A stretch of 64,000 nt of DNA from Cytobacillus gottheilii (GTDB lineage: Bacteria > Bacillota > Bacilli > Bacillales > Cytobacillaceae), in the NCBI RefSeq assembly GCF_900166665.1, contig NZ_LT800494.1:3983136-4047135 (forward strand), read 5' to 3'. This document shows positions 1-64,000 of this stretch, one piece after another. The notes under the pieces were generated by a model. That model saw nothing but the letters and a program-made list of their open reading frames with translations. It was not told the DNA's origin and did no database searches. How positions within the stretch are numbered: position 1 is the first letter of the stretch; each line of letters opens with the position of its first letter. A program made the translations under genes and the position numbers.

Positions 1-2
1 GC

Positions 3-98
3 GGCAGTATTGTTGCCACTGCGCCAGATATTAATTTTGAAGGAAGAAAACTAAGCAGTTCAGGTGCAATGGAAGCTTTAGAGAAAAAATGCCCTTAG
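3..98 (+). pseudogene. 5' part of the dCache-GGDEF gene, out of frame with the rest
   Basis: Frame 3 is open from the window edge and reads GSIVATAPDINFEGRKLSSS followed by GAMEALEKK, which looks like the middle of a dCache sensor domain. It meets a stop at 96-98. The next stretch of the same domain (MPLVSEPYTG...) continues in frame 2 from 89. The switch falls at the A6 run at 84-89, and one extra A would join the two halves as ...EKKMPLVSEPY. I read this as the same gene broken by a one-base deletion, or by a sequence error. Confidence 0.7.
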
Positions 99-1237
99 TC
101 AGTGAACCTTATACTGGAGCTACTGGCAGGTTAATGATTTTGGTTTCTGTTCCCGTTACAGATCAATCAGGTTTATATGCCGGCTATCTTGGAGGGACCA
201 TTTATCTTGAAGAATATAATAGCTTAAAAACGGTTCTTGGCCAGCATCCTCTCACTGGAAATAAATCTTATGTATATGTCGTTGATTCAAACGGGACGAT
301 TATTTATCATCCCAATAAAAATTATGTGAATAAGAATGTCCGGTCTAACTTCTACGTTCAGGAAGTCATGAAGGGAAAAACGGGAAGTCTGCAGGGAGAA
401 AACTCACAAGGTATTGATATGCTTGCTGGATATGCTCCAACAGCTGCTTCAATTGGCTGGGGGATTATATCACAAACACCAGTCAATACAATACTGGAAC
501 CTACAACCGAGCTACTTAAACAGTCTATACTTAACATGATTCCATTTATGATTTTCATTCTAGTTTTCTCAATTATTTTTCTTACCAAAATAGTTCATCC
601 TATTCGTGACTTAGCTCTTTATGCACAAAATATTAGCCGCAATAAACCTGAACAAATAAAACAAATACCCGCATGGTATTTTGAAGCTCGCGAGCTTAAA
701 AAAGCCATACTAGTAACTGTTGCACATTATCAAACTCGTCTTATTGAAGCTGAAAGCGAGTCCAAACGGGATCAGCTCACAGGCTTATACAATAGACGGG
801 CTTTAGATAAGATGATTGAAGACATGAATCAATATTCTCTTATTTTATTTGATATCGATTACTTTAAAAACGTGAATGACCAGTATGGCCATTTGATGGG
901 GGATCAAGTTCTCATATATACAGCAGAAACCATTCTAGCAGAAACGAAAAACACTGATTTTTGCTTTCGGTGGGGCGGTGAGGAGTTTCTCATTCTTCTC
1001 CCGGAAACCAAACAGGAAGAAGCCTATTTTATTTCAGAACGAATAAGAGAAACATTTGCTCGCACATTAAGCCCAATAGACAAGCCAATTACCATTTCGG
1101 CAGGTGTCGGAACCCTATATGAAACGTCTGATTATTTTTCCGAGCTGCTGCATTTGACTGACCAAGCTTTATACGAGGCAAAGCATTCTGGTCGCAATAC
1201 AACAATTAGAGCGAAAAAAACGCCCAAACTTAAATAA
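89..1237 (+). CDS. Diguanylate cyclase, dCache-TM-GGDEF (5' end outside window and frameshifted)
   Basis: Makes cyclic di-GMP from two GTP at the inner face of the membrane in response to an external ligand. Residues 1-145 are the second half of an extracellular dCache domain, about 147-168 is a membrane segment, a HAMP-like linker follows, and GGDEF spans about 226-375. The active-site GGEEF and the metal-binding DIDYFKNVND are intact. The inhibitory RxxD site before GGEEF reads KNTD, so product inhibition is probably weak. The true start lies upstream of the window and in another frame, so this piece on its own is not a normal start. A hairpin terminator follows. If the frameshift is real, the sensor half is lost and the gene is a pseudogene. 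Confidence 0.8.
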   Translation: MPLVSEPYTGATGRLMILVSVPVTDQSGLYAGYLGGTIYLEEYNSLKTVLGQHPLTGNKSYVYVVDSNGTIIYHPNKNYVNKNVRSNFYVQEVMKGKTGSLQGENSQGIDMLAGYAPTAASIGWGIISQTPVNTILEPTTELLKQSILNMIPFMIFILVFSIIFLTKIVHPIRDLALYAQNISRNKPEQIKQIPAWYFEARELKKAILVTVAHYQTRLIEAESESKRDQLTGLYNRRALDKMIEDMNQYSLILFDIDYFKNVNDQYGHLMGDQVLIYTAETILAETKNTDFCFRWGGEEFLILLPETKQEEAYFISERIRETFARTLSPIDKPITISAGVGTLYETSDYFSELLHLTDQALYEAKHSGRNTTIRAKKTPKLK

Positions 1238-1278
1238 GTGACCTGTCATGTAATCAATCAATAAGCTTTTCCTCACAT

Positions 1279-1305
1279 GCCCGCCGCTTGGCGGGCAATT
1301 TTTAT
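1279..1305 (+). terminator. Rho-independent terminator after the GGDEF gene
   Basis: GCCCGCC and GGCGGGC form a 7-bp GC-rich stem with a short loop, followed by AATTTTTAT. Confidence 0.8.
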
Positions 1306-1328
1306 AATCATGTGCAAGTTTCCGTTCA

Positions 1329-1940
1329 TCATGGCAATTGTTTCTGCAGACTGTCGTTTACCTCATCTTCAAGACGTTTCATTTTCAGCTCAAGCCGGTG
1401 AATACCTTCATCAATAGCATTTTCTTTCTTTGCTGTTCCGCTGAATGTCAGAGGCTCTCCGAACGTGATAATCGCTTTCCTGCCTTTTAGAAGCTCCGAA
1501 AAGTTTGTTGGCCCTTCATAGTGTGCTGGCAAGATCGGTACATTCCCTTTTATTGCAATAGTTACCGCACCTCTTTTCAATGGTACATCCTCACTTGTTC
1601 TGGTGCCGCTTGGAAAAATCCCTACACATTGCCGTGCTCTCAGCAGCTTTAACGGAGTCTTTATCGTACTGGGACCAGGGTTTTCACGATTAACAGGAAA
1701 GGCATGGATGGAACGCAGGAACTTATTCTTCCATCTTCCTTCAAACAACTCTTTTTTTGCCATAAAATGTACTGGTGTCGGATATAAAGCTATGGCCAAT
1801 ATAATAACATCAACCCAGCCGATATGTGTACATGTCACGATAAAACCAGTGTTCTGTTGAATATGGTGGTTTCCTTTTACTCTTACAACCTTAAAGATTC
1901 TTAAAAAGATATAGATAATAGTACTGATAAATTTATACAT
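1329..1940 (-). CDS. 1-acyl-sn-glycerol-3-phosphate acyltransferase (PlsC family)
   Basis: Transfers an acyl group to lysophosphatidic acid to give phosphatidic acid in membrane lipid synthesis. An N-terminal hydrophobic stretch is followed by the HX4D catalytic block (THIGWVD). The second block reads FPSGTRT where most relatives have FPEGTRS, so the acidic residue is a Ser here. Length, just over 200 aa, is normal. A GTG nine bases upstream (1949) is also in frame, but it lies inside the AGAGGTGGGG ribosome site; the ATG at 1940 is spaced correctly from that site and is preferred. No operon partner is obvious. Substrate specificity cannot be read from sequence. Confidence 0.85.
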   Translation of the reverse strand: MYKFISTIIYIFLRIFKVVRVKGNHHIQQNTGFIVTCTHIGWVDVIILAIALYPTPVHFMAKKELFEGRWKNKFLRSIHAFPVNRENPGPSTIKTPLKLLRARQCVGIFPSGTRTSEDVPLKRGAVTIAIKGNVPILPAHYEGPTNFSELLKGRKAIITFGEPLTFSGTAKKENAIDEGIHRLELKMKRLEDEVNDSLQKQLP

Positions 1941-2040
1941 CTGCCCCACCTCTTATCACTAGATTATAGCACCTAGTCATAATTATATAGTGGAGGGGTT
2001 TGTCCATGCAATTTTTCTTTCCTAGACGTTTATCTCTTCC

Positions 2041-2064
2041 AGGAGAGCAGCGCCCTGCTCTCCT
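2041..2064. terminator. Perfect hairpin just after a minus-strand stop codon
   Basis: AGGAGAGCAG and CTGCTCTCCT make a perfect 10-bp stem with a 4-base loop, 5 bp past the stop codon at 2069. Neither side has a good T run, so termination efficiency is uncertain. Confidence 0.45.
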
Positions 2065-2068
2065 GCAT

Positions 2069-2494
2069 TTATTTGAGATTGAATAGTTCCATGGGCGGTT
2101 GTTGATCATTTTTGTAGGTAAAGAAGTGTGGATTATTTTCATCGTCGAAGACAAGAATATGTGATGATTGTTCATTTGGAATAATGATGATAAGTTCATC
2201 GATATAACCATTTAGCCATTGATTATCCACGGGAACACTTGGTTCTAATGGAATTTTAACCATATATCCTGTCTTTGGCAGCGGATCAAGCTTTTTGTAA
2301 ACACCTGTGATCTGCTGAATCATCTTTTCAGACTCTTTTTGAATCTTTTCATTTGGTGTGATTGTACGTGTGACTTCCCTTTTATTAATATTAAAAATCT
2401 CTACATTTTTAGCTGGTGATGCAGCACTCGTATACATAGGTATGGCAATTGCAATTAAAAAACAAAGCAAAACTGCCGCTTTTTGTTTCTTCAT
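2069..2494 (-). CDS. Secreted protein of unknown function
   Basis: A 141-residue protein with a clear signal peptide: MKKQK, then a hydrophobic core to about residue 20, with a likely cut after TSA. The mature part is polar with no cysteines and no motif I recognise. It reads as one small globular domain (VKIPLEP...WLNGYIDELIIIIPNEQ). The start has a good GAGGTG site. It stands alone between the acyltransferase and the esterase, all on the minus strand, and a hairpin follows. It resembles small exported Bacillus proteins, but I cannot name a family. Confidence 0.7.
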   Translation of the reverse strand: MKKQKAAVLLCFLIAIAIPMYTSAASPAKNVEIFNINKREVTRTITPNEKIQKESEKMIQQITGVYKKLDPLPKTGYMVKIPLEPSVPVDNQWLNGYIDELIIIIPNEQSSHILVFDDENNPHFFTYKNDQQPPMELFNLK

Positions 2495-2548
2495 ATTATC
2501 ACCTCATTCTTACGATGCCCTATTATAGTGATGATATGACTGATCCAA

Positions 2549-3325
2549 TTATAATAAAAATCTTAGCCCTCTGCTAAATGCTGCCGGGACGTTAGACATG
2601 TGATTTTCGCCTGCTCCTGCAAAAAACTCTGTCTCGAGATTAATCTTGGAGATGAGGCTTCGTCTTTCGTACATGGCTTTTGAATCCTCAAAAATTTCCC
2701 CTGCCATTTCCTCCGTGCCTGCAGTGATAAATAATTTTGTTGGGTTTTTAAGTTCACTATTGGTGGTAAATTCCGTTTCTAAATTCATGATACTTTTCTG
2801 ATCCCACCAAATGGATGGGCTGCTGACAAAATAATTCTGAAAGCTGTTTGGCTTTTGGAACAGCGTATATAACGTAAATAAGCCCCCTAATGAATGACCA
2901 AAAAGTGTTTGTTTTCGTACATCAATTGGATATTTCCGCTGAATCTCCTTCTGTATTTTATCTGTCAGAAATGATAAAAACTGGGCTGCTTTCCCGCTTT
3001 CTGGCCATGGGTTTCCATCTGGCCTTAGAGGAATATTCTTTTCGTCAACAGGTGTTGTGTAATCAGCAAATCTTCTAGAATGAAATCGCTCCTCTCCAGG
3101 ATAACCAATGCCTACAAGGATTAAAGGCGGTATACCCGTTTTTTCCGGGTGAACTAATTGCAGTTCAACCATTTCTGTAAACATCGTAAAAAATGCATTA
3201 CCATCCAAGATATACATAACCGGAAAACCTTCTGCAGGAACTGGTGTTTTTGGAATTGAGACCATCATTTGATAATTTTGTTCCTCTGCTGCCAATTCCC
3301 ACTTTTCTATTTTGTTCGAACTCAT
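2549..3325 (-). CDS. Esterase D-like alpha/beta hydrolase, probable siderophore esterase
   Basis: Serine hydrolase of the family that includes Fes/IroE and Bacillus BesA (YbbA), which cut ferric siderophores inside the cell to free iron. The nucleophile elbow GHSLGG is at about residues 142-147, with the usual N-terminal MYILDGNAFF strand and a catalytic His near the C-terminus (GENHMS). There is no signal peptide, so it is cytoplasmic. A perfect Fur box lies 45 bp upstream (3370-3384), which supports an iron role. The exact siderophore is unknown; a general carboxylesterase role cannot be excluded. The start has an AGAGGAG site. Confidence 0.8.
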   Translation of the reverse strand: MSSNKIEKWELAAEEQNYQMMVSIPKTPVPAEGFPVMYILDGNAFFTMFTEMVELQLVHPEKTGIPPLILVGIGYPGEERFHSRRFADYTTPVDEKNIPLRPDGNPWPESGKAAQFLSFLTDKIQKEIQRKYPIDVRKQTLFGHSLGGLFTLYTLFQKPNSFQNYFVSSPSIWWDQKSIMNLETEFTTNSELKNPTKLFITAGTEEMAGEIFEDSKAMYERRSLISKINLETEFFAGAGENHMSNVPAAFSRGLRFLL

Positions 3326-3369
3326 ATGTATAACACTCCTCTATAAATAATGGTTGTATAAACAGATAA

Positions 3370-3384
3370 TGATAATCATTATCA
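3370..3384 (-). promoter_or_regulatory. Fur box of the siderophore esterase gene
   Basis: TGATAATCATTATCA is a perfect 7-1-7 inverted repeat matching the Bacillus Fur consensus. It lies 45 bp before the esterase start. Confidence 0.88.
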
Positions 3385-3478
3385 ATTGGAATATATCTTA
3401 TTTCTCTGCTTTAAACAACCATTACCGTGGGATAAACTGAAAATAGAATGGATCATTCTTCTCAGTTTTAAGGAAGCT

Positions 3479-4120
3479 TTACTTTGTCCTCATCAGTTCC
3501 ACAAATTCCATAAGATATGCTAATGATTGAATCTGCTGATTGCATTCAAAACTATCAGAGCAAATATAATTTCCTCTTTTGGTAAAGGTTCCTGCTCCAT
3601 GTCCTTTAATTTTGGATGTAAATAAACCAACCTTTCCAAATTTCCGGCAGATTGCACATACACCCTTTTTTTCTGCAGGCTGAAAACCTCCTTGCAGCCC
3701 GATTAATCTTTCTCCTATCGGAACGATTAACAGCTTGCTGCTGCTTCCTAGTTCTTCCCAGGCTAAATAGGACAGTGTATTCTCCATTTCATCCTGTGAT
3801 GGCAGTTTGACTTTTTTATTCTTTGGGAACAGTTTTTTTAGTGTTTTATCAGTAATGCTTGGAAAAGAAAAAACATTTGCTTTAATCTTGTCCAGGTATG
3901 CTTCTAATTCTTTTCGGTCTGTAATCGCCTCTAATTCTTTTATGAGTGGGCCTTGTTCCTCATCAAGCTGTTTTTCAAAAACGGCTTCCGCTTTTTCTAC
4001 TGCGAGCATTTTAACTGCCTTTAAAACACCTTGGTCTTGAACATTTGCATAGGCACTTATAAGATGTTCCCCTTTTTCTTTAATAAAATTATATTGATCA
4101 TTTCGAATAAACGGTTCCAT
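3479..4120 (-). CDS. Elongation factor G-binding protein, FusB/FusC family
   Basis: Members bind EF-G and help release it from stalled ribosomes; some give fusidic acid resistance. The N-terminal half is a helical bundle. The C-terminal half has the treble-clef zinc finger with CxxC (CAICRKFG) and a distal cysteine pair around YICSDSFECNQQI. Length, about 213 aa, fits the family. The ATG at 4120 (MEPFIRND) has a GGAGAG site; an in-frame ATG at 4138 is less well placed. It is a single gene. Chromosomal Bacillaceae copies need not give clinical resistance. Confidence 0.85.
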   Translation of the reverse strand: MEPFIRNDQYNFIKEKGEHLISAYANVQDQGVLKAVKMLAVEKAEAVFEKQLDEEQGPLIKELEAITDRKELEAYLDKIKANVFSFPSITDKTLKKLFPKNKKVKLPSQDEMENTLSYLAWEELGSSSKLLIVPIGERLIGLQGGFQPAEKKGVCAICRKFGKVGLFTSKIKGHGAGTFTKRGNYICSDSFECNQQIQSLAYLMEFVELMRTK

Positions 4121-4255
4121 TAAAATCTCTCCATTCATGCATTGGCGTTCTCACTCCTTTTATCTTATAATGTGGTTTCTTCTGAAAGATAGGCATTGTT
4201 TTATTCTAATAGAAATATACCTTTTGTTTTTATCCTAAAAAAAGCACTGATTAGA

Positions 4256-4525
4256 TCAGCGCTTTTTTTTATAAACGATTTTTTTTATAGTTTCAGGTGC
4301 AAGGCAAAATTCATCTGCCAAGTCACTGATTTGTTTTCCGCTTTGAAACAAGGCGCATATCTGCTCATTTCGGTGCTTTAAATAGATTCTAACACCCGTT
4401 TTAGCTCCCCACTTTTCCCTGGCCTCTTCTTGTTTAGGAATATAGATGGATTCACCTTGTATATATTTCTGTATTTCCATTATGAGCTGCTCAGGAAGAA
4501 CAGCTGTTGCTTTTACGTATTTCAC
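4256..4525 (-). CDS. CD3324-family helix-turn-helix protein
   Basis: A protein of about 89 residues resembling the CD3324 family: a conserved front half (YVKATAVLPEQLIMEIQKY, then YIPKQEEAREKWGAKTG) and a C-terminal helix-turn-helix (QISDLADEFCLAPETIKKI), suggesting a small DNA-binding regulator. I choose the GTG at 4525, eight bases after AAGGAG. An ATG at 4570 is in frame but has no ribosome site. A 27-codon ORF with a strong ribosome site lies just upstream on the same strand. The targets are unknown. Confidence 0.7.
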   Translation of the reverse strand: MKYVKATAVLPEQLIMEIQKYIQGESIYIPKQEEAREKWGAKTGVRIYLKHRNEQICALFQSGKQISDLADEFCLAPETIKKIVYKKKR

Positions 4526-4608
4526 CAAGCTCAGCTCCTTATTCTTTTCATTCAATAAGGGCAAAGCCATTGATGCCGGAAAAGCTTATAGGCGATTTAA
4601 TTAATGTT

Positions 4609-4692
4609 CTACCTCACGCAAAGTATCGCCTTGCCGACACCAGGCTTTGCATGAGCTGCTGATAAATCGGGCACGAACCGATTTACTGCCAT
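4609..4692 (-). CDS. Possible 27-residue peptide with a very strong ribosome site
   Basis: ATG at 4692 follows AGGAGGTGATTTCA, close to an ideal Bacillus ribosome site. The product begins MAVNRFVPDLSAAHAKPGVG, has one cysteine and ends CVR. No homology is recognised. It lies upstream of the CD3324-family gene on the same strand and could be a leader peptide or an unannotated small protein. The ribosome site is the only real evidence. Confidence 0.35.
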   Translation of the reverse strand: MAVNRFVPDLSAAHAKPGVGKAILCVR

Positions 4693-4772
4693 TGAAATCA
4701 CCTCCTAAAAAGCATAAATATCTCTGAAAATAGTAGTTACCTGCGTATACATTATTTCAAATACAAGCGAAA

Positions 4773-4804
4773 CAAAAAATTAGGCAGATCCAAGTGGATC
4801 TGCC
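4773..4804 (-). terminator. Terminator of the YebC-family gene
   Basis: On the minus strand GGCAGATCCA and TGGATCTGCC pair, followed by TAATTTTTTGTTT. Confidence 0.85.
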
Positions 4805-4811
4805 TGCAGGA

Positions 4812-5531
4812 TTAATCTTCTAAATCCACATTATGATAAACACGCTGCACATCCTCTAAATCTTCAAGTGCATCGATTAATTTTTCGAACTGAGCTTTTG
4901 CATCTTCATCAAGCTCAACATCCGTTTGCGCAAGCATCGTTTGCTCTGCAACTGTAAAGTCAGTAATTCCAGCATTCTTTAACGCTTGCTGTACAGCATG
5001 GAACTGATCAGGTTCAGCATAGATAATAACGGTATCATCCTCTTCAATGATGTCACGCACATCCAGATCTTCTTCCATTAAAATCTCTAAAATGTCATCA
5101 GCCGTTTTTCCTTCTAATCCAATGACAGCTGTTGCATCAAACATATAGGAAACAGATCCGCTTACACCCATATTTCCGCCGTTTTTTCCAAAGGCAGCGC
5201 GAACATTGGATGCTGTTCTATTCACGTTATTTGTCAAAGCATCCACGATGATCATAGAACCGTTAGGACCAAATCCTTCATAACGCAATTCATCATAGCT
5301 CTCATCTGAGCTTCCCTTAGCCTTTTCAATTGCACGATCAATAATATTTCGAGGCACATTGTATGTTTTAGCGCGCTCAAGTACGAACTTTAATGCTTGG
5401 TTTGACTCAGGATCAGGCTCCCCTTGTCTTGCCACAACATAGATTTCAAGTGCAAATTTAGAATAAACCCGGCTCGTATTTGCATCCTTTGAAGCCTTTT
5501 TTTCCTTAATATTGTTCCATTTACGGCCCAT
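4812..5531 (-). CDS. YebC/PmpR-family protein (YeeI-like)
   Basis: Cytoplasmic protein of the YebC/TACO1 family. Members have been described as transcription regulators and, more recently, as helpers for translating difficult peptide stretches. The N-terminus [16 protein letters not shown] and the blocks [19 protein letters not shown] and [15 protein letters not shown] are diagnostic, and the 239-240 aa length is normal. It looks more like B. subtilis YeeI than YrbC. The ATG at 5531 is preferred to an in-frame GTG at 5540. It is a single-gene unit ending in a strong terminator. Confidence 0.9.
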
Positions 5532-5758
5532 ATTTCCCACTCTCTTTCAGCTTTTAACTCTATAATAAATGAATGTATATGCTTGCATATACCGAATATG
5601 AACTATTCAAACCATATTATAGCGCAAACCTTTAGCCAAAAAAAGCATGTGGTACTTAATTACATTTCGACTGTGTTTAGTATAATTAATTATCTAACTA
5701 AAACTTTTTAAGTCTTTTTTACCTGCCTTGATGTCTAACATATAAAGGAGGGATTTTT

Positions 5759-6277
5759 TTGGAGATAGCAGATTTATTAAAAAAAGCCAAAAAAGGTGAC
5801 GACCATGCTTTTTATCTTTTAATAAAAATACATAGGGATCGGCTCTTGAAAGTGGCTATTTCATATTTAAAGAATGAAGGAGAAGCGCTCGAAGCACTTC
5901 AAGAGGTTACATTCCGAGCTTATAAATCCATAAAGAAAGTAAAAAAGCCAGAATACTTCTCAACTTGGATCACGCGAATTATGCTTAATTATTGCCACGA
6001 TCAAGCAAAACATAGAAAAAGAATGACCGTAACAGACTTGTTTGAAGAGCATAATAGTAAAGAAGACTATGAACAAAAAATAGTGATAGAAGAAGCCTTA
6101 GCCAAAATTGATGACCGTTCCCGAGAAGTCATTATCTTAAAGTATTATCATGATCTCAAAATTAAAGAGATTGCGGATATCCTTGACAGTCCTGAAAGTA
6201 CCATAAAAACCTGGCTATATAAAGGGATGAAATCACTGCGAAAAGAATTGGGTGAAGGGAGCGGTATTCATGTTTGA
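5759..6277 (+). CDS. ECF-type RNA polymerase sigma factor
   Basis: Directs RNA polymerase to a small set of promoters, usually for envelope stress. Region 2 is at about 10-80 (ALEALQEVTFRAYKSIKKV..STWITRIMLNYCHD). Region 4 is at about 110-165 (IDDRSREVIILKYYHDLKIK, then EIADILDSPESTIKTWLYKG). The start is TTG at 5759, nine bases after AAGGAGGG. The gene overlaps the next by 8 bp, the usual layout for a sigma/anti-sigma pair. I see no clear ECF promoter upstream, so autoregulation is not evident. Which named B. subtilis sigma it matches cannot be settled. Confidence 0.9.
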   Translation: MEIADLLKKAKKGDDHAFYLLIKIHRDRLLKVAISYLKNEGEALEALQEVTFRAYKSIKKVKKPEYFSTWITRIMLNYCHDQAKHRKRMTVTDLFEEHNSKEDYEQKIVIEEALAKIDDRSREVIILKYYHDLKIKEIADILDSPESTIKTWLYKGMKSLRKELGEGSGIHV

Positions 6278-7538
6278 AAGAGAAGAAAAAGAACTGGCAC
6301 AATCGAGAAACGAGATTGAAAAGATTATGATTTCTGAAGAATTAGCAGATCAAGCCATATTAAAAGGAATTCAGAAAGCAAAAGCTATACAATCAAAGAA
6401 AAACAAAACAAGACCATTCAGCTGGCTGCTGTCGGCTTCCCTTATTTTCTTATCGTTTTTCCTTACTATTCATACCTCAGAATCAGCTGCAAAATTTTTT
6501 GCCAATATACCTGGTTTAGAACAGGTCATAAGTAAGATTCGAAATGATACGGGCCTTTTGGCGGCTGCTGAAAACAATTATATCCAAAAAATTGGAATGA
6601 CCAAGGAACATACAAGTGGAAGTGTAACCATTGATTCTATTATTCATGACGAGAAATCTCTCATTGTCTTTTTTACAAGTGAAAATTCAGATGCTGTTCT
6701 AAGTATATCTTTGCTTGATGACCAGCAGCAGCCTTTAGATACCGAATATAAATTTGAACAAACGGAAGCATTAGACATATCCGATACATTAGAGTCTGAT
6801 ACCTTAACTTTAACGGATCCTCAAGATACTATGCCGGATGAGATAAATATTCGTGTAGAGGTTAATACAGATAAAATCGAGTATCTTACATTTCCGGTAA
6901 CATTGGATAAAAAAAAGGCTGCAAAAAAGAAGGAATTTGAACTAAATGAAACAGTCACAGTTGCTGGGCAGCAAATTACCTTTACTTCACTTAAAATTTA
7001 TCCAACCATGACAGCTGTTCATGTAAAATACCCGGAAGAAAACAGCATGGAGATTTTTGGATTTAACAACCTGCAATTAAGTGATGAGAACGGAAATGTA
7101 TGGAAGCAATACCCTTCAGATCCTGCTGCCAATACAAGTACTAAAAATGAAGAAGTTGTAATCCTGGAAAGCAGTTATTTTACAGAGTCCGAAAAGCTAT
7201 ATCTGCAATTTGACTCTTTAAGAGCTTTAGATAAGAAGGAAACATCCGTTGTCATAGATGCAGGTAAAGAGCAATTTATAAAAACACCTAGTGATGGTCT
7301 GTTATCAGATGTGTATGTAATAAAGGATGATCTATACATTCGCTTGGATACAAATTCATTTGAAAATCTAATCTTTCCTTTAGAAGAAGTAAAGGGCACT
7401 AAAGGAGGTTATGGAATCGTTAAAGATACGGACCATATGCGCTATAGTGTTCCCTACAATGGATCACAGCTGGTCCATTTGAATTTAGTTGATTATCCTG
7501 CTGAAATTGTAAATAAGACTGAAATAGAAATTAAATGA
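6270..7538 (+). CDS. DUF4179-type membrane protein, probable anti-sigma factor
   Basis: Likely holds the upstream sigma factor inactive at the membrane. The cytoplasmic part is residues 1 to about 46, with one membrane segment (SWLLSASLIFLSFFLTIHTS) and a large extracellular domain of about 350 residues resembling DUF4179/DUF5643. The ATG at 6270 follows a GGGAGCGG site and overlaps the sigma stop by 8 bp, suggesting translational coupling; an upstream in-frame ATG at 6252 is less likely. The anti-sigma role is inferred from gene order and topology. The signal and any protease step are unknown. Confidence 0.8.
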   Translation: MFEREEKELAQSRNEIEKIMISEELADQAILKGIQKAKAIQSKKNKTRPFSWLLSASLIFLSFFLTIHTSESAAKFFANIPGLEQVISKIRNDTGLLAAAENNYIQKIGMTKEHTSGSVTIDSIIHDEKSLIVFFTSENSDAVLSISLLDDQQQPLDTEYKFEQTEALDISDTLESDTLTLTDPQDTMPDEINIRVEVNTDKIEYLTFPVTLDKKKAAKKKEFELNETVTVAGQQITFTSLKIYPTMTAVHVKYPEENSMEIFGFNNLQLSDENGNVWKQYPSDPAANTSTKNEEVVILESSYFTESEKLYLQFDSLRALDKKETSVVIDAGKEQFIKTPSDGLLSDVYVIKDDLYIRLDTNSFENLIFPLEEVKGTKGGYGIVKDTDHMRYSVPYNGSQLVHLNLVDYPAEIVNKTEIEIK

Positions 7539-7676
7539 CTTTTAGAGCAAAACCTATCTATTTAGACATTTACAAAAGGAAAAATGACCTCTAAAAAGAG
7601 AATTTTGAATACAACCTTTCAATTTACTCTCCTGATCCGCCATTTTATAGTGAATCAGGAGAGTTTTTTTCGCTTT

Positions 7677-7800
7677 CCTATCAAATTCGGACTTTTTCCT
7701 ATCAAATGTTTTCGTTTTCCTGTCAAACTCAAGCTTGTTCCTATCAAACCTTTTCAATTTCCTATCAAATTCACTCTCTTTCCTATTAAATCCTATTTCC
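7677..7800. repeat. 21-bp periodic CCTATCAAA array, six units
   Basis: The core CCTATCAAA (CCTGTCAAA and CCTATTAAA in two units) starts at 7677, 7698, 7719, 7740, 7761 and 7782: exactly 21 bp apart each time. The 12-bp spacers are T-rich and vary. Read as protein the minus strand gives FDRKxxx heptads and the plus strand FPIKxxx; neither is likely to be translated. Related arrays are at 44146 and 61345. Confidence 0.85.
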
Positions 7801-7938
7801 AACCTTACAACAGTACAAAACCACGCGCTTTTCCATTTACAATCTTTTTCCAAACACCACCACTGTAAAGGGGTTCCGAATTTCGTTTATTTTGTTATAC
7901 TGTTCTTTATAAACTGCAATTTTGGGGATGAACCTGTT

Positions 7939-8844
7939 TTGAATTTAATTATGATTATGCTGCCAGTGTTGCTAATTTTTGCTACTGGCTATTTATCGCA
8001 AAAAAAATTCGGCTTTGATATTAAATCCATTTCAAGGATGGCTCTTTATATCATGTCACCGGCACTTGCCTTTCGAACGTTTTATGCAAATGAAATTACG
8101 ATTGATTATTATTATATTTTACTGTTTAGTTTCGGCCTCAACATCATTCTAGCGCTGATCGTTGGAGCAGTAAGCTATTTTACCAAGGCAACTCGGCAGC
8201 AAATGTCCGCCATGATGCTTGGCGGTATTTTTATGAATCAGGGGAACTACGGTGCACCCATTGTTCTTTTTGCCCTTGGTGCAGCAGGCTTTGATTATGC
8301 GGTCATTATGATGGTCTTTCAATCATTTTTAATGAACACAGTTGGATTATTCTTCGCTTCTCTGGGCGGAGAAGAAGGCGCCAGTGTTAAAGAATCTTTA
8401 AGAAGAATGGTAAGAATGCCTGTATTGCATGGCGCCATTTTAGGTGTTCTTCTTCAACTGACTGGAGTAAGTATTCCTGTTAACTTTATGGATGCGATCA
8501 GTTTAGTTGCAGATGCCTCCATTCCCACTGTCATGCTGATACTTGGAATGCAGCTTGCTGTTATTTCAAGAAAAAGAGTGGCGTATCGTTTCGTTTCGAT
8601 TGTTACGGTTATTCGCATGGTGGTTTCACCTATAATCGCCATTATAGTTGTTCATTTTATGCCAATTCCAGAACTGCTTAAGCACGTTTTTATTATACAG
8701 GCAGCGATGCCATCTGCTGCGAATACTACCATGCTCGCAGTACAATTTAACACGGAACCGGATCTGGTATCCTTTACAACCTTTATAACAACTATTTTAA
8801 GTATCATAACCATTCCGCTTATCCTAATTTACATTGGGGTATAG
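7939..8844 (+). CDS. AEC-family permease (auxin efflux carrier-like)
   Basis: Integral membrane transporter of the AEC/YwkB/MleP type. About ten hydrophobic segments are arranged as two halves, with the conserved NQGNYGAPIVLFALG stretch in the first half and QAAMPSAANTTMLAVQF in the second. Substrates in this family are organic anions such as malate; the one here is unknown. I start at TTG 7939, eight bases after GGGGATG; ATG 7951 is the alternative. The same frame stays open upstream into the repeat array, but that part is low complexity and has no ribosome site. Confidence 0.85.
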   Translation: MNLIMIMLPVLLIFATGYLSQKKFGFDIKSISRMALYIMSPALAFRTFYANEITIDYYYILLFSFGLNIILALIVGAVSYFTKATRQQMSAMMLGGIFMNQGNYGAPIVLFALGAAGFDYAVIMMVFQSFLMNTVGLFFASLGGEEGASVKESLRRMVRMPVLHGAILGVLLQLTGVSIPVNFMDAISLVADASIPTVMLILGMQLAVISRKRVAYRFVSIVTVIRMVVSPIIAIIVVHFMPIPELLKHVFIIQAAMPSAANTTMLAVQFNTEPDLVSFTTFITTILSIITIPLILIYIGV

Positions 8845-8885
8845 ACTCTTAAACAGCAGGAAAACGTTGAAAGGTTGTTACCCTA

Positions 8886-9170
8886 ATGAAGATCCTCAAT
8901 CATTCATACCGAAAAAGAGGCGGAATTGAATTTAGTTTTGCCGAGTTTCCAAATTCAAAAGTCCTTCTGGTGCCGATAAAAAATTATTATTTTGTTAAAT
9001 CTGTGCGCTGGAGTTCAAAAGACGTTCCTGTTACTCGGAGAGATTTAGAGATGATGGAAATTGCCGTGAATGACCTGTTGGGGACAATCGATTTTTATAA
9101 GCAAAGGAAAGCACGATTAACCAAAGATTATAAAGTAACAGCTAAAAACAAGGACAGAGATGATTCGTAA
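8886..9170 (+). CDS. Small conserved-looking protein of unknown function
   Basis: 94 residues, basic C-terminus, no membrane segment or signal peptide. The middle (FAEFPNSKVLLVPIKNYYFV) looks like a beta-rich strand pair and the rest is helical (RRDLEMMEIAVNDLLGTIDF). It follows the AEC permease by 41 bp on the same strand and probably shares its transcript; its stop lies inside the terminator hairpin. The ribosome site (GAAAGG) is weak. Confidence 0.6.
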   Translation: MKILNHSYRKRGGIEFSFAEFPNSKVLLVPIKNYYFVKSVRWSSKDVPVTRRDLEMMEIAVNDLLGTIDFYKQRKARLTKDYKVTAKNKDRDDS

Positions 9171-9193
9171 TTACGATTCCTCTGTCCTTTTTT
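9152..9193 (+). terminator. Terminator overlapping the end of the small gene
   Basis: GGACAGAG and CTCTGTCC close a long hairpin followed by TTTTTTA; the stop codon of the preceding gene is inside it. Confidence 0.8.
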
Positions 9194-9217
9194 ATGTTAA
9201 TCATCCAAACCCAACTT

Positions 9218-9420
9218 TTAGGTTCTCTTCTGAGCGATGGCTTTAAAACTCACATCTTAGAGAGGCAATTTAGTACTATGCCTGTTGATGAAAACGAAAG
9301 AGGGCAAGACTCCTGCAGAACGAGGAGACTCTGCATCCGCCCCGCCGAAAGGCATGTACTTTCAAGGGGAATCTTTGTCCATTTAAGTTAAAAGCAACAA
9401 AGTTTGCGAAAAGAGCCTAA
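9218..9420. mobile_element. MITE-like element with TTAGG-type inverted ends, about 203 bp
   Basis: Left end TTAGGTTCTCTTC and right end GAAAAGAGCCTAA are imperfect inverted repeats (10 of 13 match). The interior has no convincing gene. It contains the AACTTTGTTGCTTTTAAC-type sequence (reverse strand) often seen between Bacillaceae genes. No clear target-site duplication is visible. It fills the gap between the previous terminator and the DUF3231 gene. Confidence 0.55.
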
Positions 9421-9488
9421 TTTATACTCATAAGTATTTATAACTAGCGGATACTACCCATATGTAAAAATTATAAGGAGGGAACGAA

Positions 9489-10478
9489 GTGGAGGATAAA
9501 ACTAAACTGACAGCAAGTGAATTATCAGTTTTATTTGGTTCATATATGGCAGAATCAGTATCTATTTGTGTTTTAAGCTATTTTCTTCAGCATGTTCAAA
9601 GTTCTGCAATAAAGCCTTATATCCAGTCTGGGCTTGAATTATCACAATCAAATTACAATTTCATTGAAAATATATTTGTTTCAGAGGAAATCCCTGTCCC
9701 AGATGGCTTTACAGAAAAAGACGTAAACATCCACGCTGAACGCTTATATACCGATGAATTTATCCTGCATTATACTATGAATATTGGGCTAATGGGGGTA
9801 AATGCTTATAGCAGCGCTCTTCCTAATGCCGCCAGAAAGGATCTTCGGGCATTTTATTCTTCATGTCTCCTATCAAGCACAAATCTCTTTAATCAAGGTA
9901 TTGATATTGCCCAAGATATGGGGAATTATATTCTAGCTCCTTATATTCCTTATCCAAATGGAGTAGAGTACATCCATTCCAAAAGGTTTTTGGGAGGATG
10001 GTTTGGCGAACAAAGACCTTTAACCTCCGTCGAAATTTCCCATCTCTTTACGAACTTATATCGAAATATGCTCGGTTCTGTGTTGCTGATGGGCTTTGCT
10101 CAAACTGCTAATACGCCTGAAGTTAAAAAGTTTTTGAAAAGAGGCACTGAATTAGCAAAACATCATTGCGATGTGTTTTCCGAGTTTCTAAAAGAAAGTG
10201 ATCTCTTCCCGCCGGCAAATTCAAGTATTTCAGCTACCGCTTCCACAGAACCAGTTTTTTCGGATAAGCTCATTATGTTCCATACCAAAGCCTTATACTC
10301 TGCTGGCATCGCCTTTTACGGAGCAAGTGTTGGAGCAAGCGGGAGAAAAGATTTAATTACTGCTTATACAAGGCTTATTGCCGAGGTGGCAGATTATTCA
10401 AAGGATGGCGTCAGTATCTCAATTGAAAGACAATGGCTTGAAAAACCTCCTTCAGCTCCAGATCGTAAAAATCTTTAA
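9489..10478 (+). CDS. DUF3231-family protein
   Basis: 329 residues in two similar all-helical halves: about 1-165, starting LTASELSVLFGSYMAES, and about 170-325, starting LTSVEISHLFTNLYRNM. This repeat is typical of DUF3231, a ferritin-like family common in spore-formers. His/Glu residues recur (YTDEFILHYT, IMFHTKALY), but metal binding is not shown. The start is GTG at 9489 with an ideal AAGGAGGG site. It is monocistronic. Function is unknown; a link to spore coat-type proteins is only suggested by the family's distribution. Confidence 0.8.
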   Translation: MEDKTKLTASELSVLFGSYMAESVSICVLSYFLQHVQSSAIKPYIQSGLELSQSNYNFIENIFVSEEIPVPDGFTEKDVNIHAERLYTDEFILHYTMNIGLMGVNAYSSALPNAARKDLRAFYSSCLLSSTNLFNQGIDIAQDMGNYILAPYIPYPNGVEYIHSKRFLGGWFGEQRPLTSVEISHLFTNLYRNMLGSVLLMGFAQTANTPEVKKFLKRGTELAKHHCDVFSEFLKESDLFPPANSSISATASTEPVFSDKLIMFHTKALYSAGIAFYGASVGASGRKDLITAYTRLIAEVADYSKDGVSISIERQWLEKPPSAPDRKNL

Positions 10479-10485
10479 GTTGAGA

Positions 10486-10530
10486 CCTCAAGCAGTGGAT
10501 ATTTGTTTTTTTCCCGCTGCTTGAGGTTTC
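10486..10530. terminator. Hairpin between convergent ORFs
   Basis: CCTCAAGCAG and CTGCTTGAGG pair. T-rich sequence lies in the loop and after the stem, so it may serve both strands. Confidence 0.6.
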
Positions 10531-10539
10531 AGCGTTTTA

Positions 10540-10725
10540 CTATCTCTTTCCGTTTAGATTTATCAACTTCTCTGCTAATGAAATTCTTATATCGAGATGA
10601 AAAATGCAGTCAAAAATTATCATATTCACAGGTGTTTTGATTCGCAGTTCATGTGATTTTTCCCACATCATACAATCTTTAAATTTATTATTCTTATAAA
10701 CTTCTTTTCCCTTGCAAAAAAGCAT
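10540..10725 (-). CDS. Possible 61-residue protein of unknown function
   Basis: Starts at ATG 10725 after AAAGGAAAAGG. It has two cysteines and mixed charge, with no recognised motif. The ribosome site and its own strand between two plus-strand genes are the only support, so it may be spurious. Confidence 0.35.
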   Translation of the reverse strand: MLFCKGKEVYKNNKFKDCMMWEKSHELRIKTPVNMIIFDCIFHLDIRISLAEKLINLNGKR

Positions 10726-10812
10726 TAACCTTTTCCTTTCATGCCCATTAATACTATTTTTGTATATCTTATAAGCTTTTGTTCAAAATTTAGTCAAAAC
10801 TTTATTACAAGA

Positions 10813-10830
10813 TTGTGAAATTAATCACAA
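10813..10830 (+). promoter_or_regulatory. Fnr/Rex-like operator upstream of doxX gene
   Basis: TTGTGAAATTAATCACAA. It fits the Bacillus Fnr box (TGTGA-N6-TCACA) exactly and the Rex site (TTGTGAA-N4-TTCACAA) with one mismatch. A TATATT at 10859 could be the -10, placing the site just upstream of the -35. The start codon is 84 bp downstream. Confidence 0.6.
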
Positions 10831-10913
10831 TATTAGTGAGGAAAATCTGCTCTCATGTTATATTTTAAGTGTAATCAATAACATAATTCTTATCAGTGAA
10901 AGGAAGATGTAAG

Positions 10914-11429
10914 ATGATTAACAATTGGCTAAGAGAAAATAACATTGCCGCTGCTCTATTAACTGTTATTCGTGTATACTGGGGTTATTTATGGCTCACT
11001 GCAGGCTGGGGGAAAATTACAGGAGGATTTGATTCAACCGGTTTCTTAACAAACGCCGCTGCGAATCCTGTTACAGGACCAGATGGCGGACCCGTTTTTG
11101 GATGGTACAGCAGTTTCCTTGAAAGCTTTGCCTTACCAAATGCAGAACTATTTAACTTTATCATTCCTTGGGGAGAGTTTTTAGTAGGACTTGGATTAAT
11201 TCTAGGCTGCTTAACAACTGCAGCTGCATTCTTTGGATTAATGATGAACTTCTCTTTCTTGCTGGCTGGAACCATTTCTCATAATCCGACAGATATCTTA
11301 ATGGGAGTCTTTATAGTAGCAGCAGGATATAATGCTGGTAAATTTGGACTTGATCATTATGTATTACCTTTTCTTCGCAAGCAATTTAACAGAGCAAAAG
11401 ATAGCGACACAAGCACTAGCCGGGCTTAA
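10914..11429 (+). CDS. DoxX-family membrane protein
   Basis: 171-residue protein with four hydrophobic segments. The DoxX signature VIRVYWGYLWLTAGWGKITG is near the N-terminus. Between the first two segments is a polar loop (FDSTGFLTNAAANPVTG, then PDGGPVFGWYSSFLES), as in the large subunit of archaeal thiosulfate:quinone oxidoreductase. Bacillus relatives respond to thiol or redox stress. ATG 10914 has an AAGGAAG site; an in-frame ATG at 10896 is less suitable. The Fnr/Rex-like box upstream supports redox control. The redox partner and substrate are unknown. Confidence 0.82.
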   Translation: MINNWLRENNIAAALLTVIRVYWGYLWLTAGWGKITGGFDSTGFLTNAAANPVTGPDGGPVFGWYSSFLESFALPNAELFNFIIPWGEFLVGLGLILGCLTTAAAFFGLMMNFSFLLAGTISHNPTDILMGVFIVAAGYNAGKFGLDHYVLPFLRKQFNRAKDSDTSTSRA

Positions 11430-11450
11430 CACTTCCTTGATATAAATAAA

Positions 11451-11487
11451 AGAGCCATCAATCTTTAGGTTGATGGCTCTTTACTTT
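11451..11487 (+). terminator. Terminator of the DoxX gene
   Basis: AGAGCCATCAA and TTGATGGCTCT make an 11-bp stem followed by TTACTTTAG. Confidence 0.8.
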
Positions 11488-11909
11488 AGCTATTTTTTTA
11501 AGAGATCACTCAATATACTCACTTTCCGACTAAGCGGGTACTGATTAAGCAGAAGGAGACTGGCTCCCAACCGTTTCAATATTGTCTTTAAATTTCTTCA
11601 AAAAAGCGAGCATTACAAATGTATAAATAGACGGAGGAATTCCGCTTAAATTATAAAATCATTTAAAATGTGCTTAAATAGACAGAGTAATTCCGTCTAA
11701 CTAACCTAAAAACGTGTAAATAAAAGGTTTTATTCAAATTAACGGGAAAATCTCCTCTTATTCCGCCAGTAAATAGCTCAATTCTGGAAATAAGGGTAAA
11801 TTCTCCGCTTATTTCACCGGTTTCTTCATAAAAGAAAAAAGTAAGATAAGTACACAGCTTTTCTCTTTCTAGTGATTACTAAGAACAACAATCGCTCAGA
11901 AAAGAGCCT
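11488..11909. repeat. Gene-free stretch with several GGAATTCCG-type dyads
   Basis: No gene is seen. At least four related segments occur, about 40-60 bp apart: AAATAGACGGAGGAATTCCG near 11625, AAATAGACAGAGTAATTCCG near 11677, a CTCCTCTTATTCCGCC segment near 11752, and GGGTAAATTCTCCGCTTATT near 11794. They pair internally (CGGAAT/ATTCCG) and look like the small dyad repeats of Bacillaceae intergenic regions. The right part (11866-11911) shares about 45 bp with 40668-40708. Confidence 0.5.
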
Positions 11910-11946
11910 AAAGAAAAGACAATGCACTGAATCTCCCGCATTGTCT
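11910..11946 (-). terminator. Terminator of the ferredoxin reductase gene
   Basis: On the minus strand AGACAATGC and GCATTGTCT pair, followed by TTTTCTTT. Confidence 0.8.
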
Positions 11947-11957
11947 AGACATTTCCC

Positions 11958-13007
11958 TTACTGTATTAATTCTTTTACCAGCTCCCGGTTTCGCTGCTTA
12001 AATGCATCATTATGAGACGAAACCATTGCATATTTTAAGGCATCTGGCTGAATATATTGTTTTGCCATGTTTACGGCGTTGGCTGCATCCTGAAAAGCTC
12101 CTGCAATTAAGTGAAGCTTGCCGTCATGCTTTAGGATATCTCCTGCAGCATAAAGCCCAGGAACAGATGACTCACTGTTTGCAGAACCTTTAACGTAGAA
12201 GTTTTCTTCCATTTCTATTTGAAGTTCGCTATTTTGAAGGAGGTCGCTATCGCGTTCATATCCATGATTGATAATGACTTCATCAATATCCAGATATGTA
12301 ACCTCTCCTGTTTCACTATTGGTTAATTCCACTTGCTGGATCAATTCATGATTTTCGCTGGCAATCAGCTTTGAAATCGTTGAATTAAAATAGCAGTCAA
12401 CAGAACTGTCCATCAGTTGCGTAATCTGTGCTTCGTGTCCATTCAGTGAATCCTTTCTATAGGTCAGATACACCTTTTTAGCAATGGACTCCAGTTCATT
12501 TGCCCAGTCAATCGCTGAATTTCCCCCGCCTGAGATGACGACTGTTTTATCTTTAAAATGCTGTAAGGATTTTACGGTATAATTTAGATTTGCAATTTCA
12601 AAACGCTCTGCACCTTCAATATCAAGCTTTTGAGGTGTTAGAATTCCGCCTCCAACTGCAACTATCACTGTTTTAGAGTAATGAATAGCTCCAGAAGCTG
12701 TTTTTAAAATAAAGATTCCATCTTCATCTCTGCTGACCGAAACGATTTTTTCATTTAATACAACTTCAGGATCAAACGTTAATCCCTGTTTTACTAATTG
12801 CTCAATCAGCTTTGCTCCGGGAATTGGCGATAAGCCGCCCACATCCCAGATCATCTTTTCCGGATAAACATGTATTTTACCGCCAAGCTGAGGCTGAAAT
12901 TCAATTATTTTCGTTTTCATTTCTCTTAGTCCACTATAAAATGCTGAATAAAGACCAGCAGGACCACCGCCAATAATCGTTACATCAAACAATTCCTCTA
13001 TGTTCAT
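11958..13007 (-). CDS. Ferredoxin/flavodoxin-NADP+ reductase, type 2 (YcgT/YumC-like)
   Basis: FAD enzyme moving electrons between NADPH and ferredoxin or flavodoxin. The FAD-binding motif IIGGGPAGLYSAFY is at residues 11-24. The NADPH site VISGGGNSAIDWANEL is near 157-172, and the second FAD motif VPGLYAAGDI near 282-291. The length of 349 aa is typical of the thioredoxin reductase-like FNR type that lacks the CxxC. A Fur box 31 bp upstream indicates induction on iron limitation, when reduction of ferric siderophore or flavodoxin would be needed. It is divergent from the siderophore ABC ATPase. Confidence 0.9.
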   Translation of the reverse strand: MNIEELFDVTIIGGGPAGLYSAFYSGLREMKTKIIEFQPQLGGKIHVYPEKMIWDVGGLSPIPGAKLIEQLVKQGLTFDPEVVLNEKIVSVSRDEDGIFILKTASGAIHYSKTVIVAVGGGILTPQKLDIEGAERFEIANLNYTVKSLQHFKDKTVVISGGGNSAIDWANELESIAKKVYLTYRKDSLNGHEAQITQLMDSSVDCYFNSTISKLIASENHELIQQVELTNSETGEVTYLDIDEVIINHGYERDSDLLQNSELQIEMEENFYVKGSANSESSVPGLYAAGDILKHDGKLHLIAGAFQDAANAVNMAKQYIQPDALKYAMVSSHNDAFKQRNRELVKELIQ

Positions 13008-13037
13008 GTCCTTTCACTCCTCAGCTCGCATTAAAAT

Positions 13038-13052
13038 TGATAATCATTCTCA
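13038..13052 (-). promoter_or_regulatory. Fur box of the ferredoxin reductase gene
   Basis: TGATAATCATTCTCA fits the 7-1-7 Fur consensus with one mismatch and lies 31 bp upstream of the reductase start. Confidence 0.75.
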
Positions 13053-13159
13053 CTATACTATACATCTTTTGAGAATATTTTTCAACTGTGTTTGTGAACG
13101 TTTTTCAACATCTGTTGACTTCTATTATTGATAAGTTTATAGTTAAATAGCAGTTATAT

Positions 13160-13174
13160 TGAGAATCATTATCA
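13160..13174 (+). promoter_or_regulatory. Fur box of the siderophore ABC ATPase gene
   Basis: TGAGAATCATTATCA is a 7-1-7 Fur site with one mismatch, 43 bp upstream of the ATPase start. It extends into a longer GAATCATTATCATTATTT tract. Confidence 0.8.
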
Positions 13175-13216
13175 TTATTTATATACATTCTAATCTACAC
13201 ATACTGGAGGGCTATT

Positions 13217-14053
13217 ATGGTTCGCCTATATACAAAGGATTTAAACATTGGATACGGTGAACGTCTAATCGTAAAGGACCTCACTGCTTCTATTCCAGAT
13301 AAACAAATTACAACCATTATTGGTGCTAACGGCTGCGGCAAATCAACATTGCTAAAAGCTATAACTCGGATCATTTCTCATCAATCGGGAACTGTCATTC
13401 TTGACGGTGAAAATATTGCTAAAGAAAACACAAAATTATTGGCAAAAAAAATGGCGATTCTTCCTCAAACACCTGAGAGTGCCAGCGGCTTAACCGTAGG
13501 TGAGCTTGTCTCTTATGGCAGATTTCCTCACCAGACTGGATTTGGAAGACTGACTAAAAGAGATTATGAAGTGATTGACTGGGCATTAGAAGTCACGGGA
13601 ACAGCTGAATTCAAATCCCGCTCTGTTGATGCTCTTTCTGGCGGCCAAAGACAGCGTGTCTGGATTGCGATGGCCCTGGCTCAAGAAACAGAGATCATTT
13701 TCTTGGATGAACCTACAACTTATTTGGACATGGCTCATCAGCTTGAAGTGCTTGAGCTTCTTCAAAAGCTAAATAGAGAACAGGAACGTACCATCGTAAT
13801 GGTGCTTCATGACTTAAATCAGGCTGCTCGTTTTGCAGATTACTTAATTGCTTTAAAAGATGGCGAGATTGTCAAAGCAGGGTCATGTGAAGAAGTGGTT
13901 ACCCAAGATGTGTTAAGAAATGTTTTTCATATCGATGCACTAATTGGACGTGATCCTCGTACAAACAAACCAATGTGTATAACATATGATCTTGTCCGCG
14001 ACGAATCACAAAGTTTAAAACAGCCTATATTATCAGTGGCAGGAGCACTTTAA
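13217..14053 (+). CDS. Iron-siderophore ABC transporter ATP-binding protein (YusV/FecE-like)
   Basis: Powers uptake of ferric siderophores through FecCD-type permeases. The Walker A GANGCGKST is at about 39-47, the signature LSGGQRQRVWIAMALAQ at about 140-156, Walker B IIFLDEPT at about 161-168, and a switch His at VLHDLN. The protein is 278 aa. It has no permease beside it, as for B. subtilis YusV, which serves several importers; the permease pair at 18.5-20.5 kb also lacks an ATPase, so this may supply it. The Fur box upstream supports iron control. Confidence 0.9.
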   Translation: MVRLYTKDLNIGYGERLIVKDLTASIPDKQITTIIGANGCGKSTLLKAITRIISHQSGTVILDGENIAKENTKLLAKKMAILPQTPESASGLTVGELVSYGRFPHQTGFGRLTKRDYEVIDWALEVTGTAEFKSRSVDALSGGQRQRVWIAMALAQETEIIFLDEPTTYLDMAHQLEVLELLQKLNREQERTIVMVLHDLNQAARFADYLIALKDGEIVKAGSCEEVVTQDVLRNVFHIDALIGRDPRTNKPMCITYDLVRDESQSLKQPILSVAGAL

Positions 14054-14064
14054 TTAGCTCCAGC

Positions 14065-14099
14065 AGAGGGATTCCCAAAACGGATTCCTCTTTTTTTTA
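14065..14099 (+). terminator. Terminator of the ABC ATPase gene
   Basis: A GAGGGATTCC / GGATTCCTC hairpin followed by eight T residues. Confidence 0.8.
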
Positions 14100-14260
14100 T
14101 TTAAAAAAGTATCTAAGGTATGCACATTCACTATCTGCTGGGGTTATCCCTTAAATATCGTTATTCATAAGGCGGAAATAAACGGGCTAATAAATGGACA
14201 AATAGAAGCATATATCGTATCTTAAACACAAAATCTAACGCAGTGAATTGAGGTTTATGT

Positions 14261-15370
14261 ATGAAACGAATTTTAGGCTTTGCTGTTTTTATTCTTATAT
14301 ATACTGCCATCGCTTTTTATATTAGCTGGAATGGCTGGGTTTGGCTTCACACCGTTTTTGGATTCCAAAACCAATGGCTTTTTGCTTTCCTTTCAGGACT
14401 TTTATTTTTTTCATATCTCATTGGGCAAAGTTCTAAACGACTCTCTCTTTTTCGGATGATCGGATCTTATTGGTTCGCAGTCCTTCAATACGCCCTTTTA
14501 ATTCTCCCAATCGCTAATATTTCCGTATGGTTATTACAAATTAGCGGAGTTCGTTCAGAGGATGCTATTACATGGGTTGGTTTCATCGTCTTTATCATTT
14601 TCATTTTTCTGTTCCTGTATGGTTCCTATAACGCCTATTCTCCAGTTGTTCGCACCTACAAAGTTCAGCTTAATGAACAAATCAAGCATTTTGACTCTCT
14701 AACAATTGCTATGGCCTCTGATATGCACTTTGGCCATTTGTCAGGTTTAGCACATGCACGCCGATTAGTAAAAGAAATCAATCATCTTCAGCCTGATCTC
14801 ATTTTGCTTCCGGGTGACATTATTGATGACGATCCAGCAGCTTTTATCCGTAAAAATATGGGGGACGTGCTAAAGGAACTATCTGCACCGCTTGGAATTT
14901 ATGGCGTACTTGGCAATCATGAATATTATGGTGGCGCCATTCCTCAGTTTATCAAAGAGATGGAGCGGGTCGGCATACGTATATTGCAAGATGAAGTCCT
15001 ATCGATTAAAGATTCCTTTCACCTTGTCGGCAGGAAAGATAAAACAGACAAACAGCGAAAATCAATTCTCGAGCTAACAAATGATTTGAACAAAGACATG
15101 CCGATCATCATGATGGATCATCAGCCAGCGGAAATTAAAAAAGCTGAAGAACATGGTGTTGATATCCTTTTAAGCGGACATACACACAGGGGGCAAATGG
15201 CACCAAATCACCTTATTACGAGAAGAATCTTTGACTTAGACTGGGGATACCGCCAATTTGGCAAATTGCATGCAATCGTATCCTCTGGATATGGATTCTG
15301 GGGTCCTCCAATTCGGATCGGCAGCCGTTCGGAAGTTATTAAAATTGAAGTGAGCACAAACAATCATTAA
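14261..15370 (+). CDS. Membrane metallophosphoesterase (YkoQ/YpbG type)
   Basis: Calcineurin-like phosphoesterase anchored by four N-terminal membrane segments (about 1-125). The catalytic domain at about 145-365 keeps all five metal-binding blocks: SDMHFGH, GDIIDD, GNHE, a DHQP His and GHTHRGQ. The two-metal site is therefore intact. Relatives act on nucleotides or lipid-linked phosphates; the substrate is unknown. The ribosome site at ATG 14261 is weak (TTGAGG). It is monocistronic and ends in a bidirectional terminator shared with the convergent GGDEF gene. Confidence 0.85.
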   Translation: MKRILGFAVFILIYTAIAFYISWNGWVWLHTVFGFQNQWLFAFLSGLLFFSYLIGQSSKRLSLFRMIGSYWFAVLQYALLILPIANISVWLLQISGVRSEDAITWVGFIVFIIFIFLFLYGSYNAYSPVVRTYKVQLNEQIKHFDSLTIAMASDMHFGHLSGLAHARRLVKEINHLQPDLILLPGDIIDDDPAAFIRKNMGDVLKELSAPLGIYGVLGNHEYYGGAIPQFIKEMERVGIRILQDEVLSIKDSFHLVGRKDKTDKQRKSILELTNDLNKDMPIIMMDHQPAEIKKAEEHGVDILLSGHTHRGQMAPNHLITRRIFDLDWGYRQFGKLHAIVSSGYGFWGPPIRIGSRSEVIKIEVSTNNH

Positions 15371-15375
15371 GCAGA

Positions 15376-15411
15376 AAAGGCCATCTCCATTGGATAGAGA
15401 TGGCCTTTATT
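15376..15411. terminator. Bidirectional terminator between convergent genes
   Basis: AAGGCCATCTC and GAGATGGCCTT form an 11-bp stem, with T-rich sequence downstream on the plus strand and AAAAGG-type sequence giving U-rich RNA on the minus strand. Confidence 0.8.
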
Positions 15412-16639
15412 CTTTTACTATTTTTACTCTGTTGCGGCCGTTTGCTTTGGCCTCGTATAAAGCTTTATCGGCATCTCCGATTAATTGGAAGATATGATCA
15501 GGATTTTGAGCTTTACCGACAGCTACACCTAGGCTCAAGGTGACATGATCAGCAGCTCTAGAATATTGGTGAGGAATTTTAAGGCTTTCAATCGCTTGTC
15601 TGATTTTTTCAGCTTTATAAAAAGCCTGATCCTGATCTACATCAAATAAAACCGCCACAAATTCTTCGCCGCCAAAGCGTGCGAGAATGCTCGGTTTTTC
15701 ATTTAAAAGAGATTTAAAAACTCCAGCAACCATAGCAATCACTTGATCCCCTTCAAGATGACCATAATGATCATTATAATTCTTAAATGAGTCTATATCC
15801 CCCATCAGCACAGCAAATGGCCTCTCCAGATGATTGTTTTCAAATTCATGCTGAACATACTGGCGAAACCCGCGCCTATTCAGTATAAACGTTAACTCAT
15901 CCAATACGGACAGCTGCTTTAACTGATGATTTGCATTCGCTAGTTCCTTATGAATTTCCTCATTTTCGGCCATTTTCACTTCTAAGCTCTCATTCATTTC
16001 TGTTAAAAGAAGTCTCTGATAAAAATTAGAAGAATGGCTAGTATAAAGCATACGGGAAGCAAGCCAGCAAAAAAACAAGAAAACAGTTAAATTAACATAA
16101 TGGCCAGAGACAATTTCTGCAGAAGGCTGGGCAATTGGCAGCCCCACATATAAAATCACGATTGGAAGACAGTATAAATAGAGCATCGTTTTATTTGATG
16201 CATGAAATAAGACCGACACACACATAAAATTAACGGCAAATGCCATTACATGACCATATGCTTTCTGATCCACAAGAGTCACTAAAGCACCCCAAGTTAA
16301 AAAGAAGATGACAAAAAGCCATAGTCCGTTTTGGAACATCTTTGTCTTTCGTTCACTATGATTTCTGCCTCGTTCATAAATAGATATATATATAAGCATT
16401 AGGATACTAAAACTCCATAATAGTATATATAAAATGATATATACATCGAACACAAACAATGTTCCGCTTTCTGAATAAGCAGAAGACAAATGCATAAGGA
16501 TTAGAATGGTTTCAAAGAGAATGACTATTTTGGCAAAAAGCTTGCAGCGCTTAATATTGTCCATTAATAAATGCTTTTCAAGCAGCCGTTTTTTATCCTC
16601 TGAAACATCCTGTACAAAGAAGGGAAAAATCTTTTTCAT
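15407..16639 (-). CDS. Membrane diguanylate cyclase (6-TM sensor plus GGDEF)
   Basis: Synthesises c-di-GMP. The N-terminal 200 residues form about six membrane helices of an unnamed MASE-like sensor. A short coiled coil (MNESLEVKMAENEEIHKELA) follows, then GGDEF at about 245-405. GGEEF and the metal-binding DIDSFKNYND are intact. No RxxD inhibitory site precedes GGEEF (KPSI instead). The start ATG has GAGAGG upstream. It lies 35 bp downstream of signal peptidase on the same strand and may share its transcript. The signal sensed is unknown. Confidence 0.9.
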   Translation of the reverse strand: MKKIFPFFVQDVSEDKKRLLEKHLLMDNIKRCKLFAKIVILFETILILMHLSSAYSESGTLFVFDVYIILYILLWSFSILMLIYISIYERGRNHSERKTKMFQNGLWLFVIFFLTWGALVTLVDQKAYGHVMAFAVNFMCVSVLFHASNKTMLYLYCLPIVILYVGLPIAQPSAEIVSGHYVNLTVFLFFCWLASRMLYTSHSSNFYQRLLLTEMNESLEVKMAENEEIHKELANANHQLKQLSVLDELTFILNRRGFRQYVQHEFENNHLERPFAVLMGDIDSFKNYNDHYGHLEGDQVIAMVAGVFKSLLNEKPSILARFGGEEFVAVLFDVDQDQAFYKAEKIRQAIESLKIPHQYSRAADHVTLSLGVAVGKAQNPDHIFQLIGDADKALYEAKANGRNRVKIVKE

Positions 16640-16674
16640 CGTTAGCCTCTCAAATCATATTCACAACATGCTTT

Positions 16675-17211
16675 TTATTTTGTAAATCCCGATTCATCAA
16701 ATGGATAAAAACGGAACTTCACTTCACCCACTACAGCTTCATCTGAAATAAATCCAAACTCTCTGCTGTCAAAACTTCTTAAACGATTATCTCCCATCAC
16801 AAAGTAGGAATCCTCGGGAACCATTCCTTTACCCAAGAGCTCCTGCAAAGTGAAATCAGCAGTCACTTTATCCATTACTAGCTCTCGATTCACATAAGGT
16901 TCCTTGTAGGCTTTGCCATTAACATATAATACATCGTCCCTCATCTCCACGGTATCACCAGGCATGCCTATGACTCTTTTCACATAATCCTCATTTTCCA
17001 CAGGAGAATGAAAAACAATCATATCAAATCTTTCAATTTCACTTGTTTTACTCACAATCAATTTTTGTTCATTTGTAAAAGTTGGAACCATTGATTCTCC
17101 CCGGACTGTGACAGGTTCAAATATAAAATGCCGGCAGATAAGAGCTAAAATAAATGCTAATACAAGTGATTTAATCCAAGAAACAACTTCTTTTTTCGTT
17201 TGGCTCTCCAT
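16675..17211 (-). CDS. lepB: Signal peptidase I (SipS/SipT type)
   Basis: Cuts signal peptides from exported proteins on the outer face of the membrane. One N-terminal anchor (about 13-30) is followed by box B with catalytic Ser40 (GESMVPT), box D with Lys78 (DYVKRVIGMPGD) and box E (GDNR...SFDSREFG). The 178-aa length is normal for the short Bacillus enzymes. The start ATG has a GGAGGG site. Bacillaceae usually hold several paralogues, so this one is probably not the only one. Confidence 0.92.
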   Translation of the reverse strand: MESQTKKEVVSWIKSLVLAFILALICRHFIFEPVTVRGESMVPTFTNEQKLIVSKTSEIERFDMIVFHSPVENEDYVKRVIGMPGDTVEMRDDVLYVNGKAYKEPYVNRELVMDKVTADFTLQELLGKGMVPEDSYFVMGDNRLRSFDSREFGFISDEAVVGEVKFRFYPFDESGFTK

Positions 17212-17328
17212 ACAGTCCCTCCTGCTTCTTTTTTACCATTTTAACATAAATGCTACAGCTCTTATGATATACGGGTTTAAGAATAAGATAAACATATTCT
17301 CCGAGAGACTGGGTAATTTGTCGTCCAA

Positions 17329-17739
17329 TTATATATACTCTTTAAATGCAGGACTTAGTTCACTCCAAACATCATATAAATTTTCATCAGGATCAGAAAA
17401 CACGAAATTCCTGCCCGCATGTCCTCTATTTTCTATCTCTCCTACTGACACTCCTTTTTCAATCAGCTCTTTGTGCAAAGATTGGAGGCTTTCCAACCCA
17501 TCAACCTCGAATGTCATCGAAAAGCGCTTTTTCCCATCAAAATCTGTAAAGTTAGCACTCTCTCCATCTCTTCTTTTGACGAGAAAGAAGCTTTGATTTG
17601 CAAAGTTCACAATAGCCTTATCCATATCTAAATAGCTAATATCGGCTTCAAGAATATCTTTATACCAATTTGCAGCTTCTTCTGGATTTTCAACCGGTAT
17701 ATATTGAGTGCCTACACGGATTAGTTTTTGCTGATTCAT
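17329..17739 (-). CDS. VOC-family (glyoxalase/bleomycin-resistance fold) protein
   Basis: 136 residues with the paired beta-alpha-beta-beta-beta modules of the vicinal oxygen chelate fold: TQYIPVENPEEAANWYKDIL in the first half and RNFVFSDPDENLYDVW in the second. No substrate can be assigned; metal ligands are not the standard glyoxalase set. ATG at 17739 follows AGAGGAATCC. It is a single gene. Confidence 0.75.
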   Translation of the reverse strand: MNQQKLIRVGTQYIPVENPEEAANWYKDILEADISYLDMDKAIVNFANQSFFLVKRRDGESANFTDFDGKKRFSMTFEVDGLESLQSLHKELIEKGVSVGEIENRGHAGRNFVFSDPDENLYDVWSELSPAFKEYI

Positions 17740-17824
17740 TGGATTCCTCTACTTTCTTTAATTTTGAATATTTTTTAAACATTATTTCAATATAATCATA
17801 TTTTATTTTGTTAGTTATTATTTC

Positions 17825-17885
17825 CATTCCAGGGTGCTCGCTTTCTGGCGGGAAGGTGCTAAGCCTCCCGACACACAAAGAGCCT
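17825..17885. repeat. Fragment of a Bacillaceae intergenic repeat
   Basis: CCAGGGTGCTCGCTTTCTGG and the following GGAAGGTGCTAAGCCTCCCG resemble the central part of the elements at 23154-23450 and 53863-54174 (CGCTTTCCG...GAGGAAGCTGAGCCTCCTCG), with no recognisable ends. I read it as a decayed copy. Confidence 0.5.
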
Positions 17886-17935
17886 GAAGTAATATACAAC
17901 AGGCTTGCCGATTCAATGAGAGATTTATTCGTTTT

Positions 17936-18220
17936 TTACACCTTTAATTCAAAGCGCTCATTTACTTCTTCTATTAAGTCATTAAGTGCTTTCTTGCTTA
18001 ATACAATTTTCCCATCGGCGAGAGCCACGTTGTCATCAAGTATCTCCCCAGTAACAAGACATGCTTGTCTGCTTTCGTATTTACGCAGAATGATCTTTTC
18101 ATCTTCTACGAAAATTTCAATTGGGTCTTTAATTTGGATGTTTAAAGTTTTTCGAAGTTCTTTTGGAATGACGATTCTTCCCAATTCATCAACTTTGCGT
18201 ACAATTCCAGTACTTTTCAA
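17936..18220 (-). CDS. AbrB/Abh-family transition-state regulator
   Basis: 94-residue swapped-hairpin DNA-binding protein that represses stationary-phase genes during growth. The N-terminal AbrB domain (STGIVRKVDELGRIVIPKEL) is nearly identical to B. subtilis AbrB and Abh. The C-terminal part, including CLVTGE and GKIVLSKKAL, is the usual multimerisation domain. The start is TTG at 18220 with an AAGGAGGG site. Whether it is AbrB or Abh cannot be decided here; the metG-linked context of abrB is absent, which slightly favours a paralogue. The AT-rich region upstream probably holds its promoter. Confidence 0.9.
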   Translation of the reverse strand: MKSTGIVRKVDELGRIVIPKELRKTLNIQIKDPIEIFVEDEKIILRKYESRQACLVTGEILDDNVALADGKIVLSKKALNDLIEEVNERFELKV

Positions 18221-18370
18221 TATGTTCCCTCCTTATACTTAAATTATCTGATTATTCTTATATATTTTCGTTATATAAATTTTATATTAAATTACTATTT
18301 TTTACAATCAGAAATATTAACACATTAAATTAAAAAATACATTCCTAAGCTTAGATCATGAGCAGAGAAA

Positions 18371-18446
18371 TAAAAAAAACCGAATGATTAAAAAACTCCC
18401 CTAATCATTCGGATCGATTATATGATTAAATACTTATGGACCAGCC
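18371..18446 (-). repeat. Solo hairpin arm of the GGCTGGGACA element, acting as terminator
   Basis: Minus strand: GGCTGGTCCATAAGTA lies 11 bp past the FecD stop, followed by the CCGAATGATTA/TAATCATTCGG hairpin and a T run. It matches the right arm of the full elements at 23154-23450 and 53863-54174, with no left arm nearby. Confidence 0.7.
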
Positions 18447-18457
18447 ACTTTGCTTAG

Positions 18458-19477
18458 TTATCTCGTTTTCATAAGCAAATAGATAAAGTAGGGAGCTCCG
18501 AGGATGGAGACAACGAGACCAACAGGTAATTCTGCTGGAGCAAGAACAACTCTTCCTATTGTATCTGCGGTCAAGAGCAAAAATGCTCCAAGCATAACGG
18601 TTACAGGCAGCATTCGTGCGTGCTTCGCCCCTACAATTCTCTTTGCTAAATGCGGTGCTACTAATCCCAGGAAGGTGATGCCTCCGCCTACTGAAACACA
18701 TGCACCTGCAAGAGCAACTGCTATGATGAGAAGAATTCTTCTTTCCCGTTCCACATGACTGCCCAATCCGATGGCCATCGGGTCCCCTAAATTTAATACA
18801 TCTAGAACTCTTGCTTTATAAAAAGCGATTGGTGTAAAGATGAGAAGCCACGGCAACAGCGCTAGCACAAAAGTCCAATTGGTTCCCCAAATGGTTCCAG
18901 ATAACCAGACAAGCGCCTTCGTGAAATCATTCGGCTCCATCATTAATTGAAATACAAGCATAGCCGCACCAAACGCAGAGTTAATGCCGATCCCCACAAG
19001 AATAAGCCGAACTGGTGTTACTCCGTTCTTCCACGCAATCACGTAAATAAGGAGAGCTGCAACAAAAGCTCCTGCTAAAGCTGTAAATGGAAGGGAGAAA
19101 ATCGATAACGCTCCAATGGCAAATCCTGTTCCCTGAGAAAAGAACATAAAGAGTACAACTGCAAACCCGGCGCCAGCATTAATGCCTAATATTCCAGGGT
19201 CTGCCAGGGCATTTTGTGATACCCCCTGCAAGATCGCTCCTGCCAAAGAGATCCCCGCTCCCACCAATAATGCCAGCACCATACGCGGCAGGCGAAAATC
19301 AAATAATACCATTTTTGTCCCTTCGTCTCCTGCTCCAAAGATCGTTTTTACCACTTCAAGGGGCGGGATTTTCGTTAACCCGGTGTTTAAGCTGACGAAA
19401 AACATAACAATCGTCGCCACAGTAAGGATACTGAGTACGGATATTGTTTTTTTCCATTGATGACCATATGAATCCAT
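18458..19477 (-). CDS. Iron-siderophore ABC permease, FecCD family (second permease)
   Basis: Nine or ten membrane helices and the conserved GLVAPHLAKRIVG coupling loop that contacts the ATPase. 339 aa. The ATG directly follows the stop of the first permease (TAAATG), so the two are translationally coupled and form a heterodimeric channel. It resembles B. subtilis YfhA/FeuC/FhuG. No ATPase is encoded here; the YusV-like gene at 13.2 kb is a candidate. Transcription ends at the repeat-borne hairpin downstream. Confidence 0.9.
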   Translation of the reverse strand: MDSYGHQWKKTISVLSILTVATIVMFFVSLNTGLTKIPPLEVVKTIFGAGDEGTKMVLFDFRLPRMVLALLVGAGISLAGAILQGVSQNALADPGILGINAGAGFAVVLFMFFSQGTGFAIGALSIFSLPFTALAGAFVAALLIYVIAWKNGVTPVRLILVGIGINSAFGAAMLVFQLMMEPNDFTKALVWLSGTIWGTNWTFVLALLPWLLIFTPIAFYKARVLDVLNLGDPMAIGLGSHVERERRILLIIAVALAGACVSVGGGITFLGLVAPHLAKRIVGAKHARMLPVTVMLGAFLLLTADTIGRVVLAPAELPVGLVVSILGAPYFIYLLMKTR

Positions 19478-20542
19478 TTAAAAATTTCTCCCTTCATTCC
19501 GTGCGAGATAGAGAAAGAACGGCACACCGATTAAAGCCGTTACAGCACCAACTGGTGTTTCAAAAGGTGCATTGATCATTCTTCCTGCAATATCAGCCAC
19601 AACAAGGAGAATTCCGCCCAGAACAGCTGAACATGGAACAATCCATCTGTAATCCAACCCTACTAAAAAACGTGTAATATGAGGAATAACCAAACCGACA
19701 AAACCAATCATTCCAGCGATCGATACTGCTGCACCTGTTAAAAGTAAAACAGCGATTGTTCCCAATAGCTTTATTCTTCCGGTATTTTGTCCAAGTCCTT
19801 TTGCAACGTCTTCTCCTAGACTTAATACTGTCAAAGACCTAGAAAGAAAGATTGCAAGAAGTATTCCAATTGCAACTGGTAAAAATAAATAAAGAACGCT
19901 TGTACTTTGAACTCCTGCCACTCCGCCGGCATACCAAAAGCTTATGTCTTTGGCAACATCAAAGCGAATCCCGATTGCAGTGGAAAGTGAGCTCAGAAGT
20001 GTAGTAATAGCTGTTCCTGCAAGTGCAAGCTTTACAGGTGACATTCCGCCTTTAGAAGCAGCGGTAATTCCAAAAACGAGTGCTGCCCCCAAACCTGCTC
20101 CAGCAAAAGAAAAAATCATCAATCCTGAATAATGCAACCCAGGAAGTACAGCATAAGCAATAGCCATTAAAAAAGAAGCTCCCGCAGTCACCCCCATGAT
20201 AGATGGTGATGCAAGCGGGTTTCTAGTCATTGCCTGCATAATGGTTCCAGATACCGCCAATGCGGCTCCAATTAACGCAGCCGCCACCGCACGCGGCAAA
20301 CGAAGCTCACGGATAATCTGATGTGCAGGATTACTGCTGTCAAACTGAAAGACTCCTTGCCACACTGTACTCAATTGAATATCTGCCGCTCCAAATGCAA
20401 TGGAAGCAGCAATAATAAGAAACAATCCTATTGTTCCGATGGTTAAAATGAACGAAGCGGCAAATGGCTTAGTTTCAACTTTATATTTTGCATCGTCCTT
20501 GTCCTTCATGTGCTTTGTTTCCCCTTTTTCATACATGCTCAT
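19478..20542 (-). CDS. Iron-siderophore ABC permease, FecCD family (first permease)
   Basis: FecCD permease with about ten membrane helices and the coupling loop GLVIPHITRFLVG. It resembles B. subtilis YfiZ/FeuB. I choose ATG 20542 (MSMYEKGE), which follows AAGGATGA; a start at 20587 would add a poorly supported 15 residues, and an ATG eight codons further down is another option. It is divergent from the binding protein at 20773, with a Fur-like site between them. In B. subtilis yfiYZ-yfhA is one operon, so the split is a local rearrangement. Confidence 0.88.
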   Translation of the reverse strand: MSMYEKGETKHMKDKDDAKYKVETKPFAASFILTIGTIGLFLIIAASIAFGAADIQLSTVWQGVFQFDSSNPAHQIIRELRLPRAVAAALIGAALAVSGTIMQAMTRNPLASPSIMGVTAGASFLMAIAYAVLPGLHYSGLMIFSFAGAGLGAALVFGITAASKGGMSPVKLALAGTAITTLLSSLSTAIGIRFDVAKDISFWYAGGVAGVQSTSVLYLFLPVAIGILLAIFLSRSLTVLSLGEDVAKGLGQNTGRIKLLGTIAVLLLTGAAVSIAGMIGFVGLVIPHITRFLVGLDYRWIVPCSAVLGGILLVVADIAGRMINAPFETPVGAVTALIGVPFFLYLARNEGRNF

Positions 20543-20717
20543 ATGTATATCATCCTTCAAATTGGCGAACTGAAAAATCATTTTCATTATAGGGGAATGC
20601 TGTTAAAATCTCAATGCGTTATTCATTTTAGTACCGGTTTCTCTGCATTATTGAAGATTTGATGAACAGTTTTTAATTTTTTTTACTATAGGGCAAATAA
20701 TAGATTGTAATCGCAAA

Positions 20718-20732
20718 TGAAAATTGTTATCA
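20718..20732 (+). promoter_or_regulatory. Probable Fur box between divergent siderophore genes
   Basis: TGAAAATTGTTATCA matches the 7-1-7 Fur consensus with two mismatches. It lies 41 bp before the binding-protein start and could also serve the divergent permeases. Confidence 0.6.
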
Positions 20733-20772
20733 TTTAGCAGGAAGCTTTATTTATACTATAGGGGGAACAATC

Positions 20773-21756
20773 ATGAATCCAACCAAAAAGAAACTATATA
20801 AATTGGCGGCAATATGCACCATGGCTCTTGCATTAGCTGCATGCGGAAACGATGAGCAGCCAGCTGAGGAAGATGCGACAAATGAGAATGACACTGCATC
20901 TGAAGAAACAGTTGAAAAAGACCGAGTATTAACGGATGCATTAGGAAATGAAGTTACGATTCCAGCAAAGCCAGAACGGGTTTTAGCATCTTACCTTGAA
21001 GATAACTTAGTCGCATTGGGGATTACACCTGTTGCACAATGGTCAGTTAGAGAAGGTGAAACACAAGGCTATTTAGCAAAAGAATTAGAATCAGTTCCTA
21101 CAATTCCACATGACCTTCCTTTTGAAGCAGTAACAAGTCATAATCCTGATTTAATTATTATGGACTCACCGGGCATGGTAGAAGGCGGCAAGTATGATCA
21201 ATATAATAAAATTGCTCCTACTTACGTAATCGGTACAGAAGAAAATAATGACTGGAGACAGGAGCTCTTAACAATTGGTGAAATCTTTGGCCGTGAAGAT
21301 GATGCACAAAAAGTACTTGATGATTATCAGGCTAAGGCTGACGATGCTAAGCAACAGTTAACAGATGCGATTGGAACACAGTCTGCAGCTGCTGTATGGC
21401 TAGTAAACAACAGCTTCTTTATCGTAAGTGATAACCTATCGAGCGGCGCAGTAATGTATGGAGACCTTGGCTTAACCGTACCAAGTGTTGTAGAGGAAAT
21501 TTCAGCTAGTGCTACTGGAAACTGGAGCGCCATTTCACTCGAGAAATTAGTAGAATTAGATGCAGATCATCTCTTCTTGATTAACAGCGATACAAAGATT
21601 GAAGATTCCGCTATTAAAGAAGAATTGTGGCAAAACATCCCTGCTGTTAAGAATGGTAATGTCTATGAGTTCGGTCCTGACACAGCTTGGTTATATACTG
21701 GAGCTGTAGCAAATGGACAAATTATCGATCACATTATTGAAAATTTAGTAAAATAA
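20773..21756 (+). CDS. Iron-siderophore binding lipoprotein (FecB/YfiY-like)
   Basis: Captures the ferric siderophore outside the membrane. The signal peptide ends in a lipobox (LALAACGN) with Cys at about residue 24. An acidic linker follows, then a two-lobed periplasmic-binding fold at about 50-325 (DALGNEVTIPAKPERVL start; SHNPDLIIMDSPG). 327 aa. The start has GGGGGG upstream. It resembles YfiY, which takes hydroxamate-citrate siderophores such as schizokinen, but specificity is only inferred. It is divergent from its permeases. Confidence 0.9.
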   Translation: MNPTKKKLYKLAAICTMALALAACGNDEQPAEEDATNENDTASEETVEKDRVLTDALGNEVTIPAKPERVLASYLEDNLVALGITPVAQWSVREGETQGYLAKELESVPTIPHDLPFEAVTSHNPDLIIMDSPGMVEGGKYDQYNKIAPTYVIGTEENNDWRQELLTIGEIFGREDDAQKVLDDYQAKADDAKQQLTDAIGTQSAAAVWLVNNSFFIVSDNLSSGAVMYGDLGLTVPSVVEEISASATGNWSAISLEKLVELDADHLFLINSDTKIEDSAIKEELWQNIPAVKNGNVYEFGPDTAWLYTGAVANGQIIDHIIENLVK

Positions 21757-21764
21757 TGACAAAG

Positions 21765-21798
21765 CCCCCTTGGGATAAGACCAAGGGGTTCTTTTTAT
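21765..21798 (+). terminator. Terminator of the binding lipoprotein gene
   Basis: CCCCTTGG and CCAAGGGG pair, followed by TTCTTTTTAT. Confidence 0.8.
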
Positions 21799-21920
21799 CA
21801 TTTCAGATAGTAAAAACCAGCAGCACTGGAGAAAATTCAAATCAGTTCTAAATTTAAAATGTATAATTGTAATTAAGTCTCTGTCTCCAGCTCATAAACT
21901 TGCCAATTGGCAAGTTTTCT

Positions 21921-22343
21921 TTATTTAGCTTGTACAGAAATTTGCCATGAGATTCCGAACCGATCTGTTACTTGTCCATATGCAGGACTCCAGAATGTTT
22001 CTTGCAGCTCCATGCCAATTTTGCCGCCAGCAGAAAGCTTTTCAAATATAGATTTTGCCTCTTCCACTCCTTCAGGAATGATAGCAATAGTGACTTGGGA
22101 GCCTAGTTCATAAGGCTGTCCTGGAAAGGTATCTGATAACATCAATTCAACCTTGCCAATCTTCAACTGAGCATTCATGATACGATTTTTTGCCTCTTCC
22201 GGAATTTGAAAATCCGGATCAGCATGTGAATCTCCAAAGGTTGTCACGCTTTCTGTAACTGCCCCTAGAGCCTCTTCATAAAACTTAATTGCTTCTTTCC
22301 CATTACCATTAAGCACCAAATACGGATACATATTCACAATCAT
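21921..22343 (-). CDS. VOC-family protein, PhnB-like
   Basis: 141 residues with the PhnB/YjdN-type glyoxalase fold: YPYLVLNGNGKEAIKFYEEA at the start and AYGQVTDRFGISWQI at the end are diagnostic. Function is unknown; the old name 3-demethylubiquinone methyltransferase-like has no support. I start at ATG 22343 after GAGGTG; the frame stays open 36 bases further upstream without a ribosome site. It is monocistronic. Confidence 0.8.
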   Translation of the reverse strand: MIVNMYPYLVLNGNGKEAIKFYEEALGAVTESVTTFGDSHADPDFQIPEEAKNRIMNAQLKIGKVELMLSDTFPGQPYELGSQVTIAIIPEGVEEAKSIFEKLSAGGKIGMELQETFWSPAYGQVTDRFGISWQISVQAK

Positions 22344-22472
22344 GACCAGCACCTCATCCACTATTATTTTTAGGAACACACGTTCTTATTAAGAATTTAG
22401 CACGTTAGCGGGAAATAAGCAAGAATATTCCATACTTATTGTTGTCCATTTACACAAAAAATATATGTAAAC

Positions 22473-22994
22473 TCAGAGCCAGCCCATCCGGCTGCACAGG
22501 GCTTGTATATGAGCAAAATGGTGCTCTCCATGCCATGCATACCTTCCAATATTCTCTTCAAGCGTAACTTCCCCAGACTCTGGATGAATAAATATAATTT
22601 TTAGATTATCTTCATCTAAATTCTCCAATAAATATGTCCATCGTTCATGCAGAGCTGAAATAAGTGAAATAGAAACACCTATTGGCAGCTTTGAATCCGG
22701 GAGCTCAGCCCACTTAGCCTCGTGATAGGCTTTAATGACTGGCTGATCCTCGGTAAGTGCCCATTTAAAGCGGATATAAGCATTCATATGGCTATCAGCA
22801 ATATGATGAACCACTTGCCTGACTGTCCAGCCTCCATCACGATAAGCCATATCTAATTGTTCTTCGCTTAACATTCCAACAAGCTGCTGCAATCTATTTG
22901 GCAGGTTCTTGATATCATCAATCCAACTGTTTACATGCTCTGCTGTAATCTTGCCTGGATGCTGAAATTCCCCTATCGGATATTGCAGATTCAT
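22473..22994 (-). CDS. DinB-superfamily putative metal-dependent hydrolase (YfiT)
   Basis: Four-helix bundle protein with a three-His metal site: HHIADSHM at about 64-71 and WHGEHHFAHI near 155-164. 173 aa, matching B. subtilis YfiT closely (PIGEFQHPGKITAEHVNSWI start). YfiT binds Ni/Zn in vitro; relatives act as bacillithiol-dependent transferases, which is one possible role. The start has an AGGGAGGA site. Confidence 0.88.
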   Translation of the reverse strand: MNLQYPIGEFQHPGKITAEHVNSWIDDIKNLPNRLQQLVGMLSEEQLDMAYRDGGWTVRQVVHHIADSHMNAYIRFKWALTEDQPVIKAYHEAKWAELPDSKLPIGVSISLISALHERWTYLLENLDEDNLKIIFIHPESGEVTLEENIGRYAWHGEHHFAHIQALCSRMGWL

Positions 22995-23153
22995 TGTGAA
23001 TCCTCCCTTTTCAACTTCTTTAGCAAAACCGAAATTGTTTTTAATTATAGATCTCTTCGCCTCAAGTATTTATATACTGAAGTATTGTCTAATTCTTGTA
23101 TTCCATAAGTGTTTTCGGGATTCCTTCTTTTGCAAATAAGGACCACAAAAAGA

Positions 23154-23450
23154 TGCTGTAACAAAAAGAAATTAGTATTTCTAAAACACGAATTGATTTG
23201 GGTATTTAGACAAGCCCGTTCCATTGCGCTGCGGACTCTCGCTTTCCGTGGGGAGGAAGCTGAGCCTCCTCGAAGCAAAGCTTCTGCGGGGTCTCACCCT
23301 TTCCTCTATTGCCCACTGGAGTCGAGTGTCCTCCGCTCCATTTCACTCATGTTGATAAAATATATTTTATAACCATAAAAAACCGAATGCTTAGAAAGAT
23401 GACTTCCTAACCATTCGGCTCTATAGGGGTTAAACACTTATGTCCAAGCC
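23154..23450. mobile_element. GGCTGGGACA-type MITE-like element, full-length copy
   Basis: The right end (minus-strand sense) starts GGCTTGGACATAAGTGTT, 8 bp past the cupin stop, then carries the CCGAATGGTTAGG hairpin. The left end TGCTGTAACA is a degraded inverted repeat of it. The interior (GCTGCGGACTCTCGCTTTCC, GTCGAGTGTCCTCCGCTCCA) aligns along its length with the copy at 53863-54174. No gene is inside. The hairpin at 23378-23420 probably terminates the cupin transcript. Confidence 0.7.
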
Positions 23451-23458
23451 TCTCTATC

Positions 23459-23956
23459 TTATTTAATCCACTTTTCAAGCAGTGGACCTTCTTCTCCAAA
23501 GACTGGGTCCTGATTTGGTACAGGGACGTTTTTAATCTCAGAAATGGCTTGCGTACGGTCCACTGGATCCTGTTTCCTTGTATTGTAACTGGCTCCATTG
23601 GGATAAGCTCCAACCACTTCAAAATCGTGACTGCTTTCCAGCTTTTTGTGGCCCGTGCCTGCAGGGAGCACAATCGCATCGCCTTTTTTCAGCTGCAATC
23701 TCTCCCCTTCATCGCCTCCAACAAGTATGGTGGCTTCCCCTTCTTTTACTGCTAAGACTTCATGGGTATTGCTGTGATAGTGGTGAAAGTCAAATACATC
23801 TCCAGTCCATGAGCCTTTCCAATTGTGCTGCTGAAAAGTTTCCTGTATAGGAAGACCGTCATCAAATGCTCCTTTATAAACAACCACAGGCAAGTCGCTG
23901 TTATTAGGGATTTGGCCATCATCTTGAAGATAAAAGGACGTTACATCCATATTCAT
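23459..23956 (-). CDS. Cupin-domain protein (YjlB-like)
   Basis: 165 residues with a single cupin barrel: motif 1 is HHYHSNTHEVLAVKEGEA and motif 2 about GDAIVLPAGTGHKKL. The conserved His and Glu ligands suggest a bound metal. It resembles B. subtilis YjlB; enzyme activity is unknown. The start has an AAGGAG site. The stop codon is followed within 8 bp by the repeat element that supplies its terminator. Confidence 0.85.
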   Translation of the reverse strand: MNMDVTSFYLQDDGQIPNNSDLPVVVYKGAFDDGLPIQETFQQHNWKGSWTGDVFDFHHYHSNTHEVLAVKEGEATILVGGDEGERLQLKKGDAIVLPAGTGHKKLESSHDFEVVGAYPNGASYNTRKQDPVDRTQAISEIKNVPVPNQDPVFGEEGPLLEKWIK

Positions 23957-24207
23957 AGTCTGATCAGCTCCTTACTCATTTTGCTATACTTCTTCTATAC
24001 CCTGGACTCTATGGATCAAACGAATAGATTTAGAGATAAACAGCCATTCCCTTCAGTTTGTTTTCTATATATGAATGGCTTCTTTCATCTCCATCTCAGC
24101 CAGGAGGCAGTCTTTAAAAAATCGTTTTTCATAGGTAAAAAATGATACACTTAATTTACCATACATATATGTTTTTAGGAGGCACCTTAAGGAAAGGAGT
24201 AATACGA

Positions 24208-25089
24208 ATGGATATAACTGCAAAGATACAGTTTTTGCGCACCCGTATGCCTGACCTGTCTATTGAAAATATAGATGAAATTAGCAGAGGCTGGGACCAT
24301 GATGTCATCATTATTAATCATTCCTATGTCTTCCGATTCCCTAAAAAGAAAGAAGGATTACAGAGGCTGGAAACAGAGGCTTGTCTGCTGTCTAAATTAC
24401 ATGAACATAATCTCTCGATCCAAGTGCCACGTTATGAATTATTTTATAAAGAAGAACGGCTTATTTGTTCCATGCATAAGAAAATTAATGGAGAGCCTCT
24501 TGAAAAGCTGGAACATCTCAATTCAGCAAAAGCAGCAGTGCAGCTGGGGTCATTTTTAACGACCTTACATACCTTAAATTCTGAAAAACTGATACACCAC
24601 GGATTGAAAACCATACATACACAGCGTTATTGGGAAAATTTTTATGCTGAGATTACTTCTAAGATTAGTCCCTATCTTCGTTCTTCTGAGCTAAAGGAAG
24701 TCAAAATGATCTTTGAACGTTTTCTTTCCAATAGCCAAAAACATATGTATCCAACAGCTCCTATACATGGCGATTTAACAGGTGCCAATATCTTATATAA
24801 TCCTGCCAATAAGAACATCAGCGGCATTATTGACTTTACTGATGCACAAATTAGCGATCCTGCTTTTGATTTTGCAGGCTTTTATTGGGAACATGGTCCA
24901 CATTTTACAAGAGAAGTATTGAAACATTATCAGGTTTCGCTTCCTAAAGAAGAATTGTTTCACCGAGTTTCTGCTTTTTATGGACTTCAGCCTGTTTTTC
25001 ATGAATGGCTGCATGCTGCAAATGAAAAATCTGACCCAAACTTCGAGAAAGGATTGGATAAATTGCGGAGACTGCAATCTTTACAATAA
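24208..25089 (+). CDS. Aminoglycoside phosphotransferase-family kinase-like protein
   Basis: About 293 residues with the APH fold. The N-lobe carries the ATP-binding lysine region (YVFRFPKKKEGLQRLETEA), the catalytic loop is IHGDLTGANILY, and the Mg-binding motif is IIDFTDAQISDPAFDFAGF. Both active-site Asp residues are present, so it should be an active kinase. The substrate is unknown; such genes in Bacillus rarely give aminoglycoside resistance. ATG 24208 follows GGAAAGGAG, and the open frame upstream to 24142 lacks a ribosome site. Confidence 0.8.
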   Translation: MDITAKIQFLRTRMPDLSIENIDEISRGWDHDVIIINHSYVFRFPKKKEGLQRLETEACLLSKLHEHNLSIQVPRYELFYKEERLICSMHKKINGEPLEKLEHLNSAKAAVQLGSFLTTLHTLNSEKLIHHGLKTIHTQRYWENFYAEITSKISPYLRSSELKEVKMIFERFLSNSQKHMYPTAPIHGDLTGANILYNPANKNISGIIDFTDAQISDPAFDFAGFYWEHGPHFTREVLKHYQVSLPKEELFHRVSAFYGLQPVFHEWLHAANEKSDPNFEKGLDKLRRLQSLQ

Positions 25090-25200
25090 AATAGCTTTTG
25101 CTTGCTCCTTTTCGCGCTCCATTAATTTACAAAAGTTTCAATGATAAGAAAATAGGAAAAGATAGAAAACAGTAAATTGTTTTGCCGAAAGGAGCCTGTT

Positions 25201-26457
25201 ATGACTGAAGTAAAACACTTTCCAAAAGAAGAGGGTCTCGATCATAGCCTTGATTTATTAAAAGAAGGCTATTTGTTTATTACAAATCGCAGTACTGCAT
25301 TTCAATCAGATATTTTTGAAACACGCCTGCTGGGAGAGCGGGTTATTTGTCTGCGAGGCAAGGAAGCTGCATCAATCTTTTACGATACGCAGAAATTCAA
25401 ACGAGAAGGTGCAGCCCCAAATCGAATTCAGAAAACCCTGTTAGGGAAAAACGGGGTACAATCACTGGATGGTGAAGCACATCAGCATCGGAAGGCAATG
25501 TTTATGTCGTTAATGACACCTGCTTCTCTCCAAAGAATGCGTGCTCTTATAAAAAAAGAGTGGGACATTGCGGCCAAGAAGTTTTCACAAGAAAAAGAAA
25601 TTATCCTTTACGAAGAAGCCAAAAGGGTGCTTTGTAAAGCAGCTTGTGACTGGGCTGGTGTTCCTCTTAAAGAGAACAATGTTGAGGAAACGGCCAATTT
25701 ACTTGGATTACTATTTGAAACACCCGCAGCACTCGGCCCTAAGCATTGGCAAGGCAGACACGCACGGACAAAATTGGAAAAATGGCTTAAGGAATTAGTC
25801 ATAGAAGTTCGAAACGGCAAATTCCTCCCTCCTGAAGATAAATCCTTATTCATTATTTCAAATCACCGCAATTTGGATGGTGAGCTGCTTGATGCAGACA
25901 TCGCCGCTGTTGAACTATTAAATATTTTGCGTCCTATTGTCGCGGTAGCCGTGTATATTTGTTTTACGGCGCTTGCTGTATACCAGCATCCAAAAGAAGC
26001 AGGCAAACTGCGCGGGTATGATGAAAATCTTCTTCAGAACTTTGTACAAGAGGTCAGGAGATTTTATCCATTTTTTCCGTTTGCACCAGCAAGAGTAAAA
26101 GCGGACTTCACATGGAATGGATATTCTTTTGAGGAAAATACATTAACACTCCTCGATTTATATGGAACAAACCACCACCCTAAATTATGGGATAACCCTG
26201 AGCTCTTTCAGCCGGATCGTTTTTCAAACTGGAAGGACAGTCCATTCAGTTTTATTCCTCAAGGCGGAGGTGACCATGATTTTGGTCATCGCTGTGCAGG
26301 CGAATGGGTGACGATTGAAATTATGAAGGAAACGCTGAATTTTCTTGTGAATAAAATTAGCTTCGCCATTCCAGATCAGGACTTAAGCTATAGCTTTAAT
26401 GATATTCCAGCTCTTCCTCACAGTAAAATCATTATGAAAGAAATTCATTTAAAATAA
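25201..26457 (+). CDS. Cytochrome P450, CYP152 fatty acid peroxygenase
   Basis: Uses H2O2 to hydroxylate long-chain fatty acids at alpha or beta carbons, without a reductase partner. The heme loop GGGDHDFGHRCAGEWVTIE supplies the Cys ligand. The helix carrying the substrate-carboxylate-binding Arg-Pro pair reads NILRPIVAVAVYICF, replacing the usual acid-alcohol pair; this is diagnostic of CYP152 (B. subtilis YbdT/P450BSbeta). 418 aa from ATG 25201, which has a GAAAGGAG site. It is followed by a bidirectional terminator. Hydroxylation versus decarboxylation cannot be decided here. Confidence 0.92.
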   Translation: MTEVKHFPKEEGLDHSLDLLKEGYLFITNRSTAFQSDIFETRLLGERVICLRGKEAASIFYDTQKFKREGAAPNRIQKTLLGKNGVQSLDGEAHQHRKAMFMSLMTPASLQRMRALIKKEWDIAAKKFSQEKEIILYEEAKRVLCKAACDWAGVPLKENNVEETANLLGLLFETPAALGPKHWQGRHARTKLEKWLKELVIEVRNGKFLPPEDKSLFIISNHRNLDGELLDADIAAVELLNILRPIVAVAVYICFTALAVYQHPKEAGKLRGYDENLLQNFVQEVRRFYPFFPFAPARVKADFTWNGYSFEENTLTLLDLYGTNHHPKLWDNPELFQPDRFSNWKDSPFSFIPQGGGDHDFGHRCAGEWVTIEIMKETLNFLVNKISFAIPDQDLSYSFNDIPALPHSKIIMKEIHLK

Positions 26458-26471
26458 GTTACATGAATACC

Positions 26472-26515
26472 AAAAACCGCTGGAGACGATAAAGTCAAAG
26501 TTCCCAGCGGTTTAG
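26472..26515. terminator. Bidirectional terminator between P450 and aldo/keto reductase
   Basis: AAACCGCTGG and CCAGCGGTTT pair. T-rich sequence follows on both strands, and the flanking genes converge here. Confidence 0.75.
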
Positions 26516-26527
26516 TATTATATTTTT

Positions 26528-27454
26528 TTAAGGTAGTTTATTTCCAGCGGCTTTATAAAGCTCGTACCATTCCTGCTTCGTCAGTTTGAGGTCTGATCCT
26601 TTACATGCGTCCCTCATTCTTGCAGTATTCGTCGTTCCTAAAACAACTTGAATATTGGCTGGATGTCTTGTAATCCAGGCAACGGCGACTGCAGTATTTG
26701 TGACATTATATTTATCTGCAATCCGGTCAAGGACTTCATTTAATTCAGGATATTTTTCCAAGTCGCCAATGAATGGACCATCGAAAAATCCAGATTGAAA
26801 TGGAGACCATGCCTGCAAAGTCATCTCATTTAAACGGCTATACTCCAGCACACTGCTGTCACGGTTCACTGCTTGATCGATTTTCATATTAACCGCAACA
26901 CCAGAGTCAATCATTGGTGTGTGGACAATGCTGAACTGCATCTGATTCACAACAAGCTTTTGCTGAATATGTTTTTGCAGCAGCTCAATTTGTTGAGGAT
27001 TGTGATTGGAAACTCCGAAATAGCGAACCTTTCCACTGCTTTGAAGCTCATCAAAGGCCTCTGCCACTTCTTCAGGCTCCATGAGCGGATCCGGACGATG
27101 CAACAGCAGCAGATCAAGATAATCAGTGTTTAATCTTTTTAATATCCCGTTTGCTGCTTCTATTATATATTCTTTTGAAAAATCATAAATGCCCAAGTCT
27201 GGACGAATGCCGCACTTGCTCTGTATGACCATTTTTTCACGAACAGCTGGGTTCATTTGAACTGCCTTTGCAAACAGCTCCTCACATTCCCCCTTGCCAT
27301 AAATATCAGCATGATCAAAGAAATTAATGCCTTCCTCTTGTGCAGTTTGAATTAACACTTCTGCTTCTGCCGTTGAAAGCTGCTTTAATCTCATATTTCC
27401 CATAACCATATTCGATACATTTAAATCAGTATGTGCTATATTCGTATATTTCAT
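26528..27454 (-). CDS. Aldo/keto reductase (YdhF-like)
   Basis: NADPH-dependent carbonyl reductase with a TIM-barrel fold, 308 aa. The catalytic tetrad is visible: Asp and Tyr in FFDHADIYGKG, Lys in VIQSKCGIR and His in LLLLHRPD. The C-terminal coenzyme site is VVLGTTNTARMRDA. ATG 27454 follows GGTGGAG; the frame runs 170 bases further upstream without support. Closest in style to E. coli YdhF; the physiological substrate is unknown. Confidence 0.88.
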   Translation of the reverse strand: MKYTNIAHTDLNVSNMVMGNMRLKQLSTAEAEVLIQTAQEEGINFFDHADIYGKGECEELFAKAVQMNPAVREKMVIQSKCGIRPDLGIYDFSKEYIIEAANGILKRLNTDYLDLLLLHRPDPLMEPEEVAEAFDELQSSGKVRYFGVSNHNPQQIELLQKHIQQKLVVNQMQFSIVHTPMIDSGVAVNMKIDQAVNRDSSVLEYSRLNEMTLQAWSPFQSGFFDGPFIGDLEKYPELNEVLDRIADKYNVTNTAVAVAWITRHPANIQVVLGTTNTARMRDACKGSDLKLTKQEWYELYKAAGNKLP

Positions 27455-27746
27455 CTTAGCTCCACCTTCTTCTGTCATATATAACTCATCTTGATTATGC
27501 CATAAGTATTGATTGCAGCCAAAATCCTGTCTATATATATGCTCCATATTTCTTTCTTTATTTACTAGACTTTTTAGAAAATTGAATATAAAATTTGTTC
27601 TAAGTAAATTTGTAAGGAAAAACACGGTTGACGAGGAATGATCAGCATAGGACTAAAATTACCCGAGTGAACTGCCTAATAACTTACTTTTACTTTCAAA
27701 GTACATATTCCTCTGTTATGAAATTTGCATTTAAAGGTGGATCAGC

Positions 27747-28940
27747 ATGGAGCATTCTGAACGATTAAAAAATTTGCCGCCGCAATTTTTTGCATCTCTT
27801 GTAAAAAAAGTGGCAAAGGCAGTAAATGAAGGTCGAAATATTATTAACCTGGGACAAGGCAACCCAGACCAGCCAACTCCTCCACATATTGTTAACGCGC
27901 TTCAGGAAGCAGTTCTGGACCCTAATACACATAAATATTCGCCATTTCGCGGGATAGATGAACTGAAGGAAGCAGCTGCGGATTTTTATATGAAGGAATA
28001 TGGTGTAACAATTGACCCTTCAACAGAAGTTGCGATCCTTTTTGGAACGAAAACAGGTCTAGTTGAGCTGCCTATGTGTTTGATGAACGAGGGAGATTTA
28101 ATGCTGTTGCCTGATCCAGGATATCCGGATTACCTATCTGGAGCGGTATTGGCAGATGTTGAATATAAAACCTTTCCATTGCTGGAGAAAAATCAGTTTC
28201 TTCCAGATTACAATGATCTTTCAGATGAAGTAAAGGACAGTGCAAAGCTTCTTTATCTGAATTATCCTAATAACCCTACTGGTGCAGCCGCAGACCATAC
28301 CTTCTTTGAACAAACAGTCGAAATGGCCAAGAAGCATAATATCGCCATTTTACATGACTTTGCCTATGGAGCGGTCGGTTTTGATCATCAGAAGCCAGTA
28401 AGTTTCCTTGAAATTGAAGGTGCAAAAGATGTTGGTATAGAGATGTATACCTTATCTAAAACGTATAATATGGCTGGCTGGCGTGTTGGGTTTGCTGTCG
28501 GAAATCCTGTCATCATTGAAGCCTTAAATTTAATTCAAGACCACCTGTATGTCAGCCTTTTTCCTGCAGTTCAAAAAGCCGCAGCTGCAGCTCTTACCGG
28601 TGATCAGCAGTGTGTACGAGATCTTGTCGCACGCTATGAAAGCCGCCGCAACACACTGATCTCCTCATGCCAAAAAATTGGCTGGGATGTTTCAGCACCA
28701 TCAGGTTCATTTTTCGCATGGCTCCCCGTTCCACATGGATATACAAGTGAGGAATTTTCCGATTATCTGCTTGAACATGCTGATGTTGCTGTAGCCCCTG
28801 GAAATGGATTCGGAACATATGGAGAAGGCTATATCCGTGTCGGACTGCTTGTAGATGAGGAAGCGATTCAGGAAGCAGTAGATCGCATAGGCAAGCTTGG
28901 CCTTTTCCCACCAGCAGATAAGCTGTCCTTAAAAGAATGA
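27747..28940 (+). CDS. PLP-dependent aminotransferase, MtnE-like
   Basis: Class I aminotransferase of 397 aa, very like B. subtilis MtnE (YkrV), which makes methionine from its keto acid at the end of the methylthioadenosine salvage path. Conserved blocks are INLGQGNPDQPTPPHIV, LNYPNNPTGA, the PLP lysine in LSKTYNMAGWRVGF, and the carboxylate-binding Arg in YIRVGLL. The rest of the mtn pathway is not nearby and I see no SAM riboswitch upstream, so the role could be broader. The ribosome site is AGGTGG. Confidence 0.85.
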   Translation: MEHSERLKNLPPQFFASLVKKVAKAVNEGRNIINLGQGNPDQPTPPHIVNALQEAVLDPNTHKYSPFRGIDELKEAAADFYMKEYGVTIDPSTEVAILFGTKTGLVELPMCLMNEGDLMLLPDPGYPDYLSGAVLADVEYKTFPLLEKNQFLPDYNDLSDEVKDSAKLLYLNYPNNPTGAAADHTFFEQTVEMAKKHNIAILHDFAYGAVGFDHQKPVSFLEIEGAKDVGIEMYTLSKTYNMAGWRVGFAVGNPVIIEALNLIQDHLYVSLFPAVQKAAAAALTGDQQCVRDLVARYESRRNTLISSCQKIGWDVSAPSGSFFAWLPVPHGYTSEEFSDYLLEHADVAVAPGNGFGTYGEGYIRVGLLVDEEAIQEAVDRIGKLGLFPPADKLSLKE

Positions 28941-28949
28941 CAAAATAAA

Positions 28950-29000
28950 TAGAACAAACAAAAGCAGGCAGGAACTGTGTAAACAAAGTCCTGCCTGCTA
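28950..29000. terminator. Hairpin between convergent aminotransferase and STAS genes
   Basis: AGCAGGCAGGA and TCCTGCCTGCT form an 11-bp stem. The minus strand is followed by TTTTGTTTG, so it mainly ends the STAS transcript. Confidence 0.7.
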
Positions 29001-29019
29001 TACTGAAATCTCATGATAA

Positions 29020-29787
29020 CTAATGCTCATGAAAATACTGCCAAAGAACCTTTTTTAAAGATGAAGCTGTCAGTACATAATCTTGGATTCCATTCCTGCT
29101 CAATCCCTCAGCAGCATTTGGTTTTACACCAATTAATCTAGCTTTTTCTCCTGTGATAATCTCAATCGTTTTTAAAAAATCAATCAGCCTCCGAATTCCA
29201 GCTTCTTCTATCGATCCTGATGCTGTTAAGTCTACAAAAATCGTTTCAAAATCACCTTCAGATATATTTTGCAGACAACTTTCCGAGATCACCCGCAACT
29301 TCTCTTCAACGATATCCCCAAAGATCGGAATATAGCCTATTTTTTCACTCAATGGAATAAAGGGTCCTGACAGGACATCTAGTCTTCTTAAGGCACGCTC
29401 CAGTTCTTCCTTTTTTTCGAGTAATTCAAAGTCAGTATCATTTAATCTCGTTTGCAGACTGAGCAGCCTTTCCATTAAAATGCTCGTGTCATGATCTTTG
29501 CACCGGAATAGCAGATTCGCATGTTCATTTTCATCTATGGATATAAACACCTCATATAAAGATAAGTCCGATTTTGCGGATTTAACATGTATCTCTACCC
29601 CTGCAGCTGACTTTTCTGCATGAATCGCTCTTTGAAGCTTAGCCATGCTTTCTCCATCTACAAGGGAATAAAGGTTCCCCCTTAGTAAATTGAATTCCTC
29701 ATAGGCTGTTTTGGAAAAAGAAAGGATGGTACCGTCCTGTTTAATTTTCACAAAAGGCAGCGGCAGATTTTCATCAATTGCTTGCAT
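29020..29787 (-). CDS. PAS-like plus STAS-domain protein (RsbR-type regulator)
   Basis: 255 residues. The N-terminal PAS-like domain (about 1-95) begins LPFVKIKQDGTILSFSKTAY. A coiled-coil linker of about 105-135 follows (MERLLSLQTRLNDTDFELLE). The C-terminal STAS domain (about 145-250) is of the RsbR/YtvA class, with FVDLTASGSIEEAGIRRLID where RsbR-like proteins carry phosphorylated Ser/Thr. Such proteins build stressosomes and control the RsbT kinase. The start overlaps the end of the B12-protein gene by 14 bp, so the two are co-translated and probably partners. The sensory link is inference. Confidence 0.82.
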   Translation of the reverse strand: MQAIDENLPLPFVKIKQDGTILSFSKTAYEEFNLLRGNLYSLVDGESMAKLQRAIHAEKSAAGVEIHVKSAKSDLSLYEVFISIDENEHANLLFRCKDHDTSILMERLLSLQTRLNDTDFELLEKKEELERALRRLDVLSGPFIPLSEKIGYIPIFGDIVEEKLRVISESCLQNISEGDFETIFVDLTASGSIEEAGIRRLIDFLKTIEIITGEKARLIGVKPNAAEGLSRNGIQDYVLTASSLKKVLWQYFHEH

Positions 29788-30427
29788 ATGTGGAATCCTC
29801 CGTCCTTGTGCTCCAATCCTTTAGCCAGTCTGTCACTGAATTTAAATCTTTCAAAACAATCGACTGAGATGAGGTAAAAAGATTAAGATCATACATGGAT
29901 GCGAGTCTGCCTCCTACTAAAATAGCAGGTTTCTGGGGAAGCCCTTCAAATGCTTTCGTATATTCTTTAAGCTTTGGCAGGTTTGTTGCTAGTGAAATAG
30001 ATACGCAGATCACTTTTGCTTGCCATTTCAAACTATCCTGCAGAGCAACATCTAGGGGCAGGTTTGGTCCATAATACTTCGTTTCCCATCCATGTTCCTG
30101 GAAAAGACTGTCCACCATTTTTAACCCGAGATAATGCTGCTCGCCTTCTATGCAAAAGAACATAGCCCTTCTTGTTTTGTTTTCTTCACATTTATTTTTA
30201 TACATAAGCTTTGATAGGACAAAGTCACATGTGGCTGTTGCCAGATGCTCTTCAGCAACCGTAATTTTATTTTGCTCCCATAGCACCCCAATATATCGCA
30301 TCGCGGGTGTCATAACGTCATTATAAATAGAGAAGTGATCTTGCTTCTTCTCTTTTTGAATGTATTCTATTGCTTTATCGGTATCTCCCAAAAGAAGGAT
30401 GGAAGCAAATTCAACTTCTTTACTCAT
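29774..30427 (-). CDS. Stand-alone cobalamin-binding protein (CarH/LitR sensor-like, no HTH)
   Basis: 217 residues made only of a B12-binding module. The helical cap has W50-x9-E60-H61 (LWEQNKITVAEEH), the signature of adenosylcobalamin photoreceptors such as CarH. The Rossmann part has E96-x-H98-x-x-G101 (EGEQHYLG), with His98 as the likely lower ligand. It lacks the MerR-type DNA-binding domain of CarH/LitR and any methyltransferase domain. ATG 30427 follows AAGGGTG. It overlaps the PAS-STAS gene downstream by 14 bp. I infer a B12-based light or cofactor sensor acting through the STAS partner. Confidence 0.8.
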   Translation of the reverse strand: MSKEVEFASILLLGDTDKAIEYIQKEKKQDHFSIYNDVMTPAMRYIGVLWEQNKITVAEEHLATATCDFVLSKLMYKNKCEENKTRRAMFFCIEGEQHYLGLKMVDSLFQEHGWETKYYGPNLPLDVALQDSLKWQAKVICVSISLATNLPKLKEYTKAFEGLPQKPAILVGGRLASMYDLNLFTSSQSIVLKDLNSVTDWLKDWSTRTEDSTYASN

Positions 30428-30526
30428 TTGATCACACCCTTTGCTGCCGTTTAAGAATAGTGTAACATACAATCATTTCTGTATGAGATGAACTGCTTAT
30501 TCTTTTGATCCCGCAGTCTATCCATC

Positions 30527-30832
30527 TTACCGTGCAACGATTTTATATTGCGTTACTTTCGGAACAATAGCAGCAAGCTCTTGATCAGGATATTTTTTTT
30601 CCAGATCATGTATCTTTTTAAAATCTTCGCCTCTTACCCAATTTAAATAATTTTCCTTTGAATCAAAAATAAGCTGTACCGTCAGCTCTCCCTTGCGTTT
30701 ATCGTTTTGGAGCAGCATAAAGTCAATAAATCCTGGTGCGGTATCAACCATTTTAGATCGATTTCTATAGATCGAAACGACTTCATCAGCCTTATTATCT
30801 GGTACGTCAAAAGTTGAAAAAACAGTGTACAT
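30527..30832 (-). CDS. Antibiotic biosynthesis monooxygenase-fold protein (HmoA/IsdG-like)
   Basis: 101-residue dimeric ferredoxin-fold protein. Trp and His of the IsdG-type heme site could be those in YLNWVRGEDFKKIH, but the matching N-terminal Asn is not evident, so heme degradation is uncertain. The start has an AAGGAG site. It lies about 100 bp upstream of the cobalamin-protein gene on the same strand, with a short gap, so co-transcription is possible. Confidence 0.7.
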   Translation of the reverse strand: MYTVFSTFDVPDNKADEVVSIYRNRSKMVDTAPGFIDFMLLQNDKRKGELTVQLIFDSKENYLNWVRGEDFKKIHDLEKKYPDQELAAIVPKVTQYKIVAR

Positions 30833-30923
30833 TGATGTGTATCTCCTTTTAAAAGGTCATTAATTTTGAATTCCCATCTTACTCCTTTCGACAAATCTTT
30901 CCCATTTCCTTTGGTAAATGCAT

Positions 30924-30973
30924 AGAAAAAAGAGATCACACCCATGCAGTTTATTCCACATAGGATGATCTCT
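30924..30973 (-). terminator. Terminator of the decayed flavodoxin operon
   Basis: AGAGATCA and TGATCTCT close a long hairpin, followed on the minus strand by TTTTTT. Confidence 0.65.
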
Positions 30974-30982
30974 ACCTTTTTA

Positions 30983-31412
30983 TTATTCTTTTACTCTTCC
31001 TGTAAATTCCTCGCCAAAGCTGCGGCACCGCTCAATGTCCTTCCCTTCAGGAGCATACTCAACCTTTAATCCTTCTAATGACTTTAGCTCCACATTTTTT
31101 TAGCCTTTCGATTAATAAATCTACTGCGTTACAGTATAAAAGGTATCTCCCGAGCCAAATACAGCTGCCTTTTTCCGGTTAACTGCAGCCCGGCCATATC
31201 ATCATAAAAGCCCTCAAACTTATACGGAAGATCTCCATCTCTCCATGTAAGAATAATTGCATCATAATCTAATAGCTCCGGTGCGTGACAGTCTGAAAAT
31301 TCCTTGACCGTTATAGAAAGTTTCAGTTTCCATAATGTCAGCTCCAATCAAATCAGCCATTTCTTTCTGTATTGCCTGACATACTTGCAAATATTAAGAG
31401 AATATTGCTCAT
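30983..31412 (-). pseudogene. Flavodoxin pseudogene
   Basis: The minus strand encodes a flavodoxin in pieces. It starts MSNILLIFASMSGNTE (FMN loop), shifts to MADLIGADIMETE, then VKEFSDCHAPELLDYDAIIL with a short deletion before the GDGDLP loop, then KAAVFGSGDTFYTV, and ends IERCRSFGEEFTGRVKE. At least four frame changes separate these pieces. A functional copy would carry electrons under iron limitation, which fits the Fur boxes upstream of the operon. It is clearly dead as sequenced; indel-type sequence errors could account for only some of the breaks. Confidence 0.85.
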
Positions 31413-31444
31413 TTACACCACGATTGATTGAATATGGTGCTGTT

Positions 31445-31606
31445 TCATTTATGATCCTTAACCCCGCAAGAACTGAGAGGCAGTTCATTTAAATAGCTTA
31501 TTGCATGATCTTCAAATAAACTACCTTCCCCGCAGCACGGACAGGCATCATAGTACACTTTTCCATTTTCAAAGCAGCCGCAGTCAAAACAATCTAATAT
31601 ATACAT
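31445..31606 (-). CDS. Small Cys-rich (zinc ribbon-like) protein
   Basis: 53 residues starting MYILDCFDCGCFENGKVYYD, with two cysteine clusters, CFDCGC and CPCCG, spaced for one metal site. ATG 31606 follows GCAGGAGATT; the frame is open 36 bases further upstream without a ribosome site. It is the first gene of the Fur-boxed operon whose second gene is the flavodoxin pseudogene (33-bp gap). Function is unknown; an iron-limitation role is suggested by the Fur boxes only. Confidence 0.65.
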   Translation of the reverse strand: MYILDCFDCGCFENGKVYYDACPCCGEGSLFEDHAISYLNELPLSSCGVKDHK

Positions 31607-31652
31607 AATCTCCTGCTCTTTTCTTGTCCTCATTTTACGCACCTTCCTTTAA

Positions 31653-31667
31653 GAATGATTATCATTC
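31653..31667 (-). promoter_or_regulatory. Fur-type box 1 upstream of the Cys-rich/flavodoxin operon
   Basis: GAATGATTATCATTC is a perfect palindrome matching the offset register of the Fur repeat (GATAATGATTATC-like). It lies 47 bp before the Cys-rich gene. Confidence 0.7.
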
Positions 31668-31680
31668 ACTTCATTTTAAT

Positions 31681-31695
31681 TGATAATGATTATCA
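31681..31695 (-). promoter_or_regulatory. Fur box 2 upstream of the Cys-rich/flavodoxin operon
   Basis: TGATAATGATTATCA is a perfect 7-1-7 Fur site. It could also affect the divergent gene at 31774. Confidence 0.88.
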
Positions 31696-31773
31696 AAATC
31701 AACATTTAATTTTCACTCTTTTGTTGAAACCAAAAGGAAAATAATACCGTCTCATAAATAGGAGGTGCTATGA

Positions 31774-32505
31774 TTGCATAAAAAGAAATTCCTAACAACT
31801 TTTAAAATCTTTGTTATTTCTTTTGCTGCTATTTCTCTTTTCACTTACTTTTTCCGTGGCGAACTTCTTTTAGACCATATTGGGATTTACTTAGAAAGAC
31901 CTTTTACAGAAGAAATTGAGGTTCCCCTTCTCTTCAATGACAAAGATCACAATGACAACGGAATTGCAGATCCTATTGATTTTGTCTATGCAGCCAGAAA
32001 AGAAGTTCAACAGCGCACCTTTTATCGAAGCCGCTATTATGAAGGAGGATATCCGCCAGATGATGAAGGAGTCTGTACCGATGTGGTTTGGCGTGCGATG
32101 ATAAAAGCTAATATTCATTTAAAGGAGTTAATGGATAAGGATATTGCTCAGCATACAAAACTTTATCCTCGGGTAGAAGGAAATCCCGATCCAAATATTG
32201 ATTTCAGGCGTGTTCCCAATCAAGATGTTTTCTTCAAAAGATTTGCAGAAAATCTTACAACAAATCTAATACCAGGAGATAGTGAAAACCTAAAGCAATG
32301 GCAGCCTGGTGATATTGTTGTCTTCTTGACAGATCAATTTCAGCACGTAGGGATTATCTCTGATAAACGCGCAAAGGATGGAACGCCTTATCTCATTCAT
32401 AATATTCGGCCCTTTGCTGCTGAGGTAAAATTGTCCTCATTTAAAACACCTTTACCGGACATTACCGGTGGAAATATGGAACAGGTGGCAATGATTGACG
32501 AATGA
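31774..32505 (+). CDS. DUF1287-family exported cysteine-peptidase-like protein
   Basis: 243 residues. An N-terminal membrane anchor or signal (about 10-28) is followed by a DUF1287 domain related to the NlpC/P60 fold. The probable catalytic Cys is in GVCTDVVWRAM and His in FQHVGIISD, with LIHN as the third site; an acidic metal-like loop (NDKDHNDNGIADPIDF) precedes them. The start is TTG at 31774, eight bases after AGGAGG; the nearby ATG is out of frame. Cell-wall hydrolysis is plausible but unproven. It faces the Fur-boxed operon head to head. Confidence 0.82.
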   Translation: MHKKKFLTTFKIFVISFAAISLFTYFFRGELLLDHIGIYLERPFTEEIEVPLLFNDKDHNDNGIADPIDFVYAARKEVQQRTFYRSRYYEGGYPPDDEGVCTDVVWRAMIKANIHLKELMDKDIAQHTKLYPRVEGNPDPNIDFRRVPNQDVFFKRFAENLTTNLIPGDSENLKQWQPGDIVVFLTDQFQHVGIISDKRAKDGTPYLIHNIRPFAAEVKLSSFKTPLPDITGGNMEQVAMIDE

Positions 32506-32616
32506 CAAAGGAGTTCTACATAATTAGTTTTTTTGATAGATAACAGTGAGGAATAATTACTGAGGAACCTTTCTTTTTAGTAGAGATCAATAAATATTGA
32601 TTGGAGAAATGATATC

Positions 32617-33036
32617 TTGAATATACAAGGCATTAACCATTTACTATTTTCTGTATCGAACTTGGAAACATCTATTCTGTTTTACAAGTCAGTTTTTAAT
32701 GCTAAGCTGCTTGTAAAAGGACGTTCAACCGCTTATTTTGATTTAAACGGACTTTGGGTTGCACTGAATGAAGAGAAGGATATTCCAAGAAATGAGATAA
32801 ACCTGTCGTACACCCACATCGCTTTCTCTATAAATGAAGATGAGTTTGATGCTGTCTTAAAAAAATTGCAGGAACTTCATGTTCATATTTTGCCTGGTCG
32901 CCCCAGAGATGAATTAGACAGGAAATCAATCTATTTTACTGATCCAGATGGTCATAAGTTTGAGTTTCATACAGGGACACTTGAGGATCGAATGAACTAC
33001 TATAAAGCTAAAAAAGAACATATGAAATTTTATTAA
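32617..33036 (+). CDS. fosB: FosB metallothiol transferase (fosfomycin resistance)
   Basis: Opens the epoxide of fosfomycin with bacillithiol (or Cys). 139 aa with the VOC fold. The three metal ligands are His8 (INHLLFSV), His67 (YTHIAF) and Glu116 (GHKFEFH), at the exact FosB positions. The phosphonate-binding part ([20 protein letters not shown]) is conserved. The start is TTG at 32617 after GGAGAA. Chromosomal fosB is common in Bacillus and Staphylococcus and implies bacillithiol is made here. It converges with the TetR operon. Confidence 0.93.
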
Positions 33037-33049
33037 GAATTTAGAGGAT

Positions 33050-33076
33050 AAAAAAACCTCGCCCATTTCAGCGAGG
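33050..33076 (-). terminator. Terminator of the tetR/sasA operon
   Basis: CCTCGC and GCGAGG pair, followed on the minus strand by TTTTTTTATCC. It lies between the convergent fosB and tetR genes. Confidence 0.75.
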
Positions 33077-33099
33077 AAGTCTGTGATTCGTATTTCACT

Positions 33100-33708
33100 T
33101 TATTTGGCAAGCCCTCTTTTCAGAAGCTCCATTTCCATTTTATAATGCTTTAGAGCTTCTGCATTCGGAAGCTCTCGCGCAAATTTTTCAATGAAACTCC
33201 TAATCGTTACTGCTATAATGATCTGCCCCATACATGCCAGTTCTTGTTCATTCGTAATATTTAATTTCTTTTGATCCACAAGGCCAGCAAACATATTATA
33301 GTCGTTATTTCGATCCTGATTATCTTGAAAACTTCTTGCATAGGTACTTTCTATTTGATGAGTCATATTCAGAAAAATATTTTTTAAAAAATGCAGATTT
33401 TCCTCTTCCTCACTTATAATCGACTCATAAAATTCCAGCATGGCTGAAAACAAGTCACCATTGTTTTTTATTAAGATAGAAGCAAAACGCTGTTTGTTTT
33501 CTTTTACATGCTCATTCAGCAAGAAGAAAAAGGCATCTTCTTTATCCTCGAAATACTGGTAAAAGCTCCCCCTTGGAATTCCAGCAGCTTTTATAATATT
33601 TGTAATAGATGCCTGCGATAAAGGCACCCTTGAAAACTCTTCTCTTGCCGCTTTAATTAATATTGTTTTTTTATCTTCAGGTAAATTAAAGAATGTAATT
33701 TTCGGCAA
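33100..33708 (-). CDS. TetR-family regulator
   Basis: About 202 residues with an N-terminal helix-turn-helix (SQASITNIIKAAGIPRGSFY, then QYFEDKEDAF) and a helical ligand domain. Last gene of the minus-strand run leader-sasA-DUF5392-tetR. I choose TTG 33708, eight bases after GGAG; a GTG at 33717 falls inside the ribosome site. Three dyads (TGACAnnnTGTCA type) upstream of the operon are its likely operators, so it would repress its own operon. The ligand is unknown. Confidence 0.85.
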   Translation of the reverse strand: MPKITFFNLPEDKKTILIKAAREEFSRVPLSQASITNIIKAAGIPRGSFYQYFEDKEDAFFFLLNEHVKENKQRFASILIKNNGDLFSAMLEFYESIISEEEENLHFLKNIFLNMTHQIESTYARSFQDNQDRNNDYNMFAGLVDQKKLNITNEQELACMGQIIIAVTIRSFIEKFARELPNAEALKHYKMEMELLKRGLAK

Positions 33709-33735
33709 TGGTCTCACTCCTGATTCTCTATCAGA

Positions 33736-34170
33736 CTAGCTATATAATCTGTCGCGTTTTTCCTCTTTTAAGAACTCGATAAAATGCTGTATCAGTAAAA
33801 AAGGCTGTCCTTTAACAAGCATGATATATTTATTTTTTAAACTCTCACTTGCATCCTCACTCTTATTGATACGTTCAATAATATATTCTGCTGTTCTTTT
33901 CAGGATATCTTTTCTTAGTAATTTCCCTTCTTTTGACAGAGCCATACCAACCGCCCCGATAATAGCGTAGATCATTATAGTTAAAGCCGCATTCTCGGTA
34001 GTTGTCATGCCAAACAGCACAAGAAACAGATTCATAATGGAGATAAAAATAAGCGGATATGAAAAAAGTACATATTTTGATGCCTTTTTCATAACTGGCT
34101 GTATCTTTTCTTCTAATTTCTCTAGCTCCTTTTTTATAAATGCAGGCATTTCTGCTGTTCTTTGAAACAT
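33736..34170 (-). CDS. DUF5392 membrane protein (YwnF-like)
   Basis: 144 residues with two adjacent membrane segments (about 35-55 and 62-78: KYVLFSYPLIFISIMNLFLV and LTIMIYAIIGAVGMAL) flanked by charged cytoplasmic helices. It resembles B. subtilis YwnF; the function is unknown. ATG 34170 follows AAGGAGG. It lies 12 bp after sasA and 27 bp before tetR, so it is part of that operon and may act in the same stress response. Confidence 0.78.
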   Translation of the reverse strand: MFQRTAEMPAFIKKELEKLEEKIQPVMKKASKYVLFSYPLIFISIMNLFLVLFGMTTTENAALTIMIYAIIGAVGMALSKEGKLLRKDILKRTAEYIIERINKSEDASESLKNKYIMLVKGQPFLLIQHFIEFLKEEKRDRLYS

Positions 34171-34182
34171 CAAACTTCCTCC

Positions 34183-34914
34183 TTAGTTCTGTTGATTTCC
34201 TGTTAACAGATCATATGGAAAACGGAAATGGCGATTGTTGAATATCAATCCCTCCAGGTTTTCCTCTTTATTCAGCTCTTTTATTTGTTTCATTTCTTTA
34301 TGGATTTTTTCCATTTTCCTATCAAGCTCAGCAGCTGATTCAGCCGCTTCTTTAAGCTCATCAATTATATTGCTGGGTACTTCCTTATTGTATTTGTAAT
34401 AAATTTTATGTTCGAGGCTCGCCCAGAAATCCATCGCAATTGTACGAATTTGAATTTCAACATTGACGAGATCCTCCCGGTCAGACATAAATACAGGGAT
34501 CTGCAGAATCAAATGCAGGCTCTGATAACCATTTCCCTTAGGATTGTTAATATAATCCTTGCATTCAATCACTCTAATATCTTTTTGCTTTTGGAGCATA
34601 TTGCTTATTTCAAAAATATCAGAAATGAATGAACAGGTAATCCGAATACCTGCAATGTCATGTATATTTTCTTTAATTGCCGGTAGAGAAAGGTCATAGC
34701 CTTTTCTCTGCATCTTCTGCAGGATACTTTCAGGTGATTTCAAACGAGATTTTACGTGTTCAATTGGATTATAGTCATGTATATATTGAAATTCCTGCTT
34801 TAAAATGTCAATCTTTGTATTCATTTCATCTAAAGCAAATTTGTAGGTCATCATAAACCGTACAAGATCTGTCTTAAGTGTTTTCATTTTATCCAAGTCA
34901 AATATCGTTTTCAT
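34183..34914 (-). CDS. sasA: Small alarmone synthetase (RelP/SasA, YwaC-like)
   Basis: Makes pppGpp, ppGpp or pGpp from ATP and GTP/GDP/GMP without a hydrolase domain. 243 aa. Conserved parts: HDIAGIRITCSFISDIFEI, GYQSLHLILQIP, the catalytic VEIQIRTIAMDFWASLEHKI, and YYKYN. The pattern fits the RelP/YwaC branch better than RelQ/YjbM. B. subtilis ywaC is under ECF sigma control; here three TetR-type dyads lie upstream and a TetR gene is in the operon, suggesting different control. ATG 34914 follows AAGAGGAG. Confidence 0.9.
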   Translation of the reverse strand: MKTIFDLDKMKTLKTDLVRFMMTYKFALDEMNTKIDILKQEFQYIHDYNPIEHVKSRLKSPESILQKMQRKGYDLSLPAIKENIHDIAGIRITCSFISDIFEISNMLQKQKDIRVIECKDYINNPKGNGYQSLHLILQIPVFMSDREDLVNVEIQIRTIAMDFWASLEHKIYYKYNKEVPSNIIDELKEAAESAAELDRKMEKIHKEMKQIKELNKEENLEGLIFNNRHFRFPYDLLTGNQQN

Positions 34915-34926
34915 GGAAGTCTCCTC

Positions 34927-35022
34927 TTAATTCTTTACAAGTACAGGACGCTTACATATTACTGCGTTAATTCCTTGTAACTGCAGTTTTTTAACGAGTG
35001 CTGCTACTTTGCTATTTTTCAT
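34927..35022 (-). CDS. 31-residue leader ORF upstream of sasA
   Basis: ATG 35022 follows GAGGTG at good spacing. The product is basic, beginning MKNSKVAALVKKLQLQGINA, and ends with CKRPVLVKN, with one Cys. It stops 12 bp before the sasA start, inside the sasA leader. It could be a small protein or a leader peptide that regulates sasA by translation. No homologue is recognised. Confidence 0.55.
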   Translation of the reverse strand: MKNSKVAALVKKLQLQGINAVICKRPVLVKN

Positions 35023-35037
35023 TATTACACCTCAATG

Positions 35038-35050
35038 TGACATGTTGTCA
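35038..35050 (-). promoter_or_regulatory. Third, weaker TetR-type dyad
   Basis: TGACATGTTGTCA, related to the two stronger dyads upstream and immediately before the leader ORF ribosome site. Confidence 0.5.
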
Positions 35051-35070
35051 TGTTCATAGTTATATCTTAT

Positions 35071-35085
35071 ATGACACGGTGTCAT
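35071..35085 (-). promoter_or_regulatory. TetR-type operator dyad
   Basis: ATGACACGGTGTCAT, near-perfect palindrome, identical to the copy at 35100-35114, 29 bp centre to centre. It lies upstream of leader-sasA-DUF5392-tetR. Confidence 0.7.
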
Positions 35086-35099
35086 CTGTCAATAATTTT

Positions 35100-35114
35100 A
35101 TGACACGGTGTCAT
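35100..35114 (-). promoter_or_regulatory. TetR-type operator dyad, second identical copy
   Basis: ATGACACGGTGTCAT repeats the 15-mer at 35071-35085. Duplication supports a specific protein-binding site, probably for the TetR encoded at the end of the operon. Confidence 0.7.
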
Positions 35115-35257
35115 GAATGTCATAACAATAGTGAAGAAAAAACAACAAACCATATGAATAGTAAAAACAGCACATTAATCGAATTGTAGGTGTTGTATTT
35201 ATTGCAGTAAAAATTTGTATTATTTCTGGCAATATCGATTTCTATAATAACTTTTAG

Positions 35258-35286
35258 TTGCGTAAATACAGCAAGAAATTTATAAT
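35258..35286 (+). promoter_or_regulatory. Promoter of the merR-mpfA unit
   Basis: TTGCGT (35258-35263), a 17-bp spacer and TATAAT (35281-35286). Confidence 0.65.
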
Positions 35287-35295
35287 GCTTCATAT

Positions 35296-35313
35296 AACTA
35301 TAACGTTACAGTT
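35296..35313 (+). promoter_or_regulatory. MerR-type dyad over the transcription start
   Basis: AACTATAACGTTACAGTT, an 18-bp dyad with one mismatch pair, just after the -10. This position suits a repressor. Confidence 0.5.
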
Positions 35314-35326
35314 CGGAGGGATTGCG

Positions 35327-35736
35327 TTGGGAACGAGAAATTAAAAATTGGTGAGCTTGCTGAAAGAGCGCAAGTAACAAAAAGAACGATTGATCATTAT
35401 ACAAACTTGGGTCTTCTTCATGCCGAGCGTTCACCTTCAAATTACCGCTATTATGATATATCTGCTGTCTCTCGCCTTGAATTTATTGAAAACCATAAAA
35501 AAGATGGTATGCCGCTTTCAGAAATTAAACAGCTTCTGCATAAAAAAGATTTAGAAGAAGCAGAAGAAATAGATGTTCTTGAGCTCCGGCTAAAAATTAA
35601 AGGATTACAGCAGGAAGTTTCAGATGTATTGGCTCAGCTAGATAAATCTGATGAAAATAATCATGAGTATGTAAAGAAACAAGTTTCAAGTGAAAGCATG
35701 TCCCTTATTCAAGCGCTATTATTATTACTAAATTAA
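35327..35736 (+). pseudogene. MerR-family regulator gene with a one-base frameshift (YhdQ-like)
   Basis: A GGAGGG site at 35315-35320 is followed by TTG 35327, which reads MGTRN and then stops. One extra A at 35338-35340 would give MGTRKLKIGELAERAQVTKR, a perfect MerR start, which then continues in frame to 35736. The visible parts are the helix-turn-helix (KIGELAERAQVTKRTIDHYT), then LGLLHAERSPSNYRYYDISA, and a C-terminal dimer helix. In frame 1 the first possible start is TTG 35407, which would omit half of the HTH. It lies 48 bp before an MpfA-like gene, as with B. subtilis yhdQ-yhdP. It is broken as sequenced, or the sequence has lost a base. Confidence 0.75.
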
Positions 35737-35755
35737 ACTTTTTACAGGAGGTGTA

Positions 35756-35779
35756 AGTCTTACAGATTGCTGTAAGACT
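35756..35779 (+). promoter_or_regulatory. Perfect 10-bp hairpin between ribosome site and TTG start
   Basis: AGTCTTACAG and CTGTAAGACT with loop ATTG. It lies between AGGAGGTG (35746-35753) and the TTG at 35784. If the stem forms in the mRNA, the effective spacing becomes about 6 bases; if not, the ribosome site is about 30 bases away and useless. Confidence 0.55.
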
Positions 35780-35783
35780 GCCA

Positions 35784-37082
35784 TTGACAACCCTTAATTT
35801 AACTATATTTGCTATCTTAATTGCATTAACCGCCTTTTTTGTGGCGACCGAATTTGCTATTGTAAAAATACGTTCATCAAAAGTAGATCAATTAATCGCA
35901 GAAGGAAGAGCTGGTTCAATTGCAGCCAAAAAAGTCATCACTCATTTAGATGAATACTTATCCGCCTGTCAGCTTGGAATTACAGTCACAGCTTTAGGGA
36001 TTGGATTTGTTGGGGAATCAACATTTGAAGTCCTTCTTCATCCCCTGTTTGCTTACTTTCAAATAAGTGAATCATGGTCACATGTTTTAACAATTGGAAT
36101 TGCTTTTGCTATCGCTACATTTTTGCATGTCGTGGTTGGTGAGTTAGCACCTAAAACCATCGCTATTCAAAAGGCGGAAGCAGTTACACTTGCTTTTGCT
36201 ACTCCAATCATTTGGTTTTATCGCATTTTATTCCCGTTTATTTGGTTCTTAAATGGATCAGCTCGGCTTCTAGTTGGGCTTTTTGGATTAAAGCCCGTGT
36301 CGGAGCATGAATTAGCTCACTCTGAGGAAGAACTGCGCATCCTTTTATCTGAAAGTTATAAAAGCGGTGAAATTAATAAAAACGAATTGAAGTATATGAA
36401 CAACATTTTCGAATTTGATGAAAGAATTGCAAAAGAGATCATGGTCCCTCGTACCGAAATGGTTGCTTTTTCAGCCGATGACTCTTTTACTGATGTCATG
36501 AACACAATTAAAACGGAGCGCTATACACGTTATCCTGTAGTAGATGGAGATAAAGATAACATCCTTGGATTCATTAATGTAAAAGAGTTTTTAACTGCTA
36601 ACCTTCAGAGTGAAGACACACAGGATTTAACATTAGAACGATTTATTAACCCAGTTATTCGTGTAATTGAAACGGTTCCAATAAATGACCTTTTAATCAA
36701 GATGCAAAAAGAACGTACACATATTGCTATTTTAATGGATGAATATGGCGGTACTTCTGGCTTAGTTACTGTTGAGGATATTATTGAAGAAATTGTTGGA
36801 GAAATCCGCGATGAATTTGACGAAGACGAATTGCCAGAAATTCGAAAAGTTAAAGAAAATCATTATATTCTCGATGCAAAGCTTCTTATTGATGACGTCA
36901 ATAATCTTTTAGATATTGAATTGGAAGATGAAGATGTCGATACATTAGGCGGTTGGTTCCTCACCCAAAACTTTGATGCTGAGGTGGGCAGTAAGGTAGA
37001 GTATGAAGATTTTATCTTTACGGTTACTGAAATAGAAGGTCATCAAATTCATTATATTGAGGTTACGAAGGAGCAAAGCTAA
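35784..37082 (+). CDS. CNNM/CorC-family transporter with CBS pair (MpfA/YhdP-like)
   Basis: 432 residues. Domains in order: an N-terminal CNNM membrane domain with three to four helices (about 1-165), tandem CBS domains (about 215-335: [16 protein letters not shown] and [20 protein letters not shown]), then a C-terminal CorC_HlyC domain. In Bacillus such proteins (MpfA) export Mg2+, and others were called hemolysin-like. The start is probably TTG 35784; it is separated from the only ribosome site by a hairpin. It follows the MerR gene by 48 bp. Ion specificity is inferred. Confidence 0.88.
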
Positions 37083-37105
37083 TCTGCATAATGAATTTAT
37101 TAAAG

Positions 37106-37142
37106 AAAGAGCTGCCATTTTGTTTGGCAGCTTCTCTTTTTT
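37106..37142 (+). terminator. Terminator of the MpfA-like gene
   Basis: GAGCTGCCA and TGGCAGCTTC pair, followed by TCTTTTTTGAT. Confidence 0.8.
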
Positions 37143-37190
37143 GATAAAAACAAAAAGCTTGGTATCTGCTCCAAACTTTTCATAGAAAGA

Positions 37191-37424
37191 CTATAAAATT
37201 TCTTTTTTGTTTTTTATTTCATCTAATTTTAATTGTATTTCCAGCTCTTGTCTCATTTTTTCGGTTTCCAGCATGAAGTTTTCATGTTTGAGCTTTTCCA
37301 GTTCCAATTGGTCTTTCACAACTTTGTGCTTTAGCTTTGATTGTTTTTGGAAGTGGTCTGCTAAAATTGCAATAATTGGAATTGAAAACACCATTATGAC
37401 AGCGATCGTACCTGTCGTCATCAT
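37191..37424 (-). CDS. Small membrane-anchored coiled-coil protein
   Basis: 77 residues. One N-terminal membrane segment (TIAVIMVFSIPIIAILA) is followed by a long charged helix rich in Lys/Glu heptads (LELEKLKHENFMLETEKMRQ). The ATG at 37424 follows GAGGTGG; an in-frame GTG at 37433 lies inside that site. It looks like a phage-shock or liaI-type accessory protein in layout only; no family is recognised. Confidence 0.6.
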   Translation of the reverse strand: MMTTGTIAVIMVFSIPIIAILADHFQKQSKLKHKVVKDQLELEKLKHENFMLETEKMRQELEIQLKLDEIKNKKEIL

Positions 37425-37701
37425 TTTCTCCACCTCATTTTTTATCCTTCTTTACCATATGATAACAAAAATATAATGAGAAGTGCGTTATAATGTCTAT
37501 TTTCTTCTAATAAAAATATGGAGATGCTTATGCTGCCGAGCTGATCGTTCAAACCCCAAACATACGAACATACCTATTAATCAAACATTTGATTAGTCTA
37601 TCACTCTGCAAATAATAGGTGATTTTGGTGAAATCTTTTTATTTACTAACATAAAAAATATTGTTATGATAAGAACACTTTTTAGAGAGGGAGGAATAAA
37701 G

Positions 37702-38028
37702 ATGAATCAACATAAAAGAATCATATCCATCGGTTTACTGTTCATCTTTATGTCTTATCTTCTCATAGGCTTTCCAAACAATATGGCACAGTCCTTCACT
37801 GGAGCTGACGATATTCTGACAGCTGGGGCCATTGGTGTTCATGACCATACTGACGAAAAGGATGATTTGAAAAAAGTCCCGTCGCTTTTATTTGATTCTG
37901 CGGCCATCATTGTACTTATGACAACTGCGGCTGCAGCTATTTTTCTTCATTTCTTAAGAAATACGAGAATTAAGATTTTTATGACCCCGTATTTTTATCA
38001 GGCAAATTCAATATCTGTTACTCCTTGA
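37702..38028 (+). CDS. Small membrane protein of unknown function
   Basis: 108 residues with two membrane segments (about 8-24 and 66-86) and a His/Asp-rich loop between them (GVHDHTDEKDDLKK). ATG 37702 follows GAGGGAGGA; the frame is open upstream without a ribosome site. It is followed 38 bp later by a 38-residue hydrophobic ORF. A metal-binding role is only hinted at by the loop. Confidence 0.6.
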   Translation: MNQHKRIISIGLLFIFMSYLLIGFPNNMAQSFTGADDILTAGAIGVHDHTDEKDDLKKVPSLLFDSAAIIVLMTTAAAAIFLHFLRNTRIKIFMTPYFYQANSISVTP

Positions 38029-38066
38029 TTTTTTTAAAGCATTTGATAAAAATTCGAGGAGGAATT

Positions 38067-38183
38067 ATGATGTTATTTCGTTTTCTCATGATTGGATTAT
38101 TTTCACTTACAGCAGGAAGCATCTTTGCTTACCAAGGCTATGAAGTAGTTCATGTGTTATTTGACTATATGAAACGGCACTAA
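38067..38183 (+). CDS. 38-residue hydrophobic peptide
   Basis: ATG 38067 follows GAGGAGGAATT. The product MMLFRFLMIGLFSLTAGSIF continues with AYQGYEVVHVLFDYMKRH: one membrane helix and a polar tail. A terminator follows at once, so it is the last gene of the unit begun at 37702 and likely a partner of that membrane protein. No homologue is recognised. Confidence 0.55.
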   Translation: MMLFRFLMIGLFSLTAGSIFAYQGYEVVHVLFDYMKRH

Positions 38184-38189
38184 TTGATC

Positions 38190-38218
38190 CACCGCAGGCA
38201 TATGCCTGCGGTTTTTTA
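38190..38218 (+). terminator. Terminator after the two small membrane-protein genes
   Basis: CCGCAGGCATATGCCTGCGG is a perfect palindrome stem, followed by TTTTTTATT. Confidence 0.9.
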
Positions 38219-38283
38219 TTTGAAGCATTTCCCTTTTCAAAGGCTGTATTACCTGATCTCCCCTGTAATTGAATTCTTTTCTT

Positions 38284-38313
38284 GTTGACTTGCCTATATT
38301 CATAGACTATTAT
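38284..38313 (+). promoter_or_regulatory. Promoter of the preQ1 riboswitch/queT unit
   Basis: TTGACT (38284-38289), an 18-bp spacer and TATTAT (38308-38313). Confidence 0.6.
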
Positions 38314-38328
38314 TTGTAAGTATGTCTG

Positions 38329-38366
38329 CCGTGGTTCGAGAACCTCCCACGATAAAAAACTAAGGA
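38329..38366 (+). ncRNA. PreQ1-I riboswitch
   Basis: CCGTGGTTCGAGAACCTCCC followed by ACGATAAAAAACTAAGGAG is the small class I preQ1 aptamer: stem CGTGG/CCACG, a loop with the conserved C-rich segment, and the A-rich tail that forms the pseudoknot. The tail ends in the AAGGAG ribosome site of queT, so bound preQ1 should hide the site and lower translation. Confidence 0.93.
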
Positions 38367-38378
38367 GAGAGAAATAAA

Positions 38379-38864
38379 ATGAATAGTAAAAACCTTGTAC
38401 TTAACGGCATTATTGCAGCCCTTTATATTGCCGTTACAATGCTTATTCAGCCATTCGGGTTCACAGCTATTCAGTTCCGTGTATCGGAATTGTTTAACCA
38501 CCTGATTGTCTTTAATAAAAAATTCCTCTACGGCATCGTATTAGGTGTATTTTTAACCAATTTATTGTTTTCTCCAATGAAAGGCTATGATCTTATTTTC
38601 GGGACTGGTCATTCCTTACTATCTTTGCTGATTACAATTTTTATTTGTAAATATGTTAAAAATATATGGGCTCGATTAGCGATTAACACGATTGTGTTTA
38701 CTCTTATGATGTGGCTGATTGCATTAGAGCTGAAACTGGCTTTTGGATTGCCGTTTTTAGAAACGTATTACACAACAGCAGCCGGGGAATTTATTGTTTT
38801 ATTGGCGGGAATTCCAGTTATGTACGCTTTGAATAAGCGAATTAATTTGGCAAAAGCATTATAA
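38379..38864 (+). CDS. queT: QueT-family queuosine-precursor transporter
   Basis: 161-residue membrane protein with five to six helices. The family start NLVLNGIIAALYIAVTMLIQ and the motif FGFTAIQFRVSELFNHL are characteristic of QueT, the ECF-type substrate-binding subunit for a queuosine precursor. Control by a preQ1 riboswitch 13 bp upstream fits this job. The shared ECF ATPases and EcfT lie elsewhere. The exact substrate (preQ0, preQ1 or queuine) cannot be told. Confidence 0.92.
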   Translation: MNSKNLVLNGIIAALYIAVTMLIQPFGFTAIQFRVSELFNHLIVFNKKFLYGIVLGVFLTNLLFSPMKGYDLIFGTGHSLLSLLITIFICKYVKNIWARLAINTIVFTLMMWLIALELKLAFGLPFLETYYTTAAGEFIVLLAGIPVMYALNKRINLAKAL

Positions 38865-38878
38865 TCACACACTAAAAA

Positions 38879-38919
38879 AAGAAGCTTGCTCCCATGTGTT
38901 GGGAGACAAGCTTCTTTTT
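38879..38919. terminator. Bidirectional terminator between queT and terC-like gene
   Basis: GAAGCTTG..CTCCCA and TGGGAG..CAAGCTTC pair, with T runs on both strands. Confidence 0.85.
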
Positions 38920-38933
38920 ATGAACAAATACGA

Positions 38934-39710
38934 TTAATGCTTCACTTCACCACTTGCGACAACTTTTTCTTTTGATAGGAACCATCCGCCTGCCGCGATA
39001 AGAATCAACACGATATAGAAGATTGATTTCCATTCAGTAGATTTTGCAAACGCTTCTGGAAGGAATGCCAATGCTGGATGTGACATTGTATAAACAAGCA
39101 GCTTAACCCCAACCCAGCCGACAATCATAAAGGCAGCAATTTCAAGCCCAGGTCTTCTTTCAAGAAGTACGACAAAGAAGTTGGCTGCAAAACGCATGAT
39201 TACAAGACCAATTAATCCTCCAGCAAATATAACTAAGAACTTTCCTCCATCAAGTCCGCCGATATTCGGCAGTCCTGAATCAGGGAGTGCTACTGCTAAT
39301 GCTACTGCTGCTAAGATCGAGTCAACTGCAAATGCGATATCTGCCAGCTCTACTTTAAAAACAGTCATCCAAAAACCAGATTTTTTCTTGGGACGCTCTT
39401 CCCCCGATGCCTCTGCTTTTTTTACAACAAGCTTTCGGTATATGTGATTAAGCGCGATGAATAATAAATAGATCGCACCGATTGCCTGAACCTGCCATAC
39501 ATCTACCAGGAATGAAATGGCAAATAAGGAACCAAATCGGAAAACAAATGCTCCCGCCAATCCATAAAATAAGGCTCTTCTTCTCTCTTCTTCTGGTAAA
39601 TGCTTTACCATGATTGCAAGTACGAGCGCATTATCAGCTGCCAGCAGTCCTTCTAGTGCAATCAGAACTAATAACACCCATCCATACTCTAAAAATAATG
39701 ATAATTCCAC
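38934..39710 (-). CDS. TerC-family membrane protein (YkoY-like)
   Basis: 258 residues with seven to eight membrane helices and the TerC acidic motifs EGLLAADNALVLAIM and ADIAFAVDSILAAVALA, whose Asp residues lie in the membrane. YkoY/MeeF relatives supply Mn2+ to exported enzymes or export it. The Mn2+ riboswitch upstream supports the same role here. The start is GTG 39710 with a GGAGG site. It converges with queT. Confidence 0.92.
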   Translation of the reverse strand: MELSLFLEYGWVLLVLIALEGLLAADNALVLAIMVKHLPEEERRRALFYGLAGAFVFRFGSLFAISFLVDVWQVQAIGAIYLLFIALNHIYRKLVVKKAEASGEERPKKKSGFWMTVFKVELADIAFAVDSILAAVALAVALPDSGLPNIGGLDGGKFLVIFAGGLIGLVIMRFAANFFVVLLERRPGLEIAAFMIVGWVGVKLLVYTMSHPALAFLPEAFAKSTEWKSIFYIVLILIAAGGWFLSKEKVVASGEVKH

Positions 39711-39769
39711 TTCCTTTTCCTCCTTTAATCGTTTTATTCATATGTTCGGTCCTATATGTAAAATGGCAA

Positions 39770-39938
39770 TAAAAAAACCTTTACCATTTTGGTAAAGGTC
39801 CTTAAAAATAATAAAGACCTCTACCGTGAATAGGTAAAGGTCTTGCTAACAGTGTTCACACTGCCAACAAAGCCGAGAGCTAAAAGCTCCGAAATGACGA
39901 CTTTGCTGTTAAAGCTACTCCCCTTTAGGGAAATCCGA
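39770..39938 (-). ncRNA. yybP-ykoY manganese riboswitch with terminator
   Basis: On the minus strand: TTTCCCTAAAGGGGAGTAGC, then GTCGTC, and a hairpin leading to GGCAGTGTGAACACTG and GCAAGACCTTTACC. These are the conserved yybP-ykoY landmarks. Downstream is a competing hairpin pair: AGACCTTTACC...GGTAGAGGTCT, then a terminator CCTTTACC...GGTAAAGG followed by seven T (39770-39800). Mn2+ binding should favour read-through into the terC-like gene. Confidence 0.93.
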
Positions 39939-39988
39939 ACATATTTAATTATATTCTTATCATATTAAGGATCTTACTTTTTGTCAAC

Positions 39989-40576
39989 TTAATTTTTCTC
40001 AGCCAGGTAGTCAGCGAGCTTATGCATGTGAATAAGACTTTCATCAGATGTTGTAATTTCAGCTTCCCAATCACGAATAATTCTTGCTGATATTTGATTT
40101 TCTATATGTTCTAAATGAATATATAGCATATTTTCTAGTGTTTTTTCCTTCCAGTTGGGATTCGCCTTATTTAGAACTGCCGCCAGTTCCTTTGCATTTT
40201 CATACCACTTATTCCGCTCTTGAGCCATTGTGTCTTTCTCACCATTTTTTGCTGACTTCATCAATCTTCCCGCCAGTAAAATATGATCCTTTAAGAGAGC
40301 GGTTACTTGTTCCGTTCCCTTTTCACCAAGGTACGGGGAAAGCGAGACACCAATATCTTCTTGATTTTTGAGGAGCCTTTTGAGTACGGCATCACGGCCA
40401 TCTAACTCCTCCATTTCGCTTACAATATAGCTTTGGGACCATATGAAATGTTCTGTCCAAACCTTTCTAAACTCATCATTTGTACTGCTGTCTTTTCTGG
40501 AGGCCGCTACATGAACCGTAGAAAAGAACATTGTCATTACCATGAATAAAACAGCATATTTAACAGCATATTTCAA
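39989..40576 (-). CDS. Secreted helical protein of unknown function
   Basis: 195 residues: signal peptide (about 1-25, cut after VAA), then an all-helical domain rich in charged residues (TEHFIWSQSYIVSEMEELDG, WYENAKELAAVLNKANPNWK). His residues near WTEHFIW and HLEHIENQ might bind a metal but no family is recognised. Its helical spacing resembles four-helix glycoproteins only loosely. The start is TTG 40576 with AAGGAGAG. It is monocistronic. Confidence 0.65.
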   Translation of the reverse strand: MKYAVKYAVLFMVMTMFFSTVHVAASRKDSSTNDEFRKVWTEHFIWSQSYIVSEMEELDGRDAVLKRLLKNQEDIGVSLSPYLGEKGTEQVTALLKDHILLAGRLMKSAKNGEKDTMAQERNKWYENAKELAAVLNKANPNWKEKTLENMLYIHLEHIENQISARIIRDWEAEITTSDESLIHMHKLADYLAEKN

Positions 40577-40711
40577 ATAAATCTCTCCTTTATTATCCTC
40601 TCCTTTATATTGGATTTATTTTCTAGATTTATTCTAGGGTAAAAGAAAAAGTCAGAGAAGACTCTTTATAATGATTACTAAAAACAACAAACGTTCAGAA
40701 AAGACCTTTCT

Positions 40712-40785
40712 TATATAAAAAAACCGAATGGTTGGGAATGACCCAATCATTCGGAAATATAGCTGAACATAATAATGTCTCAGTC
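40712..40785 (-). repeat. Solo hairpin arm of the GGCTGGGACA element after tctA
   Basis: On the minus strand a degraded end (GACTGAGACATTATTATG) is followed by CCGAATGATTGGG/CCCAACCATTCGG and a T run. The end lies about 60 bp past the TctA stop, further than in the other copies. The hairpin is the probable terminator of the tct operon. Confidence 0.65.
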
Positions 40786-40842
40786 TCCTGCATTATTTTC
40801 AGGATTAAAATAACGATGTCCCCGCATTACAGCTGTCATTCA

Positions 40843-42354
40843 TTAAGCAGCATCAGTATTTTTCTTAGCCGGGTTCCAGGATTTCTTTTTAAATAAAGGC
40901 ACGATCATAACAAGCAAAGCGATAATCATCAGCGTTAATCCAATAGGACGGTCTAAGAAGATTGATAAACTTCCATCTGAAATGGTCAGTGTTTGTCTTA
41001 ATGCCTGCTCCATCATTCCTCCTAAGATAAACGCTAAAATAAACGGTGCTGCTGGAAATGAAAAGATCCTCATTAAAAAACCGACAATACCGAAGATCAA
41101 CAGCAAGTAAAGATCAAATGTACTGAAACTTAACGCATACACCCCTACCATACTAAACGTGATGACAAGTGAAATTAGCATCGGTCTTGGGATCGTTAAC
41201 ACTTTTGAGATATAAGGAATCAGCGGCAAGTTTAAAATAAGCAAAAATACATTTCCTATATACATACTTGCGATAATTCCCCAGAATACTTCTGGATTAT
41301 CCTGAACAAGCAGCGGACCAGGCTGAATGCCTAAAACAAGAAAAGCACCAAGGAGGACAGCCGTCGTACCCGACCCAGGAATCCCTAGACTGAGCAGCGG
41401 AACAAATGCTCCACTCGTGGCGGCATTGTTTGCCGCTTCTGGAGCCGCCAGTCCTTTGATCGAACCCTTTCCGAATTCTTCAGGCTTTTTGGCAATTTTT
41501 TTCTCTGTAATATAGGCAATGAAGGAAGCAATTGTAGCACCTGCTCCCGGCAGCACCCCAATGATAAATCCTAAAAATGATTGTCTGGCAATTGGTCCCT
41601 TCATTTCATGTGCATCTTCTTTTGTCAGTTTCAAACTGCCAATATTATTATTCTTATCCTTATCAGCGGATTCATTCCTATTAAATATAAGTGTACACAC
41701 TTCTGCAAGAGCAAATAACCCTAAAGCAATGATTAGAAAGTCAATGCCTTCAAGCAAATAGGCATTTTCAAAAGTAAAACGCGCTGTCCCTGTTTGGCCA
41801 TCAATCCCAATTGTCACAACAATAATTCCTAACGTGGCAGAAATTAACGCTTTTATCGTTGATCCATCTGATAGACTGGAAATTGCCGTTAATCCGAGAA
41901 GCATTAAAGCAAAATACTCTACAGGTCCAAATGAAACTGCAACAGAGGAAAGCAATGGTGAAAATAACATTAATAGCGCAATACTGACTGTTCCGCCTAT
42001 AAATGAGGCAATGGCTGCGACAGCAAGTGCTTTCCCTGCTTTTCCTTGCTGGGCCATCGGATATCCGTCAAATGCAGTCGCAACCGTTCCAGCAACTCCA
42101 GGTGCATTTAACAAAATAGAAGAAGATGATCCGCCAAACACTGCTCCATAATAGACACCTGCCATCATCATCAGTGCAATTGCAGGATCCATGCTATACG
42201 TAACTGGAATCATAATCGCAATAGCTGAGATCGGTCCAAGTCCTGGCATCATGCCAATAAAAGTACCAACAAAAACACCTATAAAAACAAACAATATTCC
42301 CTGTAAGCTAAGTGCGACTTGAAAGCCTGACAACAATCCTTCCATTGAGCCCAT
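40843..42354 (-). CDS. Tripartite tricarboxylate transporter, large permease (TctA)
   Basis: 503 residues with about twelve membrane helices; the main channel of a TTT system. The N-terminal signature GTFIGMMPGLGPISAIAIMI and the second GVLPGAGATIASFIAYITEK are the duplicated TctA motifs. It is the last gene of tctC-tctB-tctA, 12 bp after tctB. ATG 42354 has GGGGGG upstream. The substrate is likely a di- or tricarboxylate; specificity depends on the binding protein and is not visible. Confidence 0.92.
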   Translation of the reverse strand: MGSMEGLLSGFQVALSLQGILFVFIGVFVGTFIGMMPGLGPISAIAIMIPVTYSMDPAIALMMMAGVYYGAVFGGSSSSILLNAPGVAGTVATAFDGYPMAQQGKAGKALAVAAIASFIGGTVSIALLMLFSPLLSSVAVSFGPVEYFALMLLGLTAISSLSDGSTIKALISATLGIIVVTIGIDGQTGTARFTFENAYLLEGIDFLIIALGLFALAEVCTLIFNRNESADKDKNNNIGSLKLTKEDAHEMKGPIARQSFLGFIIGVLPGAGATIASFIAYITEKKIAKKPEEFGKGSIKGLAAPEAANNAATSGAFVPLLSLGIPGSGTTAVLLGAFLVLGIQPGPLLVQDNPEVFWGIIASMYIGNVFLLILNLPLIPYISKVLTIPRPMLISLVITFSMVGVYALSFSTFDLYLLLIFGIVGFLMRIFSFPAAPFILAFILGGMMEQALRQTLTISDGSLSIFLDRPIGLTLMIIALLVMIVPLFKKKSWNPAKKNTDAA

Positions 42355-42366
42355 GTATTTCCCCCC

Positions 42367-42825
42367 TTAAAACGGCAATATTCCTGCCGGTAAATTTATT
42401 TGCAGCATATAATTGAATAAAATGTAAATAGATAATGAAAATCCAAGTGACACAATCGCATTTACGACATGTCTTTTATAGCCTAAATACCAAGAGCAAA
42501 CATATACAAACAATGCTGTCATAATAAAAAAGCCGATCATTTCAAATAGAAAAATATAAACTAGCATGAACACACATACAACCAGCAAAGTTATAATATC
42601 TGCTTTTGGAATGGTTCGTTTCTTTTTCTCATCTTCTGTTTCCTTCGTTTTTGATAAAAACAGCAGAATAGATAGAAACAACAATAAAAATCCTAATATC
42701 TTCGGAACAAAGTCTGCATCAATGATGGCATAAGGATACTCAGGGAGCTGAAAACTTAACAAAAGATAAAATAAGGAAAAAACAATCAGCACTAATGCGA
42801 TTTTACGATGAATCATTTTAAGCAT
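42367..42825 (-). CDS. Tripartite tricarboxylate transporter, small permease (TctB)
   Basis: 152 residues, four membrane helices, low conservation as usual for TctB (start MLKMIHRKIALVLIVFSLFY). It is identified mainly by its place between tctC and tctA. ATG 42825 follows GGAG; an in-frame GTG at 42834 is inside the ribosome site. Confidence 0.85.
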   Translation of the reverse strand: MLKMIHRKIALVLIVFSLFYLLLSFQLPEYPYAIIDADFVPKILGFLLLFLSILLFLSKTKETEDEKKKRTIPKADIITLLVVCVFMLVYIFLFEMIGFFIMTALFVYVCSWYLGYKRHVVNAIVSLGFSLSIYILFNYMLQINLPAGILPF

Positions 42826-42846
42826 TTTCTGCACTCCTTCCTCTAC

Positions 42847-43851
42847 TTATCTAAGTAGCTTTAATTCTTCTAATATGGCATACATTTCTTCATTTTGTTC
42901 AGCTAAAAATTGCTTGTATTCCTCGCCATCCATATATAATTCATTCCAGCCGTATTTCTCACGAATTTTTTTCCACTCAGGTGAATCATTGAGCTGCTTA
43001 AACTTTTCTTGGTAATATTGGATTTGCTGTTCGTCCATGCCGGCCGGTCCAAAGAAACCTCGCCAATTAATGAATGTTTCATCGATTCCTTGCTCTACCG
43101 CAGTTGGGAAATCCTCTAACGTCTCACCTTGAAGCCTTTCAGGTGCTGTAATTCCAAGCACTTTAATCTTCCCTGCCCTCACCTGTTCAACTGTTTCTGA
43201 GGTTCCTGCCGAATAAACATCAACGCTTCCATTTAAAAGCTGTGTTAATGCTCCGCCATCCTGGTCAGAAACATACTTTATTTTCGTCACATCTACTCCT
43301 GCAGCTCTGGCAATTTTAATAAACTGGATATGATCCATACTGCCCGGCGATGATACGCCTACAATAGAAACACTGCTTGGATCCTTCTTCATATCATCAA
43401 AGAGATCATTTAAGGTATCCCATTTCGCATCAGCACTCACAGCGAAAGCACCATAATCCGCAATCACATTTGCAAGTGGAGTAAAGTCCTCATATCCATA
43501 TTTGGACTGTCCATTTAGCGGAACTAACATAATAGGTGGTGATGTGACAAAAATATTATGCGGATTGCCTTCTTTTCTCGTCATATAAGCCCAACCAACT
43601 GCTCCACCGCCGCCTGGCTTATTGATCACCGGCATGCGCTCTTTGATAATGCCTTCCTTCTCAAAGGTTTGAGTTACCAATCTTGCAGTAGTATCCCAAC
43701 CACCGCCAGCACCTGCTGCTGCAACTACTTCAATTGGATTATTCGGACTCCAGCCATTCTCTCCATATACACCAGCAACATCTTTACCTGAACAAGCAGT
43801 TAATAAAACAACAGCACAAGCGATCATATATAAACAAAAGCGCTTATTCAT
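42847..43851 (-). CDS. Tripartite tricarboxylate transporter, binding lipoprotein (TctC)
   Basis: 334 residues. Signal peptide with lipobox LLTACSG, then a Bug/TctC fold with the N-terminal anionic ligand site (NNPIEVVAAAGAGGGWDTTA) and NKPGGGGAVGWAYM. It captures the carboxylate and delivers it to TctAB. First gene of the operon, with an AGGAGGAG site, a cre site in its leader, and a two-component system encoded about 480 bp upstream on the same strand. Confidence 0.92.
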   Translation of the reverse strand: MNKRFCLYMIACAVVLLTACSGKDVAGVYGENGWSPNNPIEVVAAAGAGGGWDTTARLVTQTFEKEGIIKERMPVINKPGGGGAVGWAYMTRKEGNPHNIFVTSPPIMLVPLNGQSKYGYEDFTPLANVIADYGAFAVSADAKWDTLNDLFDDMKKDPSSVSIVGVSSPGSMDHIQFIKIARAAGVDVTKIKYVSDQDGGALTQLLNGSVDVYSAGTSETVEQVRAGKIKVLGITAPERLQGETLEDFPTAVEQGIDETFINWRGFFGPAGMDEQQIQYYQEKFKQLNDSPEWKKIREKYGWNELYMDGEEYKQFLAEQNEEMYAILEELKLLR

Positions 43852-43875
43852 ATGCGACTCCTCCTCCTCTTTTGT

Positions 43876-43889
43876 TGTAAACGTTTTCT
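43876..43889 (-). promoter_or_regulatory. cre site (CcpA operator) in the tctC leader
   Basis: TGTAAACGTTTTCT matches the CcpA cre consensus TGWAARCGYTWNCW at every position. It lies 25 bp before the tctC start, so CcpA would block transcription when preferred sugars are present. Confidence 0.78.
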
Positions 43890-44145
43890 TTTTGTTAGTA
43901 TAGAAAAAATCAGAATACTCTGTAACTATTAAATAAGTAAACTACATTAAAAAAGTTAAATATATTTTGTTCATTTTGTTTACGGTATAGGATATAGGAG
44001 GATTAGCTGCTAAAAAGCCTGTTTAGGAAGGTTTATTGGGGATCGAGAGAACTTTTATACTATTTAGAAGTTCTTGATTGGAGTAATAATTCAATTCTAT
44101 TGGTTTTTTTGATCGTGCTTTCTATTGAATTTATTCGGTATCCTT

Positions 44146-44175
44146 CCTATCAAATTCAGCCGAGTTCCTATCAAA
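44146..44175. repeat. Two-unit CCTATCAAA repeat, 21 bp apart
   Basis: CCTATCAAA at 44146 and 44167, in the same orientation and phase as the arrays at 7677 and 61345. It directly abuts a truncated copy of the GGCTGGGACA element. Confidence 0.7.
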
Positions 44176-44186
44176 CAGCCCCTTTC

Positions 44187-44327
44187 CTTTATTGCCTGCA
44201 GGAGTCGAGTGTTCTCAGCTCCTTTCACTTATTGTTAATAATAAAAAAACCGAATGATTAGAATTCATCTCCTAATCATTCGGATGTATTACTAGGCTAC
44301 TAGGCTGAATACTGACGGTCCAAGCCT
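44187..44327. mobile_element. Truncated GGCTGGGACA element with terminator hairpin
   Basis: The right two-fifths of the element: GCAGGAGTCGAGTGTTCTCA, the CCGAATGATTAG/CTAATCATTCGG hairpin with T run, and end GGCTTGGACC, 6 bp past the response regulator stop. The left part is missing, replaced by the CCTATCAAA repeats. The gap 43890-44145 otherwise shows only AT-rich sequence that may contain the tct promoter. Confidence 0.65.
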
Positions 44328-44333
44328 CTTTTG

Positions 44334-45005
44334 CTATTCCATATAATATTTCCTTTCAGGTCTTCCAACAATTCCATATTCTAGCTCTGCACTTGCTTCT
44401 CCAGTTGAGACCAAATATTCAAGATACCGTCTGGCCGTTGTTCTTGATGCTCCCATCTGGCTGCCGATTTCAACTGCATTCATCCCTTCCATTTTTTCTT
44501 GCAGAATACCTTTTACTTTTGACAATGTTAAAGGATCGATTCCTTTAGGAAGCTTTTCTTCAATGGCCGTTTGTATAGTTCTTCTAAAGAAATGATCAAT
44601 CATCTCTTGATCCAGTTCATTCTTTTGATTTAGTAAACTCTTTTTTTTCTTATATTCCTGTATCGCCATAACAAAGCGCTCAAAGCTTACCGGCTTTATA
44701 ATGTAGTCAATTACACCATTTCGCAAGGACTGTTCAACCTGATCTTTCTCATTAGAAGCAGAAATCATGATAACATCCACGTTTGGATACTTTTCACGAA
44801 TTTCAGGAAGAAGACTGCTGCCAAGACGGTCTGGCATATAAATGTCCATTATCAGAAGGTCTGCGCTTTTTTCTTCAAGCAGGTTTAACGTCGCTTGTGC
44901 ATTTAAGGCTTTTCCGGTCACTTCTACTCCATCAATTTTTTCAATAAATTCTTCATGTATCCGAGCAACCCGATAATCATCTTCGGCAATAATGACTTTG
45001 ATCAT
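44334..45005 (-). CDS. CitB/DcuR-type response regulator
   Basis: 223 residues. Receiver domain with phospho-acceptor Asp in LLIMDIYMPD (about residue 54) and Lys in DYIIKPVSFERF. The C-terminal half is a winged-helix-like output domain (GASRTTARRYLEYLVSTGEA) as in CitT, DctR and MalR. It overlaps the sensor kinase by 4 bp (ATGA). Its likely target is the tctCBA operon next door, to be switched on by external carboxylate. Confidence 0.92.
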   Translation of the reverse strand: MIKVIIAEDDYRVARIHEEFIEKIDGVEVTGKALNAQATLNLLEEKSADLLIMDIYMPDRLGSSLLPEIREKYPNVDVIMISASNEKDQVEQSLRNGVIDYIIKPVSFERFVMAIQEYKKKKSLLNQKNELDQEMIDHFFRRTIQTAIEEKLPKGIDPLTLSKVKGILQEKMEGMNAVEIGSQMGASRTTARRYLEYLVSTGEASAELEYGIVGRPERKYYME

Positions 45006-46603
45006 GTTTCGTCCTCCTTGATCTCCTTTGGAAGAAATACTGTAAAGACAGAGCCACCATTAGCTTTTTGATCTATTTCGAGGTGACCCGATAATTGTCG
45101 TATCGTTTGGGCAACTAGGCTAAGGCCATACCCTCTGCCTTGCTCCGCTTTTGTTGAGAAGCCTTTCTCAAAGATTCTCTCCATGTCGCTTTCTTCAATG
45201 CCATAGCCATTGTCACTTACCTCAAACACGATATCTCTACCAATATCAGTTGTAAAAAAGCTTACTATTCTTTCTGTCTTCCCTTCTGTCGCTTCAAATG
45301 CATTGTCAATGATATTGCCGATAATGGTAATTAGAAATGAGATCGTAATATGAGAAGGTAACTGTTCTGTGCTTGAATCAGCATTTATTTTAAAATGGAT
45401 CTTTCTCTCAGACGCTTTAGCCATTTTTCCAAGCAGAATTGCCTGCAGATTGCTGTCTGCAATTTGTTCGAAAACAATTTTTTGCATATGCTCATGGCTG
45501 CCTGATTCCTTCTGAATGAGTTTTACCGCTTCATCATACTTACCAAGCTGCATAAGACCTGATAACACATAAAGCTTATTTGTAAATTCATGTGTTTGTG
45601 CTCTTAGTTCTTCCGAGTATTGTTTTACTTCTGATAAAGTATTGACCATTTCGTCTATTTCCGTTTTATCTCTAAAGCTTGAAACGACACCTGTCACTTG
45701 ATCGTTTTCCATAATGGGAGTGCGGTTAACGATGACTCTTCGATCGCCAAGCATCATATCAATATTTTTTTCTGCCTGACCGGTTTCTAGTACTCTATAA
45801 ATAGTTGTACCTGGGACTATTTTCTCGATTTTCGTATTAATAACTTCTTCTTTAATGTTGAGAATACTTTTGGCCGCGGGATTCAGCATGGTGATGATTC
45901 CCTTCCCGTCAATTGCTATAATGCCTTCTTTAACAGAGTATAAAATCGCGCTTCTTTCATGATATAAAGAGGCAATTTCATACGGCTCTAATCCCAGAAT
46001 ATCTTTGCGAATATTTCTTGCCAAGAAAATTCCGCTGATGACTCCAAATAAAATAGCACCAGTACTGACAAATAAGACCCGCTTCATATTATTGAAAGCG
46101 GCTTCTTTCAAATCGTCAACTAAGAAACCGACAGAGACCACTCCAATAATCTCGCCACTTGAATTAAAAATAGGCGATTTCCCGCGCAAAGACGGACCTA
46201 AAGAGCCAGTTGCTTCAGATATATAGGACTCTCCTTGCAGCAGGGCGCGGTCATTATCTTCACCCATCATTCTTCTTCCAATTTTATTTTCGTCCGGGTG
46301 TGCGTACCTAATGCTGTCAGTATTTCCAATTACAATGAACTCAGCTCCAACATCCTCCCTAATTTCTTCAATTAATGGCTGTATTGTTTCCGAAGGATGA
46401 TCCTCTTTAAATGCCTCGCGTAATGACGGCATTAAAGAAACTGTATTGGCAACCTGCAGTGCAAGCATCCCCATATTATTCGCAGTCTGTTCATATTCCA
46501 TCTTTGCGAATAATCCTGTCAGCAGCATAATAATCGTTATGATAATCGCTAAAATGAGAACGATAATCTTCGTTTGCAATGATATCGCTTTTCCTTTATT
46601 CAT
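45002..46603 (-). CDS. CitA/DcuS-type sensor histidine kinase
   Basis: 533 residues: membrane helix, extracytoplasmic Cache (PDC) sensor (about 35-170), second helix, cytoplasmic PAS (about 215-320), a SpoOB-type dimerisation helix with His in AQTHEFTNKLYVLSGLMQLG, and HATPase (about 420-530; N-box IIGNIIDNAFEA, DNGYGIEESD). This architecture senses citrate, malate or C4-dicarboxylates. It drives the response regulator that it overlaps and probably the adjacent TTT transporter. The ligand is not identified. Confidence 0.92.
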   Translation of the reverse strand: MNKGKAISLQTKIIVLILAIIITIIMLLTGLFAKMEYEQTANNMGMLALQVANTVSLMPSLREAFKEDHPSETIQPLIEEIREDVGAEFIVIGNTDSIRYAHPDENKIGRRMMGEDNDRALLQGESYISEATGSLGPSLRGKSPIFNSSGEIIGVVSVGFLVDDLKEAAFNNMKRVLFVSTGAILFGVISGIFLARNIRKDILGLEPYEIASLYHERSAILYSVKEGIIAIDGKGIITMLNPAAKSILNIKEEVINTKIEKIVPGTTIYRVLETGQAEKNIDMMLGDRRVIVNRTPIMENDQVTGVVSSFRDKTEIDEMVNTLSEVKQYSEELRAQTHEFTNKLYVLSGLMQLGKYDEAVKLIQKESGSHEHMQKIVFEQIADSNLQAILLGKMAKASERKIHFKINADSSTEQLPSHITISFLITIIGNIIDNAFEATEGKTERIVSFFTTDIGRDIVFEVSDNGYGIEESDMERIFEKGFSTKAEQGRGYGLSLVAQTIRQLSGHLEIDQKANGGSVFTVFLPKEIKEDET

Positions 46604-46705
46604 CTAGAGCTCCCTGTTTATTCCTTTTCTATAACTATAATCAATTTTTGTGACTCTGTCATTTCCTTGTTTCTAATTTGCTGGAACGCTTTACCCGAAC
46701 CACTG

Positions 46706-46732
46706 ATAAAAGCCTTCCTAATAGCGGAAGGC
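46706..46732 (-). terminator. Terminator of the aspartokinase gene
   Basis: GCCTTCC and GGAAGGC pair, followed on the minus strand by TTTTATC. Confidence 0.65.
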
Positions 46733-46752
46733 GCCTTTATAGCTTGTTATCT

Positions 46753-48114
46753 TTAAACTGGAACAGCTGCGAAAAATTCTTCATATAAAGCTGTAACTGC
46801 TCTTTTTTCATCGATCACTTTAACGCCAAACATCATGCTTACTTCAGAAGATCCCTGATTAATCATCTCAATATTTACCCCAGCTTCAGCAAGAGCTTTG
46901 GAAGCTCGCGACATAGTCCCGACATTATGCCTCATCCCTTCACCAACCACCATAATTAAGGACAAGTGATGCTGTATAACTACTTCATCTGCCTGCAGAT
47001 CAAGCTTGATGCGCTCAATAATATCCAATTCTGCTGCAGCTGTTAATTGTGCCTCACGCAATATAATTGAAATATCATCAATTCCTGAAGGAGAATGTTC
47101 ATAGCTTAACCCAAACTCTTCCAATATTGTAAGGAGCCTGCGTCCAAATCCAATTTCACGATTCATTAAATATTTACTTACATATATACTGCAAAACCCA
47201 TGGTCACTCGCAATCCCTACAACTGGACCATTTACTTGATCCCGACTGCTGACGATCCTTGTACCGGCTGCTGAAGGATTGTTGGTATTGCGAATATGAA
47301 CAGGAATCTGTTCTGAGAAAGCCGGAATTAACGCTTCATCATGCAAGACAGTAAAGCCTCCATAAGAAAGCTCCCTCATCTCTCGATAGGTAAGCTCACG
47401 AATCTCTTTAGGATTCAAAACAATTGCTGGATTCACAGAATAAACTGCATCTACGTCTGTAAAGTTTTCATAAACATCTGCCTTTACTGCTTTTGCAAGA
47501 ACAGCACCTGTAACATCTGAACCACTCCGAGAGAAAGTCATGATTTCTCCATCTTCACTGTAGCCAAAGAAGCCCGGAAATACGATAATACCTCTTTTTG
47601 TTTTTAACCGTGCTAATACCTCATAAGATGATGGCAAAACCTGTGCATTTCCTGGTTCACTTGATACAATTAAACCAGCTGATTCCGGATTTATATATTC
47701 TGCCTCCAGCCCTTGTTTTTGAAAGTAACAAGCAACAAGCCATGCCATATAGTTTTCACCACAAGCTTTTATGCTTTCATAAAATTGAAATGAATCTTTG
47801 ACGGTGCTCATTAAACGTTCACTGAAATCAGCTTTTATTTCGTCAAGGAGTCTTAGGGGCAGTGCAAGCTCGTTGCAAATATTTTCATAACGATTAAAGA
47901 TTGCCGCTATCACCTCAGGACTGCCCTCGCCGCTTAAATGTTCTTCTGCACAATCTATTAAAAGATCAGTTACTTTTCGGTCCTCTCTGTTCCTTTTCCC
48001 AGGGGCTGAGACGACAACGATTTTCCGAGAAGGATCTTCGCAGACAATCTGATAAACTTTTTTAATCTGATCTCCTGTGGCTAAAGAGGATCCTCCGAAT
48101 TTGACCACCTTCAT
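46753..48114 (-). CDS. Aspartate kinase (aspartokinase III, YclM-like)
   Basis: First step of the Asp pathway to Lys, Thr and Met. 453 residues. The kinase domain starts MKVVKFGGSSLATGDQIKK and contains FSRSGSDVTGAVLAKAVKAD and FTDVDAVYSVNP. Two C-terminal ACT domains (about 310-450) bind effectors. Length and order match the Thr-sensitive YclM/ThrD enzyme rather than the dimeric LysC. ATG 48114 follows GGGAGAGGTG. No lysine riboswitch is seen upstream. It is monocistronic. Confidence 0.92.
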   Translation of the reverse strand: MKVVKFGGSSLATGDQIKKVYQIVCEDPSRKIVVVSAPGKRNREDRKVTDLLIDCAEEHLSGEGSPEVIAAIFNRYENICNELALPLRLLDEIKADFSERLMSTVKDSFQFYESIKACGENYMAWLVACYFQKQGLEAEYINPESAGLIVSSEPGNAQVLPSSYEVLARLKTKRGIIVFPGFFGYSEDGEIMTFSRSGSDVTGAVLAKAVKADVYENFTDVDAVYSVNPAIVLNPKEIRELTYREMRELSYGGFTVLHDEALIPAFSEQIPVHIRNTNNPSAAGTRIVSSRDQVNGPVVGIASDHGFCSIYVSKYLMNREIGFGRRLLTILEEFGLSYEHSPSGIDDISIILREAQLTAAAELDIIERIKLDLQADEVVIQHHLSLIMVVGEGMRHNVGTMSRASKALAEAGVNIEMINQGSSEVSMMFGVKVIDEKRAVTALYEEFFAAVPV

Positions 48115-48378
48115 TAAACACCTCTCCCTATCCATTAAAAATTTAATCTTAATTTTACAGCACCATTCAAAATAATCAAGAGTTTTTCCACCCTAAAAAT
48201 ACATTTGTTCTTCTTTGGTAAACATCATGTTTCTCTTCAATAATATTTGATGAAGGAATACAGGCTATTATTCTCGAATGTTTTATTAATAAAAATTAGA
48301 TAATGATGTTTAAAATAAATTAAAATGGGTATAGAGAAGGGTATTTAATATGTTTATACACTCGAAGGGAAGTTAACG

Positions 48379-49521
48379 ATGAGAATACTAGTGGTTGATG
48401 ACAACGAAGCAAATTTATATGTCATCCAAAATATTTTAAAACGTGCGGGGTATCTTGATCTCTTAACATTTACATCAGCAGACGCAATGTTTAACTACTT
48501 TCAAGAAAGCTCTCATATTATTGGAGAAAGTTTAGCTGATGTCATCTTAATGGATATTATGATGCCTGAAATGGATGGGATTGAAGCTTGCAGACTGCTG
48601 CAGGAATCACAACGGCTAAAGGACATTCCTGTAATATTTGTAACCGCTCTCGAAGATTCCAATAAAGTCGCTGAAGCACTGGATGCTGGCGGTATGGACT
48701 ATGTGATGAAACCTATAAATAAAGTTGAACTTCTTGCCAGAATACGCGTTGCCATTCGATTAAAAGAAGAAAAGGATTGGCATATGGAGCAGGAAGAAAA
48801 AATTAAAACTGAATTAGATTTGGCCACACAAGTACAAATGAGTGTCTTAAGTGAGCCATTAAATTTCGATAACCTGCTTATCAAAGCTTCATATTTACCG
48901 GCAAACAAGTTAGCTGGCGATCTTTATTACTGGAGAAAAATCGAAGAAAATCGATATGCTATTATTCAGCTTGATATGATGGGGCATGGGATCTCTGCTT
49001 CACTTGTTTGCATGTTCATTTCTTCCGTGCTTCGTGATTTGATGAGAACAGATCCTGATCCTGAGTACGTTATGCAGGAGCTAAACAAATGGATGAATGG
49101 GCTAAACAAGCATAACGGACAAATTCCCTATTATTTCACAGCTATTTATCTTGTCCTTGATACAGAAGAAAAAACGGTTCAATATGTAAATGCTGGTCAT
49201 CCATCAGGCATTGCTCTTTTGGACGAAAAAGAAGTAATAGAGCTTTCAAACAATACATATGCAATCGGTTTTTTTGATGACATTGAAATCAAAAAAACTA
49301 CCTTTACTTATACAGATTCATTGCAATTACTACTTGTAACAGATGGAATTGTAGAGACATTAGAAGATTCTGGAATTACTCCTTGTGATTACTTAAAAGA
49401 GACAACATCATTCCTTTGGAACTCGGCAGCCAAAATTGAACCCATCAACATGATCCTTTCAAAAGAACAGCAATTATTAGCAGATGATGATATGTGCGCC
49501 GTTCTTATTCAATCAAAATAA
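48379..49521 (+). CDS. rsbY: RsbY-like response regulator with PP2C phosphatase
   Basis: 380 residues: an N-terminal receiver (Asp59 in VILMDIMMPEMDG, Lys in DYVMKPINKVEL), a helical linker, and a C-terminal SpoIIE/RsbU-type PP2C phosphatase (NKLAGDLYYWRKI, QLDMMGHGISASL, YVNAGHPSG, LLLVTDGIVE). In B. cereus RsbY dephosphorylates the anti-anti-sigma RsbV to free sigma-B. The neighbouring CheR-like and hybrid-kinase genes match RsbM and RsbK, which supports the name. rsbV, rsbW and sigB are not in this window. Confidence 0.85.
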   Translation: MRILVVDDNEANLYVIQNILKRAGYLDLLTFTSADAMFNYFQESSHIIGESLADVILMDIMMPEMDGIEACRLLQESQRLKDIPVIFVTALEDSNKVAEALDAGGMDYVMKPINKVELLARIRVAIRLKEEKDWHMEQEEKIKTELDLATQVQMSVLSEPLNFDNLLIKASYLPANKLAGDLYYWRKIEENRYAIIQLDMMGHGISASLVCMFISSVLRDLMRTDPDPEYVMQELNKWMNGLNKHNGQIPYYFTAIYLVLDTEEKTVQYVNAGHPSGIALLDEKEVIELSNNTYAIGFFDDIEIKKTTFTYTDSLQLLLVTDGIVETLEDSGITPCDYLKETTSFLWNSAAKIEPINMILSKEQQLLADDDMCAVLIQSK

Positions 49522-49627
49522 ACATTACATACCGATTGGCAAACTACCGGTTTGCTGCTTCCATCTGTCTTTCCATACAAGCTCAGTGGTAAGAACAATA
49601 AATATTTTTAAACTTCATCTATAAAAT

Positions 49628-49690
49628 AAAACCCGAACGAATTCAAATTCTTTTAAATAAATGAATTTGATGCATCGTTCGGGTTTTTCT
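49628..49690 (+). terminator. Terminator of the RsbY-like gene
   Basis: AACCCGAACGA and TCGTTCGGGTT form an 11-bp stem with a long AT-rich loop, followed by TTTCTAT. Confidence 0.8.
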
Positions 49691-49819
49691 ATTCCAGCTT
49701 CTGTTACATCGACTATGGGAAGGAGTCTGAGCTGTTATATTGTATTCCAGCAGCCCGCGTTCCCCACCTGTCAAATTTTTCTCATCTTTTTCTTCCTTTT
49801 GCATCGCTTAAAAAGAATG

Positions 49820-50641
49820 TTATCTTTTTTTCATATAAAACTTTTCCTTCATATTAAAAGGTTCAAATATTTGTGTTTCAGTACGGATGGATTCCTTGCT
49901 GCCCAGTCCTAAAAATCCATTTTTTGTTAGGCTTTCATTAAATAAGTTTAGAACATGGCCTTGTAATTCCAAGTTAAAATATATCAGGACATTGCGGCAG
50001 ATAATGACATGAAATTCATTAAACGACCGGTCTGTGACCAGGTTGTGCTGAGCAAATATAATCCGATCGAGTAAATGCTGGTTCAAATAAGCGGCTTCGC
50101 TATCCGCCGTGTAATACTCTGAAAAGGACTTCTTTCCGCCTGCAAGCATATAGTTTTTTGTGTACGCTTGCATTTTATGAAGAGGAATAATACCGCTCTC
50201 CGCTTTCTTTAATACTGTTTCATTCATGTCGGTCGCATAAATGTTAGTAATAGCACCAAGACCCTCCTCTTCCATTAGAATAGCCATTGAGTAGGCTTCT
50301 TCTCCTGTTGAACAGCCTGCATGCCATATTCTTATTTCCGGAAGCCCAGCAAGAAGCGGAACGACTTCTTTGCGAAAGGTTTGAAAAAAGCCCGGGTCTC
50401 TGAACATTTCTGTTACATTGATCGAGAAATCACTTAATATTTTGCGAAGCATATGTTCATCATGAATAATTCTTTCTGTTAAAAGGGTCATATTGGCAAG
50501 TCGCTCAATCCGAAGTCTATTATCAACTCTGCGTTTGATAGAAGCGCGCATATATTTTCTAAAATCATAGCCTGATAGTTTATATACTGCATGAAGCAGC
50601 AAGTCCAATTCTAATTCTTCTTTGTTCATGAATTTTTTCAT
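49820..50641 (-). CDS. rsbM: CheR-family methyltransferase (RsbM-like)
   Basis: 273 residues. N-terminal CheR helical domain (YDFRKYMRASIKRRVDNRLR), then a SAM-binding Rossmann domain (IRIWHAGCSTGEEAYSMAIL, IYATDMNETVLKKAESGI, FHVIICRNVLIYF). It lacks receptor-binding extras. No chemotaxis genes are nearby; instead it sits beside the hybrid kinase, as B. cereus rsbM does. RsbM methylates Glu residues in the RsbK coiled coil and damps sigma-B activation. The start follows GATGAGGA. Confidence 0.85.
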   Translation of the reverse strand: MKKFMNKEELELDLLLHAVYKLSGYDFRKYMRASIKRRVDNRLRIERLANMTLLTERIIHDEHMLRKILSDFSINVTEMFRDPGFFQTFRKEVVPLLAGLPEIRIWHAGCSTGEEAYSMAILMEEEGLGAITNIYATDMNETVLKKAESGIIPLHKMQAYTKNYMLAGGKKSFSEYYTADSEAAYLNQHLLDRIIFAQHNLVTDRSFNEFHVIICRNVLIYFNLELQGHVLNLFNESLTKNGFLGLGSKESIRTETQIFEPFNMKEKFYMKKR

Positions 50642-50852
50642 TCCTCATCTTTCTCAATCAATTCTTCTAATATCCGCCTTCCAAGTGTAAAAGGAAAGAA
50701 GGCAATTCTTTAATACCCAAATTCTAAGATGAGTAAACCTTTTTATCATGTGTTTTAAAAAAGATGGCGGCCTGGTTATAGCCGCCATCTTTCCTATTGA
50801 AACCCTTCAGTGTTTCTTTAACTGTTTAGGATTCATTAAGTCTCCTGGTACT

Positions 50853-53666
50853 TTACTTTGCAATCCACACGCGCATGACAGATAGGAGCTGGTCTAGTTT
50901 GAGTGGTTTGCTTATATAGTCTGATGCTCCTGCTTCAATGCATTTTTCTCGGTCACCTTTCATTGCTTTTGCTGTAAGAGCAATGATTGGAACGTCATGA
51001 TGCTGTTCAAGGCTGCGAATTCTTTTCATTGTTTCATAGCCATCCATTACCGGCATCATAATATCCATTAGGACAATATCTACTTGGTCTCTGGCCATTA
51101 AAGTGTCAAGGCATTGGAGGCCATTTGCTGCTGTAATAACATTCATTCCTTCTTTTTCTAACGCATTTTTCAGTGCGTAGATATTTCGATTATCGTCATC
51201 TACAACGATTACTGTTTTGTCTTTTAAGTCCTTCGCCATCTCTGCTTTTTCAACATGTTCTACATGGTCAATTGTCTTCTCGACTACTTCATGAACAGGA
51301 TCATTTGATAGACTATTTTCTAATTCTAACGCTGATGCAGCTTCCTCTTCAGCTTTTAATTCCTCTATTGTAGAAGGCATTCCGCCTGGCAGGCTTGGAA
51401 TCAGTAAAGCAAAGCTGCTGCCTTCTCCTTCAACGCTGTGTTCTACCTTGCAGGTACCGCCAAGCAGGTTCGCAAACTCCTTAGTAATGGATAAACCGAG
51501 ACCCGTACCGCCAAATTTGCGCATGGTGGCTCCGTCAGCTTGCTGGAAAGCTTCAAAGATCATTTTCTGCTTATCAGGTGCAATTCCAATTCCCGTATCG
51601 GAAACGATAATTTTGAGCCAATTCGAGGAATGCTCTGACATAGGCAATAAAGCATATTCCTCCTGTTTCGCTTTTTCTAGCAATACAGTTACCGAGCCTT
51701 CTTCTGTAAACTTAAATGCATTTGATAGCAGGTTTTTGACAACCTGCTGCAGACGCATCTCATCGGTATGCATCAGCATCGGAATATCATCATTAGCAAT
51801 CACAGAAAAATCCAGACCTTTGTGCTTCGCCATTTGCGCAAAATGAAGCTTAATACGATCGGCAAAGTCTACAATATTTACTTCTTCAAACTTAATTTCC
51901 AGCTTTCCAACTTCAACCTTTGATAGATCGAGAATATCATTTATCAAGTTTAGAAGATCTTGACCAGAAGAATGAATCACACGTGAAAATTCCTTCTGCT
52001 CATCTGTCAGCACTTGATCGGGATCTTCTTCAAGCATTTCAGATAATAATAGAATACTATTTAATGGTGTTCTTAACTCATGTGACATATTCGCAAGGAA
52101 CTCCGATTTATATTTAGAACTTAAAGTTAATTCCTTCGCTTTTTCTTCGAGCTCTTCCTTTGCAGCAAGAAGTTCTTCTGACTTCAGCTCTGCATCCTTT
52201 GTGCGCTCCTCAAGCTGTTCATTAATAATGCGCAGTTCTTCTGCCTGTGTTTGCATTTCTTCAGATTGGGCCTGAAGCTCTTCAGATTGCGTCTGCAATT
52301 CTTCAGATTGTGTTTGCAGCTCTTCAGTTTGAGCCTGTGATTCTTGTAGCAAGCGAACAATTTCCATTCTGCCTGCAATATTTGTAATAGCTATTCCAAG
52401 TGTTTCAGTGACTTCCTGTATCATTTTAATTTGAGCTGCTGTAAAATGCTGTAACCCAGCAAGCTCGATTACCGCAACAACTTCATCATTCATAAGAATC
52501 GGTGCCATTACAATGCTTCTTGGCTGGAATTCACCAAAACCTGTTGAAATCATTCTATAATTGTCTGGTATATCGCGAATTTGGGTTATTTTCTTTTCAA
52601 TAACCGTTTGGCCAATCAGCCCTTCGCCAGGTGCGAAAGCATCTCTTCCGGCACTATCTTTATCCCCAGCAACAGCCGCAGCACGCGTAAAGAGAACTTC
52701 ATCGCCACTTTCTTTTTTGATATAGAAAATACCAAGATCTGCTCCAGCAATAGGCGTCAGTTTCTTTATAAAGTAAGACGCAAGCTCATCTACTGTTACA
52801 AATCTGCTATAAGCTCCGATAATATCCGCAGAGGTTGTTTGAATCCAATTTTGTTCCGTAATTTCCGCCGTATACTTTTTCTCTTTTTTATTGTAATCCT
52901 CTAAAGAAGTGGCCATATAGTTAAACGCCTTCGCAATCTCACCGATTTCATCCTGCGTTTCTACTTCTAAGCGGGGAATCTTAGACAATTCGTTATAATC
53001 AATATCATTAATTCCTTTTGTAATGCTATTGATGCTACTGCTTGTACTGCGGATCACCCATAATGTCACACCTACAATCAGAATAATCACAACTGAAACA
53101 GCCGAAATAATAAAAATTAGCAACTGATTATATGTATTTGTGGCGCTTTCTAGAGACTCATTCATAAGTCCTTCTTGGTGATCTTTGAAATCGACCAATA
53201 GTTGTAAAAGCCTATCCCGGTTTTCAAGTTCTGCTGTATAGATTGCCGATACCCCAGCTTCATTCCCATCATTTATTAACTGAATGATTTCCTGCTCCAT
53301 CTCTAAGTAGGAGTTATAGCTGGACTGCAATTGATTAAAGATGTCCATCCCGTTTTCTGTATTAATGCTGCGTTCAAGATTAATCAAGTTGCTTTCAATT
53401 GTATGGTGACTTTCCTCCATGGAGCTTGCCAGCACCTGAGCATCCAATTCTTCACCATATGAGATAATATTAAGAAGCATTCTGTCGGCTTCATAAAATT
53501 CTTGTCTAATTTCTGTCGCTTCATTGACTTTGCTATATCGGTCTTGAACGATTTCCAGCATATTTTCTCTCATGACATTTACCATCATTAAAATGACAAA
53601 CATGAGCAAAAACAAAAAAAGCGTGGTCAAACCTAAACCGATAAACTGCTTTCTCTTAAAGCTCAA
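50853..53666 (-). CDS. rsbK: RsbK-like hybrid sensor histidine kinase
   Basis: 937 residues. In order: TM1 (about 12-30), extracellular CHASE3-like helices (about 35-180), TM2 (about 183-204), HAMP (about 205-258), GAF (about 275-430), a coiled coil with heptads EELQTQS/EELQAQS (about 448-480), HisKA with His529 (FLANMSHELRTPLNS), HATPase (GTGLGLSITKEF), and a C-terminal receiver (VLMDIMMPVMDG). This matches B. cereus RsbK, whose heptad Glu residues are methylated by RsbM and which phosphorylates RsbY. The start is TTG 53666 with GGAGGGG. Confidence 0.88.
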   Translation of the reverse strand: MSFKRKQFIGLGLTTLFLFLLMFVILMMVNVMRENMLEIVQDRYSKVNEATEIRQEFYEADRMLLNIISYGEELDAQVLASSMEESHHTIESNLINLERSINTENGMDIFNQLQSSYNSYLEMEQEIIQLINDGNEAGVSAIYTAELENRDRLLQLLVDFKDHQEGLMNESLESATNTYNQLLIFIISAVSVVIILIVGVTLWVIRSTSSSINSITKGINDIDYNELSKIPRLEVETQDEIGEIAKAFNYMATSLEDYNKKEKKYTAEITEQNWIQTTSADIIGAYSRFVTVDELASYFIKKLTPIAGADLGIFYIKKESGDEVLFTRAAAVAGDKDSAGRDAFAPGEGLIGQTVIEKKITQIRDIPDNYRMISTGFGEFQPRSIVMAPILMNDEVVAVIELAGLQHFTAAQIKMIQEVTETLGIAITNIAGRMEIVRLLQESQAQTEELQTQSEELQTQSEELQAQSEEMQTQAEELRIINEQLEERTKDAELKSEELLAAKEELEEKAKELTLSSKYKSEFLANMSHELRTPLNSILLLSEMLEEDPDQVLTDEQKEFSRVIHSSGQDLLNLINDILDLSKVEVGKLEIKFEEVNIVDFADRIKLHFAQMAKHKGLDFSVIANDDIPMLMHTDEMRLQQVVKNLLSNAFKFTEEGSVTVLLEKAKQEEYALLPMSEHSSNWLKIIVSDTGIGIAPDKQKMIFEAFQQADGATMRKFGGTGLGLSITKEFANLLGGTCKVEHSVEGEGSSFALLIPSLPGGMPSTIEELKAEEEAASALELENSLSNDPVHEVVEKTIDHVEHVEKAEMAKDLKDKTVIVVDDDNRNIYALKNALEKEGMNVITAANGLQCLDTLMARDQVDIVLMDIMMPVMDGYETMKRIRSLEQHHDVPIIALTAKAMKGDREKCIEAGASDYISKPLKLDQLLSVMRVWIAK

Positions 53667-53862
53667 AAATGCCCCTCCTATCTCTAACTTTATTCCTAAT
53701 ACAAATATAGCAATAAAAACGGTTTGTTACGAGTTTTTAAGTTAAAAACTTATAAAATATATAAATGCCAATTTTTTCATTGTTAAATTGATTGAACCCA
53801 AGTTTATTAGTCATAATATTTCGTCATCCGGAGGAGATTTTTACATTTCAATCTAAAAAAGC

Positions 53863-54174
53863 GGCTGGGACAAATCTAATATTACATTTTAGAACACGAA
53901 TATTAAATGTCATGGTTTGCTTATTAAGACCGTTCCATGGCGCTGCGGACCCTCGCTTTCCGCTGAGAGGAAGATGAGCCTACTCGTCACTGCCGCTCCT
54001 ACGGGGGTTCATCCCTTCCACTACAGCCCGCAGGAGTCGAGTTGCCTCCACTACATTTCACTCGTGTTTAATCAGGGTATATATTAGAATAACAAAGAAA
54101 AAACCGAATGATTAGAGAAATTCACCTCCTAACCAATCGGTTCAATGGCCGTGGTAAATACTTATGTCCCAGCC
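53863..54174. mobile_element. GGCTGGGACA-type MITE-like element, best-preserved copy
   Basis: Perfect 10-bp inverted ends: GGCTGGGACA (53863-53872) and TGTCCCAGCC (54165-54174). No ORF is inside. The interior has GCGCTGCGGACCCTCGCTTT and GCAGGAGTCGAGTTGCCTCC, as in the copy at 23154-23450. The right arm carries the CCGAATGATTAG/CTAACCAATCGG hairpin and, on the minus strand, a T run, placed to terminate the TPR-protein gene 18 bp upstream. No target-site duplication is obvious. Confidence 0.78.
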
Positions 54175-54192
54175 TCCATTCAAGATCCCTTT

Positions 54193-56913
54193 TTACTGAT
54201 ATGGGATTTTTTCTTGGTTGGAAGAAATCATCCATTCATATTGTCTTAATCTCAAGTCAAAAAGAGTCAATGGATCACGATAGCGCTCTGGATGCTTTCT
54301 CATTTGTTCTAAACCATGAGCAGCACCTTCTATTGCGTCCTTTGTTTCGGTTACTGCTTCCCCTAAAATATCAAATGGCTGCCTAAAAAATATATTTATA
54401 TCTCTTTCTAATCCTTTTTCAAAAAGATCAAACGGCTGAATAAACCGCTCTGAAATTTGATTTGTAACTTCATAATAATCTTCATGTTCTATAAACTGTT
54501 TATATCTGTTATGAAGCATCGTTTTATTTTGCATTCCGCCAAAGAGTTTTCCTGCACTTTTCAATATAAATTGTGATGGTGAAAACTTTAAGAGAATATT
54601 CACCTGGTCAAAACGCACAGTTCCTCTTGTCATTCTGTCTGCATCTCTCGCCCAGTCTTCAAGCACTTTAAAGTCACATAGCAGCTGCAGCTTTTCTTCA
54701 TTATACATATCATTAAAGCCTTCCCCTATATCATCAAGAAAGCGCTGGCTTTCAGCTAGTTCAGCTTCACTGCTGACCATCCAATCTTTAAAACGATTAT
54801 GAAACTCCGGCATAACTTCCAGTTCGATAAACTGCTGGGCTTTTCGGTTCATCTCTTCATTCAATTCCACATGTATGCTGCCAAAATTACTGCTCTCTGT
54901 AATCAGCTCTGAACATTGTTTAAATATATCAGGGAGCTTAGACGTTATTTTATCCTTCATTTCATTTTTCAGCTGGCTAAATGCAGCTGTAATAGATTGC
55001 ACTTTTCCCTCTTCAGTGTCCTCAAGCTGATGAATAGCGCCTTTTAATTTTGCCTGCATTTCTTCATTCCAACTGATCTGTTCGACCAATGTGTTTTCCT
55101 TCTCACTTCTTTTCTCAAGCAGGTAATTGATTGATTTCCTTATATAGTAGAGCACTTTTTTGGTGCGTTCTTCTTCAAGGCTTCTTCCGCTAACTATTTG
55201 TCGAATAAATGCTCCTAGCTCTTCCATTTGATCCTGTCCCTGATAATGCAATGAAAATGAAAAGATAGATGCACTAGGAAAACTAGTGTATATTCTTTGA
55301 GCCGCTTCCTCTGCAGAATTTCGGGTCCCAAGCTCATCCTGCAGCAAAAGAAAATGTACTGGCAAATTGGGAGCCTTATTTTGTATTATTTCCACAGCCT
55401 CAACCTCATCCTTAGAAATTGAATGACTGACATCGATTACTAGCAGTATTTGATCCGCAAAATGCAAGTATTGCTGCAAATTTTTAGTCATTATATGCTG
55501 CTGATCTTTTGCATGAATAATAGCCGTCTGCTGCTGCTGAAGAAACGGAACTGGCATTTCTACATCAATCATCATCTGTTGCAGGCCGCCTCTATATTCT
55601 CGCATTTCTTCAATTGAATTTAACGGGATCATTTTGTCATCCATTATAGCTGTAAGTTTATTTTCTTCTGAGTACTTAATCATCACGGCACTGCTTTCAA
55701 GTTCACCAGCAAAGGGAAAGGATGTGATGGCTTCCAGAAATTCAGCTGCTGAGCTTTTTCCTGCCCCGGAAACAAGCAAATGCTGTTCATCCACATTGAG
55801 CAGCTCCCGTACCATCCATTTAAAGCGTTCCCCCATAAAGACACCATTTTCAGATGCCCAGGACATAAGGCTTTCAAACAAGGCAAATGCTGATTGGAGT
55901 CCGTCTTGCGTACGTAAGGTGTAACTTAATGTTTTTTCAGCTTGATAGATTGTTTCTTCGTCTACATCTGATGGAAATAATTCTTGCCATGCCAGCACAG
56001 CTGAAGCTGCCAATAAAGCGTGCGCTGAGGATGCCATGCTTAACCAGACTTTTAACGTATTCGGCATAAGATGAGCTATTTCACGCACTAAATATTTACC
56101 AGAGATCAGCTCTTTATATGCATCATAATAATGTTCCGAGAGTCTATTCCATGTATAGTTATCAGTAGTGTTTACATGGAGCATCATGTAATTTATTTCT
56201 TTTAAAAATGCAAAACGCAGGTCTTCTTTTTGCTGATAATGAAGAAATAGAGCAGATGCCAGCTGTTCAAACCTATTTTGATCAACTTCATATAGTGCCA
56301 TCATTGCTTCGTTATAATAACTAGGTTCAGTTTGCTTGGCTTTTCCATCTGCAATATACCTCTGCAGCACATCAAACCAGCTGACAGACCTGGTACGAAT
56401 TGATTCATCTGCAGCTAGCTGTAATGCATTGCGCCAATCCTGATGTTTTTCAAAAAACATTCGGGCAATCTCCGTGACATCTGGATAATCTGGATCCAAG
56501 GCAACTGCTTCCTTAATGGTTTCAACTGCTAATTCAAGTTTTCCACACTGTATGTATAAGGAAAATAATTGCAGCAGCACTTCCATTTTTAAAATAGTGG
56601 AATCTGTTTCAATCGTTTTGTATATATCTTCGGCCATTGACAGTAAATCAAGCTCAAAATAGGCATCCGCCATGTTTTTTTTCGCCCAAGGCTCTAGCTC
56701 ATTATTGATATTTTCCCATTTAAAAATGGCTGCCTCATAATCTTTATGAAGAAAGTAGAGTTCACCTTGTGCAAACCGAATTTGCGCTAAATCGGGAACC
56801 TCACTGCTTTGCTCTTCCATATACACTTCACCAAGAACCTTCAGCGGGTGTACTCCGTCATGACCATCCATAAATATCTCATAATATACTTTTTTCATTA
56901 ATTGCTTTTCCAA
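54193..56913 (-). CDS. Large TPR protein with degenerate P-loop GTPase domain
   Basis: About 906 residues, probably cytoplasmic. The N-terminal third is TPR-like helical repeats (AQGELYFLHKDYEAAIFKWE; GKLELAVETIKEAVALDPDY). A P-loop region near 378-390 reads LLVSGAGKSSAAEFLEAI; the GAGKSS is intact but the first Gly is missing. A strand QILLVIDVSHSISKDEVEAV and LLLQDEL follow where dynamin-like GTPases have DxxG and N/TKxD, so the fold looks GTPase-like but degenerate. The last 300 residues are long helices. I choose TTG 56913 after GGAGG; ATG 56958 has no ribosome site. Function is unknown. Confidence 0.7.
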   Translation of the reverse strand: MEKQLMKKVYYEIFMDGHDGVHPLKVLGEVYMEEQSSEVPDLAQIRFAQGELYFLHKDYEAAIFKWENINNELEPWAKKNMADAYFELDLLSMAEDIYKTIETDSTILKMEVLLQLFSLYIQCGKLELAVETIKEAVALDPDYPDVTEIARMFFEKHQDWRNALQLAADESIRTRSVSWFDVLQRYIADGKAKQTEPSYYNEAMMALYEVDQNRFEQLASALFLHYQQKEDLRFAFLKEINYMMLHVNTTDNYTWNRLSEHYYDAYKELISGKYLVREIAHLMPNTLKVWLSMASSAHALLAASAVLAWQELFPSDVDEETIYQAEKTLSYTLRTQDGLQSAFALFESLMSWASENGVFMGERFKWMVRELLNVDEQHLLVSGAGKSSAAEFLEAITSFPFAGELESSAVMIKYSEENKLTAIMDDKMIPLNSIEEMREYRGGLQQMMIDVEMPVPFLQQQQTAIIHAKDQQHIMTKNLQQYLHFADQILLVIDVSHSISKDEVEAVEIIQNKAPNLPVHFLLLQDELGTRNSAEEAAQRIYTSFPSASIFSFSLHYQGQDQMEELGAFIRQIVSGRSLEEERTKKVLYYIRKSINYLLEKRSEKENTLVEQISWNEEMQAKLKGAIHQLEDTEEGKVQSITAAFSQLKNEMKDKITSKLPDIFKQCSELITESSNFGSIHVELNEEMNRKAQQFIELEVMPEFHNRFKDWMVSSEAELAESQRFLDDIGEGFNDMYNEEKLQLLCDFKVLEDWARDADRMTRGTVRFDQVNILLKFSPSQFILKSAGKLFGGMQNKTMLHNRYKQFIEHEDYYEVTNQISERFIQPFDLFEKGLERDINIFFRQPFDILGEAVTETKDAIEGAAHGLEQMRKHPERYRDPLTLFDLRLRQYEWMISSNQEKIPYQ

Positions 56914-57044
56914 GTGTTCATCAACCTCCGCTATACATCTTTTTACGCACGGACTCATGTATCATATATATCTTGTATTCTATCAAAGAAATGACAAAGA
57001 TAAATGTCATTTCCCTATCAATTCAAAGACAATCTTATTAAGAA

Positions 57045-57295
57045 AAGCTGAAGCGCCTTGCTCAGATTAAAGAACGCTGACTAAAATCGCCACGTCCTGT
57101 GGCAACGTCTGCACAACCCACATCCTGTGGGCCCCAAGCTTAAAGACAAGATGGCAAGAAGGTTGTTCTTTACCTTCTGGACAGATTGGCTTAAGACCTC
57201 GAGGGGCTAGGCGCTGCAGCTAGACATGAAGAAAAGCGGAAGGCGCTTGCTCAGGGGCGACACCTCGAGCCCCTAGCGCCTGCAGCTAGACACTT
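57045..57295. repeat. Bacillaceae intergenic repeats (two related direct units)
   Basis: AAGCTGAAGCGCCTTGCTCA ... GGGGCTAGGCGCTGCAGCTAGACA, then AAGCGGAAGGCGCTTGCTCA ... GCCCCTAGCGCCTGCAGCTAGACA. The second unit is compact; the first carries an inserted stretch with CGCCACGTCCTGTGGCAACG and CCCACATCCTGTGGGCC dyads. No coding sequence is seen. The remaining part of the 56914-57600 gap is AT-rich and featureless. Confidence 0.7.
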
Positions 57296-57617
57296 CCCTA
57301 ACCATAAACCTATACTTTAAAATGGAAGATTCTTTTGTAAGACAGGTTCTAGGAATATATCATTATCATATGATTAAAAGTAAGAAAAAGTATTCTATTA
57401 ATTTAAAATACCCAAGTATTGCCCTGCAAGTTATGTAAAAAATGCCTTATTATAAAAGAACGCATAGTATTTTCTTTTACCACTGTCTTTACTCATTAAA
57501 ACGTTTGAGAGGATCGAAGAAGCGGTATAAATCATATATATCATACTCACTTTGTTCCTGAATTACGACAGTTCGGATGATTTTACGTACCTTTTTCCCA
57601 ACAGAAAATATGATAAA

Positions 57618-57643
57618 TGAAACTTTTATCATACAAAGACGTC
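57618..57643 (+). promoter_or_regulatory. ECF sigma (sigma-M/W type) promoter of ypuA
   Basis: TGAAAC (57618-57623), exactly 16 bp, then CGTC (57640-57643). This matches the extracytoplasmic-function sigma consensus perfectly; B. subtilis ypuA is likewise a sigma-M target. Confidence 0.85.
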
Positions 57644-57685
57644 TATATCATATAGCTCAAAATTATGAATAAGGAGTTAACTAAC

Positions 57686-58597
57686 ATGAAGAATTCAAAA
57701 AAATGGCTGTCTGCATTTGCAGCCCTATCTCTTGCTTTTAGCATAAATGGAACAGCTTTTGCGGCAAACGGAAATGAAAAAGAGAGCATTAATGAAAAGT
57801 TTGGCCTGCCTATCGCCGTTTATGGTGAAGCCTTAACTGCTGCTCAAAAAGAAGAAACACGCAGCCTGCTAAACATTAATGACCCTGAAATGGTGGAAGA
57901 AATTACGGTAACAGCTGAGGACATCGTTTATTATATTAAAGGAGATCCTCACTCTAATATGTATTCTTCGGCTAAAATTACACGCAAGGAAACGGGCGAA
58001 GGTGTCGTCATTAATCAAGTGACACCAGAGAATATTACTGAAGTTTCCGATGAAATGTATGCAAATGCTCTTTTAACAGCTGGCATTGAAGATGCAGTTG
58101 TAGATATTGCCTCCCCAGTTAAAGTAAGCGGACATTCTGCATTAGTTGGAATTTACAAAGCATATGATCAAGGTGAGGGCACTGCTCTTAATCAGGATCG
58201 TACCGAAGTTGCTAACGAAGAACTCAGTATTGCCACAAAGCTAGCTGGTCAAGAAGGAATGGATCAGGATAAAGTATCTGAGCTTCTGACAGAAATAAAG
58301 ACCGCTATCGCTGAACAAAACCCGGCGACAAAAGAAGATATTCAGCAAATCATCGACGAACAGCTAAAGACACTTGAAGTATCATTAAGCGAAGAAGATC
58401 GACAGCTTCTGGTCGACTTGTTTGAAAGAATGCGTGAACTGAACATCAATTTTGATAATGTTAAAAGCCAGCTCGAGGACTTAGCCAATGATGTAAAAAC
58501 GAAAATTGAAGAAGCAGTTGGAGACAAAGGATTCCTTCAAGCGGTGTCTGACTTCTTTAAGAACCTTATTGATTCAATAAAAAGCATTTTTTCATAA
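57686..58597 (+). CDS. ypuA: DUF1002 exported protein (YpuA)
   Basis: 303 residues with a signal peptide (MKNSKKWLSAFAALSLAFSI, cut after AFA). The DUF1002 domain is at about 35-190 (LPIAVYGEALTAAQKEETRS; YYIKGDPHSNMYSSAKI). An amphipathic C-terminal helical tail ends in NLIDSIKSIFS. ATG 57686 follows AAGGAG; an in-frame ATG at 57665 lacks a site. The ECF promoter upstream places it in a cell-envelope stress regulon. The biochemical role is unknown. Confidence 0.88.
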   Translation: MKNSKKWLSAFAALSLAFSINGTAFAANGNEKESINEKFGLPIAVYGEALTAAQKEETRSLLNINDPEMVEEITVTAEDIVYYIKGDPHSNMYSSAKITRKETGEGVVINQVTPENITEVSDEMYANALLTAGIEDAVVDIASPVKVSGHSALVGIYKAYDQGEGTALNQDRTEVANEELSIATKLAGQEGMDQDKVSELLTEIKTAIAEQNPATKEDIQQIIDEQLKTLEVSLSEEDRQLLVDLFERMRELNINFDNVKSQLEDLANDVKTKIEEAVGDKGFLQAVSDFFKNLIDSIKSIFS

Positions 58598-58611
58598 AGC
58601 ACGGACAAACA

Positions 58612-58646
58612 TTGCCTGGGGACTTTTTTCTCCAGGCTTCTTTGTC
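58612..58646 (+). terminator. Terminator of ypuA
   Basis: GCCTGGGGA and TCTCCAGGC pair, with T residues in the loop and TTCTTTGT after. Confidence 0.7.
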
Positions 58647-58799
58647 TATAATAAGGAAAGGAAAAGGTCCTATGTGATTCGGAGGACGGCGAACCCCTGA
58701 TTCGTTATAATATTGTACAGTGAGAAAGCCACATTGAAATAGAAAGCCAAAAATAAAAATGGCTGAATGCTTTATTTCTTGCGATATAATCATTAAAAT

Positions 58800-60500
58800 A
58801 TGGATAACTACTTAAATAGAGAGGCTGATCCGAGTTTGGAACATAATTCAAATTTTATTCGAACCATTATAAAAGGAGACCTTGAATCCGGGAAACACAA
58901 TAAAGTGATTACTCGTTTCCCTCCTGAGCCTAATGGCTACTTACATATCGGTCATGCAAAATCAATTATTATTAATTTTGGATTGGCAGATGACTTTAAC
59001 GGAAAGACCAATTTACGCTTTGATGATACCAATCCGCTGAAAGAAGATCAGGAATATGTCGATGCTATTCAAGAAGATGTCAAATGGCTTGGCTATGAGT
59101 GGGACGACCTCCGATATGCATCTGATTACTTTGATGAAATGTATCAGCGCGCCGTTCTATTGATTAATAAAGGCAAAGCGTACGTAGATGACTTGAACCA
59201 AGAACAAATTCGTGAGTACCGCGGAACTTTGACAGAGCCTGGAAAAGAAAGCCCTTATCGAAATCGTTCGGTTGAAGAAAACTTATCATTATTTGAGCAG
59301 ATGAAAAACGGAGAGTTCCAAAACGGTGAAAAAGTGCTTCGCGCGAAAATTGATATGACTTCACCTAACTTAAACATGCGAGATCCTGTCATTTATCGGA
59401 TTTCACATGCTACCCATCATAACACAGGCGATCAATGGTGCATCTATCCGATGTATGCTTTTGCACATCCCTTGGAGGATGCAATCGAAGATGTCACGCA
59501 CTCACTTTGTACAACAGAATTTGAGGATCAGCGTCCATTATATAATTGGGTGGTACAAGAATGCGAAATGGAAAGCCAGCCTCAGCAAATTGAATTTGGC
59601 CGTTTGAACTTAACCAACACGGTTATGAGTAAACGGAAGCTAAAGCTTCTTGTTGACGAAGGAATTACCGATGGCTGGGATGATCCCCGTATGCCGACGA
59701 TCTCCGGTTTAAGAAGAAAAGGCTTTACACCTGAAGCTATCAGAGAGTTTGTCAAAGAAACCGGCGTGTCCAAAGGCAGCGGTGCGGTAGATGAGGCAAT
59801 GCTGGAGCATTATGTGCGTGAGGATTTGAAATTAAAGTCTCCTCGTACGATGGGTGTGCTTCGTCCATTGAAGGTTGTTATTACAAACTACCCTGAAGGC
59901 GAAAGTGAAATGCTTGAAGCGGAAATCAATCCTGAAAATCCTGAAATGGGCATGCGCCAAGTTCCATTTTCACGAGAAATATACATTGAACAGGATGACT
60001 TTATGGAGGATCCTCCGAAAAAGTACTTCCGTCTCTTCCCTGGCAATGAAGTGCGCTTAAAGCATGCGTATTTTATTAAATGCCATGACGTCATTAAGGA
60101 TGACGAGGGGAATGTCGTTGAGATCCATTGCACATATGATCCTGAAACGAAAAGCGGAACTGGCTTTACAGGCCGTAAAGTAAAAGGCACAATACATTGG
60201 GTCGATGCAAACAGTGCGATCCCTGCAGAATTTCGTTTGTACGAGCCGCTTGTTCTCGACGAAGTGATGAAAGCAGCTGAAGAAGAAGGCGAAGATAAAA
60301 CGTTCCTTGATTATATTAATCCAAATTCAATTGAGATTATTAAAGGATATATTGAACCAAATATGGAAAATGTTCAGCACCAGGACAAATTCCAATTCTT
60401 CCGCCACGGCTACTTCAATGTTGATCCAAAACATTCGGAGCCAGGAAACATTGTGTTTAACAGAATTGTTTCACTGAAGAGTTCATTTAAGTTAAAATAA
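58800..60500 (+). CDS. glnS: Glutaminyl-tRNA synthetase
   Basis: Charges tRNA-Gln directly with Gln. 566 residues. HIGH motif in [25 protein letters not shown] equivalent VMSKRKL, class I catalytic fold to about residue 335, then the two beta-barrel anticodon domains. There is no YqeY tail, as found on some Firmicute GlnRS. Most Bacilli use the GatCAB route, so this is an acquired direct route. ATG 58800 has no ribosome site: only GATATAATC lies upstream, like a -10 box, so a leaderless message or a downstream start is possible. No T-box is seen. Confidence 0.92.
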
Positions 60501-60512
60501 CTGCAATTAAAA

Positions 60513-60558
60513 AGAAGGTAATCCCCTGATACTGCCGAGGGGTTACCTTCTTTTTTTA
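60513..60558 (+). terminator. Terminator of glnS
   Basis: AGAAGGTAA..CCCCT and AGGGG..TTACCTTCT pair, followed by seven T. Confidence 0.88.
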
Positions 60559-60616
60559 TACGTTCAAAAGCAGTGTGGTGATAATTCAATGCAGCCGCTG
60601 AATGGATGAAGTTCTC

Positions 60617-61228
60617 TTATGACCAGCCATAATTCCTATTATCCCAGTCTTTTTTCGGCAGCCCTGAGACAAAAGGGTTGCCTTTTACATAATATCGAAG
60701 CAGTGCCGATGTCCATATTCCTTTATTTGGAATACCAATACGAGCGGTCTCAACGATTTCCAATGGTGTTTTACTATCTGCCTCATGAATTAATAATTCG
60801 CAAGACCCGATATTCTGACCGTCTAATGCTTTTGTAATCTCTATAGCTTTTGTTAGTTTCCCCGGACCATTACTGACTTGTACACCGGTATGATTTCTAT
60901 TTCGCTCCATTAGTTCTATTCCCTCTGCCGGTTCAATCGCTCTTATTAAAACAGCCTGGGGATCATCTTCTTCTTTTGTCACAATGTTTAACATATGGTG
61001 AGTATGCATGGTGTATATGTAGATCGTACCGCCTATTTGGTACATAGAGTTTACTTTCGGCGTACGCCTTCCGTTAAAGGTGTGGCATGCCTCATCACTA
61101 ACACCTATATACGCTTCCGTTTCTGTAATATAACCGCTGTAGACCTTTGTTCCAATTCTATGAATAAGTTTTTTGCCGAGCAGCTTTTTTGCCACTTCTT
61201 CTGTGGAACTATTTACAAAATCAATCAT
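60617..61228 (-). CDS. 3-methyladenine DNA glycosylase (Mpg/AAG family)
   Basis: Removes alkylated purines in base-excision repair. 203 residues with AAG landmarks: AKKLLGKKLIHR, the catalytic Glu region YITETEAYIGVSDEACHTF, RRTPKVNSMYQIGGTIYIY, and GPGKLTKA. B. subtilis homologue is YxlJ. ATG 61228 follows AAAGGTGG; an in-frame ATG at 61246 is less likely. It is monocistronic and converges with glnS. Confidence 0.92.
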   Translation of the reverse strand: MIDFVNSSTEEVAKKLLGKKLIHRIGTKVYSGYITETEAYIGVSDEACHTFNGRRTPKVNSMYQIGGTIYIYTMHTHHMLNIVTKEEDDPQAVLIRAIEPAEGIELMERNRNHTGVQVSNGPGKLTKAIEITKALDGQNIGSCELLIHEADSKTPLEIVETARIGIPNKGIWTSALLRYYVKGNPFVSGLPKKDWDNRNYGWS

Positions 61229-61344
61229 AGAATCCACCTTTCGCATCCTTTTAGACTTAGTATTCCTTTTTTGGTCTTCAATTAAGCTATTTTGGTTCGT
61301 TTATTTGTTTAAATACGTGGAGTATCCTCTTTTATATTCGGTTT

Positions 61345-61500
61345 CCTATCAAAATTTATGATCATCCTATCAAACTATTTCTGTTTCCTATCAAACTCCC
61401 TCGATTTCCTATCAAACTATTTCTGTTTCCTATCAAACTCCCTCGATTTCCTATCAAATTTTCCGATTTTCCTATCAAACTTCTTCCTTTACCTATCAAA
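61345..61500. repeat. 21-bp periodic CCTATCAAA array, eight units
   Basis: CCTATCAAA starts at 61345, 61366, 61387, 61408, 61429, 61450, 61471 and 61492, exactly 21 bp apart. Spacer pairs alternate (CTATTTCTGTTT, CTCCCTCGATTT) in the middle units, suggesting recent 42-bp duplication. The plus-strand orientation is the same as at 7677 and 44146. It lies between the GDPD terminator and the glycosylase gene. Confidence 0.88.
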
Positions 61501-61550
61501 TGCCTTCTTTTAACCATTCTTAAGGTCACTTCTCCTTTAATAAGCAAATG

Positions 61551-61582
61551 AAAAAAACGGATGCGATTAATTCGCACCCGTC
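61551..61582 (-). terminator. Terminator of the ugp/GDPD operon
   Basis: ACGGGTGCGAATTAA and TCGCATCCGT pair, followed on the minus strand by TTTTTTTCAT. Confidence 0.78.
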
Positions 61583-61586
61583 TACA

Positions 61587-62315
61587 TTAGTTATTCATAA
61601 AACGCTCTGGAAAATCACTCATAATAACTTCAACGCCAGCTTCAAGAAGCGGATTTTGCTCGTGCGGATCATTTACCGTATATACCCGCAATGGAAAGCC
61701 CCTGTCTAGAGCCTGCTGGCCAAACGGAGACAGAGCAAACTCCGGCTGGCAATGGATTGCGTTAGCACCGATTTTTTTGGCCATTTCAACCGCATTTTCT
61801 GGAATCCCTATAATTAAATAGCCGATATCGATTGTTTTATGAAGTGAGCGAACTTTTTTTAAACTTTCAGGATTAAAAGATGAAATGATGATCCGCTCTT
61901 CCAATTTATACTGCTCTATTAACTTGAGAACCTTTTCTTCCATTCCTTCATAGCGCAGCTGATCATTTTTTAGCTCAATATTAATAACCAATTCATTGCC
62001 GGGCATACTAGCCCAGTCAAACACGTTTTTTAATGTTGGAATGGATGAGCCCTTAAACTTTGATGAAAACCAGCTTCCTGCATCAAATCTTTTTAACTGA
62101 TCGTATGAAAAGTCTTGAATATAGCCGATTCCGTCAGTTGTTCGATCAATCTGCTCATCATGTATAACTGCAAGCTCGCCATCCTTTGTGAGCTGGACAT
62201 CCAATTCTATCCCTGCAGCCCCTGATTGCAATGCAGCTTCAAAAGCCTCCATTGTATTTTCAGGATAATCACCACTTACACCACGATGGGCAAAAATAGA
62301 AGCTTGCTTAGTCAC
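61587..62315 (-). CDS. Glycerophosphodiester phosphodiesterase (GDPD/UgpQ)
   Basis: Splits glycerophosphodiesters to glycerol-3-phosphate and an alcohol. 242 residues, TIM-barrel GDPD domain: FAHRGVSGDYPENTMEAFEA with catalytic His, GIELDVQLTKDGELAVIHDE with the metal-binding ELD and second His, and IELK. There is no signal peptide, so it is cytoplasmic like E. coli UgpQ. The start is GTG 62315 with GGGAGGA. It is last in the ugp operon and processes the imported substrate. Confidence 0.92.
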   Translation of the reverse strand: MTKQASIFAHRGVSGDYPENTMEAFEAALQSGAAGIELDVQLTKDGELAVIHDEQIDRTTDGIGYIQDFSYDQLKRFDAGSWFSSKFKGSSIPTLKNVFDWASMPGNELVINIELKNDQLRYEGMEEKVLKLIEQYKLEERIIISSFNPESLKKVRSLHKTIDIGYLIIGIPENAVEMAKKIGANAIHCQPEFALSPFGQQALDRGFPLRVYTVNDPHEQNPLLEAGVEVIMSDFPERFMNN

Positions 62316-62391
62316 ATGAATTTCCTCCCTGTCATCGGCATGACTGCTTTTATTTAATGCATCTGTATTTATGTTATTAGATTTATTTTTA

Positions 62392-63744
62392 TTAATTCCC
62401 GCTTTTTTTGGCAGCAGCCTCCAAAGCCTGGTTTGTTTCCTCTACAGCACGGTCAAGAGCTTCTTTTGGATCCACACCTTGATATAAACTCTCCATCGCA
62501 CTTACGACCTTTTGACGTGCTTCTGGGAATACTGAGATCAAGGCACCTTGTGTAGCAGTAGATGGTTTCGTATCTTTCAGCTGATCAACAGTTACTTTTA
62601 ATTGAGGATACTTTTCCCACTCTTCCTGAACGATAGCCTCTTCATATGCCGCTGGGTTAATGGCAAAATAACCAGACTGCAAATGCCACTCAGCCTGTAC
62701 TTCTGGAGTTGTTACATACTTCATAAACTCCCATGCAGCCTTCTGCTTTTCTTCTTCAATATCGCTTGTCATCCAAAGCGATGCGCCGCCAATAATAACC
62801 CCTTGACGATCAGCTTCATCCGGCACAGGCAAGTAAGAAGCACCAACTTCAAATGGAGAGTTATCGACCATTGCTCTAATACCCGCTGATGAATCAATGT
62901 ACATCGCAATTTTTCCAGATTGGAAAGCAGCACGCATATCGTCCCAAACCTGTCCTGTATTGTAGAAAGTACCCTCATTATACATGTCACTGATTAATTC
63001 AAAAACCTTTAAGCCTTCTTCACTGTTAAACACCGCTTCTGTTGCATTCCCAGCACGTCCGTTATCTTCGTTTACAAACAAACCGCCTTGTGCAGCCAGA
63101 AGTTCTTCAAAAAACCAGCCATAATTCAAGATAGAGAAACCGACCTGGTCGCCATTCGTTAATTTCTTTGCTGCATCCTTTAACTCATCGTATGTAGCAG
63201 GAGCCTTTTCTGGATCAAGTCCAGCTTCCTTAAAAGCATCTTTGTTGTAGACTAACACAGGTGTTGATGAGTTAAACGGCATTGAATATTGTACGCCATC
63301 TACTGCATAGTAGTTTGTAATATTTTCTTCCCATTGAGAAGTATCATAGCCTTCTTCATCAATAAATTTTTGTACAGGCTGTATTTTACCAGAGTCTATC
63401 ATATATTTTGTTCCTACTTCAAAAGTCTGCATAATGGTTGGCGCATCTTCTGTACCCGCAACAGTATTAAACTTTGTGATTGCCTCTTCGTATGTGCCTT
63501 GGAAAACAGGTTTTACTTCAATTTCTTCTTGAGAAGCATTAAAATCATCTGCTATTTTCTGAACAGCGCCTTCAAGTTCACCACTCATAGCATGCCAGAA
63601 AACAACCTCTGTTTTCTCTTCAGTTCCTGTTTCCGCTTCTGTCTCACCCTCAGCTTCTGCTTCATTGCCTGCAGATTCGCCAGAGCATGCAGAAATCACC
63701 ATTGTAATTGCCAGTAAAAGCATAAATAACCATCTTTTTTTCAT
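62392..63744 (-). CDS. Glycerol-3-phosphate/sugar ABC binding lipoprotein (UgpB-like)
   Basis: 450 residues. Signal peptide with lipobox ISACSGES, an acidic linker, then an extracellular solute-binding fold (VVFWHAMSGELEGAVQKIAD; MPFNSSTPVLVYNKDAFKEA; IGGASLWMTS). The order permease-binding protein-GDPD points to glycerol-3-phosphate or glycerophosphodiesters as substrate. ATG 63744 follows AGGAG. It lies 41 bp after the permease stop. Confidence 0.9.
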   Translation of the reverse strand: MKKRWLFMLLLAITMVISACSGESAGNEAEAEGETEAETGTEEKTEVVFWHAMSGELEGAVQKIADDFNASQEEIEVKPVFQGTYEEAITKFNTVAGTEDAPTIMQTFEVGTKYMIDSGKIQPVQKFIDEEGYDTSQWEENITNYYAVDGVQYSMPFNSSTPVLVYNKDAFKEAGLDPEKAPATYDELKDAAKKLTNGDQVGFSILNYGWFFEELLAAQGGLFVNEDNGRAGNATEAVFNSEEGLKVFELISDMYNEGTFYNTGQVWDDMRAAFQSGKIAMYIDSSAGIRAMVDNSPFEVGASYLPVPDEADRQGVIIGGASLWMTSDIEEEKQKAAWEFMKYVTTPEVQAEWHLQSGYFAINPAAYEEAIVQEEWEKYPQLKVTVDQLKDTKPSTATQGALISVFPEARQKVVSAMESLYQGVDPKEALDRAVEETNQALEAAAKKSGN

Positions 63745-63785
63745 TTTAAAAACTCCTATCTTAATAGTTTTATATTAAAATCTGA

Positions 63786-64000
63786 TTACTTTAAAGCTCC
63801 CTTTGTTAACCCTTCCTGCAATCTTTTTTGTCCAAGGAATAAAAGCAATAATGTCGGTAAAATTACCATTACTACTCCAGCCATCACCACCCCCCATTCA
63901 GTTGAAATTTCTTGAGATTGCATTTGCTTCAAGCCAATTTGCACGGTGCGCACTTGCTCATCGTTTGTAACGAGCAATGGCCACAAATACATATTCCATG
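63786..64000 (-). CDS. Carbohydrate ABC permease, C-terminal fragment (UgpE-like)
   Basis: Cut by the window edge. The visible WNMYLWPLLVTNDEQVRTVQ and GVVMAGVVMVILPTLLLLFL are the end of a MalG/UgpE-type permease, with the last membrane helix and FLGQKRLQEGLTKGALK tail. It is in line with the UgpB-like gene, so it should be ugpE with ugpA upstream beyond the window. Confidence 0.88.
   Translation of the reverse strand, partial: WNMYLWPLLVTNDEQVRTVQIGLKQMQSQEISTEWGVVMAGVVMVILPTLLLLFLGQKRLQEGLTKGALK

Follow-up and report, generated by a model that had tools for sequence, protein, structure and literature searches.

A gene for a stand-alone B12-binding protein that overlaps a gene for a PAS-STAS protein raises two questions: what does such a pair sense, and to which target does it pass the signal? 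The pair studied here lies in a 64-kb stretch of DNA, which was analysed as a whole and which we refer to as the window. It had been read before, from the letters alone, as a CarH/LitR-type cobalamin module that signals to a STAS partner by protein contact, and as a system of a form that had not been described. We wanted to know how far this original prediction holds, and what the relatives of the operon say about its function.

Results

Organization of the operon

Among the open reading frames of the 64-kb window, three co-directional genes follow each other on the minus strand. The upstream gene (30527..30832) encodes a 101-residue HmuQ/IsdG-like protein with an ABM fold. It is followed by the B12 gene (29774..30427), which encodes the 217-residue, CarH-like protein P0001, and by the PAS-STAS gene (29020..29787), which encodes the 255-residue protein P0002, the conserved partner. 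The last two genes overlap by exactly 14 nt; their positions, the length of P0001 and the residues W50, E60, H61, E96, H98 and G101 are all as originally described. The ABM and B12 genes are separated by a gap of 99 nt (30428..30526, minus strand), and this is the site of a further gene in relatives, whose operon order is ABM, a 121-residue helical protein, B12 and PAS-STAS. The helical protein is called photoglobin here, on evidence given below. Neither the ABM gene, nor the fourth gene of the relatives that is lost here, nor an rsbRST-sigB operon elsewhere in the genome had been part of the original prediction. The B12 protein of the window is identical to that of the C. gottheilii genome used for comparison at 207 of its 217 residues (95%).

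We also searched the region for regulatory signals. An Rfam scan of 26-34 kb gave no match, which means that no known riboswitch is present there, and such a switch was rejected as a candidate regulator of the operon. A sigma-B promoter was rejected as well, since none of the three matches to the pattern in the whole window lies at the operon and their number is close to that expected by chance (mean 2.44). In consensus scans, promoter-like sites numbered four and terminator-like sites three, where shuffled sequence gave means of 7.8 and 1.9, respectively.

The B12-binding protein carries the signature of light-responsive domains

P0001 passes the Pfam cut-offs for B12-binding_2 and B12-binding. 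Pfam found no DNA-binding domain in it, as had been proposed, and without a MerR-type or other DNA-binding domain P0001 was rejected as a CarH-type repressor; the CarH family model scores 48.4 bits against a cut-off of 400. The closest PDB matches are CtMerR (8JBS/8JBT) and the photocobilins 8J2W/8J2X/8J2Y, with CarH behind them.

According to PMC11796333, light-responsive cobalamin-binding domains share a signature of four motifs, GxxW, EH, GxxH and GxxxP. All four are found in P0001, on the minus strand. They are GxxW with Trp50 (30278..30280), which corresponds to Trp131 of TtCarH and Trp61 of SasPcob (PMC11796333, PMC10979010), the EH motif Glu60-His61 (30245..30250), the GxxH motif G95-E96-Q97-H98 (30134..30145), of which His98 is the predicted lower cobalt ligand, and the GxxxP motif G120-xxx-P124 (30056..30070). 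In an alignment of 61 B12 proteins, which excludes the broken copies L075 and L076, W50, E60, H61, E96 and H98 are present in every row, as are G47 and G120. P124 is present in 59 of the 61 rows and the first G of GxxH in only 33.

At one position the family departs from CarH. Residue 51 of P0001 is Glu, where CarH has His132, and the alignment has Glu in 53 and Gln in 8 of the 61 rows. Because the bis-His residue is thus replaced in all of them, the chemistry of CarH does not transfer unchanged. At the corresponding position SasPcob is reported to have Gln, AbDPcob Tyr and CtMerR Arg (PMC11796333), and since photocobilins are without the His too, its absence weakens the analogy with CarH only. 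The comparison with a CarH/LitR-type module coupled to a STAS protein therefore holds for the signature and the pairing, but not for the bis-His residue. Judged by its motifs, P0001 is probably a CarH-like B12 module that responds to light.

Weak matches to NCBIfam models of corrinoid proteins, such as TIGR02370 (36 bits, cut-off 215.3), could suggest that P0001 simply carries a corrinoid for a methyltransferase system. However, these scores are far under the cut-offs (215 to 450 bits), the light signature is retained, and the recurrent neighbours of the gene are those for ABM, photoglobin and PAS proteins; we regard a carrier role as extremely improbable.

The partner protein resembles RsbR and YtvA

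P0002 has a PAS-like domain at about residues 8-100 (29488..29766, minus strand), which is the part common to STAS-, kinase- and short-type partners in relatives, and a STAS domain at about residues 139-255 (29023..29373, minus strand). In Pfam the STAS domain is sub-threshold (19.8 versus 22.6 bits); homology searches of the PDB matched it clearly to RsbR (E 2.5e-11), and by sequence it is nearest to RsbR and YtvA. The structural model of P0002 is of moderate confidence (pLDDT 74.3). Foldseek ranked YtvA and a stressosome RsbR first for this model, and in the structure ranking of the STAS domain RsbR (Z 16.8), RsbS (16.3) and SpoIIAA (16.2) are tied. PAS chains match the model at Z ~12 within residues 1-99. 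Homology, fold matches and the PAS match all agree with the class to which the partner had originally been assigned, that of PAS-like/STAS proteins related to RsbR and YtvA.

The LOV cysteine motif NCRFLQ, which we take to be that of YtvA, was not found in P0002, and flavin sensing by a LOV-type PAS domain was therefore rejected. The YtvA family model scores 47.1 bits (cut-off 250) and covers residues 124-245 only. We also inspected the two threonine positions of RsbR targeted by RsbT, whose places were taken from mutant and normal Listeria chains and which are presumably the sites of phosphorylation. They correspond to Glu161 and Glu195 in P0002, and the residues read in these columns, from 42 and at least 40 of the 48 STAS rows, include no Thr; the columns are not conserved across the PAS-STAS family. 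With Glu at unconserved target sites, P0002, if it is part of a stressosome, would be a subunit that is not switched there.

The B12 gene and a PAS gene are paired in relatives

Of 193 family genomes searched, 55 encode the B12 protein (E 7e-27 or better). We compared 63 distinct loci, consisting of those of the family genomes, four loci from a second collection and paralogs; repeats (L002-L005, L041-L048) were left out. Also left out was a different B12 protein of the window's own genome (L001/L040), which contributes a third B12-binding domain (G000:C4:3099377-3099724, in a 661-codon frame) and gives the strongest of the three matches in that genome.

A PAS protein is encoded downstream of the B12 gene at 61 of the 63 loci, and none was found beside the B12 gene at the other two, L023 and L068. 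The partner is of the STAS type at 48 loci, one of which (L013) appears interrupted, a histidine kinase at five, a short protein of about 200 residues at seven and broken at one (L075). A start codon that allows the exact 14-nt overlap is present at 46 of the 59 testable loci, including all five of the kinase type. Conservation of the pair, which had been suggested as a check together with that of the overlap, is thus observed for a PAS partner generally and, at 48 of the 63 loci, for a STAS partner; the case in which the original prediction would have failed, with no conserved STAS gene beside the B12 gene, did not arise. The pairing of B12 and PAS genes exceeds chance. As the output behind the PAS domain is a STAS domain, a kinase or a short form, the conserved unit of the partner is the PAS domain. 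The STAS partner of the original prediction is therefore indeed paired with the B12 gene, but its STAS domain is one of several outputs. Judging from the sequences, the output domain behind the shared B12 and PAS unit has been exchanged during evolution. At L050, L051, L057 and L058 the short PAS partner adjoins a giant gene that we read as CheB-CheR-PAS-histidine kinase-like, and a divergent photoglobin gene is present; this is a third type of output.

In a tree of the 61 B12 proteins, six short-type rows fall on one branch (support 99/94) and the five kinase-type rows group together (100/99). The B12 protein of the window belongs to a marked set of 22 rows, 20 of the STAS type and two without a partner. 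The window lineage is a long branch, and the kinase-type pair of the same genome is among the long branches that meet. Since the tree has a midpoint root and some long branches, we do not use it to arrange the changes in time.

The ABM gene is present at 49 of the 63 loci, and a photoglobin gene lies beside 56. At L013, L075, L076, L119 and L128 a B12, PAS-STAS or photoglobin gene is broken or interrupted; that this is seen in several genomes indicates that the module decays recurrently.

The helical protein of the relatives is related to the bilin domain of photocobilins

Pfam and NCBIfam name no family for the 121-residue helical protein. A profile built from 14 members matched SasPcob in its C-terminal bilin domain (E 0.0022), as well as alpha chains of phycocyanin (E from 0.0038); these values are modest, and an unrelated RAB6 chain is also matched (E 0.018). 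The model of one photoglobin (pLDDT 93.7) has five helices. Its best aligned chain is 8j2w (SasPcob residues 233-344; Z 15.0, 2.0 Å over 112 residues, 18% identity), tied within 1 Z with phycobilisome chains and biliverdin-bound smURFP, which are close behind. This top rank of SasPcob comes from a second aligner; Foldseek alone placed phycobiliproteins first (best E 0.0094, none at or below 0.001). Because of these ties, and because high Z scores are common for helical folds, the identity of the protein is based jointly on its fold, the profile, conserved residues and gene fusions.

As to the residues, an Asp and a Trp are invariant (56/56 photoglobins each) and align with Asp270 and Trp296 of SasPcob, with the numbering anchored on Trp61 of that protein; both residues are reported to contact the bilin (PMC10979010). 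A Cys occupies the position of the phycocyanin CxRD cysteine in 42 of the 56 photoglobins, and photocobilins are described as lacking a linking Cys (PMC10979010). As to fusions, the profile matches 15 of 398 genomes sampled across the phylum. Outside the order, 11 of the 12 matching genomes have the photoglobin fused to a B12 domain in a protein of about 350-375 residues, and one such fusion has an adjoining ABM gene (L126 1107-2538; same class, other order). Because of these fusions, we read the arrangement in separate genes as a split photocobilin. Within the order, the profile matches 162 of 397 sampled genomes and 51 of 135 genera, a few of the matches being broken; gene neighbourhoods were covered for part of the 162. 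Of the 55 family genomes that encode the B12 protein, 52 also have photoglobin, the exceptions being G049, G187 and G190; of the 138 that do not encode it, three have photoglobin, and all of these copies are broken or fragmentary (G019, G082 and G085). Sequence and model together identify the helical protein as a photoglobin.

These data also bear on the possibility that the B12 protein senses not light but the cobalamin level, or redox state or oxygen, in which case adenosylcobalamin would be a ligand and P0001 would report the supply of this cofactor to the STAS protein. The residues that contact adenosylcobalamin are kept, none of the 61 rows has the His on which the CarH light state depends, and a cobalamin adenosyltransferase is encoded in the genome, all of which would fit such a sensor. 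On the other hand, proteins picked by the four-motif signature proved to be light-responsive (PMC11796333), the photoglobin that adjoins most of the loci and is fused to the B12 domain elsewhere points to a light module, and the 26-34 kb region had no Rfam match. We therefore consider cofactor or redox sensing improbable, and light the better candidate for the signal.

The ABM protein may not degrade heme

IsdG-type enzymes use a catalytic set of Asn, Trp and His. The ABM protein matches the HmuQ model with 41.7 bits (cut-off 130), and among the 49 ABM proteins the position of the catalytic Asn holds Ser in 46, a gap in two and Ala in one. The Trp is kept in 31 (Tyr in the other 18) and the His in all 49. 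Because the Asn is replaced and the Trp only partly kept, the ABM protein may not degrade heme, and a role as a simple heme oxygenase is weakened. Three other matches to the ABM family are found elsewhere in the window's genome, and heme oxygenase PF01126 has no match in any of the 193 family genomes.

The window operon has lost photoglobin and is under purifying selection

Photoglobin is absent from the operon of the window, where only 99 nt separate the ABM and B12 genes, and from that of the C. gottheilii comparison genome. Flanking genes place the operon at the same chromosomal site as the photoglobin-bearing operon of the relative L045, and these sequences indicate that the operon of the window lineage once had a photoglobin gene and lost it. 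In a search of the whole genome, photoglobin matched only at a second, paralogous locus about 456 kb away (L039; photoglobin gene at G000:C4:4467703-4468047), which has B12, PAS-histidine kinase and photoglobin genes and no adjoining ABM gene. Combined, the two loci hold one photoglobin, one ABM protein, two B12 receptors and two outputs.

It is conceivable that the operon of the window is a decaying remnant that lost its function together with photoglobin. Genes have been lost piecemeal at this site within the clade: besides the loss in the window, the B12 gene of G049 was found with no ABM, photoglobin or PAS-STAS neighbour and that of G063 with no PAS-STAS neighbour, and the window lineage sits on a long branch. 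However, the three remaining genes have intact frames and omega values of 0.10 (B12), 0.12 (PAS-STAS) and 0.11 (ABM) in the comparison with C. gottheilii, which shows that they are under purifying selection. Moreover, B12/PAS loci without photoglobin also occur in G001, G002, G187 and G190, and their existence suggests that the B12 protein alone may suffice. A functionless remnant is thus quite unlikely.

Sigma-B and other possible outputs

The window's genome encodes rsbRSTUVW-sigB-rsbX in one operon, with the genes named by order and similarity, and two further RsbR-like proteins. It also encodes a YtvA-like LOV-STAS protein with the NCRFLQ motif (L098, G000:C4:2718000-2723000), so that blue light is probably served by a separate receptor. 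RsbT (E 1e-20 or better) was found in all 55 genomes that carry the B12 protein and in 81 of the 138 others, although the weaker of these 81 matches (E 1e-24 to 1e-27) could represent other kinases. This co-occurrence is confounded by kinship, which alone could explain it. In the two genomes of genus g14 for which the flanks were covered, the photoglobin operon has an additional RsbS-RsbT pair about 7 kb away, and the intervening stretch encodes an RsbR-like STAS protein (L101 7371-11509; L102 8560-12679; about 3-7 kb from the operon).

The original prediction had pointed to an RsbKMY module 20 kb from the gene pair. Such a set is present in the window (48379-53666), its nearest end about 18 kb away, with the expected domains: a response regulator-SpoIIE phosphatase on the plus strand, and a CheR methyltransferase and a hybrid kinase with 4HB, HAMP and GAF domains on the minus strand. 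Sigma-B-like patterns lie just upstream of its first two genes (48308-48332, plus strand; 50713-50738, minus strand), in a window whose total of such patterns is about that expected by chance. Beyond the set itself, no tie to the B12/PAS-STAS pair was seen across this distance, and linkage of the two was rejected. As the target of signalling, the rsbRSTUVW-sigB operon of the same genome is likelier than the RsbKMY set.

A light module might nevertheless be coupled to a STAS output that acts elsewhere, on a SpoIIE-type phosphatase such as RsbY of RsbKMY or on another anti-sigma factor. STAS domains have many targets, the structure ranking does not separate SpoIIAA from RsbR and RsbS, the RsbKMY-like set is not far away, and the RsbT-target sites are unconserved. 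Kinase (5) or short (7) outputs replace STAS at 12 of the 63 loci, which means that sigma-B is not a universal target, and in G092 (genus g16, L103) the extra RsbT and the B12 operon are on different contigs. Against this stand the similarity of the STAS domain to RsbR and YtvA, by sequence and in the Foldseek ranking, the presence of RsbT in every carrier genome and the extra RsbS-RsbT pairs near the operon in g14. We consider an output outside the stressosome rather unlikely, though it is the strongest of the alternatives, and prefer the stressosome as the destination of the signal.

Discussion

Because the operons of relatives carry photoglobin and ABM genes, the closest known kind of system is that of the photocobilins and photoglobins (PMC10979010), and the view that the pair represents a form of system without described counterpart does not hold. 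Photocobilins such as SasPcob and AbDPcob are B12 domains fused to a bilin-binding globin, and SasPcob has been predicted from interaction networks to meet STAS, SpoIIE and PP2C proteins (PMC10979010). Like photocobilins, the operons studied here encode a B12 domain of the class with W, EH and E-x-H motifs, and the photoglobins, both those of relatives and the one in this genome's paralogous operon, share the phycobiliprotein fold and the Asp and Trp through which SasPcob contacts its bilin. Unlike in photocobilins, B12 protein and globin are encoded by separate genes, with a PAS partner after them and usually an ABM gene before, a Cys occupies the attachment position of phycobiliproteins in most of the globins, and the globin is missing at the window locus. 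The operon of separate genes for B12, photoglobin, PAS partner and ABM proteins therefore differs from the known fused photocobilins.

Globin and B12-binding protein are also in separate genes in the BBAG-2 clusters, which are associated with a heme oxygenase and whose BBAG-2 globin binds biliverdin (PMC10151467). The main text of that paper, by word search, mentions no STAS partner, and it calls the oxygenase HO, whereas the present operons show only an IsdG-like ABM protein. P0001 shares the B12 domain and the cobalamin-contact residues with CarH/LitR but has neither a DNA-binding domain nor the upper-ligand His, so that its signal must go by protein contact. P0002 resembles YtvA and RsbR in combining a sensor domain with a STAS output that is nearest to theirs, but unlike in YtvA the chromophore protein is a separate subunit. 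In 2022, Schneider et al. reportedly proposed a coupling of photoglobins and B12 domains in signalling, under the term 'light-sensing regulatory bundle'. We found no description of the B12/photoglobin/PAS-STAS operon in literature searches that reach few subscription papers, and the 2022 photoglobin paper may already show it.

The presence of photoglobin and ABM genes with the B12/PAS set in many relatives suggests that the light receptor is probably split into separate proteins. On balance, we favour a split photocobilin, with this pair at its core, as the explanation: a two-chromophore light input that docks on PAS partners and is directed, here, toward the stressosome. The sequences provide the domain identities, the conservation of the operon, the relation of split to fused forms, the absence of photoglobin, purifying selection and the presence of rsbRSTUVW-sigB; from these we infer chromophore binding, a light response, docking on the PAS domain and output to the stressosome. 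The B12 protein would bind adenosylcobalamin between its helical and Rossmann halves, and green light, or light of shorter wavelength, would break the cobalt-carbon bond and change the shape or assembly of the protein. In most relatives a bilin, perhaps biliverdin or a similar linear tetrapyrrole, would be bound by the separate photoglobin next to the B12 edge and would extend the response to red light, and the ABM protein may make, bind or deliver this bilin. The assembly would dock on the PAS domain of the co-translated partner, after which the STAS domain of P0002 would most likely enter the RsbR/RsbS scaffold, or compete for it, and so alter the release of RsbT and, through it, the activity of sigma-B.

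In the window, the STAS branch might work with B12 alone or borrow photoglobin from the paralogous B12/PAS-kinase operon. A more far-reaching proposal is that separate B12, photoglobin and PAS-STAS proteins, with a tetrapyrrole protein encoded in the operon, form a widespread green/red input of the stressosome in Bacillales and also that one photoglobin of the kinase operon is common to both B12 receptors of this genome. We hold this combination to be doubtful; if it were true, interchangeable chromophore subunits would route light to stressosome and two-component pathways.

Sigma-B of B. subtilis and of Listeria is activated by red light, and a paper of 2011 gives the receptor as unidentified at that time (PMC3019169). 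B. subtilis was not among the control genomes that match the B12-binding family, and the operon thus does not answer the red-light case of that species; it does offer a testable green/red receptor for its relatives. As a natural photocobilin whose chromophore and output subunits can be separated, the module might in addition be of use as an optogenetic kit. The exchange of outputs behind a single PAS domain illustrates the rewiring of such systems. If the preferred reading is true, many Bacillales carry a B12/bilin light input of exchangeable subunits.
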